This document shows positions 1 through 64,000 of a stretch of 64,000 nucleotides of DNA, piece by piece. Position 1 is the stretch's first letter. Every line of letters begins with the position of its first letter. The position numbers were made by a program, and so were the translations under genes. The notes under the pieces were generated by a model. That model did no database searches, was not told where the DNA came from, and was given only the letters and a program-made list of their open reading frames with translations. The DNA comes from Marinobacterium mangrovicola. GTDB taxonomy: Bacteria; Pseudomonadota; Gammaproteobacteria; Pseudomonadales; Balneatricaceae. Where the stretch lies: NCBI RefSeq assembly GCF_004339595.1, contig NZ_SMFU01000009.1:310001-374000 (forward strand). Reading direction: 5' to 3'.

Positions 1-353
1 GTCCAAGTGACCAGTGCGTCATACAGGAAACGAAGCTGATAGCTGACTCGACGCTTACCACGATAGTCGATCAGTTTTCTCTTCTTCGGGTGGGGGAGAT
101 AGGGTAGCTCTTCCGTGGGTATTAGAGCACTATTCATAGTATCTACTGGGAGAAGGTCATTACGCAGAAGCGCAGACTTCTCCAGATACCGCATGATACG
201 CGGGTTGGGAGTCAAATCACCCGCGTTGCTTTCAGCTTTCATTTTCGCAAAATGCACCCTTTTAGATGAGGAAGCCCCAACTGCCGCTGGGAGTGTGACT
301 ACATACTCAATGCGGGAGATCTTCGAGACTTCAAGTGCTGGAAGGGTGGCCAA
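1..353 (-). CDS. Unknown protein, partial (runs off the left edge)
   Basis: A reverse-strand frame stays open from an in-frame stop at 366-368 to the left edge, about 117 codons, with protein-like composition. It reads through segments such as IEYVVTLPAAVGASSSKR and LIDYRGKRRVSYQLRFLYD. I recognise no family. The start is unclear. TTG at 351-353 is the most upstream candidate but has no Shine-Dalgarno sequence. The first ATG is at 240-242, yet the stretch upstream of it also looks coding. The gene is divergent from the nuclease at 402. It belongs to the accessory region, and the C-terminus lies outside the window. An opposite-strand frame over 115-396 looks less natural and is treated as a shadow. 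Confidence 0.45.
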   Translation of the reverse strand, partial: MATLPALEVSKISRIEYVVTLPAAVGASSSKRVHFAKMKAESNAGDLTPNPRIMRYLEKSALLRNDLLPVDTMNSALIPTEELPYLPHPKKRKLIDYRGKRRVSYQLRFLYDALVTW

Positions 354-401
354 TAGCGTCGTATTCTATGGCGATAAACAATACTGTTATGGATAACACC
401 G

Positions 402-1322
402 ATGGCACGGAGACGCCGCACCTCGCCTCTCGAGGACCTGGTTCACATCGCGACCAAGCTACCAGCATGGGTTAGCCTTCTTATCGCTCTCGCGTCCTAC
501 CTGGTGCTTCATCACTATGCCAGTCAGCCGGTCGTGGTAGACACACAGCCGGGCTCCCTGCTCCCGACCAATATGACTGCCATGATGTTCCGCCCGCTCT
601 TGATAGCAGCGCAGTACCTGATCCCGTTCGCTTTTGTCATTGGTGCAACCGTTAAGGCTATCAAAGCGCTCTCTGGGCGCCGTTTGCGCGAGCAATACAT
701 AGCCGTGCCGGAAGTAGAGATACCGACTCAGAGCCCCTCTCAGAGCCGCGCCAAGCCTACTGCGGAAATGAGCTGGAGCCAGTTCGAGCTTCTGGTCGGG
801 GAAGCATTCCGGCAGTCAGGCTATCGCGTGATCGATGGCGGAGATACCGGGCCGGACGGAGGCATCGACGTCAACTTGAGCAAAAACGGCCAGCGGTACC
901 TGGTCCAGTGCAAACACTGGAAGACGCAGAGGGTCGGTGTCGCGGTGATCCGAGAGCTCTTCGGGGTCATGGTCGATCAGGGGGCCAAGGGCGCCTTCAT
1001 CGTCACCTCCGGCGACTTCACCGAAGAGGCGAACCAGTTCGCCAACGGTAAGCCCATTGGCCTGATCAACGGGGCCAAACTCGACAAGATGCTACGCAAG
1101 GCAGAGCAGTCAATGCCTGAAGACACTCTCAGGGCCACGGAGACAGCCCCTGAGACGCTTTCTTGTCCAAAATGCAGCTCGCCTATGGTTAAGCGAGTCG
1201 CGCGTAAAGGAGCGAATGCGGGCCGGGAGTTCTGGGGCTGCTCACGCTATCCGAAGTGCCGGGGCATTTTGAATATCAATGATCCGGAATCACGACCAAT
1301 GCGCAACTCTCGCGCCCGTTGA
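402..1322 (+). CDS. Membrane-anchored Mrr-type restriction endonuclease with C-terminal zinc ribbon
   Basis: 306 residues in three parts. The N-terminus holds two probable membrane segments (about 22-40 and 62-85). The middle is a PD-(D/E)XK nuclease of the Mrr_cat family (about 120-230), with the catalytic pattern visible as GPDGGIDVNL followed by YLVQCKHW. The C-terminus carries a four-cysteine ribbon like those of topoisomerase I (CPKC near 253 and a second Cys pair in WGCSRYPKC). Mrr-family proteins cut modified or foreign DNA, but many membrane-anchored members have no tested function. The zinc ribbon suggests nucleic-acid contact. The setting next to an integrase and a PIN-domain gene fits a defence or island-maintenance role, which is inferred. 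Domain assignment is confident; substrate is unknown. Confidence 0.8.
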   Translation: MARRRRTSPLEDLVHIATKLPAWVSLLIALASYLVLHHYASQPVVVDTQPGSLLPTNMTAMMFRPLLIAAQYLIPFAFVIGATVKAIKALSGRRLREQYIAVPEVEIPTQSPSQSRAKPTAEMSWSQFELLVGEAFRQSGYRVIDGGDTGPDGGIDVNLSKNGQRYLVQCKHWKTQRVGVAVIRELFGVMVDQGAKGAFIVTSGDFTEEANQFANGKPIGLINGAKLDKMLRKAEQSMPEDTLRATETAPETLSCPKCSSPMVKRVARKGANAGREFWGCSRYPKCRGILNINDPESRPMRNSRAR

Positions 1323-1542
1323 CTTTTTAGCCTTATAAAACAACACATAACGCCCCCTATCCAACTCCCAGCTTCCCTTGTAAGCGAAAGATTCACGGGC
1401 GAGTTTAACTATTGAGTTCCTACTTATATCCCCCTGGGGGTAGTCATGTCAGGTTTTCGTAGCCTATGCTGTTGTCAAGGAAAGCCGTGTCATCAGGGAT
1501 GATTTCCCCTGCTCAATGACAAAGGCCGCACGGATTGCCATG

Positions 1543-2295
1543 ATGAGTGAAAACGTTGAGTTTGAGTTCAGAATCGATGCTCTGACGCCAGAAACGCTGT
1601 CTATGAAGCGGTTGGCAGAGTATCTGAAAGCCCTCGCTGTCGTCATGGGTGAGACCGATCACGTCTGTTTTCAGCGCGTCGAGAAAGGTAGTGCACTTCT
1701 TAAACAACAAGTAATTGGGCATGAAGCTGCCGAGCGAGTGGGGCAGCGACTGCGTGGTATCCGATCTCAGCAAGCACCAAAGGAAGCCGTGAAGGCTTTC
1801 CATGACATCAACAAACTCCTTCTACAAGACAACGCTGTGGGAACTCTGCGCCCACTCACTCAGGGCGTTGCTGCTAACTCCGATCTGTATTTCCCGGGAC
1901 GTGAAGAACCAGAAGAACCTGAAATCTTCGTCGGGGAGGAGTATGGCCACCTCGACGGCATCCTTGTGCAAATCGGTGGCCGGGATACAACGGTACCGGT
2001 CCATCTCCAGTTCGGCACTGGCCCCGAAGGCGTCTATAAATGTACGGCTAGCCGCTCCCTTGCCCTTAAGCTTGCGCATTACCTATTCAAGGAAGTTCGA
2101 GTCGAAGGAGTGGGCAGCTGGATACGGAAGCCGGGAGGCGGCTGGAAGTGTAAGGCTTTCCAGATCGAGCAGTTTGAGGAGCTGTCCACACAGAGCTTGT
2201 CACAGAGTCTTCGCGACGCCCGTGCAGCATTGAGTGATGGGCTTGATGGTATAGGAAGCCCGAGTGAGTTTTTCAGGGAGATGAGGAAAGACTGA
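1543..2295 (+). CDS. Unknown protein paired with a PIN-domain gene
   Basis: About 250 residues, soluble, with no signal peptide and no motif I recognise. The first part (about 1-100) is helical and charged. The middle has an acidic stretch (REEPEEPEIFVGEEYGHLDG) that could begin a beta-rich domain. In-frame ATGs occur at 1516, 1540 and 1543. None has a strong Shine-Dalgarno sequence, and 1543 (MSENVEFEFRID) gives the most natural N-terminus. The stop is 3 bases from the next start, so the two genes are almost certainly co-transcribed and translationally coupled. The arrangement resembles a toxin-antitoxin or two-component defence unit, but the protein is longer than typical VapB antitoxins and has no visible DNA-binding motif. 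Confidence 0.7.
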   Translation: MSENVEFEFRIDALTPETLSMKRLAEYLKALAVVMGETDHVCFQRVEKGSALLKQQVIGHEAAERVGQRLRGIRSQQAPKEAVKAFHDINKLLLQDNAVGTLRPLTQGVAANSDLYFPGREEPEEPEIFVGEEYGHLDGILVQIGGRDTTVPVHLQFGTGPEGVYKCTASRSLALKLAHYLFKEVRVEGVGSWIRKPGGGWKCKAFQIEQFEELSTQSLSQSLRDARAALSDGLDGIGSPSEFFREMRKD

Positions 2296-2298
2296 GCA

Positions 2299-2817
2299 AT
2301 GGTGATTCTTGATAGCTGCATGCTTGCTTATATGTTGAAGCCTGACGCCCTTCCGCCTGTTGATGAATCTACAGGTGCTCGCGTTCCTCACACCCGTGAA
2401 CGAATCGAACACCTGATCAAGACGCTTGAGCAGGATAACCGTAAGATACTTGTACCGACTCCGGTGTTAGCTGAACTCCTTGTTATTGATCGCAAGAAGG
2501 CGGACGAATTACTTATCGCGATAAGTAGTCGACGAGTCTTCCGGAACATCAGTTTTGATCAGCGTGCGGCGGTTGAACTGGCGCTCAACCTCGAAGATGA
2601 ACACACCAGCCGGCGGCTAACAGTCGGTCCCCACACGAAGGCAAAGCTGCGATTCGACAGGCAGATCATCGCGATTGCTCGAGCCCAAAACGTAGAGGTC
2701 ATTTACAGCGATGACCGCCAAGTTAAAAAGCTGGGACGCAGGCTCGGTCTGACTGTACTAGGCGTGAGCGATCTGGAGCTTCCTCCGGCAACGCATGACT
2801 TGTTCGACTCACTGTAG
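2299..2817 (+). CDS. PIN-domain ribonuclease-like protein
   Basis: 172 residues. The acidic residues expected of a PIN-fold Mg-dependent nuclease are spaced as in the family: Asp5 (VILDSCMLA), Glu59 (PVLAELLVI), Asp120 (RFDRQIIAIA) and Asp138/139 (YSDDRQ). A hydrophobic strand closes the domain (LGLTVLG). PIN proteins include VapC toxins, which cut tRNA or rRNA, and other RNases. At 172 residues it is longer than most VapC proteins (about 130-140), with an insertion around 20-45. It follows the unknown protein by 3 bp, which suggests a partner or regulator relationship. Target and toxicity are inferred, not shown. Confidence 0.8.
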   Translation: MVILDSCMLAYMLKPDALPPVDESTGARVPHTRERIEHLIKTLEQDNRKILVPTPVLAELLVIDRKKADELLIAISSRRVFRNISFDQRAAVELALNLEDEHTSRRLTVGPHTKAKLRFDRQIIAIARAQNVEVIYSDDRQVKKLGRRLGLTVLGVSDLELPPATHDLFDSL

Positions 2818-2883
2818 CAGCTCTAAGCCACACATTTATCGATCTGTGATGTAACGAACCTACGACTGGGTAGGTGACTACCT

Positions 2884-2919
2884 ATATACCACTCAAGGTT
2901 ATGATATTGAGTGGTATAT
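2884..2919. repeat. 13-bp perfect inverted repeat between convergent genes
   Basis: The arms atataccactcaa (2884-2896) and ttgagtggtatat (2907-2919) are perfect inverse complements around a 10-nt spacer. The repeat lies between the PIN gene (ends 2817) and the end of the oppositely oriented integrase (2960). It could be a shared terminator for both, although no U-tract follows beyond the AT-rich arm ends. A protein-binding site such as an excisionase site or operator is the alternative. Confidence 0.6.
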
Positions 2920-2959
2920 TAACGGGCATACCCGAAGTTGATGTAGCAAAGGCGGTAGC

Positions 2960-4528
2960 CTATCTCCCGGTTAGACCCTTCCAGGCTGACAACCTCGCCT
3001 TGTAATCAGCCCATGAGACCCCGGTAATATCCAGGAAATCATATTTGAGGTGTTCAATGTTGGCTTTCAAAACCGCGGGGCTGTACTCACCTTCATAGAC
3101 TTCATGGACGTCTCCGTCACCAACCGAGTGGCCAACCAGCGCCTTACGCACTTCACGCGGCACGTCGGTCACATTCTGCAGCTGTTGGATAAAGTTCTTC
3201 CGGAAACTGTGGAAGCAGTACCCTTGTCCCTTCTCATAATCGATGGTCTTGCGCATAGTGTCGCCAAACCACTTGCCTGCATCAAAACCGAACTTGCCTT
3301 TCGCGTTGTCATTACCAAGATCGGGGAATAAGCGTACCTGACCTTCCGCTCGCAGCTCACGCACGTACTCAGGCAGCCCAAATTCAATCAACCTGGAGTG
3401 AACCGGGACGCTGCGATGCGATGACAGTGTTTTGATCTTGACCTTCTTTCCCACGCCCTCATCATCGTCCGGCGTAATGCGGAACATCAACACCCCGTCC
3501 ATTTCGACGACATCCTGAAGGTATAACTGGCAGATTTCCTCCAGCCGTGCACCGGTATACAGCGCGATCAGCGGTATCCAGAACCTGTAGGGCGACATGG
3601 TCCGCATGCGTGTGGGAATCTCACCCCGATACAGATAAGAGCTGATGAGATTTTTAAGATGCTGCCGTTCGAAGGCTTTGTAAGGACTGGTTGCCTGGTT
3701 ATCAGTATCGTTCACATACTTGCGCTTCAAAACGCCCGAAAGGTCTTCTCTGATGAAGTCGGTCGTCTCCACCGCCCATTTCAGCAACTGCCTGACGGCA
3801 CTGATCTTGGTATCGACCGTGCGCGCTGACATGCGCTTCAATCCGTTCTGCTCAGTGACAGTTAGCAGCTCGGGGAATGACATCGTTTTTAGCTTGACGT
3901 TGTGTGCGATCCTGGCCGGCAGTCGGGGAACTGCATCACGAAACTCACGAAGTTTCGCTTTCGTCAGCGCATTGAACGGGGTATCACCCATGAAGTGATT
4001 GAACAGCTCCAACCCCGACCGCAATTCTTTCATCGGCTGTCCCCTCAGTGCCGCACGCTTGTCGCGTATGAAAGCGTCGATCACTTCAGCGGTGGTATGC
4101 ACCTTCGCCTGCTCCGCTCGGTCTCGTCTAAGCAAATCGGCGTTCAATGACGCGAGTTTTGCTGAAGCATGAGGGGTGTCAGCCCACTCCGACGCCCACA
4201 TATGATGAAGCTCCTTGTACATACTGATCTCTTCAGCCGGATCATCACGTTCAATGCGGACCTCATTACCGAATGGATCAGCAGTAGTAATCAAGTGCAC
4301 GTAAAACGCTGCATCACGGTACTCGGACAACTCGAACTCCCCTATCAACCTGTCTAACAGTGCAACGAATCGCCGGCTGGTAAGCCGGGCTCGATGAGCT
4401 TCTTTGGTCTTCAACGACTTGCGTACGTCCCTCCCTATCCCAGGGAGTAACGGCCTTATTTTGGCGGGGATAACATAGCGCACGTAGTAGGTCCCGTGCG
4501 AGTCTCGGTAAGTATGCGGTATCCTCAT
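2960..4528 (-). CDS. Tyrosine recombinase (site-specific integrase), DUF6538 N-terminus
   Basis: 522 residues. The N-terminus (about 1-65, YYVRYVIPAKIRPLLPG) matches the DUF6538 head of many island integrases. A core-binding SAM-like domain follows (about 145-260). The catalytic domain has the expected residues: Arg328 (YTGARLEEI), probable Lys367, His440 and Arg443 (HSFRKNF), His467 (VGHS) and nucleophile Tyr478 or Tyr482 (VHEVYEGEY). All are present, so the enzyme looks functional. It catalyses integration and excision of the element. Its 5' end faces a tRNA-3'-end-like core at 4641-4654, about 113 bp upstream, the usual relation of int to an attachment site. The island extends left beyond the window. 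Confidence 0.93.
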   Translation of the reverse strand: MRIPHTYRDSHGTYYVRYVIPAKIRPLLPGIGRDVRKSLKTKEAHRARLTSRRFVALLDRLIGEFELSEYRDAAFYVHLITTADPFGNEVRIERDDPAEEISMYKELHHMWASEWADTPHASAKLASLNADLLRRDRAEQAKVHTTAEVIDAFIRDKRAALRGQPMKELRSGLELFNHFMGDTPFNALTKAKLREFRDAVPRLPARIAHNVKLKTMSFPELLTVTEQNGLKRMSARTVDTKISAVRQLLKWAVETTDFIREDLSGVLKRKYVNDTDNQATSPYKAFERQHLKNLISSYLYRGEIPTRMRTMSPYRFWIPLIALYTGARLEEICQLYLQDVVEMDGVLMFRITPDDDEGVGKKVKIKTLSSHRSVPVHSRLIEFGLPEYVRELRAEGQVRLFPDLGNDNAKGKFGFDAGKWFGDTMRKTIDYEKGQGYCFHSFRKNFIQQLQNVTDVPREVRKALVGHSVGDGDVHEVYEGEYSPAVLKANIEHLKYDFLDITGVSWADYKARLSAWKGLTGR

Positions 4529-4540
4529 GCTCTGTCCTCG

Positions 4541-4562
4541 GTGTCAGAGCTGAGTGTCAGAG
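4541..4562. repeat. Short direct repeats upstream of the integrase gene
   Basis: The 9-mer gtgtcagag occurs at 4541-4549 and again at 4554-4562, 13 bp apart. A weaker third copy (gtgtctga) lies near 4577. They fall between the integrase start codon and the attachment-like core. Integrase arm-binding sites or autoregulatory sites typically lie there. Function is inferred from position only. Confidence 0.35.
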
Positions 4563-4640
4563 TAGCGACTACCTAAGTGTCTGATTATAGGCCTGTAAGC
4601 GCCGTAGCGGGCCTCTGAGCGTGTTTAGTACCAGTTCCGA

Positions 4641-4654
4641 CCACCGGCACCACT
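4641..4654. repeat. Putative attachment-site core, copy 1
   Basis: The 14-bp string ccaccggcaccact is repeated exactly at 6914-6927. Bases just upstream here (gttccgacc) resemble a shortened version of those at the other copy (gttcgagaccgcc). Both therefore look like a T-arm plus a CCA-ending acceptor of a tRNA, with the acceptor side best fitting a Leu-type tRNA. The position next to the integrase promoter fits attL/attR. No complete tRNA is visible in the window. Confidence 0.5.
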
Positions 4655-4803
4655 TTAGAAACAATCGCTTACACCATTTCCCAAGTACACCCGAAAAAGC
4701 CCACATTTCACGCCGTGTTCACAAATCGTCCACGCTGACGAAAGTCACCACTTCACGCCGATATTTCGCTCAACGGATTCAACACAGCCGCATCCTGTAA
4801 ATG

Positions 4804-4953
4804 TTACGACGCAAGGTGTGCATAACGCATCGTCATCTGAATCGACTGATGGCCCAGAATCTTTTGCAGAGTCAGCAGGTTTCCGCCGTTCATAATGAAG
4901 TGACTGGCGAACGTATGTCGCAGAACTTGGGTGCACCTATCCAAATCCCGCAG
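4804..4953 (-). pseudogene. Fragment of a second phage-type tyrosine integrase
   Basis: On the reverse strand, 49 codons before a TAA (4804-4806) encode the conserved C-terminal core of a phage integrase. It reads TQVLRHTFASHFIMNGGN, then LTLQKILGHQS and IQMTMRYAHLAS, so the H-x-x-R box and the LGH motif are present. An in-frame stop lies immediately upstream (4954-4956). No N-terminal domain or Arg I is present, and the reading stops before the catalytic tyrosine region. It is unrelated in sequence to the intact integrase at 2960-4528. It marks an older integration next to the 4641 core, so the site appears to have been used more than once. Confidence 0.85.
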
Positions 4954-5219
4954 TTACCTGCAACAGTCCCCTTTGTGTCAGCGTGTTCTGCGGTATCAAT
5001 CCTGACCGACCCTTGAGTGCGCCTAAGCCCAGGCCCGTGCCTACAATCGGGACACTCAGAAAACAGTGTGGTTGCTATTGCTACACGGTAGCGAAGTGCT
5101 GGGGCAATTTTGCGTGTGCACTGTTCGCACACTGTTTTGGCGTTTTGAAAATTTTGCAGACTCTCCCTGAATTCTTTCCTGCCATTTTTACATTATAGAT
5201 TGATTGTTTTCTTAACTTG

Positions 5220-5233
5220 TTGATTTTTATCAC
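5220..5233. promoter_or_regulatory. Near-consensus FNR/ANR-like box upstream of the DUF883 gene
   Basis: The string ttgatttttatcac matches TTGAT-N4-ATCAA at all but the last base. It lies about 90 bp upstream of the DUF883 start, in AT-rich DNA suited to a promoter. A chance match in AT-rich sequence is possible. Confidence 0.3.
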
Positions 5234-5323
5234 TTTTAATTTCTGGCATGTCTCGTGCTTTGTCTAAGTGACGCACACAGGTTGTGCATTTAGCTCAACA
5301 GATGGATAACTGGAGAGATCAAC

Positions 5324-5644
5324 ATGGCTAACGCATCAACGACCAATAGCACCGCTAACAAAGCGGCTAGTAAAGCCCATGAGCAGACCGATAAGGTGGC
5401 TGAACGCGCTCACGCAGCGGTCGACGGCGCGGCTGCTGTGGCCGGGCAGGGCGAAGAGAAGCTGGAACAGGTCAGTGAAGAGATGAAAGCCTCCGCCGCG
5501 GCGATGGCTCAGAGCGCGCGCGAGCGCTCCGAAAAAGTCAGCGGCGCGGTTTGTGACTATGCCAAAGAGCACCCGTTGAAAACGGTAGGCTTTGCTTTCC
5601 TCGCAGGCGCCGTGGTCGCTTCCCTGTTTAACAGCCGCCGCTGA
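5324..5644 (+). CDS. DUF883 (ElaB/YqjD-type) inner-membrane, ribosome-associated protein
   Basis: 106 residues: a long Ala/Glu/Lys-rich amphipathic helix (about 10-78), then a single C-terminal membrane segment ending in Arg residues (EHPLKTVGFAFLAGAV). This is the hallmark of the ElaB/YqjD/YgaM family. E. coli members are tail-anchored and bind 70S/100S ribosomes in stationary phase. A clear GGAGA lies 7 nt before the ATG. It starts a three-gene unit with YqjE- and YqjK-like genes, the same order as the E. coli yqjD-yqjE-yqjK locus. A stress or stationary-phase role is inferred from the family. Confidence 0.85.
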   Translation: MANASTTNSTANKAASKAHEQTDKVAERAHAAVDGAAAVAGQGEEKLEQVSEEMKASAAAMAQSARERSEKVSGAVCDYAKEHPLKTVGFAFLAGAVVASLFNSRR

Positions 5645-5663
5645 TCTTCAGGTGGTGCTTAGG

Positions 5664-6092
5664 ATGTCAGAACAGAGCCGTTCAGCATCAGCAGACACCT
5701 CCGCGCCCGACAGCGAAGCGCCTGATAGTAGCGCTTCGCTGTCGGGCATCAGCGAGCTGATGCGTGGTTATGTCGCCTGGCTTTCACAGGTCGCCGGGGT
5801 CGCTGAGACCGAAGCACGCCTGATTATGTTGCGGGCGGCACGGGTGTTGACGCTGACCATCGTGCTGGCGGTGATGCTGGTGTCCGGCTGGTTGGCGCTG
5901 ATGGCAACGCTGGTGGTGCTGACCTGGCAGCTGGGTATCCCGCTGCCGCTGACTCTGCTGGGGTTGGCACTGATCTGTTTTGCCGCGGTCTGGGGGTTGC
6001 GCTGGCTGCTGGTTCGCGAGTTGCGAAAACTCAATTTTAACCAGACCCGCGCGCTGATCTTCTCTAATCCTGAGGCTGATAGCCATGAGTGA
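5664..6092 (+). CDS. YqjE-like (phage holin superfamily III / DUF1469) membrane protein
   Basis: 142 residues from the ATG at 5664, preceded by an AGG. A longer frame from 5592 would overlap the previous gene and add an unlikely N-terminus. After a Ser/Asp/Ala-rich head and an amphipathic helix there are two strong membrane segments (about 64-88 and 91-114), with a basic cytoplasmic end. This is the YqjE topology. It lies between a DUF883 gene and a YqjK-like gene, overlapping the latter by 8 bp, so the products are probably made together and may form one inner-membrane complex. Exact function of the family is unknown. Confidence 0.8.
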   Translation: MSEQSRSASADTSAPDSEAPDSSASLSGISELMRGYVAWLSQVAGVAETEARLIMLRAARVLTLTIVLAVMLVSGWLALMATLVVLTWQLGIPLPLTLLGLALICFAAVWGLRWLLVRELRKLNFNQTRALIFSNPEADSHE

Positions 6093-6462
6093 GATTCGCC
6101 ATCTGCAAATGCAGCTCGATATTCAGACCCGTCTTGCAAGGGTCGAGCGCTTAACGCTCAGGCAGGAGCGCCGGCGTTACTGGCAGCACTTGACTCGCTC
6201 AATGATTAAACCCTCCTCCCTGGCCACTTCGGCATTGCTGGGGTTCCTCTCGCAGCGTACCTCCTCAAGCGGCGGAAGTACGCCTGCGCGCCAGCGCAGT
6301 GTGTTGATTTCGCTACTTTCCAGTGTGACTTTTTCACTCCTGCGACAAAAGCTTCAGGGATGGTTGGAAAACCACCTGGACGCGTTGCAATTACATGGTT
6401 CTGAAACAACAAAAGATGAACGTGAGGCTGGGGAGCCGGTCTCGAATACGCCGCTTGAGTAA
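6085..6462 (+). CDS. YqjK-like small protein
   Basis: 125 residues. The N-terminus is rich in Arg, Gln and Leu and probably coiled (about 1-35). A weakly hydrophobic patch (about 73-88) and an acidic, Thr/Glu-rich tail follow. Sequence identity to E. coli YqjK is not obvious by eye; the call rests mainly on position as the third gene after DUF883 and YqjE. The start overlaps the YqjE-like stop by 8 bp, implying coupling. No intrinsic terminator follows; the GGA-hairpin RNA region begins within about 15 bp of the stop. Confidence 0.6.
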   Translation: MSEIRHLQMQLDIQTRLARVERLTLRQERRRYWQHLTRSMIKPSSLATSALLGFLSQRTSSSGGSTPARQRSVLISLLSSVTFSLLRQKLQGWLENHLDALQLHGSETTKDEREAGEPVSNTPLE

Positions 6463-6473
6463 ATGTGCTCAAG

Positions 6474-6900
6474 CTTGTCTCCAGCGAGACGGATGAAGAA
6501 TGTTATCCGTGGCACGGCAGGACGCCGCAAGGAAGCAGCACAGCGAAGAAGGCAGCAGGATGCTGTGAAGGATTGCAGAGCCCGGAGGGCTCAGGGAGCG
6601 GTCAGAAGGGCCTTGATTGCAGGGATGGCCCGGCAACGGATCGATCGGCCGTGACAAAGCCGGAGGCTTTGGCAGGGAACGTTAACTCCATTCAGGATGA
6701 GAGCTCTGGGTGAGCGGCGCCTAGGTGGACCTAAGCGCAGAGAGAGTACCGGCAGGATGCCAGGTTCACGGATGAATCGTGACAGGAGTCTGATAAGGAA
6801 GGGACTCACCCGCAAGGAGGCAGGGCACGGAAGCTTTGGCGAAACGTTTAACGGTCTGACAGTACGACGTGCATGTGTGAGCTCCTCTCGCGGACCTGTC
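6474..6900 (+). ncRNA. Candidate CsrB/RsmZ-family regulatory RNA
   Basis: About 20 GGA trinucleotides occur in some 420 nt, many in the apical loops of short perfect stems. Examples are cggc-AGGAC-gccg near 6516-6528, cagc-AGGAT-gctg near 6553-6565, gagccc-GGA-gggctc near 6577-6592, aaagcc-GGA-ggcttt near 6656-6670, aggt-GGA-cct near 6722-6732 and ggc-AGGAT-gcc near 6750-6760. This is the architecture by which CsrB, CsrC, RsmY and RsmZ sequester the translational regulator CsrA/RsmA. Overlapping open frames here have no ribosome site and poor composition. Ends are approximate: no -10/-35, GacA-type site or intrinsic terminator was found. The 3' side runs into a tRNA-end-like repeat, which may have displaced the original terminator. 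Confidence 0.65.
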
Positions 6901-6913
6901 GGTTCGAGACCGC

Positions 6914-6927
6914 CCACCGGCACCACT
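6914..6927. repeat. Putative attachment-site core, copy 2
   Basis: This is an exact copy of ccaccggcaccact from 4641-4654. It is preceded by ggttcgagaccgcc, which resembles a tRNA T-arm with one mismatched stem pair. The upstream 85 bases do not fold into a tRNA and lack a matching 5' acceptor strand. It is therefore not a tRNA gene but possibly an att scar of tandem island insertions. The DNA between this copy and the small gene at 7107 shows nothing else I can name. Confidence 0.45.
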
Positions 6928-7106
6928 GTCTATCCAAATTCTCCGTCCGCGATAACTTTACGCTTTAGCGTACACTCCGTCCCTTACTCTCGCTGAGACA
7001 GGGCCAATACAGCCGCTTTCTTTAAGCTCCATGGTTTACGGACAGCATGCGTTTGCTCGGCCTGGATCTCTTATCAGGCTGGGAATTCGCAGAGAAGGTC
7101 TAACAC

Positions 7107-7283
7107 TCAAAGCGCGTCCTGGTTATCTTCAATAACAAAGATGGTCTTCAATTCATCGCTGTCATTTTCCTCGGTCAGATAGCCGAGTGCGTTCGGATTC
7201 TTAGCCAGCAGAGTCGCCAAGTCTTCCAGCGTCATAGCGAGAACAATAGTAAAGCCGCCGGCGGTACTCACGTAGTAACCCAT
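7107..7283 (-). CDS. Small acidic protein, 58 residues, unknown
   Basis: The reverse-strand frame from ATG at 7281-7283 to TGA at 7107-7109 encodes 58 residues with natural composition. It opens MGYYVSTAGGFTIVLAM, continues with a Leu-rich helix (EDLATLLAKNPNALGYL), and ends in an acidic tail. A GTG two codons upstream is an alternative start, and an in-frame TGA lies about a dozen codons further up. No Shine-Dalgarno sequence is obvious. I do not recognise the family. It is isolated between the att-like repeat and the gene at 7536. It could be a real small protein or the end of a decayed gene. Confidence 0.5.
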   Translation of the reverse strand: MGYYVSTAGGFTIVLAMTLEDLATLLAKNPNALGYLTEENDSDELKTIFVIEDNQDAL

Positions 7284-7535
7284 CACATCAACTGCCTGGA
7301 TATACCAATTACACTGGGGATATCAGCCGAACAGACCTACAGTGCACTTGAAGCCATAATCTCGTTCAAAGGCTAGCCGACAGCACAAATCAAGGGGCGG
7401 AGTTCAAAGATAAAACGGACCTATGGGCACAGTATGCAACTTAAGCGGGTACAACCTGGAAAACCACCTATTATCCGGAAGCACCACTCTCCTTAGATCT
7501 GAGGTGATGCTCAGCCTGAAGCCCTACTACTTACC

Positions 7536-7910
7536 CTAATGCCCCTGCAGTTTATCAGCAGCAAGGTCCCGGGATACTTTTACGGGTAGATCGGTAATCC
7601 GACGGCCGTTTGGGGCACTGGATGCAAAACGATGGTTGTGATTGAGGCGCCGACGCTTATCGTAGTTTGTGCGCCGATCGATGATCGAAGTGCGTCGTTC
7701 TACGCCTGCGTAGAGAGAAAACACATGGGTTTTCCACCACTCTTCGGCGTTGAAGAAGGTGTTAAAAAAGTCACTTCGCGGGCTGCCATTTTTATCCTGC
7801 CAAAAGTACACGATGCGGCCGCCCACGAGATCTTTGACCAGATACATAGCGAGCCACCCGAGGGTCTTGCGTGCTGCGAGATAGGGTGAGTGCCTAAACT
7901 CCCTAACCAA
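7536..7910 (-). CDS. Unknown basic protein, 124 residues
   Basis: The frame begins with TTG and encodes a protein with a hydrophobic N-terminal part, aromatic-rich strands (GGRIVYFWQDKN) and a very basic C-terminal half carrying repeated R-R-x-x-D-R-R-like motifs (ERRTSIIDRRTNYDKRRR, then GRRITDL). Repeats of that kind occur in small PilZ-like or RNA-binding proteins, but I cannot assign one. A good AAGGAGG sits about 40 bases upstream of the TTG and leads only to short blocked frames. The true N-terminus may therefore have been damaged by a frameshift. It may still be functional from the TTG or from the internal ATG at residue 22. Confidence 0.5.
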   Translation of the reverse strand: MVREFRHSPYLAARKTLGWLAMYLVKDLVGGRIVYFWQDKNGSPRSDFFNTFFNAEEWWKTHVFSLYAGVERRTSIIDRRTNYDKRRRLNHNHRFASSAPNGRRITDLPVKVSRDLAADKLQGH

Positions 7911-8225
7911 CCCTAGTTCCTAGGACGTATCAAATGCTAAAGCCTCCTTATTTATTTAGTAAATATTCTGGCGCCTGGCAACAAAGGTCCTACCCGACAC
8001 CCTCCTTGCTGCCTCTCAATCAGCATCCTCGCAAACGCCTCTGACGCTGGTATCTGAACTGAACTCCGGCGTATCGCGGGTATACGCTGGAGTGTAACCA
8101 AGTTGAGCATAGCGGAGTATTAGGGCTATAACAGCGGCCCATCGTTGCCTAGGCTATTCCTGACCAAAGATTATCAGCTACTTGGACACTAATGACCTAT
8201 TCATACCTTTCACTGGCTCCAGTTT
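7911..8225. other. Intergenic stretch with one hairpin
   Basis: No coding signal is seen on either strand. The only structure is an inverted repeat at 8063-8093: arms actccggcgtat and atacgctggagt, 7-nt loop, one G-U pair. It lies 3' of the DUF4124 gene on the reverse strand, so it could stabilise or end that transcript, but no U-run follows. Confidence 0.4.
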
Positions 8226-8720
8226 TCAGTTCATTCCGCTAAGAATGCCATTATCGAAATAGAGATATTTGCGCTCGTACTCTCCGACACAATACACCCA
8301 CTGTTCTCGGGTTCCGCTGGAGTTCAGTGAACGATTGATATCACAAGGCCTTCCCCAGGCCTTGATCGCCTGATCTTCGGTCATGCCTATGGCGATCCGA
8401 TCCTGCCTGACGAGGTCATCAAACCGCCGCTGCCGATCACGCTCACCAATGATCGCTTTCGACTTGGCATTTAGCCGTTCTTGCTCTGCTTCCCGCTGTC
8501 GCCGACGCTCTGCGAACCCTCTCTCGGCCTGATTCTGACGAACTTCAACATTACCGGGATCAGAAGGAGCCCTATCTATTCTGACTTTCTCAGACTCTCG
8601 CCCTTCACAAGGCATGGACTGATACTGAAGACGTCCTTCAGCATTGCGACATTTGTAGACGCCTGCCTGTGCGGTATTGACGATTATCATCAAGCCGATG
8701 ATTGCCATTCCTTTCAGCAT
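8226..8720 (-). CDS. Periplasmic DUF4124-domain protein
   Basis: 164 residues with a signal peptide (about 1-19, ending TAQAG). A DUF4124 motif follows (VYKCRNAEGRLQYQSMPC, with the two cysteines that probably form a disulfide). Next come a charged, Arg/Glu/Gln-rich coiled region (about 60-105) and a C-terminal SmpA/OmlA-like segment (IAIGMTEDQAIKAWGRPCDI with WVYCVGEYERKYLYF). DUF4124 proteins are small exported proteins of unknown function, common in Gammaproteobacteria. A GGGGAAG lies just before the ATG. It is divergent from endA, with about 250 bp of shared upstream DNA. Confidence 0.82.
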   Translation of the reverse strand: MLKGMAIIGLMIIVNTAQAGVYKCRNAEGRLQYQSMPCEGRESEKVRIDRAPSDPGNVEVRQNQAERGFAERRRQREAEQERLNAKSKAIIGERDRQRRFDDLVRQDRIAIGMTEDQAIKAWGRPCDINRSLNSSGTREQWVYCVGEYERKYLYFDNGILSGMN

Positions 8721-8970
8721 GACTTCCCCTTAACAATCTTCCTTGGCAGAGTCAGTGTAGTCTCAGAGTTTTATCACTCGCACCTATCTCATCACTCAGA
8801 AGTTCAACAACCGCTCCGCATCGGAGAGTTCTGCCCGTCCCATTCGAGCTCACACCTAATTGTTTGGGCTATCGAACCTCATCAAGTACCATCCCCCTCC
8901 TTCTCGTTATGGATCAACAATTTACTAAGGCAGGACGCCATGTATCCGTTTCTAGCAGTAAGGATAGGCT

Positions 8971-9648
8971 GTGCGCCGTACGCTTCTCGTTTCTCTGCTG
9001 GTCAGCCTGCCGCTGACCGCGCTGGCCGACAGGCCCGCTTCGTTTTATTCCGCAAAAAAAGTGCTCAATGAAAAGATATACACAGGCAATCAAGTCAGCT
9101 TTTACTGTGGTTGCAACTATGGCGAAGCCCCGGTTCCCGGCAAGCCGGATAGAACTCGCCTGACTCCCGACGCCAGCAGTTGCGGCCTTAAGCCGCGTAA
9201 GAACGCCAACCGTGCTGGCCGTATCGAGTGGGAACACGTAGTGCCGGCCTGGGAGTTTGGCCATCAGCTGCAATGCTGGCAGGAAGGCGGCCGCAAGGCG
9301 TGCAAGAAAGACCCGCGCTTCAAGGCGATGGAATCGGACATGATGAACCTGGTGCCGGCAGTGGGCGAACTGAATGGCGATCGCAGCAACTTCCGCTACG
9401 GCATGATCGGTGGCGAAGCCGGCGCCTACGGCCGCTGTGACTTCAAGGTGGACTTCAAACAGCGCGTGGCGGAACCACGGCCAGAGGTACGCGGCGATAT
9501 CGCTCGCACCTACTTCTATATGGAGAAAACCTACGGACTGAAGATCAGCCGCAAGCAGCGCCAGCTGTTCGAGGCCTGGGATAAACAGGATCCCGTTGAT
9601 GCCTGGGAACAGGAGCGGGCGCGCCGTATTGCCGATGCAAGCCGCTGA
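8971..9648 (+). CDS. endA: Periplasmic endonuclease I (EndA/NucM family)
   Basis: 225 residues from a GTG start preceded by AAGGAT. A signal peptide covers about 1-20 (LVSLLVSLPLTALAD). The nuclease signature of the EndA/NucM beta-beta-alpha-metal family is clear: RIEWEHVVPAWEFG carries the catalytic His, and the ESDMMNLVPAVGELNGDRSN segment binds Mg. Several cysteines probably form disulfides. The enzyme cuts double-stranded DNA nonspecifically in the periplasm or medium. It stands alone and ends at a strong bidirectional terminator. Assignment is confident; the physiological role (nutrient scavenging or barrier to uptake) is inferred. Confidence 0.92.
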   Translation: MRRTLLVSLLVSLPLTALADRPASFYSAKKVLNEKIYTGNQVSFYCGCNYGEAPVPGKPDRTRLTPDASSCGLKPRKNANRAGRIEWEHVVPAWEFGHQLQCWQEGGRKACKKDPRFKAMESDMMNLVPAVGELNGDRSNFRYGMIGGEAGAYGRCDFKVDFKQRVAEPRPEVRGDIARTYFYMEKTYGLKISRKQRQLFEAWDKQDPVDAWEQERARRIADASR

Positions 9649-9706
9649 TTTGGCTATGCTTTAGGAGTTATGGATAAGTAAGTCTGTTCAGTCAATATGA
9701 ATGACG

Positions 9707-9741
9707 AAAAAGCCCGCCTCTTCGCAGAGTGCGGGCTTTTT
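9707..9741. terminator. Bidirectional intrinsic terminator between endA and the dehydrogenase operon
   Basis: An 11-bp stem (aaaaagcccgc with gcgggcttttt) is extended by a ctct/agag inner stem around a tcgc loop. It has a T-run on the right and an A-run on the left. It sits between two convergent genes, so it can end transcription from both sides. Confidence 0.9.
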
Positions 9742-9775
9742 ACTGACGATTTGAAGCGCTACGCCTCAGGCTCGA

Positions 9776-11173
9776 TTACTTGCGCCGCTTACGACGCAAC
9801 ACAAAGCCAAGCAGCAACAGCACGACAACAGCTGCGCCGGCAGCCATGCCGATACGAGCCTGCTGTACCAGCGGCGACTTCTCACCACCGGCGCGGATCA
9901 CGGCGACCTGCTCCGGAGTGACCTCGGCAGAGGCCAGCCCGTAGCTGTCCATCAGGTAGTTGGACAGTGTGGCGATCTGCTCATCGCTCAGTGAGTTCAG
10001 CGCGTTGGGCTGATCGCCGAACGGCGGCATGAAGACGTTACCGCCCGCTTCCGTCTCGCGGTGGACACCGTAGATGATCGCCGCGATCAGGTTGGAGGTG
10101 TTCTCCTCGCCGGTCACAGAGTTATTGAACATGCTCGGGTAGTAGCCATCATCAGTTCCCTGGCCGTTGTAGCCGTGGCAGGCTGCACAGTTGCCGGAGT
10201 AGATCCGTGCACCTTCCGCTTCGGTCTCGGCATCGAACGCCTTACCGCGGAACTGAGCCAACTGATTGCCAGCTTCCCCCTGGGTGAAGCGATCTTCGGA
10301 GGCGTTGTTGATCGCCGGAACGCTCATCACGTATTCAGCGATGGCGTTGAGGTCTTCATCGGTCAGATGCTGGAAGCTGTTGGTGACCGCTTCCGCCATG
10401 CTGCCCGCAGCCTGAGCCTTGCCTTCGATACGACCGGTTTTCAGGTACTCGACCAGCTCAGCCTTGCTCCAGCTGCCGATACCGCTGACTTCGTCCGGGG
10501 TGATGTTCGGCGCGTACCAGGGGCCTACCTGTGCACCGGCCAGGTTCTGGTCGCCCAACTCCTGCATCATAAAGCCGCGCGGCGTATGGCAGGTGCTGCA
10601 GTGGGTCGGGCCCTCTACCAGGTAGCGGCCACGGTTCCACTCCTCGGACTTGCTCGGGTCATCCTGATGAGACTTGTTGTCGTGGAACAGGGTGTTCCAG
10701 ATCGCCATGGAGAAGCGCAGGTTCATCGGGAAAGGCAGCACTGTCTCGCTGGTCGGGTTATCCACCGGCTCTACACCGTGCATAAAGTAGCTGTAGAGAG
10801 CGTGGATATCTTCATCGGTCAGTTTGGCGTATGCGGTGTACGGCATCGCCGGATAGAGGCGCGAACCATCTGCCGCCACACCGTTGCGCAGAGCGTTGGC
10901 AAACTGCTCTTCGCTGTAGTTACCGATACCGAACTGCTTCGACGGAGTGATGTTGGTAGCGAAGATCTCGCCCACCGGCGAATGGATCGCCTTGCCGCCA
11001 GCAAACGGCTTGCCGCCGTGTTCCTGGGTATGGCAGGCGGTACAGTCGGAAGCTTCCGCCAGGTATTCGCCCTTGGCGATAACTGCCGGATCATCGGATG
11101 CCGCTGCCAGCGCCAGCGGTGACAGCAGTACGGATGCACCAAAAATCAGGGACGCTGTGAGCTTTTTCATCAT
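9776..11173 (-). CDS. Three-haem cytochrome c subunit of a periplasmic FAD dehydrogenase
   Basis: About 465 residues with a signal peptide (about 1-25). Three CXXCH haem-c sites are present: CTACH near 44, CSTCH near 192 and CAACH near 329. A single C-terminal membrane anchor ends in RRKRRK. This is the layout of the cytochrome subunits of fructose, sorbitol, gluconate and FAD-glucose dehydrogenases, which pass electrons from the flavoprotein to ubiquinone. The start is taken at 11173, where ATG overlaps the TGA of the flavoprotein gene (TGATG), implying translational coupling. A GTG one codon earlier is possible. It is the last gene of the operon, ended by the hairpin at 9707-9741. Confidence 0.88.
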   Translation of the reverse strand: MMKKLTASLIFGASVLLSPLALAAASDDPAVIAKGEYLAEASDCTACHTQEHGGKPFAGGKAIHSPVGEIFATNITPSKQFGIGNYSEEQFANALRNGVAADGSRLYPAMPYTAYAKLTDEDIHALYSYFMHGVEPVDNPTSETVLPFPMNLRFSMAIWNTLFHDNKSHQDDPSKSEEWNRGRYLVEGPTHCSTCHTPRGFMMQELGDQNLAGAQVGPWYAPNITPDEVSGIGSWSKAELVEYLKTGRIEGKAQAAGSMAEAVTNSFQHLTDEDLNAIAEYVMSVPAINNASEDRFTQGEAGNQLAQFRGKAFDAETEAEGARIYSGNCAACHGYNGQGTDDGYYPSMFNNSVTGEENTSNLIAAIIYGVHRETEAGGNVFMPPFGDQPNALNSLSDEQIATLSNYLMDSYGLASAEVTPEQVAVIRAGGEKSPLVQQARIGMAAGAAVVVLLLLGFVLRRKRRK

Positions 11174-12822
11174 CACGCCCCCGCCTTCATCTGCTGCACG
11201 ATCGCTTCGGCGGCACGGAAGCCCAGCGCCACCATGGTGATGGTGCTGTTACCGGTGGCGGTACTCGGCATGGCGCCACCGCCCGGCAGGAACAGGTTGG
11301 CGTGATCGTGGGAACGGCAGACATCATCAACCACGGAGTTGCTGCTGTCGGTGCCCATGATGGTACCGCCCATGATGTGCTTGCTGGGTCGGAAACCAAC
11401 GGTCTTCGGCGCTTCAAGTACGCCCATCGCCTCGGCGATGCGCTGGATCATCGGGCCGGAAAACTCCTCGGCACTGCGGCGAACGTAGTCACCTACATCG
11501 TAATGGACCGCCGGTTTCGGCAGGCCAAGCCAGTCCTTCTTGTCAGACAGGGTCAGGCGGTTGTTCGGATCCGGCAGGATCTCATGCGCCGCCACAATCA
11601 TGCCGGAGGTGCCGGTGTTGTGACGCAGCTGTTCGTCCAGCGCCTTGCCCACCAGGCCCTGCTGCAGGGTATCGAAGGTGACGAAACGGTTCTGGGCAAA
11701 GTTGTTGAAGCGGAAGTAAGCCGCCGCATGACGGGCGCGGTAGTCACCCTGGGAGGTTTCCATGATGCCGCTATTAACCACCGGGCCGACACCGGTCCAG
11801 TACGGCTCCTTGAGCTTGATTTTGTACGCCAGCTGGGGGTGATCCATCATGTTGCGACCCACCTGGTCGGAGCTGTTGGCCAGACCGTTCGGGTTGCGAT
11901 CATCAGCAGACATCAGCAGTAGCTTCGGTGTCTCGATACCGTTGCAGGCGAGCACGAAGGTCTTGCCGGTGACACGGTGAGACTGCTTGTCCGGATCCAG
12001 GTAGTTAACCGCTTCGACCTGGTTCTGGGCGTTGGTTTCCACCTTGTAAACCACGGCGTTGTGCAAGATCTTCGCGCCCTTGGCTTCCAGCCGACCCAGC
12101 GCAGTGGCTGCATCGTACTTGGCGCCCACCGGGCACACCGGCACGCAGTTGTTGCTGGAGCAGCAGGCCGGGCGATTATCGTATGCGGTGCCACTGTTAC
12201 GGGCCTGGGCCACATGTACGTTACGCAGACCGAGTTTGTCGCGCACCACGTCGGTGAACTTGTTCTCGCCTGGGCTGAACGGCAGTTCCGGCATCGGGTA
12301 CGGCGCAGAACGGGGCACACCCTGGGGCCACTGTTCCGCCTCATCGCTGGGACCGCAGATACCGAGTTTGTACTCGGTCTTCACGTAGTAGGGTTCCAGC
12401 TCTTCGTACGGGAAGGGCCAGTCGCGACCGACACCGAAGTTGGAGTTCAGGCGCATATCTTCCGGCGTCAGACGCCAGCTGGTGCCGGCCCAGTGCCAGG
12501 TGGAACCACCGGCATAACGCACGTAGCTCTGCAGATAACCGATGCCGTTGGGGCCGGACACCTGTAGGTAATCATCACCCGGGCGGCCCGAATTGGGTTC
12601 CGGGTGCGGCGCCCAGGGCTTGGAGGGGTAGCTGGCAATGGCGTTGCCCTTGTTACCCAGCGGCAGGTTACGGTAGTTCTCAACAATTTCGGCGCGGGAG
12701 ACACGTGGGCCTGCTTCGAGCATGACCACGGACAGGCCGGCGTCCAACAACTGTTCGGCGACAACGGCAGCAACAACGCCGGTACCGACGATGACGACAT
12801 CGGAGTTTGAAGGTAGGGACAT
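11173..12822 (-). CDS. GMC-family FAD dehydrogenase with probable [3Fe-4S] cluster (large subunit)
   Basis: 549 residues. An N-terminal Rossmann FAD site (VVIVGTGVVAAVVAEQL, about 9-25) and the GMC C-terminal active-site region (HIMGGTIMGTDSSNS, then TATGNSTITMVALGFRA) are present. The motif CCSSNNC at 220-226 has the i, i+1, i+6 cysteine spacing that binds a [3Fe-4S] cluster in FAD-dependent glucose dehydrogenase and fructose dehydrogenase. That points to a quinone- or cytochrome-linked dehydrogenase rather than an oxidase. There is no signal peptide of its own; export as a complex with the Tat-carrying small subunit is the family rule. Substrate (a sugar, polyol or sugar acid) cannot be read from sequence. 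Confidence 0.9.
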   Translation of the reverse strand: MSLPSNSDVVIVGTGVVAAVVAEQLLDAGLSVVMLEAGPRVSRAEIVENYRNLPLGNKGNAIASYPSKPWAPHPEPNSGRPGDDYLQVSGPNGIGYLQSYVRYAGGSTWHWAGTSWRLTPEDMRLNSNFGVGRDWPFPYEELEPYYVKTEYKLGICGPSDEAEQWPQGVPRSAPYPMPELPFSPGENKFTDVVRDKLGLRNVHVAQARNSGTAYDNRPACCSSNNCVPVCPVGAKYDAATALGRLEAKGAKILHNAVVYKVETNAQNQVEAVNYLDPDKQSHRVTGKTFVLACNGIETPKLLLMSADDRNPNGLANSSDQVGRNMMDHPQLAYKIKLKEPYWTGVGPVVNSGIMETSQGDYRARHAAAYFRFNNFAQNRFVTFDTLQQGLVGKALDEQLRHNTGTSGMIVAAHEILPDPNNRLTLSDKKDWLGLPKPAVHYDVGDYVRRSAEEFSGPMIQRIAEAMGVLEAPKTVGFRPSKHIMGGTIMGTDSSNSVVDDVCRSHDHANLFLPGGGAMPSTATGNSTITMVALGFRAAEAIVQQMKAGA

Positions 12823-12861
12823 AGGTACTCTCAGACCAGGTATTCTCAGAATAGGAACGGC

Positions 12862-13401
12862 TTAAAAGTCGCGCAGCGGCAGGACGGGAACGTTGGGGCG
12901 GTCGGCCCATTCGTTCGGACCGGTCCGGCCGTAAGAGGGAATCGAGATGACATCCGCGGTGTTCTGGAATGTCAGTGCCTGCGCGAAGGCGAAGGATTCG
13001 GCAGTCTTGCTGGTATTCAAACAACCAGCGTACCAACCGAAGATGACCTGGTAGGCCAGATCCTGGAGTTCGCCTTCAGGAATTGCCGGGAAAAAATCTT
13101 CAACGATTTTGGCATTGTTGGCGTGTGCGATCTCAAGCACCGCGCTGACCTGGCGATCAAGCTGGGCGTTTTCCTGCTGCAGCAACTGCCACATGCGCTG
13201 GCCAACGCCTTCATCGAGCTGGTGATTCACCAGCAGACGGGAGAGTTCCATAAAAGGGGCGACACCCGGCTCGGCGGCCAGGGCGGCGCTCACCGGCAGC
13301 TGTACACCCAGCAGGCCGCCCGCACCCAGGGCGGCGCCGGCCTTCAGGAGTTTACGTCGGGACAGGCTCTGCAGCTCCCGCTCGTTATTATTTCGGCTCA
13401 T
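12862..13401 (-). CDS. Tat-exported small subunit of the FAD dehydrogenase (gluconate 2-dehydrogenase subunit 3 type)
   Basis: About 179 residues from the ATG at 13399-13401. A twin-arginine signal (LSRRKLLKAGAALGAGG) precedes a hydrophobic stretch and an Ala-x-Ala site near residue 40. The rest is helical and ends with a conserved tail (IPSYGRTGPNEWADRP). It matches the small subunits of membrane-bound fructose, sorbitol and FAD-glucose dehydrogenases, which escort the cofactor-loaded large subunit across the membrane by the Tat route. A longer frame starts with TTG at 13476, but that codon lies inside the FNR-like box, so the internal ATG is preferred. First gene of a three-gene operon. Confidence 0.85.
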   Translation of the reverse strand: MSRNNNERELQSLSRRKLLKAGAALGAGGLLGVQLPVSAALAAEPGVAPFMELSRLLVNHQLDEGVGQRMWQLLQQENAQLDRQVSAVLEIAHANNAKIVEDFFPAIPEGELQDLAYQVIFGWYAGCLNTSKTAESFAFAQALTFQNTADVISIPSYGRTGPNEWADRPNVPVLPLRDF

Positions 13402-13462
13402 AGAGGACTTTATCCACGGTTTTTTTGGATAGCGGACCTGCGGCAAACAGCAAAGATTCACA

Positions 13463-13476
13463 TTGATGCAGATCAA
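13463..13476. promoter_or_regulatory. Perfect FNR/ANR-type box upstream of the FAD dehydrogenase operon
   Basis: ttgatgcagatcaa fits TTGAT-N4-ATCAA exactly. It lies about 62 bp before the chosen start of the small-subunit gene, a typical activator position. It suggests oxygen-dependent control by an FNR/ANR protein. A CRP-type reading is less likely because the half-site is TTGAT rather than TGTGA. Confidence 0.65.
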
Positions 13477-13757
13477 GACTAAGTATGAATTTTACACAAC
13501 AGCTACATATTTAGTCGAATATTCATCTATATAACACAAGGTCTTGCTTAATTGATCGTCCGCAAGCCCGCGCAAAACCGGCGCCAAGCCGAACGTTCGC
13601 GGGGCTGGAACAGTCTGCCTGTCATGGCTGTAGAAAAGTTGGAAAAAAGAGTTGTCGCCCACTTCGAGCTGATGCGACTGACGGTGAGCTGGGTATTTGG
13701 CTGGGGAAGAGACCGGGCGCACGCCTGAATCGGCGCCGCCCGGTGATCAGACGGCCC

Positions 13758-15275
13758 TCAGATCGAGTGCCGCTGGGTATGAAAAAACAGCTTGAGCGCG
13801 TCGACCTGCATCGGTCTTGCGAAGTAGTAGCCCTGCCCCTGTGGACAACTCTGCGCCAGCAGTGCCTGCTCCTGTTCGGCGGTTTCTATACCTTCTGCCA
13901 CCACCTGAACACCCAGCTCACGCGCCATCAATATGGTGGTGCGTACTATGGCCAGATCATCCTTGTTACCGGGCAGTTCGTCGATAAAGCTGCGGTCGAT
14001 CTTCAACTCGTGAATAGGCAGCTGTTTCAGCTTCAGCAGGGATGAGAAGCCGGTGCCAAAGTCATCGATGGAAAACCTTGCGCCCAGGGCACAGAGCCTC
14101 TGCATCATCTGCAGGCAGGCATCCACGTTTTCCATGGCGGCGGTTTCAGTGATCTCGAAGGTCAACCAGGGCATATGCGCGCTGTAGGGCTTGAGCATCT
14201 CCTCAAGGCGGGCACAGCTCAGCTCGCTCCCCACCAGCTTTTCCGAGATATTGATTGACAGTCGGCCAACCCCATGAACTCCTAGCAGATCATGGGAGTC
14301 CAGCAGGGCGATGGAACGACTGATCACCTGCTCGGTGATCAGCAGAATGGTGCCGTTGTTTTCCGCCACCGGGATAAAGTCATCCGGCGGCACCAGTCCA
14401 CGCGCCGGGTGGTGCCAGCGCACCAGCGCCTCTACACCGGTGATGGCGTGGCTACGCAGGTCGTACTGCGGCTGAAACATCACCTGAAACTGGTCCAGAT
14501 CGGCGCTGACCGACACGTCCAGCTCCTGCGCCAACTGCTGCAGCCAGAGCTGACGCTTGTAGAGATCGTGATAGAAACGACAGACACCGCCCTTTTCCCG
14601 CTTCGCGCGCAGCAGCGCAGCATCGGCAAAACGCAGCAGTTCATCCAGGTTATCGGAATCATCCGGTGATACGGCAACGCCGATACTCGCGGAGAGGCGA
14701 TGGTGCTCACTACCCGGCGCCTCCAGCTCGTCGGCAACCAGCTGGCCGAGACGGCGTGCGAGCATCTCAGCCCGATCGGGGTCCTCCAGGCTGGCCAATA
14801 CCACAAACTTGTCACCTCCAAAGTGGTAAAGACCGGATTTATCGGGAAGATTTGCCTTCAATAACTGGGCAGCCTCTCCGATCAACCGGTCGCCACCGCA
14901 ATAGCCAGACACATCGTTAACCGCCTGAAAGTTGTCCAGATCGATCAGCAACAGTCCGACACAACGGACGCTGCCTTCGGTCTGCTGCAGATACTCAGTG
15001 GCCTCCTCGTCAAAAGCATGACGGGTCGGTAGCTGAGAAAGATGGTTGAGACGTGTCAGCGACGAGGCCTGTTTAAACGACCTCTGCACCAACAGAAAAA
15101 GAAACAAGGCCGTGGCGCCCACGTAAAGCCACCCTTTCAGCAATTGCCAGGTGGCCTGCCGCTCAGGATCCGGCACAAGTATTGCCAGCCCGCGGTCAGA
15201 GAACAGAATCCACAGCACACCAATCAGCACATAGATCAACGCGATCTTTAGTGCCGAGCGCACAGATAGTTTCAT
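13758..15275 (-). CDS. Membrane GGDEF/EAL protein, probable c-di-GMP phosphodiesterase
   Basis: 505 residues. Two membrane segments near the N-terminus (about 10-32 and 48-64) enclose a short periplasmic loop. The GGDEF domain (about 75-235) has a degenerate signature, GGDKF at 153-157, so cyclase activity is doubtful. The EAL domain (about 255-500) keeps the catalytic motifs: EALVR at 282-286, EITET, SIDDFGTGFSSL, LKIDRSFI and AEGIETAEQ. The likely net activity is hydrolysis of c-di-GMP, with the GGDEF part possibly binding GTP as a regulator. It is monocistronic, facing the short gene at 15676 across 400 bp. Confidence 0.88.
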   Translation of the reverse strand: MKLSVRSALKIALIYVLIGVLWILFSDRGLAILVPDPERQATWQLLKGWLYVGATALFLFLLVQRSFKQASSLTRLNHLSQLPTRHAFDEEATEYLQQTEGSVRCVGLLLIDLDNFQAVNDVSGYCGGDRLIGEAAQLLKANLPDKSGLYHFGGDKFVVLASLEDPDRAEMLARRLGQLVADELEAPGSEHHRLSASIGVAVSPDDSDNLDELLRFADAALLRAKREKGGVCRFYHDLYKRQLWLQQLAQELDVSVSADLDQFQVMFQPQYDLRSHAITGVEALVRWHHPARGLVPPDDFIPVAENNGTILLITEQVISRSIALLDSHDLLGVHGVGRLSINISEKLVGSELSCARLEEMLKPYSAHMPWLTFEITETAAMENVDACLQMMQRLCALGARFSIDDFGTGFSSLLKLKQLPIHELKIDRSFIDELPGNKDDLAIVRTTILMARELGVQVVAEGIETAEQEQALLAQSCPQGQGYYFARPMQVDALKLFFHTQRHSI

Positions 15276-15675
15276 TATTTATAAGTATTCCAGCAGCGGC
15301 CCAGCGCCAAAGAAGCACCGTTTTAACAGCCGTTTTTAATGTATCGCCAGGAAGAACCCTGCTCAGTGCCATGCCCGTGACGCTGATGCAGCCTAGTTGT
15401 AACATTTCGCCCTGACGCTTTGCATCAAATGGAATCCTTTCCTTCGATGTGTCTTTTTGCTCTTCGCGAATTCTATACTTAATTCATGGTGACATTCATT
15501 AGTCTCTAACATTTAGACACTTAGCGCCCCTGCCAAGGCAGAAAACGCTACTGAGCAACGCCTGAATTCCACCTTTCCACAGCTCGACACCTGCGCCCGG
15601 CGCTGGATAACTTGGGGCACCGCAGCGGAGCTGTTAATCTGCCGCCATTTAATTGGTTTCGTCGAGGACACTGCG
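15276..15675. other. Intergenic region between divergent genes
   Basis: About 400 bp with no convincing coding frame. It must contain the promoter of the GGDEF/EAL gene at its left end and that of the 85-residue gene at its right end. AT-rich patches lie near 15470-15530, but I see no clear sigma-70 pair, RNA fold or repeat. Confidence 0.4.
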
Positions 15676-15933
15676 ATGCGGATCGAACGTTTTCCCGCCC
15701 TGCCCGCTTTTCTGCTTGAGCAGCTTATCCCATTCAATCAGGCACCGCTGCCGGACTGGGCGCTGCTCTATGACGCCAGCGAAGCACTGCGTACCGCTCA
15801 CCCGGAAAGCGAGTTCAGCTCCGCGCCTTACCTGTATATCGACCTGAGGGGCCAAACCTGTGGCCTTATTTTTCGCGAACAGGCCACAGACGAGCTGTTT
15901 TATGTTCACCGCGAGGCTGAAGGCAGCAGCTGA
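15676..15933 (+). CDS. Unknown small protein, 85 residues
   Basis: An ATG preceded by GAGGA at good spacing opens an 85-residue soluble protein with many aromatic and proline residues (ERFPALPAFLLEQL, then PYLYIDLRGQTCG). No signal peptide or known motif is seen. Its 3' end overlaps the convergent hydrolase gene by 28 bp. The ribosome site and residue composition support a real gene. Function unknown. Confidence 0.6.
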   Translation: MRIERFPALPAFLLEQLIPFNQAPLPDWALLYDASEALRTAHPESEFSSAPYLYIDLRGQTCGLIFREQATDELFYVHREAEGSS

Positions 15934-16700
15934 AACTCGTCAGCATCTTTCCAGGCGGGGAAACGCTCACGGAAGCGACCCAGGGCGGCAGCGTCCAGCG
16001 CCTGGTTGATCTGCCACTCTTCTGCGCCGACTCCATCGGCGAGCAGTTCGCCCTTAAAGTCGACCACCAGGCTGTCACCTGCATAATCAAGCTGATTACC
16101 ATCCCGCCCAACACGGTTTACACCCACCACATAACACTGGTTTTCAATCGCCCGGGCCATCAACAGTGTGCGCCAGGCGTTGCGCCTTGGTGCTGGCCAG
16201 TTCGCCACGCAGAGCATCAGGTCATAGTCATTGCGGTTACGGCACCAGGCCGGAAAGCGCAGGTCGTAGCAAACCTGCGGCAGAATCCGCCAGCCGCGAT
16301 ATTCGATCAGCACCCGCTGCTCACCGGCACTGTAATGCCCGCTCTCCTCGCCCATACGGAACAGGTGGCGTTTGTCGTAATGGTGGAAGTTGCCCTCGGG
16401 GTCGGCCCAGACAAAACGGTTCATAAAACGCCCCTGATCCAACACGGCGATGCTGCCACAGATGGCGGCGCCTGTGCGGCCCGCTTCAGTTTTCAACCAG
16501 GCCTGAGTGTTTCCATCCGGGGCTTCGGCGCAGCTCTCAGGAGCCATTGAGAAGCCGGTACTGAACATCTCCGGCAGAACGATAAGATCCGTTTTACCTT
16601 GCAGATCATCAAACAGCGCCGAGAATCGGGCACGGTTCGCCGCCGGGTCCTCCCACACCAATCTCGTCTGCAGTGGCGTGACTCTCAATCTCTGCTGCAC
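15906..16700 (-). CDS. Nitrilase-superfamily amidase (omega-amidase, YafV-like)
   Basis: 264 residues from a GTG start with AGGAGG five bases upstream. The nitrilase-fold catalytic triad is visible: Glu in IVLPEMFSTGFSM, Lys in HYDKRHLF, and the nucleophile Cys in ILPQVCYDLRFP. The sequence context fits the YafV/Nit2 branch, which hydrolyses alpha-ketoglutaramate or alpha-keto-gamma-methylthiobutyramate-type amides as a repair or methionine-salvage step. It is expressed alone and divergently from the receptor cluster promoter near 16796. Superfamily certain; precise substrate inferred. Confidence 0.88.
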   Translation of the reverse strand: MQQRLRVTPLQTRLVWEDPAANRARFSALFDDLQGKTDLIVLPEMFSTGFSMAPESCAEAPDGNTQAWLKTEAGRTGAAICGSIAVLDQGRFMNRFVWADPEGNFHHYDKRHLFRMGEESGHYSAGEQRVLIEYRGWRILPQVCYDLRFPAWCRNRNDYDLMLCVANWPAPRRNAWRTLLMARAIENQCYVVGVNRVGRDGNQLDYAGDSLVVDFKGELLADGVGAEEWQINQALDAAALGRFRERFPAWKDADEFQLLPSASR

Positions 16701-16773
16701 CGGTACCTCCTGCGCTAAGATGCTGTTTTATATACTTAACGTCACTCTTTTGAGACTTTATTTCGATCTTCAT

Positions 16774-16801
16774 AGTTGATGACGTCCAGCACTGGTATAA
16801 T
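16774..16801 (+). promoter_or_regulatory. Extended -10 promoter of the receptor/kinase cluster
   Basis: TGGTATAAT ends at 16801. This is a perfect -10 hexamer with the upstream TG of an extended -10. A -35 at about 17-bp spacing (tagttg) is poor, as extended -10 promoters allow. Transcription would start near 16808 and read into the 30-residue peptide and the receptors. Confidence 0.55.
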
Positions 16802-16844
16802 CCGGCCGCTTTGTGCATGCTGGTCATTCAGTGTGCAGTATCTT

Positions 16845-16877
16845 CTGGCGTGGTCGCCAGCAGTTCAGGGAAACTGC
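16845..16877 (+). promoter_or_regulatory. Leader hairpins that hold the ribosome-binding site in a CAGGGA loop
   Basis: Two adjacent perfect 6-bp stems lie just before the small ORF. The first is ctggcg-tggt-cgccag (16845-16860). The second is gcagtt-CAGGGA-aactgc (16860-16877, sharing one base). The ATG follows at 16879. The Shine-Dalgarno AGGGA is the loop of the second hairpin. A GGA in an apical loop at the ribosome site is the usual form of a CsrA/RsmA target. Confidence 0.5.
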
Positions 16878-16878
16878 A

Positions 16879-16971
16879 ATGTTTGGATGGATTCTTGAAA
16901 ACAATGGTTTCATCATCGAAGCCATCATTTTGGGCGCCATCATTCTCTATGTCGGCCTCAAAATAAAATAA
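16879..16971 (+). CDS. 30-residue single-pass membrane peptide
   Basis: ATG to TAA gives 30 residues. It opens MFGWILENNGF, then has about 14 hydrophobic residues (ILGAIILYVGL region) and a Lys-x-Lys end. The ribosome site AGGGA is 8 nt upstream, inside the hairpin loop at 16860-16877. The first TonB-dependent receptor begins 25 bp after its stop, and that receptor has no Shine-Dalgarno sequence of its own. The peptide may therefore be a leader whose translation couples to the receptor gene, or a small membrane partner. It is too short for standard gene finders. No family recognised. Confidence 0.6.
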   Translation: MFGWILENNGFIIEAIILGAIILYVGLKIK

Positions 16972-16996
16972 ACAGCGCAGTCGCACCAACCGGTCG

Positions 16997-19150
16997 ATGA
17001 ATATGCAGTCTCCAGGTTTCATCCAAAAACTGCTGATGAGTCTCGCACTCTTTGCTTGCGCCGCCGAGGCCGCTGAAGATCGGCTGCTGAGCGAAGCGGA
17101 CTTCTTCGTCGATATTCCGGAGGTCACCTCCGCCACCCGCATGCCACAGAAGCTATCGGAAGCCCCCGCATCGATGACGGTGATCGATCGGGAGGTCATC
17201 GAGGCATCCGGTTTCCAGACCATCCCCGATCTGATGCGCCTGGTACCGGGTTTCCAGGCCTACACCCTGAACAGCGATACCAGCGCCACCTCCTACCATG
17301 GCGCCGCCGGAGAATACCCTAATCGCCTGGAAGTGATGATCGACGGTCGCTCCGTCTATCTGCCGCTGCTCTCTACCGTGCGCTGGGAGACGCTGGGGAT
17401 ATCCGTGCATGATGTCGAGCGGATCGAAGTAGTTCGGGGCTCCAACGTGCCGACGCAGGGTTCCAACGCCTTTCTGGGGTCGATCAACATCATCACCCGC
17501 GAGCCAACAGCCACTAGCGGGCTGGACCTGACCACGCTGTTCGGCAGCGACCAGACCCGCAACGGCCATCTCAGCTTTGCCGACAGCAACGGGCTGATCA
17601 GCTACCGCATCAGCGCCAATCATGAGCAGAGCGACGGCGATACTCACTACAGCAACTTTTATACCGGTGACTGGTTCTCAGAGGATGGCAGTGATGGCAG
17701 ATGGCGGGACAGGCAACGCCGCAATTATCTGAACCTGAGTACCACCTGGACCCCGGACCTGGTCAACAGCCTCTGGTTTCAGGCTGGAATCGACCGGGGC
17801 ACCAGCCGCATCGGCCCGCTGGACAGCGATGAGGCCCACTATTCCGACCGGGATCACGAAAGCGCCTTTGCCAGTGGTCGCTACAACCATCTCTATTCCG
17901 ATACTGGCATGATACAGCTGAAGGCATCACTCAACCGCCTCTCGCTTGAGACACCCAAGGCCACGGCGGCGGAGGTTTTGACTCAGCTAGGCGAATCAGG
18001 CCCTGCCAACTGCACCGCCTCCGGATTATCGGACTCCGTGCGTGCGACCTGCAAAGCGATGCTGCAGGCCACACAATCCCTGATCGATCTGAACGATTAC
18101 CACCTGATCGAGGAGCACGGCATCACCCATACCGGCGATGTTGAGCTGCAGGTCAGTGACAAACTGGACAACCTGGCGGTTGCCGGCGGCATCGGCTACC
18201 GACACATGGCGGCACAGAGCGATGTACTGCTGCAGAATGGCGAAGTACACGAGGATCGCTCACGCCTGTTTGCCAACGCGGACTGGGATTTCAATCCCCG
18301 CTGGCAGCTCAGTAGCGGCGTAATGTATGAATACAGCAGTGAAAACAGCGAAGCTTTTTCCTATCGTAATGCACTGATATTCACCCCACGACAGGGTAGC
18401 AGCCTGCGCCTGGGCTATTCTCGCAGCGAGCGTCTGCCCTCTCTGCTGGAGCGCTACGGAGAAGCCACTCTCTACCTGGGCGGCGATGAGTACGACCAGA
18501 TTCGCACCCCGAGTCCGGACCTGGAGCCGGAAGAGATCTCGAGCTGGGAGCTGGGTTACTATCAGACCCTGCCGGGGCAGCGAAGCTACCTGGACCTGCG
18601 TATTTTCCGTGAAGAGATAAACAACGTCGTAGACAGCTATATGCTTTCTGCCGCGGACTCGGACGGCAGGGTATTCACCTCACGCAACACGGCAAGCTGG
18701 ATCAACAACGGTGCCGAGGCCCAACTGCGTTTTGAGCTGACCCCGGAAGTATGGACGCTGCTCTCCTACGCCTACATCAACACCGAGCACAGTAACTGGC
18801 GCACCGGCGATGACAGCGTTGCTTCAGGCAAGCGTTTCTTTAACGTATCAGACAACATCTCACCGGAGCACACCGCATCGCTGATGCTGAACTGGTCACC
18901 CGATCCAACACTGGACCTGACTCTGTCCCACTATTACATCAGTGGCGTGCGCTGGATCGACTCCACCGAGCTGCCCGGATACAACCGTACCGATCTGCGC
19001 GTCGCCAAACGCTGGCAGGTCAGCCGGGATACCGAACTGGAAGCGGCCCTTATCATGCAGAACGCATTCGAGCCGGATTATCAGGATTTTTACGAATATA
19101 ACGAGTTTGAACGTCGCACTTTCCTGCAATTCAGCATGAGGCACGACTGA
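16997..19150 (+). CDS. TonB-dependent outer-membrane receptor 1
   Basis: 717 residues. A signal peptide (about 1-24, ending AAEA) precedes a plug domain (about 45-165) with typical strings (SMTVIDREVIEASG, IPDLMRLVPGFQ, IEVVRGSNVPTQGSNAFLG). A 22-strand barrel follows, with the usual GYSRSERLPSLLERYG region and a C-terminal aromatic beta-strand (FLQFSMRHD). No classical TonB box is evident between the signal peptide and the plug; FFVDIPEV occupies that place. Ligand unknown. It is about 33 bp upstream of a related receptor and likely co-transcribed with the next three genes. No siderophore synthesis or iron genes are nearby. Confidence 0.9.
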   Translation: MNMQSPGFIQKLLMSLALFACAAEAAEDRLLSEADFFVDIPEVTSATRMPQKLSEAPASMTVIDREVIEASGFQTIPDLMRLVPGFQAYTLNSDTSATSYHGAAGEYPNRLEVMIDGRSVYLPLLSTVRWETLGISVHDVERIEVVRGSNVPTQGSNAFLGSINIITREPTATSGLDLTTLFGSDQTRNGHLSFADSNGLISYRISANHEQSDGDTHYSNFYTGDWFSEDGSDGRWRDRQRRNYLNLSTTWTPDLVNSLWFQAGIDRGTSRIGPLDSDEAHYSDRDHESAFASGRYNHLYSDTGMIQLKASLNRLSLETPKATAAEVLTQLGESGPANCTASGLSDSVRATCKAMLQATQSLIDLNDYHLIEEHGITHTGDVELQVSDKLDNLAVAGGIGYRHMAAQSDVLLQNGEVHEDRSRLFANADWDFNPRWQLSSGVMYEYSSENSEAFSYRNALIFTPRQGSSLRLGYSRSERLPSLLERYGEATLYLGGDEYDQIRTPSPDLEPEEISSWELGYYQTLPGQRSYLDLRIFREEINNVVDSYMLSAADSDGRVFTSRNTASWINNGAEAQLRFELTPEVWTLLSYAYINTEHSNWRTGDDSVASGKRFFNVSDNISPEHTASLMLNWSPDPTLDLTLSHYYISGVRWIDSTELPGYNRTDLRVAKRWQVSRDTELEAALIMQNAFEPDYQDFYEYNEFERRTFLQFSMRHD

Positions 19151-19183
19151 GCCGTTTGACGCTTCAAGGATGATTTCCGATAA

Positions 19184-21190
19184 ATGAAGTACCCATTACC
19201 TCTAGCCCTGGCGTTAGCGCTGATTTCACCGCTGCTGTTGGCGGATGAATCACACTACCTGGTGGATATTCCCCAGGTCACTGCTGTTTCCGGTAGCAGC
19301 CAGCCTATTAACGATGCCGCCGCTTCGGTCACTATTCTGACCCGCGAGATCATCGACGCTTCGGGCGCCCGCACCATACCGGAACTACTGCGCCTGGTAC
19401 CGGGTTTCCAGAGCTACCGTGTGGACTCGCACAAATGGGGCGTGACCTACCATGGCGTGGCAGACGACCTGCCCAACCGGCTGCTGTTTCAGGTGGATGG
19501 ACGCTCCGTTTACCTGCCGCTGCTGTCTACAGTGGATTGGACATCTTTGGGGCTAAGCCTGGATGATATCGACAGGATTGAGGTGGTACGTGGCTCCAAC
19601 GCCGCAACTCAGGGCTCTAACGCTTTTAATGGTTCGGTCAACATACTGACCCGCTCGGCCCTGAAGGATAAAGGCTTCAGGGCACGCACAGAACTGGGCA
19701 ACCGGGGCTCCCGCCTGCAGACACTCAGCGCCAGCGATCAGCTCGGCTCCGCCCACCTGCGGGTTTCTGCCGGCTATCAGGAAGATGACGGTAGCCAGGA
19801 CTCCGACGACGGCTTTCGCGATAGCTACCTGAGCATGCAGCTGGTGCAACCCGTTAACCTGCGCGATACATTTACCTTTCGAGCCGGTATTGACCGGGGC
19901 TACATCTACAGCAGCACCGACTACGGCCCCCACAGGGGACGTTTTCTCGATAGGCGGGAACACAAATCACATCACATCGCCCTCGACTTCGAACATATCT
20001 ATTCCGCGACCGGTACGCTGACACTGTCGGCCTGGGAACAGTCGGTCGATCTGGAGACTCCGGCCGCTAGCGACATTCAGCTGGCGCGTTTTTTCGGCAG
20101 CGCCCTGGCGGGAGAAGATCTGGATGCATTTCGTCGCAGCAACAGCGGGCTGAGGTCGGTAGCTGAGCATGGCGACAGCCGGATTCGGGACTTATCGCTA
20201 CAGGTAGCCGACAAATTCGGCCCCGTCGCTCTGAGCTCCAGTCTCGGCTGGCGAGGCCTGACGGAAAAAAGCGACCTGCTGCTGCGCGATGGTAAGGTGA
20301 GCGAAGACCAGTGGCGCGCGCAGTCAGCCCTGGAGTGGAGTATTTCACCGCACTGGACGCTGAATAGCGGCGCTCTGTTTGAAGCCGCAGATGAAAACAA
20401 CGCTCTGTCGCTGCGCCAGTCGGTCAACTTCAAACCGGACACTCAATCGGTGATCCGCCTTGGCTGGTCCCGCAGTGAGCGCTTGCCCTCGATTCTGGAA
20501 AGTAACCAAAATTCCAGCTTTTATCTGCCCTCCCAGGATGCGTACCTGGTGGACTACAAGCAATTCGAATCACTGGAACCCGAGCTGAACCACACCTGGG
20601 AACTGGGCTACCACCGCCGCTGGGGCAAAGCCGATTTTGTCGATATGCGCCTGTTTCGGGAACGGATCAGCAACGCCATCCACAGCACCCGCTATACACT
20701 ATCTGACGCTGAGCGCGCCAAGGGCAATGTGATAAACCAGCGGGTCACAACCCGAACCAATGGCGCCAGCTGGACCACCAGCGGAATTGAAGGTCAGATC
20801 AAACTGCAGCTGACCCCAGACATCTATTCCCTGACCAGTTACAGTTATGCTCAAACCAGCGAAGAATCGGGCCTGCCTGAGTACGTGGAGACACCGGTGC
20901 CTGAACACACATTATCGCTACTGCTAAACTGGAAGATAAACGAAAATCTGGAAGCCAGCCTCAATCACAGGTATCTTAGTGACGCAGAGTGGCTACAGAA
21001 TAACGAGACATACACCGATAGCCAGCACCTCACCAACCTGAGGCTTGCCTATCGCTGGCCGCAAGTTGACTCTGGCCTCGAAACTGCTCTACTGATACAA
21101 GGCCTCGGCGATTCGCAGTGGCACGAATTTTCGCAGGATAACAGCTACCATCGTGGCGTGTTCCTGCAGTTGAACCTTACTTACCCATGA
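19184..21190 (+). CDS. TonB-dependent outer-membrane receptor 2 (paralogue of receptor 1)
   Basis: 668 residues with a signal peptide (about 1-20). The plug is strikingly like that of receptor 1 (SVTILTREIIDASG, IPELLRLVPGFQ, RVDSHKWGVTYHGVADDLP, IEVVRGSNAATQGSNAF), and the barrel shares GWSRSERLPSILES. It ends in an aromatic strand (GVFLQLNLTYP). The two genes look like a tandem duplication that has diverged in the extracellular loops, so the ligands may differ. Its stop overlaps the start of the binding-protein gene (ATGA, 21187-21190), showing translational coupling and a shared task. Confidence 0.9.
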   Translation: MKYPLPLALALALISPLLLADESHYLVDIPQVTAVSGSSQPINDAAASVTILTREIIDASGARTIPELLRLVPGFQSYRVDSHKWGVTYHGVADDLPNRLLFQVDGRSVYLPLLSTVDWTSLGLSLDDIDRIEVVRGSNAATQGSNAFNGSVNILTRSALKDKGFRARTELGNRGSRLQTLSASDQLGSAHLRVSAGYQEDDGSQDSDDGFRDSYLSMQLVQPVNLRDTFTFRAGIDRGYIYSSTDYGPHRGRFLDRREHKSHHIALDFEHIYSATGTLTLSAWEQSVDLETPAASDIQLARFFGSALAGEDLDAFRRSNSGLRSVAEHGDSRIRDLSLQVADKFGPVALSSSLGWRGLTEKSDLLLRDGKVSEDQWRAQSALEWSISPHWTLNSGALFEAADENNALSLRQSVNFKPDTQSVIRLGWSRSERLPSILESNQNSSFYLPSQDAYLVDYKQFESLEPELNHTWELGYHRRWGKADFVDMRLFRERISNAIHSTRYTLSDAERAKGNVINQRVTTRTNGASWTTSGIEGQIKLQLTPDIYSLTSYSYAQTSEESGLPEYVETPVPEHTLSLLLNWKINENLEASLNHRYLSDAEWLQNNETYTDSQHLTNLRLAYRWPQVDSGLETALLIQGLGDSQWHEFSQDNSYHRGVFLQLNLTYP

Positions 21191-22131
21191 ACGGTACACC
21201 GGCAAGGATGGCGCGTGTGAGACCAAGGCTGCATACAACATTGTTGTGGCTGCTACTGTTAATGCCAATGATGGCGAAGGCAGAATCCCCGTTTGTTTTA
21301 CTCAGCGATTCCGATGGCAGCTACAACGGAATGCTAAGAGCACTGACGGAGCAGCACAATGGACAACTGGAGTCTGAAGTCCTGTCAGACCAGACACCTT
21401 CAGACCACCCTTTTACTCTGGCGGTAGGTTCCCGGGCCTGCGAAGCAGTGATTCGCCTTATTAGCGCTGAAAACTACGCCATGTGCGTATTTCTACCCGC
21501 GCAGACCTTTGCTGACCTGACCGCAAGCCCCAAGGGGCAGCGGCTACTGGGCGAACGTCGCCTGAGTGCTATCTATCTGGACCAGCCGCTGACGCGACAG
21601 ATGTTATTGGCCAAGATGCTCAAACCGAGAATGCAAACGATCGGCACGGTACTCGGCCCCGGCAGCGACCGGCAGGCCTCCCATTTCACCTCGGCAGCCA
21701 ACATCCTGGGGCTGACGCCGCTGATCGGCCGTCTTGAAGACAGTGAAAACCCGGTTCGTGAGCTGACCCCCGTCATCGAAGAGAGTGACGTATTTCTGCC
21801 ACTGCCGGACAGCTCTGTGTTCAACCGCGCATCCGCCAAGTGGATTCTCTACCTGACACTGAGAAACCGGATTCCGCTGATCGGCTTCTCAGCCAGCTAC
21901 GCTTACGCTGGCGCTGTGGTCGCGGTGCACTCCAACGTGGAGCAGATCGCGCAGCAGGCGATGAACATACTCAACCACCGGGTGCTCGGCGACGCGCTCC
22001 CGGCACCAGCCTACCCGGACGATTTCAGTATCACCGTTAACGAAACGGCTGCACGCAACCTGGGTCTGACACTGGCACCCAGCGATGCCCTGGTGATGGA
22101 ACTGAAACGGCGGGAACGGACCATTCAATGA
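21187..22131 (+). CDS. Periplasmic ABC-type substrate-binding protein (ABC_sub_bind family) without its transporter
   Basis: 314 residues. The N-terminal signal follows a basic stretch (LLWLLLLMPMMAKAE), and then comes a two-lobed binding-protein fold of the ABC_sub_bind (DUF534) class. It has strands such as TIGTVLGPGSDRQASHF, a hinge region and RIPLIGFSASYAYAGAVVAV. No permease or ATPase gene is near. The partner is instead the hybrid kinase that starts 10 bp downstream, so the protein probably presents a ligand to the sensor's periplasmic domain rather than to a transporter. It is coupled to receptor 2 by a 4-bp overlap. Confidence 0.82.
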   Translation: MNGTPARMARVRPRLHTTLLWLLLLMPMMAKAESPFVLLSDSDGSYNGMLRALTEQHNGQLESEVLSDQTPSDHPFTLAVGSRACEAVIRLISAENYAMCVFLPAQTFADLTASPKGQRLLGERRLSAIYLDQPLTRQMLLAKMLKPRMQTIGTVLGPGSDRQASHFTSAANILGLTPLIGRLEDSENPVRELTPVIEESDVFLPLPDSSVFNRASAKWILYLTLRNRIPLIGFSASYAYAGAVVAVHSNVEQIAQQAMNILNHRVLGDALPAPAYPDDFSITVNETAARNLGLTLAPSDALVMELKRRERTIQ

Positions 22132-22141
22132 GGGGGAGGCG

Positions 22142-24796
22142 ATGAGGCGTCGCTCTCTCAGTATTCGCTACCGGGTGATGGCGCTCACCCTGCTTCCCAT
22201 GACACTGCTCGCCCTGGTACTGGGCGGCTACTTCACCCTGACCCGCGTCGCAGAAACCCGCGCTAACCTGCTGGAACAGGGCCAGGCTATGGCCCGTCTG
22301 ATCGCCTCCGCCTCCGAATTTGGTGTCCTCAGTGGTAACCGACAACTGCTGCGCAGTCTCAGCAGCGGCCCGGTACGCGCCGAAGAGGTCTCCGATATTC
22401 TGTTCTACGATGCCGACTTCCGCCTGCTGTTCAGAAGCGGCGAGTTCGATGTGGAGGTGGCTCGCGACCAGCAGGAACCGCGCCTCTATCAGGGGATCTG
22501 GCACTTTGTCGCACCGATTACCGCCCGTACCCTACCGCTGCAGGATAACCCGGAGCTGCTCTCCATCGACAATGACAGCGAAACCCTGGGCTGGGTAGCG
22601 GTGTTGATCTCGGCCCAGCCTACACTAAGACAGGAACGGGCGATTCTACTGCGCGGCGCGGGCCTGACTCTGATCTGTCTGGTCATCGCCATGGCACTGG
22701 CAAACCGTTTCGGTCGCCGCATCACCTACCCGGTACTCGGCCTGACCCGGCTTATCGAACGTCTGCAACGGGGTGAGCTGAATGCCCGAGCCGACACCAG
22801 TTACACTGGCGAACTGAAAACCCTGGCCACCGGCATCAACCGTCTGGCGACCCGGGTACAGGAATCCAACCTGCAGTTTGAATTCCGCGTCGACAGCGCC
22901 ACACGGCGACTGACTCAGACCCTGCGCCACCTCGAGCGTCGTAACCTGGAACTGCAACAGGAGCGCCAGCGCGCCGATGATGCCAACCGGGCCAAGGACG
23001 AGTTCCTGGCGCGTATGAGCCACGAGCTGCGTACACCGCTGACATCGGTCATCGGCTTCACCGAGTTGCTCGAGGGCACCGAACTTAATCGTCAGCAGCA
23101 GCAATATCTACAGATCGTCAGCCGCACCTCGGAGCTGCTGCTAACCATCATCGACGATATCCTCGACTTTTCCCGGCTGGAGTCCAACGCCATTGAGATT
23201 GAAACCCTCGATTTCGATCTGGCCCAGCGCCTGTTTGACGTGCTGGAGGCACAGTCGGCCGTTGCGGCACGCAAGGGGCTGGAGCTGACCGCCAACCTGC
23301 CTTCCGACCTTCCACGTCGAGTGGTGGGCGATCCCACCCGTCTCAGTCAGATTCTCAACAACCTGCTTGGCAACGCGGTCAAGTTCACCGAGCGGGGCGA
23401 AGTGGAGCTGCAGGTCAGACTCAGCCGGCTACCCAGCGATAACCCCCGCCTGCTGATCTGCGTGCGTGATACCGGTATCGGTATCGCGGCCTCACGTATC
23501 AATCAACTGTTCAGCGCCTTTACACAGGGCGACAGCTCCATCAGCCGGCGTTTCGGCGGTTCAGGCCTGGGGCTGGTGATCGCCCAGCGGCTCACGGAGC
23601 TGATGGGTGGCAAAATCCATCTCGAAAGTGTCGAAGGCGAAGGCACCCGGGTTCACCTGGACCTGCCGCTGCGCTACGCCCCCTCGAAAGGCAAGGTCCA
23701 GTGCATCGACAACCTGCCCGATACCGCACTGCTGGTCTATGAACCGCATGCCGCAAGCTGCGATGTTCTGATGCGTCAGCTGCAGCTGCTGCCGACGCCG
23801 GTGATCCCGATCCGTCATTTTGAGGAGATACGCGACCACTGCCGGGACAACGCGCCCTGCACTCTGATCATCGGCGTCAGCCCGCTGGAGGCCAATACCC
23901 GCCACGTACAGATGCTCTGTGACCGGATTCGCGCACACACCAGCGCACCGCTTATCTTCCTGATCCCGGGACGCGGACCGATCCAGCTGCACGCCGAAGC
24001 CCTGAAGATACTGTCGAAACCGCCGCGCTGGCGTGAACTTATGGGGGCACTTGGACTTCCGCTGGATGACAGTCAAAGCACGCCGAGCCCGACGCTGGAT
24101 AGCCACCTGCCCTATCCGCTCGAAATTCTCGTGGCTGAGGACAACGAGTTTAACCGCCTGCTGATCCGCCGCCTGCTGGAAGGACTCGGTGCCCGGGTAG
24201 CCGAAGTCGGCTCGGGGCAGGAAGTGCTCGACTACCTGGACAACTCCTCCTTGCCTGACCTGATCCTCATGGATGTGCATATGCCAGGTATGGATGGGAT
24301 CGAAGCGACCCGCCGTGTCCGGCTGCGCTGCAAGCAGCTGCCGATTTTCGCTCTGACCGCCAACGTGGTCCCCCACGAACATCTGGCGCTGGAGGCTGCC
24401 GGTATTAACGATCTGATGCTCAAGCCGATCAATGTGCCGGAGCTGTTACGCGCACTGCTGCGCCTGTGTGAAGAGAAGACCGGTCAGGTCCACGAGGCTC
24501 CGGCTGCTACACCGGAGTTAACCCACTCACTGACCAACCTGACCTCACCAGACAGCCTGCAACAGGAGGTCCGCCGCCTGGCCCAGGAGATCATGCGCTC
24601 GGTCTGGGAGAAAGACCGCAATCAGGTTCGCGCCTACGCCCACCAGTTGATCGGCGTAGCCGGACTTTACGATATGCCGGTACTGGAGAGCTGCACCTCG
24701 GAACTTCAGCAGGCCGCACAGGAAGGCGATATGCGAGCGCTCTGGGAGACCAGCTCAAGGCTGAAGCGGGTAGCGGATCAGGAACAGCTGGAATAA
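22142..24796 (+). CDS. BarA-like hybrid histidine kinase (HAMP, HisKA, HATPase, REC, Hpt)
   Basis: 884 residues. A membrane segment (about 13-33), periplasmic sensor (about 35-165) and second segment (about 172-188) are followed by HAMP, then HisKA with phospho-acceptor His294 (MSHELRTPL) and a complete ATP-binding domain (N, G1 VRDTGIGI, G2 FGGSGLGL). A degenerate receiver lacking the Asp covers about 520-640, and a true receiver has Asp711 (LILMDVHMPGMDG). A C-terminal Hpt carries His834 (AYAHQLIGVAG). This is the GacS/BarA domain order, with a tripartite phosphorelay ending on an unseen response regulator. It follows the binding-protein gene with GGGGGAGG before the ATG. Location argues for a dedicated sensor of the receptor system rather than the global GacS. 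Confidence 0.9.
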   Translation: MRRRSLSIRYRVMALTLLPMTLLALVLGGYFTLTRVAETRANLLEQGQAMARLIASASEFGVLSGNRQLLRSLSSGPVRAEEVSDILFYDADFRLLFRSGEFDVEVARDQQEPRLYQGIWHFVAPITARTLPLQDNPELLSIDNDSETLGWVAVLISAQPTLRQERAILLRGAGLTLICLVIAMALANRFGRRITYPVLGLTRLIERLQRGELNARADTSYTGELKTLATGINRLATRVQESNLQFEFRVDSATRRLTQTLRHLERRNLELQQERQRADDANRAKDEFLARMSHELRTPLTSVIGFTELLEGTELNRQQQQYLQIVSRTSELLLTIIDDILDFSRLESNAIEIETLDFDLAQRLFDVLEAQSAVAARKGLELTANLPSDLPRRVVGDPTRLSQILNNLLGNAVKFTERGEVELQVRLSRLPSDNPRLLICVRDTGIGIAASRINQLFSAFTQGDSSISRRFGGSGLGLVIAQRLTELMGGKIHLESVEGEGTRVHLDLPLRYAPSKGKVQCIDNLPDTALLVYEPHAASCDVLMRQLQLLPTPVIPIRHFEEIRDHCRDNAPCTLIIGVSPLEANTRHVQMLCDRIRAHTSAPLIFLIPGRGPIQLHAEALKILSKPPRWRELMGALGLPLDDSQSTPSPTLDSHLPYPLEILVAEDNEFNRLLIRRLLEGLGARVAEVGSGQEVLDYLDNSSLPDLILMDVHMPGMDGIEATRRVRLRCKQLPIFALTANVVPHEHLALEAAGINDLMLKPINVPELLRALLRLCEEKTGQVHEAPAATPELTHSLTNLTSPDSLQQEVRRLAQEIMRSVWEKDRNQVRAYAHQLIGVAGLYDMPVLESCTSELQQAAQEGDMRALWETSSRLKRVADQEQLE

Positions 24797-24894
24797 TTAC
24801 AGGTAGAAGTCGCGCACCCAAAGGGCAACTTAACCCCGCGCCGATTGATGCCAGCACGGGAAGAATTAAAAACCGGGAAGATCAGGCCGGTAGA

Positions 24895-25272
24895 TCAAAA
24901 TTCCCGCGTAACCGGGGACTCGCGGATAATTCGCTCCAACTCATCAAGCACCTGCTTGATCCGCTCACGCCCTGCCCGGTCGTATAGATAACCGTCCATG
25001 CCCCCTGAGGCGGCAGGCTCGCCATCAAGCCCTTCGTGAATACTGATGCAGCGGCGGCGCAGCTGCTCGAGCTCAGCATCGTGGATAATCGGCATCCCCA
25101 GGAACATATCCCAGGCTTCCACCGAAGTGGTTCGATTCAGCACGCCGGCGAGGATATCTCTGATCTCCTCGCGGCTGGGTCTGTAGGTCGGCGCCCGGCC
25201 AAAACTCAGAAAGCACACCAGCACCAGCAGAATAACCAGCGTCAGTACGAAGACCAGGACGAACTCGCCCAT
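24895..25272 (-). CDS. Unknown small membrane protein, 125 residues
   Basis: An N-terminal membrane segment (about 4-24, FVLVFVLTLVILLVLVCF) is followed by a soluble helical domain rich in Arg and Glu (REEIRDILAGVLNRTT, AELEQLRRRC). No family recognised. The ATG overlaps the stop of the DUF2489 gene (TAATG), so the two are translationally coupled and probably act together at the inner membrane. The 100 bp between its stop and the kinase gene contain no clear terminator. Confidence 0.75.
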   Translation of the reverse strand: MGEFVLVFVLTLVILLVLVCFLSFGRAPTYRPSREEIRDILAGVLNRTTSVEAWDMFLGMPIIHDAELEQLRRRCISIHEGLDGEPAASGGMDGYLYDRAGRERIKQVLDELERIIRESPVTREF

Positions 25273-25754
25273 TACTGCATCTGCTCAAGCGGGTAACGCT
25301 GCAGCTCGGTCATCGCCGTGCGTACCTGCTCGCCATGCTCCTTCTCCAGCTGCGCCATCTCCTTCTGGTATTCCCGCTTTTCTGCGCGACTCAGCGCTTT
25401 CCAGTCCTCAAGGAACGGGATGTGCTCGGTGGCCCGGTAGACCCGCTCTATCACGGCGAAGTTTTCGTGCTGGTGCAGATGCGGCGCCAGGTTATCCAGC
25501 ATCACTTTGACGCGGATACAGCCCTCGGTCATGGTCATCTTCTCGTCGTGCAGCACCGCCGACGCAATAATGCGGATACTGTCGATCAGATAACGACGCT
25601 GCTCCTGGGCCTGCTGCTCATATTCACGGGCCTGCTGCTCCTGCTGTTCGCGCAGCTCACGGGCAGTCTTGAGCTGGCGGTAGATAAGGGTACTCAGCAA
25701 CACAATGGCGACCAGGCCGATGGCGATCAGCGTGTAGGTCAAACTAGCACTCAT
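25272..25754 (-). CDS. DUF2489 membrane-anchored coiled-coil protein
   Basis: 160 residues. A single N-terminal membrane segment (about 6-24) leads to a Gln/Glu-rich coiled coil (about 30-55, REQQEQQAREYEQQAQEQR). The DUF2489 domain (RRYLIDSIRIIASAVLHDE, TEGCIRVKVMLDNL) follows. The family is widespread in Gammaproteobacteria without a known function. It heads a two-gene unit with the membrane protein at 24895. The operon is opposite in strand to the kinase cluster. Confidence 0.82.
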   Translation of the reverse strand: MSASLTYTLIAIGLVAIVLLSTLIYRQLKTARELREQQEQQAREYEQQAQEQRRYLIDSIRIIASAVLHDEKMTMTEGCIRVKVMLDNLAPHLHQHENFAVIERVYRATEHIPFLEDWKALSRAEKREYQKEMAQLEKEHGEQVRTAMTELQRYPLEQMQ

Positions 25755-25961
25755 CAGAACTCTCTTATGGTTGTGGCTTGCGGTTATGGCTTTCGATGTC
25801 AGCGTTGGGTTTCGGCTTAAAACTTCGTAAGGATCCGTTTCAGATGTATACGAAAAGCCCGAGCTAAGTGTTCAACTATTAAGCATATTATAGCGGCAGG
25901 GGATGCTGAGGATAACCCAGCCGCCCCGGTCGGGACGGCTGAGATAGAGAGGCTGAACGGC

Positions 25962-26936
25962 TTACTCGAAAGTGCGCGGGCGCAGCACATCCGGTTTCAG
26001 GAACGGCTTGTCGCCGGTGTTGTCATGCTGACCCAGAATCTGGCCATTAAACTCGGTGCCATAGCGGGTCCACTTGTGAAAGTTGTTGTACTTCTCACGG
26101 GTTTCCTTCGCATCCCCGGTATAGCGCGGGTCCTGTGGACGTTCGTGGCTGTTAACAAACATCGCCACATCCCAGGCCTGCTGATCGCTCAGTGAGCCCG
26201 GTTTACCCAGAGGCATATTGTTCTTGATGAACGAAGCCGCGGTGAAAACACGGGTCATACCGGCGCCCCAGTTATAGGAGTTATCCCCCCAGAGCGGCGG
26301 GAACACCACCTTGCCATCCACATGCTGGCCCTGGCCGTCAGCGCCGTGACAGACCGCACAGTTATCCGCATAAACCTGGGCACCACGCTCGTAATCGGCG
26401 GGCTGCTCCGGCTCACGCCCCAGATGGCTGAAACCACGGCCACCGATATTGGTTTCATAAACCTGGGCGCCCTTGGCCAGCCACTGATGATAAGCCACCA
26501 GCGCCAGCATATCGTCGCTGCCGTACTCCGGCGGCTTACCGTTCATAGAGAAGGAGAAACAGCCGGCGATGCGCTCTTCCAGCGAGTTCACATGCTGGTT
26601 CTTGCCACGGAAGTCCGGCAGCGTGGTCGCCGCCGGCCACACCGGCCCCGACCAGTTCATACGGCCCTCGCCCATATGGCAGCTCTTGCAGTTCATATCG
26701 TTGAAAACGTATTCACCGCGCTTCTGCTGGGTGTTCATGAACAGGTCACGCCCCTTCAGGATCACCTCTTTAAGCTGCGGCTTTATCGAGTCATCGTTCA
26801 TCAGATCATCGACGCTGGGGGCCTGGTGCACGTATTGCCCTTCTTTGAACGCAGGCAGTTGTACCGGCACGGAGTTTTCCGCCATCAGCGGCAGAGAAAC
26901 GGCGCCCAGCAGCGCGAATGCGATCAGCTTGTTCAT
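25962..26936 (-). CDS. tsdA: Dihaem cytochrome c, TsdA-like thiosulfate dehydrogenase
   Basis: 324 residues with a signal peptide (about 1-19). Haem sites are CKSCH (83-87) and CAVCH (193-197). Between them lies ERIAGCFSFSMNGKPP, whose Cys126 sits where TsdA has the unusual cysteine axial ligand of its active-site haem. The segment DDMLALVAYHQWLAKG is also TsdA-like. TsdA joins two thiosulfates into tetrathionate in the periplasm, or runs the reverse reaction. The ATG overlaps the stop of the upstream dihaem cytochrome gene by 4 bp, as in tsdBA operons. Other SoxA-related dihaem enzymes are possible. Confidence 0.65.
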   Translation of the reverse strand: MNKLIAFALLGAVSLPLMAENSVPVQLPAFKEGQYVHQAPSVDDLMNDDSIKPQLKEVILKGRDLFMNTQQKRGEYVFNDMNCKSCHMGEGRMNWSGPVWPAATTLPDFRGKNQHVNSLEERIAGCFSFSMNGKPPEYGSDDMLALVAYHQWLAKGAQVYETNIGGRGFSHLGREPEQPADYERGAQVYADNCAVCHGADGQGQHVDGKVVFPPLWGDNSYNWGAGMTRVFTAASFIKNNMPLGKPGSLSDQQAWDVAMFVNSHERPQDPRYTGDAKETREKYNNFHKWTRYGTEFNGQILGQHDNTGDKPFLKPDVLRPRTFE

Positions 26937-27589
26937 TGGCCTGCCCCCTTGATTGACTGGTGAGACAGATAGGCAGCCACCGCCTCGATCTGCTGTGGAT
27001 TCAGACGCCCGGCGATCGCCAGCATCAGCTGGTTTTCGTCGTTAGTGCGGGCGCCGCTCTGCCAGGCTTCCAGCTGCTTGCGCAGATAGCCCGCGTGCTG
27101 CCCGGCCAGGGCCGGGAAGGTCGACCCCACACCCTGGCTGTCGGGGCCGTGGCAGCTTTCGCAGGGCACAATGTAACTATCCCAATCGCCCTGTTTAACC
27201 AGCTTTTCACCCAGCGCCAGCACGCTGTCGTCAGCGGCTGCGGGGGTCGGCTGTGCCGACTGGCCCTGGTAGTAAGCCGCCACATCATCGATCTGCTGAT
27301 CGCTGAGATTGGCCGCATTGGGCACCATAATCGGATCGCTGCCGCGGCCATCGCGATAGTCACGCAGCTGACGCGCCAGATAGCCAGCATCGAGCCCCGC
27401 CAGGCGCGGAAAGCCTGCCGCATCGTTACCGGCGCCATCCACACCGTGGCAGGCCAGGCAGGGTGCCCCACCCTTGCCATCGCCCTGCATCACCAATTGC
27501 TGACCGGCTGCGGGATCGCCTTCGGCCCGGGCAAGCCCAAGCGTCAGCATCATCGCGGCCAGGCCCAACCCTACCTGGAATCTTCTCAT
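26933..27589 (-). CDS. tsdB: Dihaem cytochrome c (c4 / TsdB type)
   Basis: 218 residues with a signal peptide (about 1-22). Two tandem class I domains carry CLACH (44-48) and CESCH (143-147), each followed by the conserved PRLAGLDAGYLARQL or PALAGQHAGYLRKQL segment of cytochrome c4. It precedes the TsdA-like gene and overlaps it by 4 bp. In tsdBA systems TsdB takes electrons from TsdA and hands them to the oxidase chain. GGGAG stands 8 nt before the ATG. Confidence 0.72.
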   Translation of the reverse strand: MRRFQVGLGLAAMMLTLGLARAEGDPAAGQQLVMQGDGKGGAPCLACHGVDGAGNDAAGFPRLAGLDAGYLARQLRDYRDGRGSDPIMVPNAANLSDQQIDDVAAYYQGQSAQPTPAAADDSVLALGEKLVKQGDWDSYIVPCESCHGPDSQGVGSTFPALAGQHAGYLRKQLEAWQSGARTNDENQLMLAIAGRLNPQQIEAVAAYLSHQSIKGAGQ

Positions 27590-27952
27590 TGTTTTGCTCC
27601 CATTAGCGTCCGTTTCCCCTCTATCCAGCGAAAACCAGCAAGAAGGTGTCGTCGTCCCGATAGATCATAGACCCTATTCGACTTATATTTAAATACATCT
27701 AATATAGATCTTTCTAATTTACCTGCTGATTTAACTTCTAATTTTAGAACGCCACAGACTCCCGCCGTGATCCCTCCACCTGTCTGTGCTAATATTGCCG
27801 GCTGTTTTTACCCTACCCTGAGCCGCAATCGTTGCTGCCTGCTGTCTGTTTCAGCTGGCTTAAAACGCTTTGCTGCCCGCCGGCAGGACAGCTGTCCTGC
27901 GGTAACTATCCAATATGTCATTCATCCGTCTGAACTAAGAATCGGGACTCTC
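27590..27952. other. Divergent promoter region with a 13-bp palindrome
   Basis: 363 bp between the divergent cytochrome operon and the SulP gene. It is much more AT-rich than its surroundings at 27680-27750. It contains the perfect palindrome atcta-ata-tagat (27697-27709), a candidate operator. A frame runs from 27767 into the SulP gene but gives an unnatural cysteine- and proline-rich N-terminus and is not taken as coding. Confidence 0.45.
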
Positions 27953-29443
27953 ATGATTGCAACGCTAAAGTCGGGCTGGTCTCTACAGAATTTACGCGGC
28001 GATGTCCTCGCCGGGCTTGTCGTGGCACTGGCCCTGATTCCGGAAGCGATCGCCTTCTCCATCATCGCCGGGGTCGATCCCAAGGTCGGTCTGTACGCCT
28101 CTTTCTGTATCGCTGTGGTCACCGCGTTTTTTGGCGGCCGCCCGGGGATGATCTCCGCCGCCACCGGCGCCATGGCGCTGTTGATGGTGACCCTGGTGAA
28201 GGAGCACGGCCTGGAATACTTGATGGCGGCCACGCTGCTGACCGGTGTGTTCCAGATTATCGCCGGCTTCCTGAAGCTCGGTTCCCTGATGCGCTTCGTA
28301 TCGCGCTCGGTGGTCACCGGCTTCGTCAACGCCCTGGCAATCCTGATCTTTATGGCGCAGCTGCCGGAGCTGACCGATGTGACCTGGCATGTCTACGCCA
28401 TGACCGCAGCGGGACTCGGCATCATCTACCTCTTCCCCTACGTGCCCAAGCTGGGGAAACTGATCCCCTCGCCACTGGTGTGCATTCTGCTGCTCACCGC
28501 CGTATCCATGGCGCTGGGGCTGAATATCAACACCGTTGGCGATATGGGTGAACTGCCCGACGCGCTGCCGGTATTCCTCTGGCCGGACGTGCCGCTGAAC
28601 CTGGAAACCCTGTGGATCATCCTGCCCTACTCCCTGCCGCTGGCAGTGGTGGGCCTGCTTGAGTCACTGATGACCGCCACCATCGTCGATGACCTGACCG
28701 ACACCTCCAGCGACAAGAACCGCGAGTGCAAGGGCCAGGGTACTGCCAACATCGTATCGGGCCTGTTTGGCGGCATGGCCGGTTGCGCCATGATCGGCCA
28801 GTCCGTGATCAACGTGAAATCCGGCGGCCGCACCCGTATCTCCACGCTGATCGCCGGTGTCGTGCTGCTGATCCTGGTGGTGTTCCTGGATAAATGGGTT
28901 TCCCAGATCCCCATGGCCGCTCTGGTGGCGGTGATGATCATGGTGTCCATCGGTACCTTCAGCTGGGAATCGATCATCAACCTGAAGAAGCATCCGCTCT
29001 CTACTAATCTGGTGATGCTGGTCACCGTGGCGATCGTTGTAGCGACCCACAACCTGGCTCTTGGTGTATTCGCCGGTGTGCTGCTGGCGGCGCTGTTCTT
29101 CGCCAACAAGATCGGTCAGTACCTCTATATCGACAGTGAACTGAGCGAAAACCAGCAGGAGCGCCGCTACCAGGTGGTGGGCCAGGTGTTCTTCAGCTCC
29201 TCTGAGAAGTTCACCGCCGCGTTCGACTTCAAGGAAGATATCGACAGGATCGTGATTGATCTGAGTCATGCACATTTCTGGGATATCACGGCAGTATCCG
29301 CACTCGACAAGGTGGTGATTAAATTCCGCCGCGAAGGCACAGAGGTCGAAGTAATCGGCCTTAACGAAGCCAGCGCTACCATCGTCGACCGCTTTGCCGT
29401 GCACGATAAGCCGGAAGCGGTTGACCAGTTGATGGGCCACTGA
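27953..29443 (+). CDS. SulP-family inorganic anion transporter (sulfate or bicarbonate) with STAS domain
   Basis: 496 residues from the ATG at 27953. The first half shows the SulP signature ([28 protein letters not shown]), and there are about 12-14 membrane segments. The C-terminal STAS domain (about 405-490; [20 protein letters not shown]) completes the family layout. Bacterial members move sulfate, bicarbonate (BicA) or dicarboxylates, usually with Na+ or H+. The short length and the immediate universal stress protein downstream fit the BicA-like subgroup, but the substrate is not decidable here. The divergent cytochrome operon may hint at sulfur metabolism. Confidence 0.88.
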
Positions 29444-29498
29444 TATTCCTGAAAGAAAAACCGACAAGGGCCTTAAAAGGCCCTAATGAGGAGTGCCC

Positions 29499-30341
29499 AT
29501 GAATCGAGTGATCGCCTGTATCGATGGTGTTGGCGAGCGCGCCAGCGGCATCTGTGACGCCGCGAGCTGGGCCAGCCTGAGACTGGACGTCCCGCTCAAG
29601 CTGCTGCATGTGCTGGACCGCAGCCAGTACCCCACGGGGACCGACCTGACCGGCTCCATCGGTCTGGGTTCACGGGAAGCGCTGCTGGAAGAGCTGGCAG
29701 ACTTGGACGAAAAGCGCGGCAAACTGGCCCGCGAACAGGGCCGCCTGATGCTCGACGCCGCCAGGGAGCACGCCGTTGCCGATGGCATCGCCGAGCCCGA
29801 GGTGCTGCAGCGTCACGGTGATCTGGTGGAAACCCTGCAGGAACTGGAACAGGACACCCGCTTGCTGGTGTTCGGCCGCGGCGGCAGTGCCGGTGAGACC
29901 CTGGGCCGTAACGTGGAAGCGGTGATCCGCGCCCTGCACCGCCCGATGCTGTTACTGCCGGATGATTTCAAAGCACCGGAGCGTTTCCTGATCGCCTACG
30001 ACGGCAGCCCCACCTCCCGCAAGGCGGTGGATATGGTGGCGCAGAGTCCGCTGTTCACCGGTATTCCCTGTGATCTGCTGATGATTGCTCCCTCCACCAA
30101 CGACGTGAAGCTGGAGCTGAAGCAGGCACAAGATAAGCTGACCCAGGCGGGTTTCGATGTCACTGCCGAAATCCTCGCCGGCGATGTGGAGCAGACCCTG
30201 CTTAACGAGGTGGTGATGCGTCGCGCCGATATGCTGGTGATGGGCGCTTACGGCCACTCCCGCATTCGCCAGATGCTGGTGGGCAGCACCACCAGCAACC
30301 TGATCCGCCAGACCCGCGTTCCTTTGCTGTTACTTCGCTAG
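29499..30341 (+). CDS. Tandem universal stress protein (two UspA domains)
   Basis: 280 residues. ATG at 29499 is preceded by GAGGAG; a GTG two codons earlier is less likely. Two UspA folds are present (about 1-150 and 160-280). The second has the ATP-binding pattern in full (MGAYGHSRIRQMLVGSTT), while the first has a weaker one (FGRGGSAGETLGRNV). It follows the SulP gene by 55 bp, and the pair probably forms an operon closed by the terminator at 30371. Usp domains next to transporters often regulate them through nucleotide binding, an inference here. Confidence 0.88.
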   Translation: MNRVIACIDGVGERASGICDAASWASLRLDVPLKLLHVLDRSQYPTGTDLTGSIGLGSREALLEELADLDEKRGKLAREQGRLMLDAAREHAVADGIAEPEVLQRHGDLVETLQELEQDTRLLVFGRGGSAGETLGRNVEAVIRALHRPMLLLPDDFKAPERFLIAYDGSPTSRKAVDMVAQSPLFTGIPCDLLMIAPSTNDVKLELKQAQDKLTQAGFDVTAEILAGDVEQTLLNEVVMRRADMLVMGAYGHSRIRQMLVGSTTSNLIRQTRVPLLLLR

Positions 30342-30370
30342 ACGCTCTAGCCAGCAAAAACCGTAAACAG

Positions 30371-30396
30371 AAAAGCAGCCAAACGGCTGCTTTTTC
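30371..30396. terminator. Intrinsic terminator between the Usp gene and the GNAT gene
   Basis: The stem aaaagcagcc / ggctgctttt has a 4-nt loop (aaac) and a T-run at 30391-30395. The A-run on the left side lets it also serve the convergent GNAT gene. Confidence 0.88.
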
Positions 30397-30426
30397 TTTG
30401 GTGCCTATCAGGCAGAACAAACAGCC

Positions 30427-30933
30427 TTACTCAGTTGCAGTCTGCTCCTCCTTGTAAACCCTGAGCCCCCGCGCCTGGTAATTCTTCAACGCATTGGGAT
30501 GATCAAAGGTGCAGGTGTGCACCCATACCCGTTCCGTACCCGCCCAGTCCCAGGCGGACTGAATGGCATGACTGAGCAGCGGCCCGCCAAATCCTTTAGC
30601 GATAAATCCCGGCGCCAGGCCGAAATAGCGGATCTCCGCGTTGACGCCATCCGGACGGAACAGCTCGTAATAGCCGGCAATACTGCCGCGGTAATAGGCC
30701 ACCCAGGTGCGATGCTGCTCGTGTTCCACCTGGGCTTTCCACTGCGCGTCACTCCAGCTGTCCAGGTCGCCCCATTCCCATTCACTGCCAACCAGCGAAT
30801 ATAAGAATCGGTTGAACGGGTACTGCGGCTCTTCGCTCTCGACAACACTCAGGCTACCAGGCAAAGGCTTGGCGTTCAGCTCAGTCTGCGCCGTCATTTC
30901 CAGGTAATAGGTGGTGTAAAAACCGCTACTCAT
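30427..30933 (-). CDS. GNAT-family N-acetyltransferase
   Basis: 168 residues from the ATG at 30931-30933, which has an excellent AAGGGAGG site 5 nt upstream. A longer frame to 30984 lacks this. The acetyl-CoA motif region is visible (YFGLAPGFIAKGFGGPLLSHA), followed by ERVWVHTCTFDHPNALKNYQ, typical of small-molecule or peptide acetyltransferases. Substrate unknown. It is convergent with the Usp gene. Confidence 0.82.
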   Translation of the reverse strand: MSSGFYTTYYLEMTAQTELNAKPLPGSLSVVESEEPQYPFNRFLYSLVGSEWEWGDLDSWSDAQWKAQVEHEQHRTWVAYYRGSIAGYYELFRPDGVNAEIRYFGLAPGFIAKGFGGPLLSHAIQSAWDWAGTERVWVHTCTFDHPNALKNYQARGLRVYKEEQTATE

Positions 30934-31015
30934 TAATCCTCCCTTATCCGCACAGATCGGTCGCTGATCCCTGCTGCTGTTCATTCTGATTATTCAATCG
31001 ACTCTCTCAACCGAC

Positions 31016-33061
31016 TCAATGCTCGAGTATCCGCTCCCGTAGCGCGCTAGCTCTATGCACCCGCGTAGCAACCGCTTCGTAGAGGCGCGCGCGCGAGGGC
31101 AGCACCAGGGTAAAGCAGTCACTGGCGCGGGTAATGCCGGTGTAGATCAGCTCCCGGGTCAGCACCGGGTTGGGGCCCGGCGGCAACACCATGGCGGTGT
31201 GCGCAAACTCGGAGCCCTGGGACTTATGCACCGTCATCGCGAACACCGTTTCCACATTCTGCAATCGGCTCGGCAGCACCCATTTCAACGAACTGTCGGG
31301 CAGCGGAAACACCACTCTCAGCACCTTCCCGCCCTCACCATCTGGCACCGCCAAACAGATGCCGATATCACCGTTCATCAGCCCCAGCGAATAGTCGTTG
31401 CGGGTCAGAATCACCGGTCGTCCCTCATACCAGAGGGTATCAGGCACAATCAGCCCGGCACCAGCCAGGGCCTGTTCGATGGACTCGTTCTGACCTTCAA
31501 CACCCCAAGGGCCCTTGCGCAGGGCGCAGAGGATACGGAACTGGCTGAACGCCTCCAGCACCTCCTTGCCCCAGCGCTCCCAGGCAGGATCGGTCAGCTC
31601 TCCGGCGTTCGGTTTGCTGGCGTGCAGCTGCTCAAGATAAGCACGATACCCGGGCGCACCGCGCCTGCGGCCCAGCACGCCGCCATCCAGCAACAGCGGT
31701 TTAAGCTGGCGCTGCTGATCGCCGCCCGGCTCCAATAGCGCAAGCTCAGCCGAGCCGCCCAGAAGAATCGTCTCCACCGCTGTCGAGTCGCCCTCGTTGA
31801 CCGCCCGCGCCAGCCGCCCAATACCGCTGTCAGCGCCAAACCGGTGGCTGTGCCTGAGCATCACGATCTGCTGCGCCAGCGGCTGCTCTCCAGCTTCCCC
31901 TTCGCGTTGCTGCCAGGAGCCCAGGCCAGGGCATCCTGCGGCAACCGCCCATTCCAACGAGCCTTTGCTGTAACCGCCCTGCTGCGCCTGCTGGCAGAGA
32001 TCCCCGAGCACGGCGCCGGCTTCCACCGACGCCAGCTGGTCCTTGTCACCCAGCAATATCAGCCGCGCCTGTGCTGGCAGTGCCTGCAACAGCGAGTGCA
32101 TCATCTCCAGGTCGATCATCGAGGCTTCATCGACGACCACCAGATCGGCGTGCAGCGGATTACCGGCATGGTGACGGAAGCGGCGGCTATCCGGCCTTGA
32201 GACCAGCAGACGGTGCAGCGTACTCACCTCGGTGGGCACATCCTTGTTCATGCCATCCGGCAGCGAGTTAACCGCACGGCTGATCGACTCGGTCAGTCGC
32301 GCCGCGGCCTTGCCGGTGGGCGCCGCCAGGCGGATTCGCAGGGTTCTTCCCTCATCACGCGCCTGGGTTTGCAGCAGCGCCAGCAATCGCACGACAGTGG
32401 TGGTTTTACCGGTACCTGGGCCGCCGGTGATGATGCCGAAACGGCCCCTTGCGCCGAGGGCGCAGGCCAGACGCTGCCAGTCCATCGTTTCCGGATCGCT
32501 GCCCGGGAACAGCAGATCGAGCTTTGCCGCGAGCCCGGAAGGTGCAGTCTCTCCGGTGAGCAGCAGCCGCTGGCGAATAAACTCAGCCACTGCGATCTCG
32601 TAGTGCCACTGCCGCCGCAGGTAGAGCCTTGAAGGCCTGCCCTGATGCAGCACCAGCGGTGAGTTACCAGCCCCCTGTTGCACCAGCGCCGAACCGCTCA
32701 AGCTGTCGAGCCAGGCGTTTAACGTCAGTCCGCCAAGCAACTCACTGGGCCGGTCCGGCAGCTGTTCGCCATAGGCGCCCTCCGGCGGCAGCGACAACGC
32801 CGCATCGGGGTCGCTCAGCGTGGCATCAAGATCCAGGCAGATGTGGCCACGACCGAGCTGGTGGCTGCAGAACACCGCCGCCAGAATCAGCTCCGCCGGC
32901 GCCGCTCTATCCAGTTCCGCCAGCATCCGCGCCAGCGCCAGGTCCAGGCCGCGAATCCAGCCCTGGCTGTGCCAGCGCTCCAGCACCTCCCAGAGGCGTG
33001 CGCCGCTAAGATCCGCCTCTACCGCAAACAGGTCATCCTGCAGCCCTTCAATCTTATCCAC
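31016..33061 (-). CDS. recD: Exodeoxyribonuclease V alpha chain (RecD helicase)
   Basis: 681 residues from a GTG at 33059-33061 (VDKIEGLQDDLF), which overlaps the recB stop and has GAGGAG upstream. An ATG at 33113-33115 would lengthen it by 18 residues inside recB. Walker A is GGPGTGKTTT, Walker B is in VVDEASMIDLEMM, and the superfamily 1B C-terminal motifs end with TVHKSQGSEF and YTGITRA. RecD is the fast 5'-3' motor of RecBCD, which repairs double-strand breaks and degrades foreign linear DNA. It contains a longer low-complexity insertion near 385-415 than E. coli RecD. Last gene of recC-recB-recD. Confidence 0.95.
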   Translation of the reverse strand: MDKIEGLQDDLFAVEADLSGARLWEVLERWHSQGWIRGLDLALARMLAELDRAAPAELILAAVFCSHQLGRGHICLDLDATLSDPDAALSLPPEGAYGEQLPDRPSELLGGLTLNAWLDSLSGSALVQQGAGNSPLVLHQGRPSRLYLRRQWHYEIAVAEFIRQRLLLTGETAPSGLAAKLDLLFPGSDPETMDWQRLACALGARGRFGIITGGPGTGKTTTVVRLLALLQTQARDEGRTLRIRLAAPTGKAAARLTESISRAVNSLPDGMNKDVPTEVSTLHRLLVSRPDSRRFRHHAGNPLHADLVVVDEASMIDLEMMHSLLQALPAQARLILLGDKDQLASVEAGAVLGDLCQQAQQGGYSKGSLEWAVAAGCPGLGSWQQREGEAGEQPLAQQIVMLRHSHRFGADSGIGRLARAVNEGDSTAVETILLGGSAELALLEPGGDQQRQLKPLLLDGGVLGRRRGAPGYRAYLEQLHASKPNAGELTDPAWERWGKEVLEAFSQFRILCALRKGPWGVEGQNESIEQALAGAGLIVPDTLWYEGRPVILTRNDYSLGLMNGDIGICLAVPDGEGGKVLRVVFPLPDSSLKWVLPSRLQNVETVFAMTVHKSQGSEFAHTAMVLPPGPNPVLTRELIYTGITRASDCFTLVLPSRARLYEAVATRVHRASALRERILEH

Positions 33062-36000
33062 AGGCCTGCTCCTCAGATTCTCTGTTAATGAGCGTTTTTC
33101 CGGCAAAGAGATCATCCAGCTCCAGGATCAGCTCCACCGGCGGGCGATCCACAAAGGCACCGTGGCGCGTGGGTTCCTCGATTCCACGCAGGAAAAGGTA
33201 GAGCGAGCCGCCGACATACTGCTGATAGCCCGCTGCCGGGTCCGCCGCATAATCGGGCAGACGCGATTTCAACAGCCGGTGCAGCGCCAGGGTATAGAGC
33301 ACGTACTGCAGGTCGTAACGCTTGTGCAGTATCGCCTCGCGCATGGCGCTTTCGGTGTAGGCACTGCTATCGGTGCCGAGCCAGTTGGATTTGTAATCCG
33401 CTACCCAATAGCGCCCCTGGTGCTCAAACAGCAGGTCGATAAAGCCCTTGAGCATGCCGTTGAGCTGACCCCACTCCAGTTTCGGTCGCGGCTCTCCGGG
33501 CAGCACCCATTTGCGCACCCGGCGATCCAGCTCACTCACGTCCAACGCGGCGCTGGAGAACCAGAACTCCATCTCTGCCTTGGCGGTTTCCAGCCCGGCC
33601 AGGCTTACACTTTCACCCTCTCCCAGCGGCAGCGGCGTATCCAGCAGACGCACCAGCCAGTCATCGAGCAGCTCGCGCCAGCCCTCCCAGTCGCGTCGCT
33701 GACAGCGCGGTTCCAGGAAACCGGCCCGCAGTGGTTCATCCACAACCACCCGGTCGAAGCCCTCATCGGCGGCCCACTCCAGCATGCCGTGGAGGAAGGT
33801 GCCCGCCGCCGGACCTTTCCAGAAGCGGTGGATATCGGGATTGCCCTCGATCAGCGGCAGGCCCGGCGTTTCATCGCGGGTTTCCAGCACGTTGTCGTCA
33901 TCCGCCGTTTCCGCGGCCTCATTGGCGGCAGGCTGATCCGACTCCTGCATTCCCTTGAGACGGGCGATGGCGGAATAACTGGCGATCCACCAACGCTCGG
34001 TATCGGGCTCGCGGGTCACCCGCTCGGCGGGCCTGAGCTCATCGCGCTCAGCAGCCGCCGGAAGACGTGCGTCCTCTGCGGCCGGCAGCGGTTCCAGCGC
34101 CAGCACTTCTGCAGTGCAAAGCGCGGTAAAGGCGGTTTCGATGCTTCCCTCACTACCTGAAAGCAGCTGCCCCAGTGCGCTTTTGCCCACATCCTTCAGC
34201 TCGGCCAGGCCGATCCAGCAGGCGTGTACCGGGCGGGTCAGCGCCACGTAGAGCAGGCGCAGATCTTCCTGCAGACGCTCCTGGTCCGCCCGTTTCTGCG
34301 CGTCCTTGTCGTCCTTATCCAGTTCGATGGCGGTACCGCCAGCTTCATCGTGATAGAGATAACTGCCGTTGCGCGCACTGACAGGACGGCAATCGCTGAT
34401 AAAGGGCAGAAACACCAGCGGATACTCCAGCCCCTTGGATTTGTGGATGGTGATCACCTGCACCCGATCCGCGTCGCTTTCCAGACGCAGCACCCGCTCT
34501 TCGGCATCGCCCTGACGCTCTACCAGCTGCTCCGCCAGCCAGCGCACCATTGCCAGCTCACCATCAAGCTGCTGGCTGGCCTGCTGCAGAATCTCGCCCA
34601 GGTGCAGCAGGTTAGTCAGTACCCGCTCACCTTCGATGCTTTGCAGCAGCCGCGCCGGCAATTCGAAAGCATCCAGCCAGCGGCGGATCAGCGCCAGCAC
34701 GCCGTGACGGCGCCAGTGATCGCGCAGGCTGCGGAACAGCTCGACCCGCTGTTCCCAGAGCAGCTCGTCGCGGTTGAGTCGCTCCAGCTCCACCAGCGCC
34801 AGTCCCAAGGTCTGACTCGCCAGCGCCTCATGGATCAGTCCCGGCTGTTCCGGCTCTGCGCAGGCCTTGAGCCAGCGCCAAAGATCCTGGGATTCCTGAC
34901 TATCAAACACCGATTCCCGGTCCGACAGGTAAACGCTGCGTACATCGCGCTTCTCCAGTGCCTGGCGGATCAACTGCGCCTCGCTGCCGGTACGCACCAG
35001 GATCGCGATATCACCGGGCCGCAGCGGCTTCAGCTTCGCATCGGGATGCCGGAAGCCAGCCTTGCCCTGCTGGGACAGAGTCAGCAAACGGCAAATCTGG
35101 CTGGCCGTGGTATTGGCCATAGCCGCGCGAAACTCCGGCTTAGTAGCGGCCTCGTCAGCCCCCAGGTGCCAGGCGGTTAACGCCGATACAGCTTCACCGG
35201 ACACCACCAACCGCTCCTTGCGGCCGTTCGCCTCTACCGGCATAAACGGCAGCGGGTTGTCCTCGCCGCTGCCGAACTGGAAGGCCCCGGCGGACTGGCT
35301 GTCTTCCGCTTCTTCAAACAGGGTATTCACCGCCGCCACCATCGACTCGGAGGAGCGGAAGTTGGTGCCCAGCGTATAGAGCGCGCCGGCACAATCGCGG
35401 CGCGCCTTAAGATAGGTGTGGATATCGGCGCCGCGGAAGGCGTAGATCGCCTGCTTGGGATCGCCGATCATCAGCAGCGCACTGCGCTCGGGATCAGCGT
35501 CGGCGTAGATCCGGCGGAAGCTCTGGTACTGCGTCGGGTCCGTATCCTGAAACTCGTCGATCAGCGCCACCGGGTACTGCTGTACGATCTGCCGCGCCAG
35601 CCGCGGGCCTGCATCCTCGTCCGCCAGGGCCCCAGCCAAGCGAGTCAGCAGATCATCAAAGCCCAAGGTCGCTACGCGGCGCTTGTTCTGCTCTACCCGA
35701 GCAGCGACCCAACGGGCCGCATGAACACGTACCGGGTTGAGGTCCGGGCTGGTTTCCAGATGATCCGCCAGCTGCTGCAGCGCATCGAACACCTCATGCT
35801 GCGGCGTGCCATCGGGCTGAAATTTCTTGTTGGTCTTGCTGCGCAGCTTTTCACTGCCAAAGTTCGCCAGCAGCTTGGCATCGCCCTCATCGCCCTGGCT
35901 CCACTCCAGCATGCTCTGGAACTGCTCCGGCAGTTTCTCCGCCTTATAGACCTGTTTGCTCAGCGCGCCCTTTTCCACAGCCGCGAATATCAGGCCTTCT

Positions 36001-36773
36001 ACCGTTTCGCGATCACGGCACCAGAGGTTACGGGCAAAGGCCTGCAGGCTTTCGCGCCGCTCCTCCCAGCCCACCAGCACGCTGGCGAAATCCGTGGGGG
36101 ACACAGGCGCCGGCAGCGGTTCGCCCGCCTGGTAGAGGGTGGCGTCGCTGTTTTTTAGCAGCGGACGGATCGTCTCAGCCAATTTGTCGGGCTGATCCGC
36201 CAACCTCTTCAATGACCGGGCTGCCGCCTCCGGCAGTGGATAAAAATAGGTTCGCCAGTAGTCGCGCACCGCCTCGGCAACGATCTCGCTGTCATCCCCT
36301 TCCAGCTCCTGATCAAACAGACTGCCGCTATCGAAAGCGTGCTGGGTCAGCATCCGCTGGCTCCAGCCATGAATGGTGTAGATCGCCGCCTCATCCATCC
36401 ACTGCGCCGCCTGATCCAGCTGATGCGCCGCGGCCGCTCTGGCCGCATCATCGGCATAAGCGGGATCATTCAGCAGCGAGGTCAGAAAGGGATCGCCCGG
36501 CTCCTGTTGTGCGCGAAAGACCCGCGCGCCCTCCGACAGGCGATCACGGATACGCTCACGTAGCTCACGGGTAGCAGCGTTGGTAAAGGTCACCACCAGG
36601 ATTTCCGGCGGCAGCAGCGCACGCGGATGGGCCGACTCCTTTCCATGCCCAAGAACGAGACGCAGGTAAAGCGCGGCGATGGTGTAGGTTTTACCGGTAC
36701 CGGCGCTGGCCTCGATCAGACGACGCCCATGCAGCGGAAACGCCAGCGGATCCAGTTGAATCATATCGCTCAT
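33054..36773 (-). CDS. recB: Exodeoxyribonuclease V beta chain (RecB helicase-nuclease)
   Basis: 1239 residues. UvrD/Rep-type helicase motifs include Walker A (EASAGTGKTYTIAALYL), motif II (ALIDEFQDTDPTQY) and the late motif VITIHKSKGLEYPLVFLP. The C-terminal PD-(D/E)XK nuclease is recognisable by YWVADYKSNWLG. RecB is the 3'-5' motor and the only nuclease of RecBCD. Start overlaps the recC stop by 4 bp. Length is close to E. coli RecB (1180). Confidence 0.96.
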   Translation of the reverse strand: MSDMIQLDPLAFPLHGRRLIEASAGTGKTYTIAALYLRLVLGHGKESAHPRALLPPEILVVTFTNAATRELRERIRDRLSEGARVFRAQQEPGDPFLTSLLNDPAYADDAARAAAAHQLDQAAQWMDEAAIYTIHGWSQRMLTQHAFDSGSLFDQELEGDDSEIVAEAVRDYWRTYFYPLPEAAARSLKRLADQPDKLAETIRPLLKNSDATLYQAGEPLPAPVSPTDFASVLVGWEERRESLQAFARNLWCRDRETVEGLIFAAVEKGALSKQVYKAEKLPEQFQSMLEWSQGDEGDAKLLANFGSEKLRSKTNKKFQPDGTPQHEVFDALQQLADHLETSPDLNPVRVHAARWVAARVEQNKRRVATLGFDDLLTRLAGALADEDAGPRLARQIVQQYPVALIDEFQDTDPTQYQSFRRIYADADPERSALLMIGDPKQAIYAFRGADIHTYLKARRDCAGALYTLGTNFRSSESMVAAVNTLFEEAEDSQSAGAFQFGSGEDNPLPFMPVEANGRKERLVVSGEAVSALTAWHLGADEAATKPEFRAAMANTTASQICRLLTLSQQGKAGFRHPDAKLKPLRPGDIAILVRTGSEAQLIRQALEKRDVRSVYLSDRESVFDSQESQDLWRWLKACAEPEQPGLIHEALASQTLGLALVELERLNRDELLWEQRVELFRSLRDHWRRHGVLALIRRWLDAFELPARLLQSIEGERVLTNLLHLGEILQQASQQLDGELAMVRWLAEQLVERQGDAEERVLRLESDADRVQVITIHKSKGLEYPLVFLPFISDCRPVSARNGSYLYHDEAGGTAIELDKDDKDAQKRADQERLQEDLRLLYVALTRPVHACWIGLAELKDVGKSALGQLLSGSEGSIETAFTALCTAEVLALEPLPAAEDARLPAAAERDELRPAERVTREPDTERWWIASYSAIARLKGMQESDQPAANEAAETADDDNVLETRDETPGLPLIEGNPDIHRFWKGPAAGTFLHGMLEWAADEGFDRVVVDEPLRAGFLEPRCQRRDWEGWRELLDDWLVRLLDTPLPLGEGESVSLAGLETAKAEMEFWFSSAALDVSELDRRVRKWVLPGEPRPKLEWGQLNGMLKGFIDLLFEHQGRYWVADYKSNWLGTDSSAYTESAMREAILHKRYDLQYVLYTLALHRLLKSRLPDYAADPAAGYQQYVGGSLYLFLRGIEEPTRHGAFVDRPPVELILELDDLFAGKTLINRESEEQACG

Positions 36774-39700
36774 TCGCGCTCTCCTGTCCCTTGGGCGTGG
36801 GCATGCTGCAGCAGCGGCTCATACAGCGCCCGCGCCCAGGCTTCCAGTCCCTCTTCCAACCCCGGGTCAGCAAGCTGTTCAAACTCGGGCCAAGCGCGGG
36901 CCAGGGCCGGATCCTGCTGCACCTCACCGGCGAACTGACCGGTGCCGAGATAGGCGCGAGCCGCCGCTCCAATAGCCTTCTCCGGTGGTTCGGTGAGCAG
37001 CGCCAGCCCCGTTTTACACGCCAGCGGCGGCGGCGCCTGCATCGCCTGGGCCCAGCAGCTCACCATCTGTTCCAGAATCTCTTGTGCACTTTTCGGTGCC
37101 AGCGGCTCGATCAATACACTGGTATCCGGGCCCACCAGCCAGCTGCGCAGGTCATAGCCCTGGGCACAGCCGCACAGATGCTCTACCCAGAGCCGCAGCA
37201 GGCGGTGCCAGCGCGGACCGTTTTTGCTAGCCACCGCCTGGGGCGAGGTACGGATCAGCGCATAAGCGCCGTCACGCACGGAGACACCACTGAGCCAGTC
37301 TTCTATAGGGATTTCACTGCCGTTGAGCTGCATTTTCAAATCGATCTCCAGCGCTCCCTCCATCGGCTGCCATTCGGCTAGCGGCTCCAGGTGGCGCAGG
37401 GTTGAACGCACCGGGCTTAGGATCGGCTGCAGCGCCAGCGGGCCATATTCACCCAACGGCAGACGCCCGGCGCGGCGCCAGCGCTCCAGTTCCTCTTCCA
37501 CTATCCGCGAGGGCTCAGCAGATCCATGGGCCAGATCGATCAGCTCCTGACCCAGCTGGAACTGCTCCAGGTTGTCAAAGGCAAAGGGTTCATGCTCCGC
37601 CTGCTGTACCGCCGGCTGCTGGAAATAGACGTTCAGGCGCTCGTTAAAGAAAGCCCGCACCGGGTAGCGCAGGAAACGCCCCAGCCGCTGCAGGGTCAGC
37701 GCGCCCTCCGGCAATCCGGCGGGCAGATCCTGCTCGCTATCACCACCGACGCTGTCGTGGATCTCGCGCCACTCCTGGGCATAGGTAAACAGGCGCGGAT
37801 CGGCCTGGCCGGAGCCATCGAAATAGCGGGTACTGAACGGCTGCAGCGGATGCTCCAGCGTCAGTTGCTGCGCCACATCCTCTTCGCTTTCAATATCCTT
37901 CCAGCCCTGATTCAGATGGTCACGCAGCTGCGCCACCAGCACCGATGGCGGCTGCGGCTGGTTATCGCGGATACTACGACCGACCCAGCTGATATAGAGC
38001 TGCTCGCGGGCGGAGAGCATCGCCTCCAGGAACAGGTAGCGGTCGTCTTCACGGCGGGAACGGTCGCCGGGGCGATACTGTCCCGCCATCAGGTCGAAAT
38101 CCTGCGGTGGTTTGATACGCGGGTAATCGCCATCGTTCATTCCGAGCAGGAACACCTGACGGAACGGAATCGCACGCATCGGCATCAGCGTGGAGAAGGT
38201 CAGCCGACCGGCCATAAAGCGCGCCGACAGGCTGCCCTGGTCGATGCCGCCCAGCCAGGCCTCCCGCGCCAGCGTCAGCGGCAGGGCCGCCGTCAGCTCG
38301 GCATCGATGCAGCCCTGGGTCCAGCTCTGCAGCTCGCTGACCAGCCGCTCGTTCAACAGCAGGTCAGCATCATCCTGCGGCGCAAAGAAGCGATCCAGCA
38401 GCCAGTTCAGCTGCTCGCGCCAGCCAAGAGCATCCTGGGGCGCGGTGAGTCGATGCAGCAGCTCGCGCAGATCATCCAGCAGCAGCGCCAGGGAGCCGGC
38501 CAGTGCCGCTTCCAGCCCCGCCACCTCGTCATAGGGTTCGATATCGGCAAAGGCTTCGCCATCACCGATGGCGTAACCGAGCAGCATGCGGCGCATGCCG
38601 AACAGCCAGGCGTTCTGCTCCAGCCCCTGGGGCAGTTCCAGGCCGGCGCGGTGATCCGCATCCAGCCCCCAGCGGATACCGGCGCCGTCGATCCAGCGCT
38701 GCAGCGTGGGAATATCCGCCGGCGTCAGGCCGTAGCGCTGCTGCAGCGCCGGCACCTCCAGCAGATCCAGCAGTTCACTGGCACCCAGGCGTAGCTCCGG
38801 CAGGCGCAGCAGCTGCTCCAGCGCCACCAGCAGCGGCACCTGGCCACGGCTGGACTGGTCCGCCAGGCTGTAGGGAATAAAGCGAGGATCATCCTTGGGC
38901 AGGCGGCCAAACACCGCCTCGATATGGGGCTGGTAGATACCAATATCCGGCACCATAACGATCATATCGCGGGGTTTCAGGGTCGGGTCTTCATCCAGGC
39001 GTTTCAGGATCTGGTCCTGCAGTACCTCCACCTCACGCTGAGCGCTGTGAGCCAGGTGAAACACCAGCGAATCGTCACCGGCGAACCATTCGCGCGGCGC
39101 CTTTTCCACCGGATTGAGCTCGAGAATATCCTGCTGCAGCTGCTGCAACAGCGGTAGTGAGGCGATATCAGGTTCCGGTTCATCAAACAGGTCGATTCGG
39201 CTGTCGTTGAACCAGTGGCGGTAGCGCTCACTCTGGTCGAACTCATCCAGCAGGCGGATATAGTCACGCCCCTGTTTGCCCCAGGCCGCCAGCAGCGGCG
39301 GCGCATGCAAATGCATCTGCTCGCTGGAGAGCTCCACCGGCACCCCCTCGCGGCGCTGCTGGCGTTTATGTTCGGCGCGCAGCAGCTCCTTGCCTTCGAT
39401 GATATCGGCCCAGTAGAAACGGCAGGGGTTAAGCACCGCCACCATCACCTGGATCTGCCCCGACAGCGCGGCCAGCGCCTCGATCATCTGCTGCGGCAGC
39501 GCCGAGATACCAAACACCATCAGCCGGGGCGGCAGTGACCGGGGGCGGCTCTGCAACTGCTTGCAGGCTTCAAGAAAGCGCTGATGCAGGTCGGCGCGGG
39601 AGCTATCCACTTCGGCCTGCAGATCGGCACGGATCGCACGCCAGAGCCTCGGCTGCCAGCGCTGATCCTCATCCAGCAGGCGAGGCTCGCCGCCATCGGG

Positions 39701-40210
39701 CATACGCAGCTGGTCCAACCCCTCGGCCCAGTCCGCCAGCCAGTCGGCGCGGTAAACCTGGTACTGGTCGAACAGATCCGCCAGATGCTCCGCCAGCTGG
39801 TACGCCTTGCGCTCGCCCGGATCCGATTCCAGGTATTGCGCCAGCGAGGCAAACTCGGGCGTTTTCAGCAGATCGGGCAGCAGCCGCAGCAGGCGCCAGC
39901 GCAGCTGGGGTTTGTCATAAGGGGATTGGGGCGGTACCGCTTCTTTGCCAAGTACTGCACGGTAGGCGCGCCAGAGAAAGGCCGAGGGCAGTTCCACCTG
40001 AAGCCCGGCAGCGATGCCGCAACCGCCCTCGCTGACCGGCGCCGCCAGCGCCAGTCGCAGCCACTGGGCGATACCGTTGCTCTGCACCAGGATCTGTTCG
40101 TCCACCAGGGGTGGCAGGGGGTTGTCGCGCATCCAGCGCACCAGCAGGTCACGCAGGGTCTCGAGGCGGTTGGCGTGGATAATCGCCAGACCGGTAGACA
40201 GCTCGGACAT
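36770..40210 (-). CDS. recC: Exodeoxyribonuclease V gamma chain (RecC)
   Basis: 1146 residues, close to E. coli RecC (1122). The N-terminus (GLAIIHANRLETLRDLL, then VQSNGIAQWLRLALA) and the late LLGMNDGDYPRIKPP and DRSRREDDRYLFLEA segments are characteristic. RecC recognises Chi and holds RecB and RecD together; its helicase-like domains are inactive. First gene of the recCBD operon and divergent from the haem-c GGDEF/EAL gene across 265 bp. Confidence 0.95.
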   Translation of the reverse strand: MSELSTGLAIIHANRLETLRDLLVRWMRDNPLPPLVDEQILVQSNGIAQWLRLALAAPVSEGGCGIAAGLQVELPSAFLWRAYRAVLGKEAVPPQSPYDKPQLRWRLLRLLPDLLKTPEFASLAQYLESDPGERKAYQLAEHLADLFDQYQVYRADWLADWAEGLDQLRMPDGGEPRLLDEDQRWQPRLWRAIRADLQAEVDSSRADLHQRFLEACKQLQSRPRSLPPRLMVFGISALPQQMIEALAALSGQIQVMVAVLNPCRFYWADIIEGKELLRAEHKRQQRREGVPVELSSEQMHLHAPPLLAAWGKQGRDYIRLLDEFDQSERYRHWFNDSRIDLFDEPEPDIASLPLLQQLQQDILELNPVEKAPREWFAGDDSLVFHLAHSAQREVEVLQDQILKRLDEDPTLKPRDMIVMVPDIGIYQPHIEAVFGRLPKDDPRFIPYSLADQSSRGQVPLLVALEQLLRLPELRLGASELLDLLEVPALQQRYGLTPADIPTLQRWIDGAGIRWGLDADHRAGLELPQGLEQNAWLFGMRRMLLGYAIGDGEAFADIEPYDEVAGLEAALAGSLALLLDDLRELLHRLTAPQDALGWREQLNWLLDRFFAPQDDADLLLNERLVSELQSWTQGCIDAELTAALPLTLAREAWLGGIDQGSLSARFMAGRLTFSTLMPMRAIPFRQVFLLGMNDGDYPRIKPPQDFDLMAGQYRPGDRSRREDDRYLFLEAMLSAREQLYISWVGRSIRDNQPQPPSVLVAQLRDHLNQGWKDIESEEDVAQQLTLEHPLQPFSTRYFDGSGQADPRLFTYAQEWREIHDSVGGDSEQDLPAGLPEGALTLQRLGRFLRYPVRAFFNERLNVYFQQPAVQQAEHEPFAFDNLEQFQLGQELIDLAHGSAEPSRIVEEELERWRRAGRLPLGEYGPLALQPILSPVRSTLRHLEPLAEWQPMEGALEIDLKMQLNGSEIPIEDWLSGVSVRDGAYALIRTSPQAVASKNGPRWHRLLRLWVEHLCGCAQGYDLRSWLVGPDTSVLIEPLAPKSAQEILEQMVSCWAQAMQAPPPLACKTGLALLTEPPEKAIGAAARAYLGTGQFAGEVQQDPALARAWPEFEQLADPGLEEGLEAWARALYEPLLQHAHAQGTGERE

Positions 40211-40337
40211 AGTTAATCTCGGGTCGCGGGGCAGAAAGGATCAAGTCTGCAACAGGGGTCGATAGCGGGGCAAGGGAGCGTCTGCAGGGATCGCAATAAA
40301 AAGCGTCTGCATCCATCTACACAGTAATTACAACATT

Positions 40338-40351
40338 TTGATTTAGATCAA
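40338..40351. promoter_or_regulatory. Perfect FNR/ANR-type box upstream of the haem-c GGDEF/EAL gene
   Basis: ttgatttagatcaa is an exact TTGAT-N4-ATCAA match, 124 bp before the start of the c-di-GMP gene and 128 bp from recC on the other side. The surrounding DNA is AT-rich. Orientation of action is more likely toward 40475, because that gene encodes a haem-c sensor. Confidence 0.65.
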
Positions 40352-40474
40352 TTATTCAGAATTATTACGCATTTTATTCACCCTGGATACAGGTATTATC
40401 GGCTAAATCCAATTCCTCTAATAAATACCTGAACCGGGGGTTCTGCCGAACCGCTCCGGTGCTTGAAGCGGCCC

Positions 40475-43030
40475 ATGACTCTAAAAACCCCAACCATCCG
40501 CCGATACCTGCTGCAACGTACCCTGCTCTTCTCCCTGCTCGGTTTTGGCGTGCTTCTGCTCGTCGCCAGCCAGGCGTATCAGAGCAGCGTGAAGGAGAAC
40601 GGCAAGCTGGTGGCACGCACCGTGGCCGAAAGCACCTTCAACGCCATGTATCTAATCATGAGCCAGGGCTGGACCCGCCAGCAGCTTGAGCAGTTTGTCG
40701 GCCAACTGGAGTCCAGCGGCTCCGACGAGGACCTGCGCGTGTCGGTGTTTCGTGGACCGGTGGTTGTGGATAAATTTGGTCCTATCGAACAGGCCCCCTT
40801 CGACGCCGCCATGACAGCGGCACTGGCACAGGGTGAGATCCTGGAAGAGGTAGAGGGCGACCATCTGCGAACTCTCTACCCACTGACTGCACGGGAAGTC
40901 TGCACCGCCTGCCATACCAACGCACGGGTCGGCGATCCGCTGGGACTGATCGAGGTGAAACAAAACCTGGAGCCGCAGCTGAAAGCCGCCAACAAGAGCC
41001 TGCTGCTCTACCTGCTGGCGCTGGCCCCGCTGCCTCTACTGCTGGCCTACTGGTCGGTGCGTTCGATCACTCACAACGTCAACAACTCACTGAATCACCT
41101 CACCGAGAGCATTCAGCGGGTGGAATCCCTGGATGATCTGAACTCGCTTCACAACCAGCAGATTCAGTTTGGCTTCCGCGAATTCAACGGCATTTACGGC
41201 CAGGTTTCCCACCTGGCAGGCAAGCTGCATTCCATCGCCGTGGACAAGGATCTGCTGGAGTTCGAGATACGGCTGCTCGAAAAGTGTGTCATCACTTCGG
41301 AGGTGGTCAGGGACTGGCGGGAGTATGTCAACGCATTGATTCTGGACATCAACCAGGTGATTCAGATCTTCACCATGTTCTCCATCTTCAAGGTGGACGA
41401 TGAGCTGTTCGACCTGGAGATTTTCTGGCTGTCACCGCCCACCGAGCAGAGCCGCTCGATGATGGAGCAGACCGTGATCGAGCGACTGCGCAGCCACCGG
41501 GAGCTGTTCGGCCACGGTGAATTCAAGATCCGCCACAACATCGCCGATCACGGTAGCACGCCGCTGCATCTGACCGAAGAGGAGGTGGATCTGCAGGCCA
41601 AATCGCTGCTGGTGGAAACGCCCAAGATCGGTGGTATCGTCGGCATCGGTGTACAGGCGGATACGGTGCGCGATCAGACCAAGCTGCTGGTGATCGAAAG
41701 TATCCTATCTACGCTGCTGAACGTGGTCGGCTCGGTAAAGGCGATCTACAAGTACACCCGCGATCTGGAGTACTACGCTACCCGTGATCCGCTGACCAAT
41801 CTCTATAACCAGCGCATGTTCTGGGAGCTACTCGATTACGAACTGGATCGCAGTAATCGCCACGGCTACAAAACCGCGCTGCTGCTGATCGACCTGGATA
41901 ACTTCAAATCGGTCAATGACGGCTATGGCCATAGCAGCGGCGACCGTCTGCTGACCGGCCTGGCCAATGAACTGGAGAAGCAACTGGACACTGGTACGGT
42001 TCTGGCCCGTTACGGCGGTGATGAGTTCGTTGTCGTGCTACCGGACGCCAGCCTGGAATCGGCCGGTGAGCTGGCGGAGCGACTGCTGAAGACCACACAG
42101 GATTATCGTCTTGAGCGTGAAGAAGGCGATACGCTGCACGCTACCTGCTCCATCGGTGTGGGCGTGTTCCCAGACCATGGCGACAACCGCAAAGATCTGT
42201 TCATGTTTGTGGATAACCTGATGTACCGCGCCAAGTCCATGGGCAAGGATCGTATCGCCCTGCCCGATGACAAGGACCTGGCGGACATCTTCCGCGATAT
42301 GAACGAGAAGAGCCTGCTGGTGAGCAAGGCGATCGAGGAGCGCAGCATCCTGCCGGCGTTCCAGCCGATCACACCCCAAAGCGGAGGTCTGCGCGCGGTG
42401 GAGGTGCTCAGCCGCATCCAGCTGCCAGACAATACCCTGATGACTGCCGGCGAATTTATCGAGATCGCCGAGACCATGGGCAAGGTTCACCTGATCGACT
42501 ATATCGTTACCGAGAAAGCGTTCGACGCAGTGCGTCGTACCGGGTACGACGGCCTGATCTTTATCAACCTGTCACCACGCTCGGTGCTGGTGGCAGACTT
42601 CCTGAAAAAGATCCGCTCGCTGGTGTCCGAGTACCAGATTGAGCCGGAACGGATCGTTTTCGAGATCACCGAACGCGATACCGTGAAGAACATGTCGGTG
42701 CTGGAAAAATTCGTTAAGAGCCTGAAAGATCAGGGCCATCAGCTGGCGATCGATGACTTCGGTTCAGGCTTCTCCTCCTTCCACTATCTGAAGTACCTGC
42801 CGATCGACTTCGTCAAAATCGAGGGCGAGTTCATCGCCAATATGGCCAATGACAAACGCGATATGGCGTTCGTGACCAGCATCACCCAGCTGGCCCAGGA
42901 GCTTAACGTGCAGACGGTGGCGGAGTTCGTGGAGACCGAAGAGGTACTGGCACTGGTGCGCGAGGCGGGTATCGATTACGCCCAGGGTTATCTGTTAGGC
43001 CGTCCGGGGTTGGAGCTGGAGGGGCTCTAA
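40475..43030 (+). CDS. Haem-c-binding membrane GGDEF/EAL protein
   Basis: 851 residues from the ATG at 40475 (a TTG four codons earlier opens the frame). A membrane segment (about 14-32) is followed by a periplasmic domain (about 35-172) that ends with a covalent haem-c site, CTACH at 143-147. A second segment (about 176-193), a HAMP-like linker and an unassigned domain (about 250-420) come next. GGDEF at 514-518 is intact, but there is no RxxD inhibitory site just before it. The EAL domain has EVL at 643-645 and intact EITER, DDFGSGFSS and VAEFVETEE. Both activities are possible. It most likely adjusts c-di-GMP to redox state or a haem-binding gas. Confidence 0.88.
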   Translation: MTLKTPTIRRYLLQRTLLFSLLGFGVLLLVASQAYQSSVKENGKLVARTVAESTFNAMYLIMSQGWTRQQLEQFVGQLESSGSDEDLRVSVFRGPVVVDKFGPIEQAPFDAAMTAALAQGEILEEVEGDHLRTLYPLTAREVCTACHTNARVGDPLGLIEVKQNLEPQLKAANKSLLLYLLALAPLPLLLAYWSVRSITHNVNNSLNHLTESIQRVESLDDLNSLHNQQIQFGFREFNGIYGQVSHLAGKLHSIAVDKDLLEFEIRLLEKCVITSEVVRDWREYVNALILDINQVIQIFTMFSIFKVDDELFDLEIFWLSPPTEQSRSMMEQTVIERLRSHRELFGHGEFKIRHNIADHGSTPLHLTEEEVDLQAKSLLVETPKIGGIVGIGVQADTVRDQTKLLVIESILSTLLNVVGSVKAIYKYTRDLEYYATRDPLTNLYNQRMFWELLDYELDRSNRHGYKTALLLIDLDNFKSVNDGYGHSSGDRLLTGLANELEKQLDTGTVLARYGGDEFVVVLPDASLESAGELAERLLKTTQDYRLEREEGDTLHATCSIGVGVFPDHGDNRKDLFMFVDNLMYRAKSMGKDRIALPDDKDLADIFRDMNEKSLLVSKAIEERSILPAFQPITPQSGGLRAVEVLSRIQLPDNTLMTAGEFIEIAETMGKVHLIDYIVTEKAFDAVRRTGYDGLIFINLSPRSVLVADFLKKIRSLVSEYQIEPERIVFEITERDTVKNMSVLEKFVKSLKDQGHQLAIDDFGSGFSSFHYLKYLPIDFVKIEGEFIANMANDKRDMAFVTSITQLAQELNVQTVAEFVETEEVLALVREAGIDYAQGYLLGRPGLELEGL

Positions 43031-43239
43031 CAGACTGCTCAAAAGCTATCTACGTTGCCGAATGCTGCGTTAAAAACAGGCTCACAGGCTATGCCTGAAC
43101 GCACTTTAGTGCGGCCCCGAGGGCGAGCGAAGCGAGTAATATGCTCATTTAGTTGACTAAACTGCGCTTTTTCACCTGTTTTTGTTCGGGCGGCGTACCG
43201 CTTGCCTCGGCAGCCTCGAAAACGCTTTTCAACAATCTG
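43031..43239. mobile_element. MITE-like intergenic repeat, 209 bp
   Basis: The element begins cagactgctcaaaagc and ends gcttttcaacaatctg, imperfect terminal inverted repeats matching at 13 of 16 positions. Inside are further inverted segments (aaaaacaggc near 43072 and cacctgttttt near 43177; cgttgccgaa and ttgcctcggcag). It starts directly after the stop of the GGDEF/EAL gene and ends 21 bp before the fabI stop, with no coding frame. It resembles the palindromic intergenic repeats seen in many copies in marine Gammaproteobacteria, and may act as terminator or mRNA stabiliser. A single copy is present in this window. Confidence 0.65.
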
Positions 43240-43259
43240 CTCCCCTCCCTACAGGCCGC

Positions 43260-44027
43260 TTAACCGATCAGATGACGGCCGGCATCGACAAAGATCCGGT
43301 TACCGGTCTGGGTTTTCGCCAGATCGCTGATCAGAAACGCCGCCAGTGAGCCCACCTCATCGGGGGTACCCAGGCGTTTCAGCGGCGATTTGCTGGTGGC
43401 GTCATCCATCAGCTCATCGAAGTGATCAATACCGCTGGCCGCACGGGTCGGCATGGGACCCGGTGAGATGGAGTGTACGCGGATCTGCTGCTCTCCGAGC
43501 TCCGACGCCAGATAGCGCGCGCAGCTGTCCAGCGCCGCCTTGATCGGCCCCATCAGGTTGTAGTGATCCACCACCTTTTCGGCGCCTTCGTAGCTCATGG
43601 TCAGAAGCGTACCGCCTTCCGGCATCAGTCGCTGCGACTGGTTCGCCATGCGTACGAAAGAGTGGCAGGAGATATCCATCGCCTTGCAGAAGCCATCGCC
43701 GCTGCTATCCACCAGGCGCCCGTGCAGCTCATCCAGCGGCGACCAGGCGATGGAGTGCACGGCAAAATCGATATTGCCCCAGTGCTTTTCCATCTCGTGG
43801 AAAACCGCTTCCAGCTCACCCTCGATGGACACATCGCAGGGCAGCAGCATCTTGGCGCCGAGTTCATCGGCCAGCGGCTGAACATAGGGCTTGGCTTTTT
43901 CATTCAAGTAAGTGATGCAGAGTTCAGCACCCAGTTCGGCAAGTACCTTGGCACATCCGTAAGCGATACTGTGGCGGTTTGCTATCCCCAGGATCAGTCC
44001 ACGTTTTCCTTCCAGACTCAGGCTCAT
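43260..44027 (-). CDS. fabI: Enoyl-[acyl-carrier-protein] reductase (NADH), FabI type
   Basis: 255 residues from the ATG at 44025-44027, which has GAGGAG upstream; a TTG two codons earlier opens the frame. SDR fold with the FabI-specific NADH motif (GLILGIANRHSIAYG) and the active-site Tyr-x6-Lys in YNLMGPIK. The HSIAWSP and SISPGPMPTRAASGI segments are also typical. It reduces trans-2-enoyl-ACP in the last step of each fatty-acid elongation cycle. The sequence differs from E. coli FabI around the substrate loop (PMPTRAASGI in place of PIRTLAASGI) and lies closer to the FabI-like second isozymes. Monocistronic. Confidence 0.9.
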   Translation of the reverse strand: MSLSLEGKRGLILGIANRHSIAYGCAKVLAELGAELCITYLNEKAKPYVQPLADELGAKMLLPCDVSIEGELEAVFHEMEKHWGNIDFAVHSIAWSPLDELHGRLVDSSGDGFCKAMDISCHSFVRMANQSQRLMPEGGTLLTMSYEGAEKVVDHYNLMGPIKAALDSCARYLASELGEQQIRVHSISPGPMPTRAASGIDHFDELMDDATSKSPLKRLGTPDEVGSLAAFLISDLAKTQTGNRIFVDAGRHLIG

Positions 44028-44201
44028 GCGCAATCTCCTCTGTATCCTGCTGAGTTGATCAAAAATGGCTACTGCTGTTCGTTCGAATTTTACTGCAGTG
44101 CAGCATAATCTGACCGGAATAACTAGAGAAACTTATGCACAAGCGAACCGGCCGCACCCCAGTGCAGCCAGTTTAAAGAGGAAAAATGACAGTTCAGCGG
44201 A

Positions 44202-44651
44202 TCAGGCGATACAGCCGGCAGCGCTCAACTCATGCACCACCACCGTGGTGTAATGAATATTGTCGTGCAGCGGACAGCGGGCACAGACCTCGTCCAGAAA
44301 CGCCTGTTTGGCCTCGTCACTGAGGTCGGCGTCAATCTCGGCGGCGATCTGGATAGACTGGAAGCCGACGCGGTCATCGGTGGGCTTGCCCAGCAATCCT
44401 GCGGAGTTCAGATCACCCTCTACCGACACTCTCATGCCGCGTAGATCGATCTTCTGCTGGCCTGCGGCAATGCGCGCGATGGACGCCACGCAGCCCGCCA
44501 GAGAGAACAGGAAGTACTCCAATGGGGTTGGCCCCAGGTCGGAACCGCCAGGCGCGGGTTGATCGATAACGACCTGGTGTCCGCGAATCTGGGCGTGGAC
44601 CGCGAAGTCGCTACCCATCTCGGCATTGATAGAGATCCTTTTGATGGCCAT
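44202..44651 (-). CDS. OsmC/Ohr-family protein
   Basis: 149 residues from the ATG at 44649-44651, with AAGGAG 8 nt upstream; a GTG three codons earlier is not needed. The fold's two redox cysteines are visible (SLAGCVASIARIAAG and CARCPLHDNIHY). Members reduce organic hydroperoxides or bind small thiols; this one is closer to the general OsmC/YhfA branch than to Ohr. A 16-bp palindrome sits 18 bp before the start, so repressor control is likely. Confidence 0.85.
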   Translation of the reverse strand: MAIKRISINAEMGSDFAVHAQIRGHQVVIDQPAPGGSDLGPTPLEYFLFSLAGCVASIARIAAGQQKIDLRGMRVSVEGDLNSAGLLGKPTDDRVGFQSIQIAAEIDADLSDEAKQAFLDEVCARCPLHDNIHYTTVVVHELSAAGCIA

Positions 44652-44668
44652 GACCTGCACTCCTTTTA

Positions 44669-44684
44669 ATTAGTTGATACTAAT
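44669..44684. promoter_or_regulatory. 16-bp palindrome in the osmC-family promoter
   Basis: attagt-tgat-actaat is a perfect inverted repeat (6-bp arms, 4-bp spacer) just upstream of the ribosome site of the OsmC-family gene. The position overlaps a promoter's start region, as expected for a repressor of the MarR or HxlR class. The regulator is not identified. Confidence 0.5.
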
Positions 44685-44850
44685 ATATAGTGCAAGTGCA
44701 GCATCCACAACGATGTTCATGGAAGATTCACGGCAAGATACAGCGTTAATTGATCCAGAGCGGCATTACCGGTAAGGGACGCCCCTCGCGCCGATGGAGC
44801 CTGGCACGGCGGTGATCCAATACCTCGGCGGGGTCGTCGTTTCTGTAATC

Positions 44851-44883
44851 AAAAAACAAAAAACGCGCCGTTGGGCGCGTTTT
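44851..44883 (-). terminator. Intrinsic terminator of the lipA operon
   Basis: The stem aaaacgcgcc / ggcgcgtttt (44860-44883) has a 4-nt loop. On the reverse strand it is followed by a long T-rich run (complement of 44851-44859). It lies 25 bp beyond the lipA stop. Confidence 0.88.
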
Positions 44884-44907
44884 AGATAGGCTAAAGAGGC
44901 GGCTGGA

Positions 44908-45885
44908 TTAACCTACCTTTTCACCCTTGGCCTGCAGATCGGCATGGTATGAGGAGCGTACCAGGGGGCCGCTGGCCACGTGGGAGAAGCCCAGCTCACG
45001 GGCGACGCGTTCAAATTCTGCGAACTCGTCCGGAGTGACGAAACGATCCACCGGCAGGTGATCACGGCTCGGCTGCAGGTACTGGCCGATAGTCACCATA
45101 TCCACGTTGTGAGCACGCAGATCCTTGAGCACTTCAACGATCTCTTCGTTGGTCTCACCAACGCCGACCATCAGACCGGACTTGGTGCGGATCTCGGGAC
45201 GCAGCGCCTTGAAGCCCTTAAGCAGCTCCAGCGACCAGGCATAATCGGCACCCGGGCGAACCTGGCGATACAGGCGCGGCACGGTTTCCAGGTTGTGGTT
45301 GAACACGTCCGGCGGGGTCTGGCTGAGGATCTCCAGCGCGATATCCATACGGCCACGGAAGTCCGGCACCAGGGTTTCGATCTGGATCGAGGCACTGCGC
45401 TCGCGGGTTTCGCGGATACAGTTGGCAAAGTGCTGAGCACCGCCATCACGCAGGTCATCACGGTCTACCGAAGTGATAACCACATACTTCAGCCCCATAT
45501 CGGTGATCGCTTCGGCCAGCTCGCGCGGCTCGTCTTCGGCCAGTGCATTCGGACGGCCGTGGGCCACGTCGCAGAACGGGCAGCGACGGGTGCAGATATC
45601 ACCCATGATCATGAAGGTGGCGGTACCGTGGCTGAAACACTCACCCAGGTTGGGGCAGCTTGCTTCTTCGCAGACCGAAGCCAGCTTGTGTTCACGCAGT
45701 TTCGCCTTGATGCGTTTGACTTCCGTATTGGAGCCCATGCGCACACGCAGCCATTCGGGCTTGCGGGGCATAGCGTCCTTTTCGGTCGGGATCACCTTGA
45801 CCGGAATGCGTGACACTTTATCAGCGCCACGCAGTTTTACACCCTGCTCTACGCGGTGGGTGCTTTTTTCCTGGGAGTCTGACAT
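44908..45885 (-). CDS. lipA: Lipoyl synthase
   Basis: 325 residues. A radical-SAM cluster motif ([10 protein letters not shown]) and the N-terminal auxiliary [4Fe-4S] motif ([12 protein letters not shown]) are both complete. The C-terminal [16 protein letters not shown] is characteristic and supplies the Ser ligand. It inserts two sulfurs into octanoyl chains on lipoyl domains of pyruvate and 2-oxoglutarate dehydrogenases and the glycine cleavage system. It starts 4 bp after the lipB stop and ends the long reverse-strand operon, followed by a clear terminator. Confidence 0.97.
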
Positions 45886-45889
45886 AAAA

Positions 45890-46543
45890 CTATTGGTCCC
45901 AACTGGTTGTTCGAGTAACAGAAGTATACCCGATCTTTTCGATCAAGTAATTGAGCAGGCGTTCAGGCACCGAGGCCAGGTCCGCTTCCGGCGCCAGCTG
46001 AGCCAGCTGTGTCATCGCCAAACCGGCGTAACCGCAGGGGTTGATGCGCAGGAAGGGTTCCAGCTCCATGTTGAGGTTCAGCGCCAGGCCATGGAAGGTA
46101 GCCCCACGGCGAACGCGCAGCCCCAGGGAGCTGATTTTGGCACCATCGACATACACACCAGGCGCATCAGGCTTGGGGTAGGCATCGATACCAAAGTCGG
46201 CAAGCACGCTGACCACCGCCTCTTCCATCAGGCTGACGGTGTCACGCACGCCGATATTCCGCCGGCGCAGATCGATCATCAGGTAGGCGATCAACTGACC
46301 GGGGCCGTGATAGGTCACCTGACCACCGCGGTCCACCTGCACCACCGGGATATCACCAGGGTTTAGCAGATGCTCCGCCTTACCGGCCTGTCCCTGGGTA
46401 AATACCGGCTCATGTTCCAGCAGCCAGATCTCGTCCACCGTGTCAGCATTGCGCTGGTCGGTGAAAGCCTGCATTCGATGCCAGGCTGGCTCGTAGGGCT
46501 GCAACCCCAGCTCGCGGACGATAACCTTATCGGAAACAGCCAT
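45890..46543 (-). CDS. lipB: Octanoyl-(ACP) protein octanoyltransferase
   Basis: 217 residues. It shows the LipB signature [16 protein letters not shown] and the catalytic pair: Lys in [14 protein letters not shown] and Cys in [14 protein letters not shown]. It moves octanoate from ACP to lipoyl domains, supplying the substrate of LipA. Start overlaps the stop of the ybeD-like gene by one base. Confidence 0.96.
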
Positions 46544-46818
46544 CAGAGAACGGTCTGCACACGTCCGGATGCCATCAGGTCCTCATGCAGACGCTTGAGC
46601 TGCTCTTCGCCGGTGGCGGTGATGCTCAGGCGTACGGACAGGTATTTACCGGTACGGCTTTCCGCCAGGGTGATCTGGCTGATATCCAGGTCAGGCGCAT
46701 GAACCTGCACGGTTTCGATGACGAAACCGCGAAAGTCGTTTTCGTTGTGGCCCACGACCTTGATCGGATAATCCTCGCAGGGAAACTCGATTTTCGGGGC
46801 TTCGGGTGTATCACTCAT
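46543..46818 (-). CDS. ybeD: YbeD-like DUF493 protein
   Basis: 91 residues from the ATG at 46816-46818 ([13 protein letters not shown]); a longer frame to 46965 lies inside dat and is rejected. The DUF493 ACT-like fold is evident ([33 protein letters not shown]). The family usually precedes lipB and is thought to have a regulatory or ligand-binding role. The ATG overlaps the end of the aminotransferase gene, so the run is coupled. Confidence 0.9.
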
Positions 46819-47681
46819 TACTCTTCTCCGGTCATCAACCGATGGTGAAACTGGCTGAAAAGCTCGAACATCCTGCGCCAGAGCGGGCCCTTTTCGCCAT
46901 CTCCGACCGTCTTTCCATCCACACTCAACACCGGGACTACGGCTCGGGTCGAACTGGAGATCCACACCTCGTCCGCCTCGAGCAGATTTTCATAGCTGAG
47001 ATCGGTTTCCTGATAGGGAATACCCGCACCGCGGGCCAGTTCAAGAACCAGCTCACGGGTGGTGCCACCAAGGATTTCCGATCCGAGTTTCGGGGTATAC
47101 AGCACCCCGCTTCTGACAATAAACAGGTTGGAGGAGCCACCCTCCGTGAGTATGCCGTCCCTGATCATCAGGGCTTCGGCGGCGCCGGCTTCCCGCGCCT
47201 GCTGCAACACCAGTATGTTGGGTAGCAGACCGTTCGCCTTGATATCGCAACGGTGCCAGCGCAGATCCGCTGTCACAATCACCGCGATACCAGCGACCCC
47301 GTCAGGGCCATCGGCGTAGATGTTGCGAATAGGATTACAGCAGGCAAACACCGTAGGTTGCATGCTGGCATCGTAGACCGGTGTGCGCCGCCCGGCATCA
47401 CCACGGGTCACCTGCAGATAAACCGACAGGTTACCGCCACCGTTCCGCGTCACCAGTTCATTGAGCACTGCTGGCCAGTCGATCGACAACGGAATCCTTA
47501 ACGCTGCCAGACTGTGTTCCAGCCGTTTCAGGTGGGGCTCCAGCCCAAAGGCAACGCCCCGGTAAAAGGGGATCACCTCGTAGACGCTGTCACCAAAGAG
47601 AAAGCCCCGGTCAAAGACCGAGACTTTCGCATCCTGCGCCGGCACGAAGGCGCCGTCGAGATAGACAATATCGGAACTCAT
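46818..47681 (-). CDS. dat: D-amino-acid transaminase (class IV PLP aminotransferase)
   Basis: 287 residues. The fold-type IV pattern begins VFDRGFLFGDSVYEVIPFYRG. The PLP-lysine region is CDIKANGLLPNILV, and the late IRDGILTEGGSSNLFIV motif is present. D-amino-acid transaminases make D-Ala or D-Glu and link to peptidoglycan precursors. That fits the position between dacA and ybeD in a cell-wall operon. Branched-chain aminotransferase or aminodeoxychorismate lyase activity cannot be excluded by eye. Confidence 0.85.
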   Translation of the reverse strand: MSSDIVYLDGAFVPAQDAKVSVFDRGFLFGDSVYEVIPFYRGVAFGLEPHLKRLEHSLAALRIPLSIDWPAVLNELVTRNGGGNLSVYLQVTRGDAGRRTPVYDASMQPTVFACCNPIRNIYADGPDGVAGIAVIVTADLRWHRCDIKANGLLPNILVLQQAREAGAAEALMIRDGILTEGGSSNLFIVRSGVLYTPKLGSEILGGTTRELVLELARGAGIPYQETDLSYENLLEADEVWISSSTRAVVPVLSVDGKTVGDGEKGPLWRRMFELFSQFHHRLMTGEE

Positions 47682-47737
47682 CGAGAGTCTCCGTTGCGAC
47701 CGTCAGCTTATATTGTAAAGCCTGGCCGCGCTGCTGC

Positions 47738-48919
47738 CTACTTGAACAGGTTGGTGAAGAACAGCAGAATCTCGTCCCAGATCTTCTTGAAGAAGCCGCC
47801 TTCAGGCACCGCTTCCAGCGCCACTAGCGGTACCGATTTAACGGTTTCACCGCCCAGAGTCACGACCACCTGCCCCAGAGTCTGGCCGGCAGCGATCGGC
47901 GCTTTGATGACACTGTTCATATCCAGGCTGGCTTCCAGCTGGTCATCCTTGCCACGCGGAATGGTCACCGCCAGATCTTCACTCAGGCCCAGACGTACCT
48001 GATCGCTGGCACCGCCCCAGACCCGTGCCTGATTCAGTACCTGGTTGGCTTCGTAAAGCTGGCGGGTACGGTAGAAACGGAAAGCGTAGGAGAGCAGTTT
48101 CTGCGATTCCTGAGCACGTGCTTCATCGCTGTTGGTACCGAGCACTACTGTGATCAGGCGCATGCCGTCACGTTTGGCCGATGCCACCAGGCAGTAGCCC
48201 GCCTCATCGGTGTGACCGGTTTTGATACCGTCAACGCTGTCATCCCGCCACAGCAAACGGTTGCGGTTGGGCTGACGAATCTTGTTGTAAGTGAAGTACT
48301 TCTCGGAATAGATGGCGTAGTGGTCCGGGAAGCGGTTGATCAGTGCGCGGCCGATCAGCGCCAGATCGTGCGGTGACGAGTAATGATCTTCGTGCGGCAG
48401 GCCGGTGGCATTCATGAAGTGAGTGTTTTCCAGGCCCAGCATCTTCGCATGCTGGTTCATCAAATCAGCGAAGGCACTCTCGCTACCGGCGATATATTCC
48501 GCCAGCGCCACCGAGGCATCGTTGCCTGACTGGATAACCACGCCCTTGAGCAGATCGCCGAGACGCACCTGGGTCCCCTCGCGGACAAACATGCGCGAAC
48601 CTTCGGTACGCCAGGCCTTCTCGCTGATCGGCACCATGTCTTCTTCGGAAATATTTCCTTCCGACATTTCGTATTCGACGATGTAGCTTGTCATCATCTT
48701 GGTCAGGCTAGCCGGTGCGAAACGCTCATCGGCGTTCTGGGACAGCAGCACCTCACCGGTGTCGCCATCCATCACCAGGTAGGCTGTACCCGCGATCTGC
48801 GGCGGTGCCGGCACCATGGTGCTGGCCGCCTGCACATTCAGCGTAAACAGGGCGAACACTAGGGCTGATAATAGTGCGAAGGGGGAACGAAAGAGTCTCT
48901 GCAACATGGGATTCTTCAT
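47738..48919 (-). CDS. dacA: D-alanyl-D-alanine carboxypeptidase (PBP5/6 family)
   Basis: About 393 residues from ATG at 48917-48919 (the frame opens with a TTG at 48937). The signal peptide is followed by the penicillin-binding motifs SLTKMMTSY (Ser-x-x-Lys), SGN within IQSGNDASVALAEY, and KTGHTDEAGYC. A PBP5 C-terminal beta domain and an amphipathic membrane-binding helix at the very end (FKKIWDEILLFFTNLFK) follow. The enzyme trims D-Ala from pentapeptide stems in the periplasm. No intrinsic terminator separates it from dat. Confidence 0.94.
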   Translation of the reverse strand: MKNPMLQRLFRSPFALLSALVFALFTLNVQAASTMVPAPPQIAGTAYLVMDGDTGEVLLSQNADERFAPASLTKMMTSYIVEYEMSEGNISEEDMVPISEKAWRTEGSRMFVREGTQVRLGDLLKGVVIQSGNDASVALAEYIAGSESAFADLMNQHAKMLGLENTHFMNATGLPHEDHYSSPHDLALIGRALINRFPDHYAIYSEKYFTYNKIRQPNRNRLLWRDDSVDGIKTGHTDEAGYCLVASAKRDGMRLITVVLGTNSDEARAQESQKLLSYAFRFYRTRQLYEANQVLNQARVWGGASDQVRLGLSEDLAVTIPRGKDDQLEASLDMNSVIKAPIAAGQTLGQVVVTLGGETVKSVPLVALEAVPEGGFFKKIWDEILLFFTNLFK

Positions 48920-48983
48920 CGGGTAGTTAGAAATCAACGACAGATGGACCGATGGAACGGCTAATCGTTCCCCGGTCGCTAGA

Positions 48984-49895
48984 TCATGGGTAGTTTACCA
49001 AGATCGGTGACGAATGGCCTGCCGCCTGGACCCGGGATATTAAATCCCCCGGGATCGTATCCGAGGTCAGCGGACCTATCAGCACCCGGTAGAGCGGGCG
49101 ACCATCGCGTTCGACGCTGCGCACCTGGACCTGGCTGCCAGCGGCAGCCTCGATCAACTTATCCTGCACACGCCGGGCTGCGGCATCGGTGGAAAATGCG
49201 CCCACCTGGAGGTATCTGCCCGACGCGGATACCGGCGCCGGAACCGCTGCGGTTTTCTGTGTTGCAACTTTTGCCGTGCTCATCTGCGGGCCAGCCGGTT
49301 TAGCGGTCATGTTCTCGCTGTCAGGCAGCACATTCTTGCTGTTCCAGGCCACCGGATCGATCGCTTCCACCTCGACGCGGGCAGTACCGTGATTGAGCAT
49401 TCCCAGCTTTGCTGCCGCGGCATAGGACAGATCGATCAGCCGATTATCGTGAAACGGACCGCGATCATTAACCCGGACAATCACCTGGCGCTTGTTAGAC
49501 AGGTTCGTTACCCGTACATAGCTGGGCAGTGGCAAAGATTTGTGAGCGGCAGACATCTTGTACATATCGTACACCTCCCCATTGGAGGTCAGATGGCCAT
49601 GAAACTTCTCACCATACCAGGAGGCGGTACCCTGCCGACGGTATCCTGCGGCAGACGGCATGATGTGGTACTTCTTGCCAAGCACCTGGTAAGGACTCTT
49701 GTTGCCGCCCCGGCTTTTCGGTTCAAGCCGGGGAACAGCATCCGGCACGTTGGAGACATCCGCTGGCGCATCGGGATAACGATCATGCGTCATTGAATAA
49801 CGACCGGCGTTGGGGTTTTCGCCACCACCACCTGTCGATGAACAGCCCGCCAGCCCTAACAAAGCGAACAGCAGCAGAACTCCCAATCGTGCCAT
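48984..49895 (-). CDS. rlpA: Septal-ring lytic transglycosylase lipoprotein RlpA
   Basis: 303 residues with a lipoprotein signal (LLALLGLAGCSS-type lipobox, Cys near 18). The double-psi barrel has the catalytic region (GTASWYGEKFHGHLTSNGE, RVNDRGPFHDNRLIDLS). A linker and a C-terminal SPOR domain (about 225-300) bind denuded septal glycan. It cleaves peptide-free glycan strands during daughter-cell separation. GAGG precedes the ATG. Between mltB and dacA as in Pseudomonas-type clusters. Confidence 0.93.
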   Translation of the reverse strand: MARLGVLLLFALLGLAGCSSTGGGGENPNAGRYSMTHDRYPDAPADVSNVPDAVPRLEPKSRGGNKSPYQVLGKKYHIMPSAAGYRRQGTASWYGEKFHGHLTSNGEVYDMYKMSAAHKSLPLPSYVRVTNLSNKRQVIVRVNDRGPFHDNRLIDLSYAAAAKLGMLNHGTARVEVEAIDPVAWNSKNVLPDSENMTAKPAGPQMSTAKVATQKTAAVPAPVSASGRYLQVGAFSTDAAARRVQDKLIEAAAGSQVQVRSVERDGRPLYRVLIGPLTSDTIPGDLISRVQAAGHSSPILVNYP

Positions 49896-49908
49896 CGTAC
49901 TACCTCGT

Positions 49909-50913
49909 TTAACCTTTCTTCCTGGCCTCGGCGATCGCCTGGCTCAGTTCATATACCGCCATGCCGTAGAGTCGACTGTGGTTATAGCGGGTGATCACGT
50001 AAAAGTTATGCAGACCAAACCAGTAATGATCGCCATCTTCCATCTCAAGGCGCATCAGTGTGGCCGGCTGATCCATATCCAGCCCCTTATGGGTACGGAT
50101 ATCACGCTCGCGCCACTGCGCCAGGGACACTTCCGGCTTCAGTCCTGCATTGATCCACTCCGGGTCCGCAGGGGTGCCCATCACCACATTGGCACGTACG
50201 GGTTCACCGCTTTTCCAGCCGTGTTCAGCGAAGTAGTTGGCGACACTGCCGATGGCATCCACCGGGTTCGACCAGATATTACGATGACCGTCACCGTCGA
50301 AGTCGATGGCGTAATGCCTGAAGCTGGAGGGAATAAACTGGCCGTACCCCATGGCGCCGGCGTAGGAGCCTTTCAGCGTGCCGGGCTCGATAGACTCCTC
50401 GCGGGTCATACGCAGGTAGTCCTCAAGCTGGCCGAGGAAAAACTCACTGCGACGCGGATAATCGAAGCCCAGCGTAGCCAGCGCATCCAGCACCCGGTAG
50501 TTACCCATGATCCGGCCGTAGTGGGTTTCAACACCGATGATCGCCACAATAACCTCTGCCGGCACACCGTATTCTGCTTCAGCGCGAGCCAGGGTATCCG
50601 CGTGTTCCTGCCAGAATTTCACACCCCGCTCGATCCGCTTAGGCTGAATAAAAATGTTGCGGTACTCACCCCAGGTCAGACGTTTCTCCGCCGGACGGGA
50701 CATCGCCTTTAGGATCGATTCCTGCTGTTTGGCATCATCCAGCACGGAACGCAGGTAATCGCGTTCAAACCCTTCCGCTTCCAGTGTTTCGTAAAGCGCC
50801 TTTGCCTCGGGCCGATCAGCATAGTTGTCCGATGCAGCCTGGCCCACCAACGGGAAAGCAAGCCCGAGCATGGTGGCACCGAGCGCGATCCCTGAACGTA
50901 GTGCGTTTTTCAT
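49909..50913 (-). CDS. mltB: Lytic murein transglycosylase B
   Basis: 334 residues with a signal peptide (about 1-26). The family-3 transglycosylase core shows IIGVETHYGRIMGNYRV with the catalytic Glu, then GAMGYGQFIPSSFRHYAIDF and GDGHRNIW. It cuts glycan strands to 1,6-anhydro ends in the periplasm. There is no lipobox, so it resembles the soluble SltB form rather than lipid-anchored E. coli MltB. GGAG lies 6 nt before the ATG. Confidence 0.92.
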   Translation of the reverse strand: MKNALRSGIALGATMLGLAFPLVGQAASDNYADRPEAKALYETLEAEGFERDYLRSVLDDAKQQESILKAMSRPAEKRLTWGEYRNIFIQPKRIERGVKFWQEHADTLARAEAEYGVPAEVIVAIIGVETHYGRIMGNYRVLDALATLGFDYPRRSEFFLGQLEDYLRMTREESIEPGTLKGSYAGAMGYGQFIPSSFRHYAIDFDGDGHRNIWSNPVDAIGSVANYFAEHGWKSGEPVRANVVMGTPADPEWINAGLKPEVSLAQWRERDIRTHKGLDMDQPATLMRLEMEDGDHYWFGLHNFYVITRYNHSRLYGMAVYELSQAIAEARKKG

Positions 50914-50935
50914 CCTAATCTCCTGTGCAAAATCC

Positions 50936-52078
50936 TTAGCGAACCAGCATCTGCTTATGAGTATGTATCGACATCAGAATGCCAAATCCTGCCATCAGCG
51001 TCACGATCGATGTACCGCCATAACTCACCATCGGCAGCGGCACTCCGACCACCGGCAGTATTCCACTGACCATACCGATATTGACGAATACGTATACGAA
51101 AAAGGTCAAGGTGATACTGCCGGCGAGCAACCGGGAGAAACTGTCTCCCGCCTGCACCGCAATCACCAGACCGCGCCCGATGATCAGTAGATACAAAGAC
51201 AAGAGTACGATCACTCCGGTCATACCCAGTTCCTCTCCGATCACCGCAATGATGAAATCGGTATGGGATTCGGGCAGAAAATCGAGCTGGGATTGGGTGC
51301 CGTGCAGCCATCCCTTACCGGACAGACCGCCGGAGCCGATCGCCGTCTTCGACTGGATAATGTTCCAGCCAGAACCCAGCGGGTCGCTCTCGGGATCAAG
51401 AAAAGTAAGTACTCGCTGACGCTGATACTCTTTCATCACCATCCACAGGCCCGGTAAAGCAGCGGCGGCCAACCCCAAAGCCAGGAAGATCCAGCGCCAG
51501 TAGACACCGGAGAAAAGGATAACGAACACGCCGGATGCGGCGATCAACAGTGAGGTCCCCAGGTCGGGCTGCTTCATGATCAGCACCGTCGGCACACCGA
51601 TCAGCGCCAACGCGCCAAACAGACGCATCATCGTCGGCGGTAGGCTTTGTCGTGCCAGGAAACCCGCGACAACAATCGGCAGCACCAGCTTCATGATCTC
51701 CGCGGGCTGAAAGCGGAATCCGGCCACTTCGATCCAGCGCTGGGCGCCCTTGGCGCCCACCCCGAACAGCAGCACGCCAACCAACAGCGCCACCCCGGCC
51801 ACATAGGCCCAGCTGCCCAAGCGTTCAAAGGTTCTTGGTCGCAACTGCGCCAGCACAAACATGACGAAGAAACCGGCGGCCATACGCACCGCCTGGCGCT
51901 CCACATAACCCAGGTCGCGTTCAGATGCGCTGTACAAAACAAACAGGCCGAAGCCGCATAGCGCCAGCAGCATAAGTAGCAGCCAGGCATCCAGATGGGT
52001 GTAGCTCCAGAGCCCCGTGGGACGACTCAGGTGCGCCGAGCTGTCGGAGAGCGTGCGCTGGAAATCGCGCTGAGTCAT
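50936..52078 (-). CDS. rodA: Peptidoglycan glycosyltransferase RodA (SEDS family)
   Basis: 380 residues with about ten membrane segments. SEDS signatures include GDLGTSLLI-like MKQPDLGTSLLIAASG, IGSGGLSGKGWLHGTQSQLDFLPE, and the final PLPMVSYGGTSIV. RodA polymerises glycan for rod-shape elongation together with PBP2. Its ATG overlaps the mrdA stop by 4 bp, so both partners are made in coupled fashion. Confidence 0.96.
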   Translation of the reverse strand: MTQRDFQRTLSDSSAHLSRPTGLWSYTHLDAWLLLMLLALCGFGLFVLYSASERDLGYVERQAVRMAAGFFVMFVLAQLRPRTFERLGSWAYVAGVALLVGVLLFGVGAKGAQRWIEVAGFRFQPAEIMKLVLPIVVAGFLARQSLPPTMMRLFGALALIGVPTVLIMKQPDLGTSLLIAASGVFVILFSGVYWRWIFLALGLAAAALPGLWMVMKEYQRQRVLTFLDPESDPLGSGWNIIQSKTAIGSGGLSGKGWLHGTQSQLDFLPESHTDFIIAVIGEELGMTGVIVLLSLYLLIIGRGLVIAVQAGDSFSRLLAGSITLTFFVYVFVNIGMVSGILPVVGVPLPMVSYGGTSIVTLMAGFGILMSIHTHKQMLVR

Positions 52079-53958
52079 TCATCCACCTTCAGATCATTGA
52101 CGTAATCATCGGTAAGCCATGCGTCGAGCACCTCGCGGGCAATAGGTGCTGCGGTGCTGGAGCCACCGCCGCCGTTCTCAACCACTACCGCAACGGCGAT
52201 TTTCGGATCTTCAACCGGTGCAAAGGCGACAAACAGCGCGTGGTCCAGATGCCGCTCGGCCAGTTCGTCCGGGTTGTACCGGGCATCCTGTGCGATCCCT
52301 ACCACCTGGGCGGTACCGGTCTTACCCGCCATGGTGTATTCAGCACCGGCGGCCGCGCGGCGCGCCGTACCGTAACTGCTGTGCATAACATCGACCATGC
52401 CCTGAATCACCGGTTCCCAAAATTCCGGGTGGTTCAGTTTCACATCCGCCGGCAGCGGGTTCTCGCCCTCCACCTCAGGCATGCTCGTTGTACCGTCGCT
52501 GTTGAGCACACCACGAATGGTATGCGGCCGAACCCATTTACCCTTGTTCGCGAGCACCGCTGTCGCGGTGGCCAGTTGCAGAGGCGTCGCCAGCATAAAG
52601 CCCTGACCGATACTCAGATTAAGCGAGTCACCGGGGTACCAGGGCTGATTGTAACGCCCGCGTTTCCAGTCTTTGGTGGGCAGCAGGGCATCGTCGGCTT
52701 CTGGCAGATCGAGGCTGGTGACTTCGCCAAAGCCGAAACGGCCCAGATAATCGGACATGTTATCGATACCGGTCTTATAGCCAGCATCGTAAAACCAGAC
52801 GTCACAGGACTGCGCCAGCGCCAGGTTCAGGTCCACCTTGCCGTGGCCCCAGCGTTTCCAGTCGCGATATTTACGCCCGCCCTTGGTGAGCTGATAAAAG
52901 CCGGGATCCCAAACGGTATGATCGATGGGCACCGAATCGCTATCGAGGGCTGCCAGAGCCGTGAACGGCTTCAGCGTCGAGCCCGGCGGATAGCGACCAC
53001 GAATCGCCCGGTTATAGAGCGGCAGATCCTTGGAGTCGCGCAGCTCCCCGTAGTCTTTGCTGGAGATACCGGTGACAAAGAGATTGGGGTCGTAGGCGGG
53101 CTCGCTGACCAGCGCGAGAATTTCACCATTATGCGGATCGATAGCGACGATGGAGGCACGCCGTCCTTCGATCAGCTCTTCGGAAAACTGCTGCAGTTTG
53201 AGATCGAGGCTCAGCTGAATATTTTTCCCCGGCACAGGGTCCTGGCTCTCCAATACCCTGAGGACACGGCCACGGGCGTTGGTTTCCACCTTCTGAAAAC
53301 CCACCTGCCCATGCAGCAATGGTTCATAGAAACGCTCTATCCCCAGCTTGCCGATATAGTGGGTAGCGGCGTAATTTTCCGGATCCAGCCGCTGCAGTTC
53401 GCGCTCATTGATACGCCCTACATAACCCAGCGCATGGACGAGAGAATCACCGTAGGGGTAATAACGTACCAGATCCGCCTCAACCTGAACGCCCGGCAGG
53501 CGCTGATAGTTGACCGAGATCTCTGCGATCTCTTTTTCGGTGAGGCTGAACTTCAGAGGCACGGAGGTAAACGGGCGACGGCGCTGTTTGAGGCGACGCT
53601 CGAAACGCTCAATATCACTTGGTTCCAGGTCCACGATCTGACCGATACGGGCGATGGTGGCATCCATATCTTCCACTTCCTCTTTCAGCAGGGTCAAGCT
53701 GAAATCGGGGCGGTTATCGGCCAGTAGCGTGCCATTGCGGTCATAGATCAGACCACGCCGAGGCGCCACGGGCTGTAACTGGACACGGTTTTTCTCGGAG
53801 ATCGCCGCGTAGCGGTCGTGCTCTATTACCTGCAGGAAATAGATACGCGATACCAGCGCGCCCATCATCAGGATCACAATCACCATCGCGATTACAGCGC
53901 GACTGGCGAAGGTTCTGCCCTCCTGTGAGTAGTCTTTAAGTCGCTCCACAGCAGCCAT
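52075..53958 (-). CDS. mrdA: Penicillin-binding protein 2 (elongasome transpeptidase)
   Basis: 627 residues from ATG at 53956-53958 (MAAVERLKDYSQEG), 8 bp after the rlmH stop; the longer frame to 54099 lies within rlmH. One membrane segment (about 20-40) precedes the dimerisation domain. The transpeptidase motifs are PPGSTLKPF (Ser-x-x-Lys), SCDVWFYDAG (Ser-x-Asp) and KTGTAQV. It crosslinks new peptidoglycan along the cell cylinder with RodA. Confidence 0.95.
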   Translation of the reverse strand: MAAVERLKDYSQEGRTFASRAVIAMVIVILMMGALVSRIYFLQVIEHDRYAAISEKNRVQLQPVAPRRGLIYDRNGTLLADNRPDFSLTLLKEEVEDMDATIARIGQIVDLEPSDIERFERRLKQRRRPFTSVPLKFSLTEKEIAEISVNYQRLPGVQVEADLVRYYPYGDSLVHALGYVGRINERELQRLDPENYAATHYIGKLGIERFYEPLLHGQVGFQKVETNARGRVLRVLESQDPVPGKNIQLSLDLKLQQFSEELIEGRRASIVAIDPHNGEILALVSEPAYDPNLFVTGISSKDYGELRDSKDLPLYNRAIRGRYPPGSTLKPFTALAALDSDSVPIDHTVWDPGFYQLTKGGRKYRDWKRWGHGKVDLNLALAQSCDVWFYDAGYKTGIDNMSDYLGRFGFGEVTSLDLPEADDALLPTKDWKRGRYNQPWYPGDSLNLSIGQGFMLATPLQLATATAVLANKGKWVRPHTIRGVLNSDGTTSMPEVEGENPLPADVKLNHPEFWEPVIQGMVDVMHSSYGTARRAAAGAEYTMAGKTGTAQVVGIAQDARYNPDELAERHLDHALFVAFAPVEDPKIAVAVVVENGGGGSSTAAPIAREVLDAWLTDDYVNDLKVDE

Positions 53959-53966
53959 CGGGTTCG

Positions 53967-54434
53967 TTATTTGTGGTAGGGGTGACCCTGTAACAGAGTC
54001 CAGGCGCGGTACAATTGTTCCGCGAGCATGATACGTACCAGCGGATGGGGCAGAGTCAGTTTCGACAGGGACCATTTCTGATCGGCGCAAGCGACGCAAC
54101 GCGGGTCGAGCCCATCGGGTCCGCCCACCAGCAGAGAGATGTTCTGCCCGGACATACGCCAGTCTTCGGCCTGCTCGGCCAACTGCTCGGTAGACCAGCT
54201 GCGACCGTCCACGGTCAACGCGATCACCCGGTCACCCTTGGGGATGGCCGCCAACATGGCATCACCTTCGCTGCGGATTGCCCGCGCGATATCAGCGCCC
54301 TTGCCACGGTGCCCAAGTTGAAGCTCGGTCAGTTCCAGACGGAAATCGCCCGGCAGGCGGCGTGCGTACTCATCGTAACCTTCGCTCACCCAGCCGGGCA
54401 TTTTGCCACCAACGGCGATCAGTTTAATCCGCAT
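53967..54434 (-). CDS. rlmH: 23S rRNA pseudouridine-1915 N3-methyltransferase
   Basis: 155 residues, the size of E. coli RlmH. It shows the SPOUT knot ([29 protein letters not shown]) and the C-terminal [20 protein letters not shown]. It methylates pseudouridine 1915 in helix 69 of assembled ribosomes. It sits between rsfS and mrdA as is common in Gammaproteobacteria. Confidence 0.96.
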
Positions 54435-54437
54435 CGA

Positions 54438-54818
54438 TCAATCGTTGTCCGCAGCAGCATCGCCTTCGTCGAAGGACCAGAGCCGTTCGATATCATAGAA
54501 GCTGCGTGCATCCGGCATCATGACATGGACCACCACGTCACCGAGATCGACCAATACCCAGTCGCCGACACCCTGACCTTCAACACCGACGGGCAGTATG
54601 CCCTGCTCTTTCACTTTATCGATCACTTCCTGGGCTACGGACATCACGTGCCGTTTGGAAGTACCGCTGGCCACTACCATGTAATCGGTAACGCTGGATT
54701 TACCGGTGACGTTAAGAGTTGCCACATCACGGGCTTTCATATCCTCGAGCGCGCTGTGCACCAGGTTGATCAACTGATCGGTCTGCATCGGGTTTTCAGT
54801 ACCTTTGTTTGCGTCCAT
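54438..54818 (-). CDS. rsfS: Ribosomal silencing factor RsfS
   Basis: 126 residues. The core carries VTDYMVVASGTSKRHVMSVA and VGDWVLVDLGDVVVHVM. RsfS binds uL14 and blocks subunit joining when nutrients fall. The start at 54818 overlaps the nadD stop (TAATG), giving coupling; an internal ATG at residue 11 is a possible alternative. The acidic tail is short and variable. Confidence 0.95.
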   Translation of the reverse strand: MDANKGTENPMQTDQLINLVHSALEDMKARDVATLNVTGKSSVTDYMVVASGTSKRHVMSVAQEVIDKVKEQGILPVGVEGQGVGDWVLVDLGDVVVHVMMPDARSFYDIERLWSFDEGDAAADND

Positions 54819-55486
54819 TAAAGACGGTTAAAGCCGTAAAGCCTGTTAGTTTGAATATAGTCCCATACGCTGTCTGGCATGAGATAACGCGGTGAATGCC
54901 CCTGACCGACAAGCTGGCGAATCTGGGTCGCCGAAATGCCCAGCGGGGTGAGTTCATGAATCAGCACCTTGCCCGCAGGCAGGCTAAGCAGTTCATCTTT
55001 CGCCGCGGCCGCATGGCGATCGGTAAACTCACGCAGGGTCGGCTCCAGATCCAGCTCATAACCGGGCCGGGTAACGACCAGGATATGGCAGAGATCGATA
55101 AAGCGTTCCCAGTGATGCCAGCGCGCCAGGGTCAGATAGGCATCAACTCCCATCACCATACAGATCGGCCGCTGCGGACCAAGCTCCTGGCGCAGCGACT
55201 CCAAAGTCAGCAGGGAGTACGAGGGTTTGTCCGAGCGTATTTCACGGGCATCCGCCGTCAGGCTGGGCTCATCGGCCACCGCCAGCTCCACCATCGCCAG
55301 GCGTTGCTCCGAGGTGCAGCCAGGCTCGTCACGATGCACCGGCATCTTCGACGGAATCAGACAGACCTCGGGAATATCCAGCCACTGCTGAATTTCAAGT
55401 GCCGTGCGCAGATGGCCGTTATGGACCGGATCGAAGGTCCCGCCCATAAATACGAACGGCGCACCTGTAGACTTGGCTTCAGACAT
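54818..55486 (-). CDS. nadD: Nicotinate-nucleotide adenylyltransferase
   Basis: 222 residues from the ATG at 55484-55486 (the frame opens one codon earlier with TTG). The nucleotidyltransferase motif is FMGGTFDPVHNGHLR, and the ISATQIRQLV motif completes the active site. It makes deamido-NAD from NaMN and ATP. The start lies 3 bp after the proA stop. Confidence 0.95.
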   Translation of the reverse strand: MSEAKSTGAPFVFMGGTFDPVHNGHLRTALEIQQWLDIPEVCLIPSKMPVHRDEPGCTSEQRLAMVELAVADEPSLTADAREIRSDKPSYSLLTLESLRQELGPQRPICMVMGVDAYLTLARWHHWERFIDLCHILVVTRPGYELDLEPTLREFTDRHAAAAKDELLSLPAGKVLIHELTPLGISATQIRQLVGQGHSPRYLMPDSVWDYIQTNRLYGFNRL

Positions 55487-55489
55487 CAA

Positions 55490-56746
55490 TCACTGCCGGA
55501 TCTGTCCGTCACCGAGCACCACATACTTCTGTGATGTCAGACCTTCCAGCCCAACCGGGCCGCGGGCGTGAATCTTGTCGGTGGAGATACCGATCTCGGC
55601 GCCCAGGCCGTATTCGAAGCCATCGGCAAAACGGGTCGAGGCGTTCACCATCACCGAGCTGGAATCCACCTCACGCAGGAACGCCCGCGCTTTGGTGTAG
55701 TTTTCGGTAATGATCGCGTCAGTGTGGTGTGAGCCCCAGCGGTTGATGTGCTCAATCGCCTCGGCCATGTTATCCACAACCTTGACCGCGAGAATCGGTG
55801 CCAGGTATTCGGTGGCCCAGTCTTCTTCGCTGGCTGCGTTCACCTGCGGCAGCAGCGCGCGGGTGGCAGCGCAGCCACGCAGTTCGACACCCAGCTCAGC
55901 ATAGTGCTCGGCCAGTTCCGGCAGCATCTCAGCCGCAACAGCACGGTTCACCAGCAGGGTTTCCATGGTGTTGCAGGTGCCGTAGCGGTGAGTCTTGGCG
56001 TTAATGGCGATGTTGATCGCCTTACTCTTGTCCGCTTCATCGTCGATATAGACGTGGCAGATGCCGTCCAGATGTTTGATCACCGGTACCCGGGCATCAT
56101 TGGAGATGCGCTCGATCAACCCCTTGCCGCCACGGGGTACGATAACGTCCACATATTCCGGCATGGTGATCAGCTCGCCAACAGCGGCACGATCAGTGGT
56201 CTCAACCACCTGCACCGCTTCCGCCGGCAGACCTGCTTCGGTGAGCCCCTGGCTGACACAAGCAGCGATCGCATGGTTCGAGTGGATAGCCTCGGAGCCG
56301 CCACGCAGAATGGTGGCGTTACCGGATTTCAGACACAGGCTCGCCGCCTCTACCGTCACATTCGGACGCGACTCGTAGATGATGCCGATAACACCCAGCG
56401 GCACTCGCATCTTACCGATCTGAATACCGGACGGACGGTAGTTCATATCGGTGATGCCACCAATCGGATCCGGCAGCGAGGCGACCTGACGCAGGCCCTC
56501 GATCATGGTGTCGATACGCGCTGGAGTCAGCTCCAGGCGATCGAGCATCGCCGCATCCAGGCCATTAGCGCGGCCGTTTTCCAGATCTTTCTGGTTGGCA
56601 GCGACCAGTTCTTCACGACTTGCATCCAGCACTCGAGCCATCGCTTCGAGTGCTGCATTCTTCGAACCGGTATCGGCACGGGCCATCAGACGCGAGGCCG
56701 CGCGTGCTTTCTGTCCCAGTTCGGACATGTATTCTGCTACGTTCAT
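55490..56746 (-). CDS. proA: Gamma-glutamyl phosphate reductase
   Basis: 418 residues, matching the family length. Aldehyde-dehydrogenase fold with the catalytic Cys in [12 protein letters not shown] and the signature [14 protein letters not shown]. It reduces gamma-glutamyl phosphate with NADPH in the second step of proline synthesis. proB is not in the window. It is the first gene of the long reverse-strand run to lipA; promoter DNA lies in 56747-56908. Confidence 0.96.
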
Positions 56747-56908
56747 CCCACAGTGTTCCGGGTTGGTGCATTGAATCGAACATTATACAGCGATTCAGGG
56801 GCCGCTTGACACATCCGACTGCGCCTTTCCGGACTGTGACTGGCGCACACTAGCTGCTATTATCCGGCGAATCATTCCATTCCGGCTACCGATCTGACCC
56901 GAGAGTAG

Positions 56909-58672
56909 ATGGATCTCCCCACACCCAGCGCAAAGCAAGGACTTTTCAAAAGGCTACTACCGGTAGCCGGCGTACTCTTGCTGTGTCTGCTGATCAGCTC
57001 GGGAGTGCTCTATTACGGTGCCAAGAACAGCGCCGAGCAGGAAGCCCGCCACTACGGTCAGAGCCTGGGCCGCGCCACGGCGATCCTGATCCAGCCACTG
57101 CTGCTGGCCGACGATCGCATCAGCCTCAATTACGTCTTTAATGAACTGAATAAACAGCCGCAACTGAACGGACTGCACCTGATCGACAGTACCGCCCTGC
57201 CCGTCGCCGTGGCCGGCAGCCAGACCGGTATGCGCCAAACACTGGAACTGAGCCGTGGCAACGAACGCCTGGGTGAACTCACCCTGTGGATAAACCCCAC
57301 ATACAGCTGGTCAGTGCTAAAAAATCAGCTGCTTGAAGCCGGCGCACTGGCGCTGGGGTCCATTCTGCTGACGCTGCTGACCCTCTGGTTCGTCCTCAAA
57401 CGCAGTGTTACCGGCGCCGAACCTGAAGCGACCGACTTCCGTACGCTGGCCACCGATATAGCACCCAACTTCGGTGACGCGCCCCTGGATCAGAAGGAGA
57501 CGCCTCCGCCAACGCTGAACAGCACTCAGCAGGTTCAGGTCAGCGAAGAAGAGTACGCGTTCGATGATATCCCCGGCGACGCGCTCGACGATGAGCCGGA
57601 TGATCTGGATGACGCACCGATAAGCTTCGATACCGATGCACCTGTTCTTGATAAACAGCCGGCCGAAGCGCTGATGGCAGGCCAGCCTGGGGCTGATTTC
57701 GAGCCTCAACTGGCATCCTGGCTCAAGCCTGCCGAGAACCAGGCACCTGGAGAAACCGCGCCCCGAGCGACGGAAAACGCAGCGCAACAAAGCGCTGATG
57801 AGCCGGAAGCCGGTCGTGACGATAATCGCGAACTGGTGGAGCTGCTGCGTCCATCCCGCGGGCGTCAGGGAATGCCGCCGTTCACGCCTCAGGATCACCG
57901 CGACGAAGAGAGCGATGAGGCGATCGCACCGGATATCGACGATGATCAGGTGGAGTTTGACGATTCCGCGGCAGAACAACAGCCCAAGTCACGTTTCTCC
58001 GTGGTTCAGCCTCTGGGCCGGGAAGAGGAGCAACTGGGGCTCTATACCCTGGAGCATGAACTGGAACTGATGCTCCAGGCCAAGGACGCCGGCTACCTGT
58101 TCCTCATCGATGCTACCAGCTCCCGCTCGGAGAATATTAGCGAGGAGGAGCGCCAGCAGCTGTTGCGGCCGTATCGCACCCTGGCCAACTCCGTAGCGCA
58201 CATCTATAGCGGTCGAGTGGAAGCGGGCAAGGACGGCGACCTGCAGCTGTTCTTCGATCAGCCCGAGGAAGATGACAGCCACGGCATCAACGCGCTCTGC
58301 AGCGCCATGCTGTTCAGCTATCTATACCGCCATTACAACCAGCACCGGATTCGTCAGTTCAAGCCGGTGATCAACCTGCACCTGGCGCTGGTGCGGGGCA
58401 AGTATGACCGCCTCGACCGCCTGCAGGAGGAAGCCCACTTCCTCACCCGCACCACCGAGAGCAATGAACTGATCAGCCACACGGCACTGACCGAAGCCAA
58501 CGACCTGAAGGGAACACTGCTGGAAGGCGCCGATATCCGCCGAGAGGATGAAGATAAGGTGCTGATTCTTAAGATCGCCAAGTCCTATCAGGACCTGCTC
58601 GAGAAGCAGGCGCGTCACCTGCTGGCCAAGCTGCAGAGCCGCGAGCAGGAGCAGGCACAGACGCGGGATTAA
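56909..58672 (+). CDS. SMP_2 (AhpA/YtjB-like) membrane protein with acidic linker and cyclase-like C-terminus
   Basis: 587 residues. The first 190 resemble the SMP_2 'haemolysin regulator' family: membrane segment about 18-38, periplasmic domain about 40-145, second segment about 150-168. A long, low-complexity linker (about 185-370) is rich in Asp, Glu, Pro and Ala (for example FDDIPGDALDDEPDDLDD). The last 200 residues (about 390-570) are well folded. They carry strands such as AGYLFLIDATSS, DLQLFFDQPE and INLHLALVRGKYD, reminiscent of a degenerate nucleotide-cyclase fold, without its metal-binding aspartates clearly placed. A cytoplasmic regulatory output is inferred. It stands alone between proA and parC. 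Confidence 0.7.
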   Translation: MDLPTPSAKQGLFKRLLPVAGVLLLCLLISSGVLYYGAKNSAEQEARHYGQSLGRATAILIQPLLLADDRISLNYVFNELNKQPQLNGLHLIDSTALPVAVAGSQTGMRQTLELSRGNERLGELTLWINPTYSWSVLKNQLLEAGALALGSILLTLLTLWFVLKRSVTGAEPEATDFRTLATDIAPNFGDAPLDQKETPPPTLNSTQQVQVSEEEYAFDDIPGDALDDEPDDLDDAPISFDTDAPVLDKQPAEALMAGQPGADFEPQLASWLKPAENQAPGETAPRATENAAQQSADEPEAGRDDNRELVELLRPSRGRQGMPPFTPQDHRDEESDEAIAPDIDDDQVEFDDSAAEQQPKSRFSVVQPLGREEEQLGLYTLEHELELMLQAKDAGYLFLIDATSSRSENISEEERQQLLRPYRTLANSVAHIYSGRVEAGKDGDLQLFFDQPEEDDSHGINALCSAMLFSYLYRHYNQHRIRQFKPVINLHLALVRGKYDRLDRLQEEAHFLTRTTESNELISHTALTEANDLKGTLLEGADIRREDEDKVLILKIAKSYQDLLEKQARHLLAKLQSREQEQAQTRD

Positions 58673-58750
58673 ACGCCGTGCGTTGAAAGGACCTCATGCC
58701 GGGTCCGATCAGCTCGGGGCGCACCTTCTAAGGCACGCCCCGCTGGAATT

Positions 58751-61018
58751 TTACTCCTCGGGCTTACCGGCCGAGATCACATCCATACCATCAACACGCT
58801 GGAATCCGCGCGGCAGTTTGCTGCCCCGACGGCCACGCTCACCGCGGTAATGTTCCAGATCTGAGCCCTTGAGCTTCAAATGCTGACGGCCGGCGTGAAT
58901 CACCAGCGTATCCTCCGGCAGGAAGGTCTGGATCGCCACCATCAGCTCTTCACCGCTGGCGGCTGCGCTGGATGGGATGTTGATAATTTTGTTGCCCTTG
59001 CCGCGCCCCAGCTGAGGCAACTCAGAGACCGGGAACACCAGTAACCGCCCAGTGGAGCTCACTGCTGCCAGCAGCTCGGTGTCGGGGGCCTGCACATTCA
59101 CCGGTGCCAGAACCTTGGCCGCTTTCGGCAGCGTCAGCACCGCCTTACCATTCTTGGTTTTGGAGGTCAGATCCTCGATCCGGGTAACAAAGCCATAGCC
59201 TGCATCGGAGGCCATCAGCACCTGGTCGGAATCCCGACCAGAGGTCAGACCGTCGATCACCGCGCCCTTGGGCAGCGTCAGCTTGCCAGTAACCGGCTCG
59301 CCCTGCCCCCTTGCCGACGGCAGGGTGTGAGTATCCAGCGTATAACTACGGCCGGTGGAATCGACCAGAATCGTGGGCTGGTTCATCCGCCCCGGGCAGG
59401 CCAGCTTAAAGCCGTCGCCGGATTTGTAGCTGAGCCCCTCGGCATCGATATCGTGCCCCTTGGCGGCTCGGATCCAGCCCTGTTTGGAAAGTACGATGGT
59501 GACAGGGTCTGCGCTGAGCAGATCCTTCTCGCTGAACGCCTGGGCTTCTTCGCGCTCCACCAGCGGTGAACGACGCTCGTCACCAAACTCCTTGGCGGTG
59601 GCCTCGATCTCTTCCTTGATCAGCTTGCGCATCAGTTTGTCCGAGCCGAGGGTTTCCTCAAGCTGCTTGCGCTCTTCGCTCAGCTCGTCCTGCTCGCCGC
59701 GGATCTTGAACTCTTCCAGACGCGCCAAATGACGCAGTTTCAGGTCGAGGATCGCATCGGCCTGAATATCGGTGAGCCCAAAACGGCGCATCAACTCCTG
59801 TTTGGGTTCATCCTCATGGCGGATGATGGCGATCACCTCATCGATATTGAGGTAGGCCACCATCAAGCCTTCAAGGATATGCAGGCGGTCGATCACTTTC
59901 TGCAGGCGGTGCTGCAGACGGCGACGTACCACATCGGTCCGCCAGGTCAGCCACTCGGTAAGAATCTGACGTAGATCCTTCACCTGGGGGCGGCCATCGA
60001 TGCCGATCATGTTCAGGTTAACGCGGTAGCTGCGCTCGAGATCGGTGCTGGCGAACAGGTGCGCCATCAGTTGCTCGGTGTCGATGCGATTGGAGCGCGG
60101 CACCACCACCAGTCGGGTGGGGTTCTCGTGGTCCGATTCATCGCGCAGGTCGGAGACCATCGGCAACTTCTTCTGCTGCATCTGCTGGGCGATCTGCTCC
60201 AGCACGCGGGCGCCGGAAACCTGATACGGCAGCGCGGTGATGACGATTTCGCCATCTTCCTTGCTGTAAACCGCCCTCGCCTTCACCGAGCCACGGCCGG
60301 TGCGGTAAAGCTTCAGCAGCTCTTCACGCGGCGTGATGATCTCGGCATCGGTGGGAAAGTCCGGCGCCGGCACAAATTCGCTAAGCTGCTCCACATCCGC
60401 AGACGGGTGCTTAAGCAGATGCACACAGGCTTTGGCTACTTCGCGCAGGTTGTGCGGCGGAATATCGGTGGCCATACCGACCGCGATACCGGTACCGCCG
60501 TTAAGCAATACGTTGGGCAGGCGCGCCGGCAGCACTTCCGGCTCGTTCATGGTGCCATCAAAGTTGGGCACCCACTCCACTGTGCCCTGTCCCAGCTCGC
60601 TGAGCAGTACTTCGGAATAGCGTGACAACTTGGATTCGGTGTAACGCATGGCCGCGAACGACTTGGGATCATCCTGGGAGCCCCAGTTGCCCTGACCGTC
60701 GACCAGTGGATAACGGTAGCTGAACGGCTGCGCCATCAGCACCATCGCCTCATAACAGGCGGAGTCACCGTGGGGATGGAACTTACCCAGTACATCACCG
60801 ACGGTACGCGCCGACTTTTTGTACTTGGCGGTGGCCTTCAGACCCAGTTCCGACATGGCATAGACGATACGTCGCTGCACCGGCTTCATGCCATCGCCTA
60901 TATGCGGCAGAGCACGGTCCAGAATGACGTACATTGAATAATCGAGATAAGCCTTCTCGGTAAAGTCACGCAGCGAGAGCTTCTCGGTGCCATTTTCCAC
61001 AGTGGTCTCTACACTCAT
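58751..61018 (-). CDS. parC: DNA topoisomerase IV subunit A
   Basis: 755 residues from the ATG at 61016-61018 with CAGGAAG upstream; the frame runs on to 61093 without support. The catalytic tyrosine is in [13 protein letters not shown]. The quinolone-determining region reads [12 protein letters not shown], so the Ser80 and Glu84 equivalents are wild type. A C-terminal beta-pinwheel (about 500-745) distinguishes ParC from GyrA by its shorter length and lack of a GyrA box. It decatenates daughter chromosomes with ParE, which is not in this window. Confidence 0.96.
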
Positions 61019-61250
61019 TCGGGCTTCCTGTTCACGCGAAACGAAATACCGCCGCAAATAGCGGACGTCGCGAGTATGCCATCTACCCGCCACAGCGTCA
61101 TCCCGGACACCGCCTATCCTGCGCCACTCAGGTCATTACAAAGCACTGATTCATTAACGCTTTTATAGTGATTAGCGCTAATCTTCAGGAAGAGCACGGA
61201 GCTGCTCAGGTTTCCATGGACGCCATGACTACATGATGAGGAGACACAGC

Positions 61251-61583
61251 ATGCCTGTAAGCAACAACCGCCTGCTGCTGGAGCTGGAGAAATACCGCCG
61301 CGAAATCAACCGGGAGATCATCAATCCCCAGTTTCCCGAGCTTTCGCTGAACGATCTTAAACCCTTGCTGACCATGGTGGCCCACGCCCGTGCCGCCTAT
61401 GTGCGCGAACTGCTGGATATCGCCAATGTCAGCAGCACCGGCGTGCCCAGCCCGGACCAGATCAAGCAGCTGAAAACCTGTCGTGAGACCTTCGACGAGC
61501 TGGTGACCGCCACCAACGCGCTCGAAACCGTGATCCAGCGTGACTACCTGGATGTAAAATCCAGCTCACCCCACGGAGATTGA
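61251..61583 (+). CDS. Unknown small helical protein, 110 residues
   Basis: The ATG at 61251 has GAGGAG 8 nt upstream; the frame could start at 61233, but that ATG overlaps the ribosome site. The protein is soluble and all-helical (LLLELEKYRREINREI, LKPLLTMVAHARAAYVREL), with no known domain. The next gene follows by 4 bp, so the two are an operon. Function unknown. Confidence 0.8.
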   Translation: MPVSNNRLLLELEKYRREINREIINPQFPELSLNDLKPLLTMVAHARAAYVRELLDIANVSSTGVPSPDQIKQLKTCRETFDELVTATNALETVIQRDYLDVKSSSPHGD

Positions 61584-61587
61584 CCCC

Positions 61588-62484
61588 ATGCTGCAGATGT
61601 TGAGAAAACAGCGTCAGCGGCAAACGTCCAGCGCTTTGTTTGTGTTCTGCCTGTCGGCACTGGCGCTGCCAGCCAGTGCCGAAGAGCATGAGTTGGTGGG
61701 CAAACTCTGGTCGCCGGAGCAGCAGCGCTTTATCGACTGGCCCGAGTTTTACGCTGAGCTACCGAAAGGCGGCTGGCTGCTGATCGGTGAACAACACGAT
61801 AACCCGGACCATCACCATTTCCAGGCGGAGCTGATTTCAGCTCTGGGCGAACAACAGCGCCTTGGCGCCGTGGCTCTGGAGATGGCGTCCAGTGACAAAC
61901 AGCCTAAGTTCGACCGGCTTTTCACTGCGGGCGACGCTCCAACGCCCGAAGCCCTGGACTGGCAGGATGGCTGGCCCTGGCACCTGTACCAGGCACCGGT
62001 GGAGGCGGCCTTTAAATGGAGCCAGGGTGTATTAGCGGCGGATATCAACCGCGAGACCATGAGCCAGGTCTACCGCGATAGAGCGCCCGACGGTGAGCTG
62101 GAACCCGCCCACGCCGACTTTATGCGCGACCTGCTGTTTGAAAGTCACTGCGGCCAGTTACCCCGCTCCCAACTGGATCCGATGCGCCAGGTACAGCTTG
62201 CCCGGGATCAGAGCATCGCCCGCGTATTAAGAAACCATACTGCAGCCGATCGCACCGGCATTCTCCTCACCGGCAGCATCCATGCACGCAAGGACCTGGG
62301 CGTACCACGCTGGCTGGACGCTACGCCCTCCGTCACCCTGATATTGCAGGCTGTTGAAGAGGCGCATAGCGACGACCCAAGCAGCTATGAACCCGAAAGC
62401 TTTGGCAATCTTGCAACAGTTGACCTGATACTCTTCACCCCTGCCAGGGAAAACCCCGATTACTGTGCGGAGCTGAATCAGTAG
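61588..62484 (+). CDS. ChaN-like haem-binding-uptake (TIKI-superfamily) protein
   Basis: 298 residues with a signal peptide (about 10-31, FVFCLSALALPASA). The ChaN/Cofac_haem_bdg signature includes GGWLLIGEQHDNPDHHHFQ with its conserved Glu-Gln-His and the later TGILLTGSIHARKDLGVP. ChaN binds two cofacial haems and is linked to iron supply in other bacteria; the fold is shared with TIKI proteases. A classical lipobox is not evident. Preceded by GGAG, 4 bp after the small gene. Confidence 0.82.
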   Translation: MLQMLRKQRQRQTSSALFVFCLSALALPASAEEHELVGKLWSPEQQRFIDWPEFYAELPKGGWLLIGEQHDNPDHHHFQAELISALGEQQRLGAVALEMASSDKQPKFDRLFTAGDAPTPEALDWQDGWPWHLYQAPVEAAFKWSQGVLAADINRETMSQVYRDRAPDGELEPAHADFMRDLLFESHCGQLPRSQLDPMRQVQLARDQSIARVLRNHTAADRTGILLTGSIHARKDLGVPRWLDATPSVTLILQAVEEAHSDDPSSYEPESFGNLATVDLILFTPARENPDYCAELNQ

Positions 62485-62536
62485 AGCAGGAGCCCCCCCC
62501 TGCACACTTTCAGGGTTTCCTTGATCTGAATCCAAG

Positions 62537-62569
62537 GCGTATATTTTGTGCATCGCACAAAATATACGC
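62537..62569. promoter_or_regulatory. Perfect 15-bp inverted repeat ahead of pta
   Basis: gcgtatattttgtgc and gcacaaaatatacgc are exact inverse complements around atc. The right end is 37 bp before the pta start codon and the left end 52 bp after the ChaN-like stop. No T-run follows, so a terminator is unlikely. It fits an operator or an mRNA hairpin. Confidence 0.6.
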
Positions 62570-62606
62570 ACCGTTTCGACAGGGACATCAAAGGGGAAGC
62601 CAGGTT

Positions 62607-64000
62607 ATGCCGCACAGCATTCTGATCGCGCCCGCCGGACTCGGCAGCGGTCTGACCACCACCGCACTCGGGCTGGTTCACGCTCTCGAGCAACAGGGAA
62701 TTCGCGTCGGCTTTTTCAAACCGATAGCGCAGACGCGCAACGGCGACAGCACCGACCGCAGTGTGGCGATTTTGCGCTCCAGCAGCGCCTTTGCGATCGC
62801 CGATCCGATCCCGATGCGCGAGGCTGAGCACCTAGTCAGCAACGGGCAGCAGGATCAGCTGCTGGAACAGATCATCGAGCGGTTTCAGACCTGCTATAGC
62901 GATACGCCGGACGTGGTCGTCATCGAAGGTCTCGTCTCCACCTCGACCCAGCCCTATGCCAACACTCTGAACCGGGAAGTGGCCAAGGCGCTGGATGCGG
63001 ATGTGGTGCTGGTGGCATCACCGGGGCTGGATTCCGTTGAAGCCACCCAGGACCATATCGATATCGTCGCGCGGCTTTATGGCGGAATCGGCAACCCCAA
63101 GGTACTGGGCTGCATTCTTAACAAACTGGATGCGCCGCTGGACCTGGAGGGCAATCCGCGACCCGATCTGGCGATGGATGAAACCCAGACCCGCAGTTTC
63201 ACCCTGGCCAAGCTGCAAACCGGCGCCAGCCTGTTCAACGAGGGTTTCCGACTGCTCGGCGGTATTCCCTGGGATGCGGCCATGGTGGCTCCTCGCCTCT
63301 GCGATATCACCGATTACCTGGGCGCCAGCATCCTTAACGCTGGCGAGATCTCCACCCGCCGCGTCAGCAATATCACGCTCTGCGCGCAGACGTTGAGCAA
63401 CGCCGCCAGCCGACTGCGCCCGGGCACGCTGATTCTGACGCCCGGGGATCGCGAGGACATTATTCTGGCCGCCTGCCTGGCCGCCGCCAACGGCGTCGAG
63501 CTGGCCGGACTGGTTCTGACCGGTGGGTTTCGCCCCTCAGAACAGGTGATGAAACTCTGCAGCAAGGGACTTGAATCCGGCCTGCCACTGGTCTGCGTCG
63601 ATACGGACAGCTGGCAGACGGTGCTGAATATCCCCCGCTATTCGCTGGAAATTCCGGTAGAGGACAGTGAACGGATCAAGCGAGTCAAAGAGTTTACCGC
63701 CGCTCACCTGGACGCCGACTGGCTGGCATCCCTGCGCACCTGCAGCAGCGAGGTTCATCTCTCCCCTGCCGCGTTCCGCTATCAACTGACGCTCCGCGCC
63801 CGCGAGGCCAACCGCTGTATTGTTCTGCCTGAGGGTAACGAGCCGCGCACCCTGCGCGCCGCCACCATCTGCGCTCAGCGCGGTATCGCCCGTTCAATTC
63901 TGCTGGGAGACCCAGAGGAGATAGAGGAGCTGGCACAGAACCAGGGCATCCATCTACCCGAGGGTGTGCTGGTAGTCGATCCAGAGGTCAAGCGCGAGCA
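62607..64000 (+). CDS. pta: Phosphate acetyltransferase, long form, partial (runs off the right edge)
   Basis: About 464 residues are visible. The N-terminal P-loop-like domain (IAPAGLGSGLTTTALGLVHAL, FFKPIAQ) and the DRTGG domain (about 215-330) are complete. The catalytic PTA_PTB domain has begun (IVLPEGNEPRTLRAATICAQ). The long form is the E. coli type and interconverts acetyl-CoA and acetyl phosphate. ackA, its usual partner, is not upstream and may lie beyond the window. The start has AGG three bases upstream of the ATG and sits behind the inverted repeat at 62537. Confidence 0.93.
   Translation, partial: MPHSILIAPAGLGSGLTTTALGLVHALEQQGIRVGFFKPIAQTRNGDSTDRSVAILRSSSAFAIADPIPMREAEHLVSNGQQDQLLEQIIERFQTCYSDTPDVVVIEGLVSTSTQPYANTLNREVAKALDADVVLVASPGLDSVEATQDHIDIVARLYGGIGNPKVLGCILNKLDAPLDLEGNPRPDLAMDETQTRSFTLAKLQTGASLFNEGFRLLGGIPWDAAMVAPRLCDITDYLGASILNAGEISTRRVSNITLCAQTLSNAASRLRPGTLILTPGDREDIILAACLAAANGVELAGLVLTGGFRPSEQVMKLCSKGLESGLPLVCVDTDSWQTVLNIPRYSLEIPVEDSERIKRVKEFTAAHLDADWLASLRTCSSEVHLSPAAFRYQLTLRAREANRCIVLPEGNEPRTLRAATICAQRGIARSILLGDPEEIEELAQNQGIHLPEGVLVVDPEVKRE

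Follow-up and report, generated by a model that had tools for sequence, protein, structure and literature searches.

A putative CsrB-like GGA array RNA behind a YqjD-type operon on a decayed tRNA-Leu element of Marinobacterium mangrovicola

The window analysed here is a stretch of 64,000 nucleotides from Marinobacterium mangrovicola (contig NZ_SMFU01000009.1, positions 310,001 to 374,000). Near its left end lies a 2.3 kb remnant in which two att repeats enclose an integrase fragment, a three-gene operon and a putative CsrB-like array RNA. No tRNA gene was called in the window; the intact tRNA-Leu(CAA) gene is located at L029:1391-1477 (C3:300390-300476), about 16 kb upstream of the right att. 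Behind this gene comes an island, roughly 14 kb long, that carries a resolvase, a type ISP restriction-modification gene and an integrase (2960-4528, minus strand; weak recombinase matches) and is separate from the remnant. The island ends at 4636-4654, where 19 bases are identical to the genome's own tRNA end. With the next bases included, the att at 4636-4669 (plus strand) is identical at 34 of 34 positions to the tRNA-Leu junction of a relative, G003. Repeat comparison identifies it as a tRNA-Leu 3′ end with native downstream bases, marking the boundary between the left-hand island and the remnant. On the other side, positions 6891-6927 (plus strand) are a displaced and imperfect tRNA-Leu(CAA) 3′ end, whose 37 bases are 89% identical to L029:1443-1479. 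The repeat resembling a tRNA 3′ end that the original prediction placed on the 3′ side of the array is thus the right att of the remnant.

A 49-residue reading frame at 4807-4953 (minus strand) represents the C-terminal fragment of a decayed tyrosine integrase (Phage_integrase, E 9.9e-12, profile positions 131-169 of 172). The array RNA is the last piece of the remnant before the displaced tRNA end, and its last GGA falls about 60 bases short of that end. An intact tRNA, displaced 3′-end repeats and an integrase, the features of a tRNA-targeted integrative element, are all in place, the remnant's own integrase being a fragment. No match to the first gene of the remnant was found in seven other genomes of the genus, one of which is 87% complete. 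The att layout, the integrase fragment and these seven genus-mates without the first gene mark the predicted array RNA as cargo of a decayed element integrated at tRNA-Leu. Insertion of an island had earlier been raised as one possible cause for loss of the original end of the RNA; the layout instead puts the RNA inside the tRNA-Leu-targeted remnant. Plasmids gave no match to the DNA from 5250 to 6930. The tRNA-Leu(CAA) gene looks like an integration hot spot: it has its own 14 kb island here, and in G003 it carries a different insert with a 361-residue protein that resembles a restriction subunit by eye.

The first gene of the operon (5324-5644, plus strand) encodes a YqjD/ElaB-like protein with a DUF883-type C-terminal glycine zipper. 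Its match to Pfam DUF883_C (E 0.00068, 19.7 bits) is below the cut-off of 27, and it shares 50-58% identity with five similar proteins in the order. The second gene (5664-6092, plus strand) encodes a YqjE-like membrane protein with a weak holin-X match (E 0.041) and 26-34% identity to the second operon gene of other genera. The third (6085-6462, plus strand) is YqjK-like by position only; a stretch of 60 residues is 28% identical to its counterpart in third place in L011, and there is no convincing family match. Genes 2 and 3 stand in the same order as in G031 and in Marinomonas genomes, and the suggested names YqjE-like and YqjK-like rest on gene order and weak similarity. Gene 2 had no match on plasmids and, when searched by itself, none on genome contigs; relatives of DUF883 were not found on viral contigs. 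The leader of the yqjD-like gene (5300-5326, plus strand) contains a possible CsrA site, with one GGA at 5304-5306 and another at 5312-5314 within the Shine-Dalgarno sequence; its predicted fold is unremarkable. In Escherichia coli, CsrA is reported to bind and repress the leaders of yqjC, yqjD and elaB with apparent Kd values of 95, 9 and 20 nM; elaB has a single GGA, which overlaps the Shine-Dalgarno sequence (PMC10746276). The model of those authors is that CsrB/C relieve CsrA repression of yqjC, yqjD and elaB in stationary phase (PMC10746276).

Directly behind the operon, the array spans 6474-6890 (plus strand), coordinates that give the extent of the motifs and are not mapped transcript ends. 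The original prediction of about 20 GGA motifs at 6474-6900 agrees with the count, which is 20 in 6474-6890 (the first at 6491, the last at 6829) and 21 in 6474-6926. Six of the motifs are presented in hairpins, defined as a mismatch-free stem of four or more pairs whose loop includes the whole GGA. These are found on the plus strand at 6515-6527 (loop AGGAC), 6553-6565 (loop GGA), 6578-6592 (six-pair stem, loop GGA), 6655-6671 (seven-pair stem, loop GGA), 6722-6733 (loop TGGA, with extra outer pairs in the fold) and 6751-6761 (loop GGA). Local minimum-energy folds contain five of the six at least partly, the hairpin at 6553-6565 being missing. On the opposite strand, the same interval contains 4 GGA, none of them in a hairpin.

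The hairpins are the stronger signal. Dinucleotide shuffles of 6474-6890 produced a mean of 0.84 hairpins, with six or more in 1 of 2000, and a second run gave a mean of 0.88 and never reached six in 1000. When each GGA was kept intact during shuffling the mean rose to 1.5, and six were reached in 7 of 2000. Under four alternative stem and loop settings the observed number was matched or exceeded in 6, 0, 0 and 3 per 1000 shuffles. The number of GGA motifs by itself is a weaker signal, 20 being reached in 57 of 2000 and 25 of 1000 shuffles. Repeated GGA motifs with several in loops, beyond chance, are what characterizes the class of CsrA/RsmA-sequestering RNAs, and all are found here. The global fold counts against a decoy, its stability not exceeding that of shuffles (z -0.37).

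E. coli csrB has 22 GGA and 7 hairpins under identical counting, and csrC has 14 and 5; A-N-GGA sites number 12 in the array and 7 in E. coli csrB. The titration architecture for CsrA/RsmA that had been claimed for this sequence is therefore supported by motif and hairpin numbers that match E. coli csrB. The genome was scanned on both strands over 2,469,757 of its 4,979,947 bases (120 stretches, L029 and the window). Across these 2.47 Mb, 4 of 96,842 overlapping 400-base windows contained six hairpins, all four at the array locus, which ranks first by hairpins. The two loci ranked next have five hairpins each and overlap reading frames of 300 and 448 residues. Two hairpin clusters in the scanned half looked non-coding and were set aside: the one in L068 falls in the leader of an adhesin-like gene, and the one in L094 inside a 411-residue frame that runs off its stretch. 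The host has one CsrA gene. Taken together, the locus probably makes a CsrA/RsmA-sequestering decoy RNA, with both its transcription and its binding of CsrA inferred, and positions 6474-6890 look able to act in the manner of CsrB.

The form in which this RNA would be made is suggested by its position. The last stop codon of the operon ends at 6462, and 28 bases separate it from the first GGA at 6491. Given this spacing and the lack of a promoter-like site between the two, the array RNA is most likely transcribed with the operon as a long 3′ UTR and possibly processed to an sRNA. CsrA/RsmA-sequestering RNAs generally have a promoter of their own, in many cases with a GacA/UvrY box, and an intrinsic terminator is common among them, though not universal. 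No sigma-70-like promoter was detected on the plus strand of 5200-7500; this negative is weak evidence, since the scan likewise misses the operon's own promoter. The GacA-box pattern had no match at the locus or in any sequence scanned, L188 included, and is uninformative because it found nothing anywhere it was run. The intrinsic terminator expected of many such RNAs was not found after the array, as originally noted: the sole terminator-like site on the plus strand of 5200-7500 is at 6284-6299, inside a reading frame. Both strands of that interval together contain two such sites, against a shuffle mean of 2.2.

The most serious alternative, though one we would not favor, is a free-standing sRNA of the CsrB type, driven by a promoter of its own that is non-consensus or depends on an activator; such an sRNA would still titrate CsrA and would have the operon as a chance neighbor. 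CsrB and CsrC are separate genes, as are the relA-linked RNAs described below for the family, which speaks for this possibility, as does a comparison of 30 PF05957 loci from the order, 21 other loci (20 from Marinomonas, 1 from Motilimonas) and five same-family loci (L011-L015). The best of the 30 reached 3 hairpins and 14 GGA per 400 bases, and the best of the 21 reached 3 hairpins and 13 GGA. Among the five same-family loci L014, from G011, stands out alone, with 21 GGA and 3 hairpins per 400 bases. There, a GGA-rich leader (L014:2516-2720, minus strand; 14 GGA in 205 bases, 9 of the A-N-GGA type, many CAGGGA, no hairpin excess) precedes the gene upstream of a DUF883-YqjE-like pair. A general link between GGA arrays and DUF883 operons was rejected, the array being mostly absent from these 51 further loci and the five same-family loci; most DUF883 operons examined thus have none. 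Against the free-standing form stand the 28 bases between the operon's last stop and the first GGA and the absence of promoter-like sites on the plus strand of 5200-7500. The operon-linked 3′ UTR is somewhat more likely.

A second, unlikely explanation is that recombination at the att removed the 3′ part of what was once a Csr sponge, which is now no longer expressed or stable. The adjoining integrase is a 49-residue fragment, no terminator follows the array, and the last GGA lies some 60 bases short of the displaced tRNA end, all of which would fit such decay. However, the three reading frames of the operon are open and the six perfect stems are intact, whereas decay would erode them. The array RNA is rather more probably functional than not.

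It is very improbable that the GGA hairpins are unrelated to CsrA and belong to a coding or structural purine-rich sequence by chance. In favor are a GGA count that exceeds shuffles by little (57 of 2000 reach it) and the 400 bases at 32751-33150 (minus strand), which are equally GGA-rich with 20 motifs. Against it, that control shows no hairpin excess, its 2 hairpins being equalled or surpassed in 244 of 1000 shuffles, and none of the three reading frames crossing the array locus has a Pfam match with an E-value of 1 or less. The CsrB model had no match at 32650-33250 around the control.

Among the Rfam covariance models, that of CsrB comes closest to the array, which stays below its threshold. 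The original prediction called for a search with the CsrB, RsmY and RsmZ models of Rfam, and the expected affinity to CsrB was recovered in part. CsrB (RF00018) is the top match at the locus (19.0 bits over 6533-6852, E 0.0033 for 601 bases searched, bias term 8.5), well under the gathering threshold of 71 bits that defines membership in the CsrB/RsmB RNA family, and the locus was not significant in a search of the whole genome with this model. PrrB_RsmZ (RF00166) and RsmY (RF00195) do not include the locus among the matches listed; two weaker overlapping hits from the same clan were removed from that list unnamed. The sole RsmZ-like (RF00166) match in the genome, at C1:739638, was dismissed as the end of a 68-residue frame resembling a cold-shock protein. 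No tRNA, tmRNA or other Rfam RNA reached its gathering threshold at the array.

The CsrB threshold says little here, since it is also missed by two Csr-like RNAs from other members of the bacterial family. In a search of 116 genomes of the family, whose tightened filters let weak matches escape, one CsrB match reached E 0.001, an RNA facing relA in G011. A similar RNA occupies the same position beside relA in G020, which belongs to another genus. The pair, from two genera other than that of the host, is located at L188:1543-1703 (minus strand) and L190:1188-1347 (plus strand). The RNAs of G011 and G020 score 26.2 and 18.0 bits with the CsrB model and have 12 and 11 GGA with 5 and 4 GGA hairpins, respectively. 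An RNA beside relA was seen in 2 of 14 family loci inspected (30 loci fetched). By position, motif and architecture we take these to be native Csr RNAs of the family, possibly an undescribed family-level Csr RNA, and their scores suggest that the Csr RNAs of the host lineage fall under the Rfam threshold.

A native relA-side Csr RNA was also sought in Marinobacterium and is absent from the 160 bases that separate relA from the next reading frame in the host genome and from the matching gap in G003; for five other genus-mates (L220, L221, L223-L225) the relA flanks were covered by motif and hairpin counts. The GGA peak of the relA stretches, L219:401-650 with 13 GGA in 250 bases, lies inside an open frame of 215 residues, and their hairpin peak, L222:1027-1276 (minus strand) with 4 hairpins, lies inside one of 445. 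A covariance model built from the two relA-linked RNAs was discarded, its alignment being poor and the locus not separated from chance. Least credible of all is the notion that the array is the relA-linked RNA of the family transferred onto the element: both the array and L188 contain a hairpin of the type GGC-AGGAT-GCC, and the relA-side gap lacks such an RNA in the host and G003, but the two-RNA model, poor in structure, scores the locus at 7.1 bits (E 1.6), below chance places at 8.5 and 8.4.

No convincing sequence relative of the array RNA was found in the genomes, plasmids and phages searched. Among 57 genomes including that of the host, seven others match, at the tRNA end only and not in the array. 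In 390 genomes of the order, with two candidates per genome scored, 12 match and the array is touched only by a 29-base hit in G198, which falls in an apparent rnfC. In 369 genomes of the class, scored in the same way, 3 match and the array is touched only by hits of 37 and 22 bases. Weak relatives may be missed at these two levels, since two candidates were scored per genome. Plasmids and phages gave no match to the array RNA. With no relative found there is no covariation, which counts against a decoy, as does the occurrence of the loose pattern CAGGATG..AGGA..AGGA at 22 places in the host genome and in 8 of 8 genomes of the genus. A repeat with GGA motifs and a period near 50 bases (CAGGATGTACGGTATGCCGCGGGCGCATGGATGCGCAGGAGCGGCG...) is scattered over several places in each of the genus-mates G001, G005 and G006, in part as tandem copies.

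Several described RNAs share features with the array. It belongs to the same length class as E. coli CsrB/CsrC, with a similar number of GGA and a similar number and type of GGA-loop hairpins, and differs from them in scoring 19.0 against 71 on the Rfam model, in lacking a terminator and in its location, downstream of an operon within a mobile remnant. Pseudomonas RsmY and RsmZ carry GGA in loops and linkers. The array shares this arrangement and the proposed target protein with them (RF00195, RF00166), but it has no listed match to their models, which at 121 and 133 positions are only about a third of its length. The E. coli yqjCDEK operon is chromosomal. It has the YqjD-YqjE-YqjK order of the remnant, and the GGA over the Shine-Dalgarno sequence is of the elaB type; the available part of the report does not mention a sponge within the operon (PMC10746276).

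Other examples differ in origin. Csr sRNAs are described as usually lacking sequence conservation, and Pf1, Pf2 and Pf3 of Pseudoalteromonas were found by their repeated GGA (25, 21 and 9), Pf1 and Pf2 having been seen in that genus only (PMC11882849). Unlike the array, these three are chromosomal intergenic genes with promoter, terminator and demonstrated CsrA binding (PMC11882849). Xanthomonas RsmU is an RsmA-binding RNA processed from the 3′ UTR of an mRNA, as may hold for the array; unlike the array it has 3-4 GGA and derives from a comEA-type mRNA, and replacement of its GGA is reported not to have abolished binding (PMC7694677). Alcanivorax CsrR1 is, like the array, a proposed CsrA sponge from the UTR of an mRNA and present in few species; it differs in arising from the hfq 5′ UTR and in having 9 GGA, and is itself a prediction (PMC9788540). 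The plasmid factor RsmQ is a case of a mobile element acting on the Csr/Rsm network of its host, but it is a protein regulator and not an RNA decoy (PMC9928087). A limited search of open-licence papers on Csr decoy RNAs yielded none that names an island-borne CsrB-type RNA. The type of function is thus already known; what seems new is the combination of a CsrB-size decoy on a mobile remnant with a position directly behind an operon of the CsrA-repressed type.

The host offers candidate targets for such a decoy. The csrA leader (L055:5049-5112; C2:165049-165112) is GGA-rich: CAGGATG occurs twice and ACAGGACG once, and AAGGAG stands at the ribosome site, a pattern that suggests autoregulation of csrA. 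At L068:8686-8748 (C1:228686-228748), the leader of a 2179-residue repeat protein, adhesin-like by eye, has three GGA hairpins directly before the start codon. This gene is a likely CsrA target that would link Csr to biofilm in the host, and the two GGA-rich leaders suggest a working Csr network.

In the mechanism we propose, the GGA-loop hairpins and single-stranded A-N-GGA sites of the array RNA would bind many CsrA dimers and free the mRNA targets of CsrA. By analogy with E. coli, CsrA probably represses the operon of the remnant through the GGA in its leader; the decoy would relieve its own operon for this reason. Transcription of the operon would lower free CsrA, so that its own translation would rise first and that of host targets next, with csrA and the adhesin-like gene as candidates. 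What the sequence shows is the enrichment of motifs and hairpins, the strand specificity, the layout and the presence of csrA; co-transcription and de-repression are predicted. Our broader suggestion is tentative and more doubtful than the decoy itself: the element may have carried a self-derepressing cassette, combining a ribosome-hibernation operon of the YqjD type and a CsrA decoy in one transcript, that disarms host CsrA and moves the host toward a stationary-phase, biofilm-type state. The Csr decoy RNAs in the literature examined are chromosomal; the array would be carried by a tRNA-targeted element. If the proposal is true, a mobile element could take over a global post-transcriptional switch by means of RNA, as plasmid RsmQ is reported to do by means of protein (PMC9928087).
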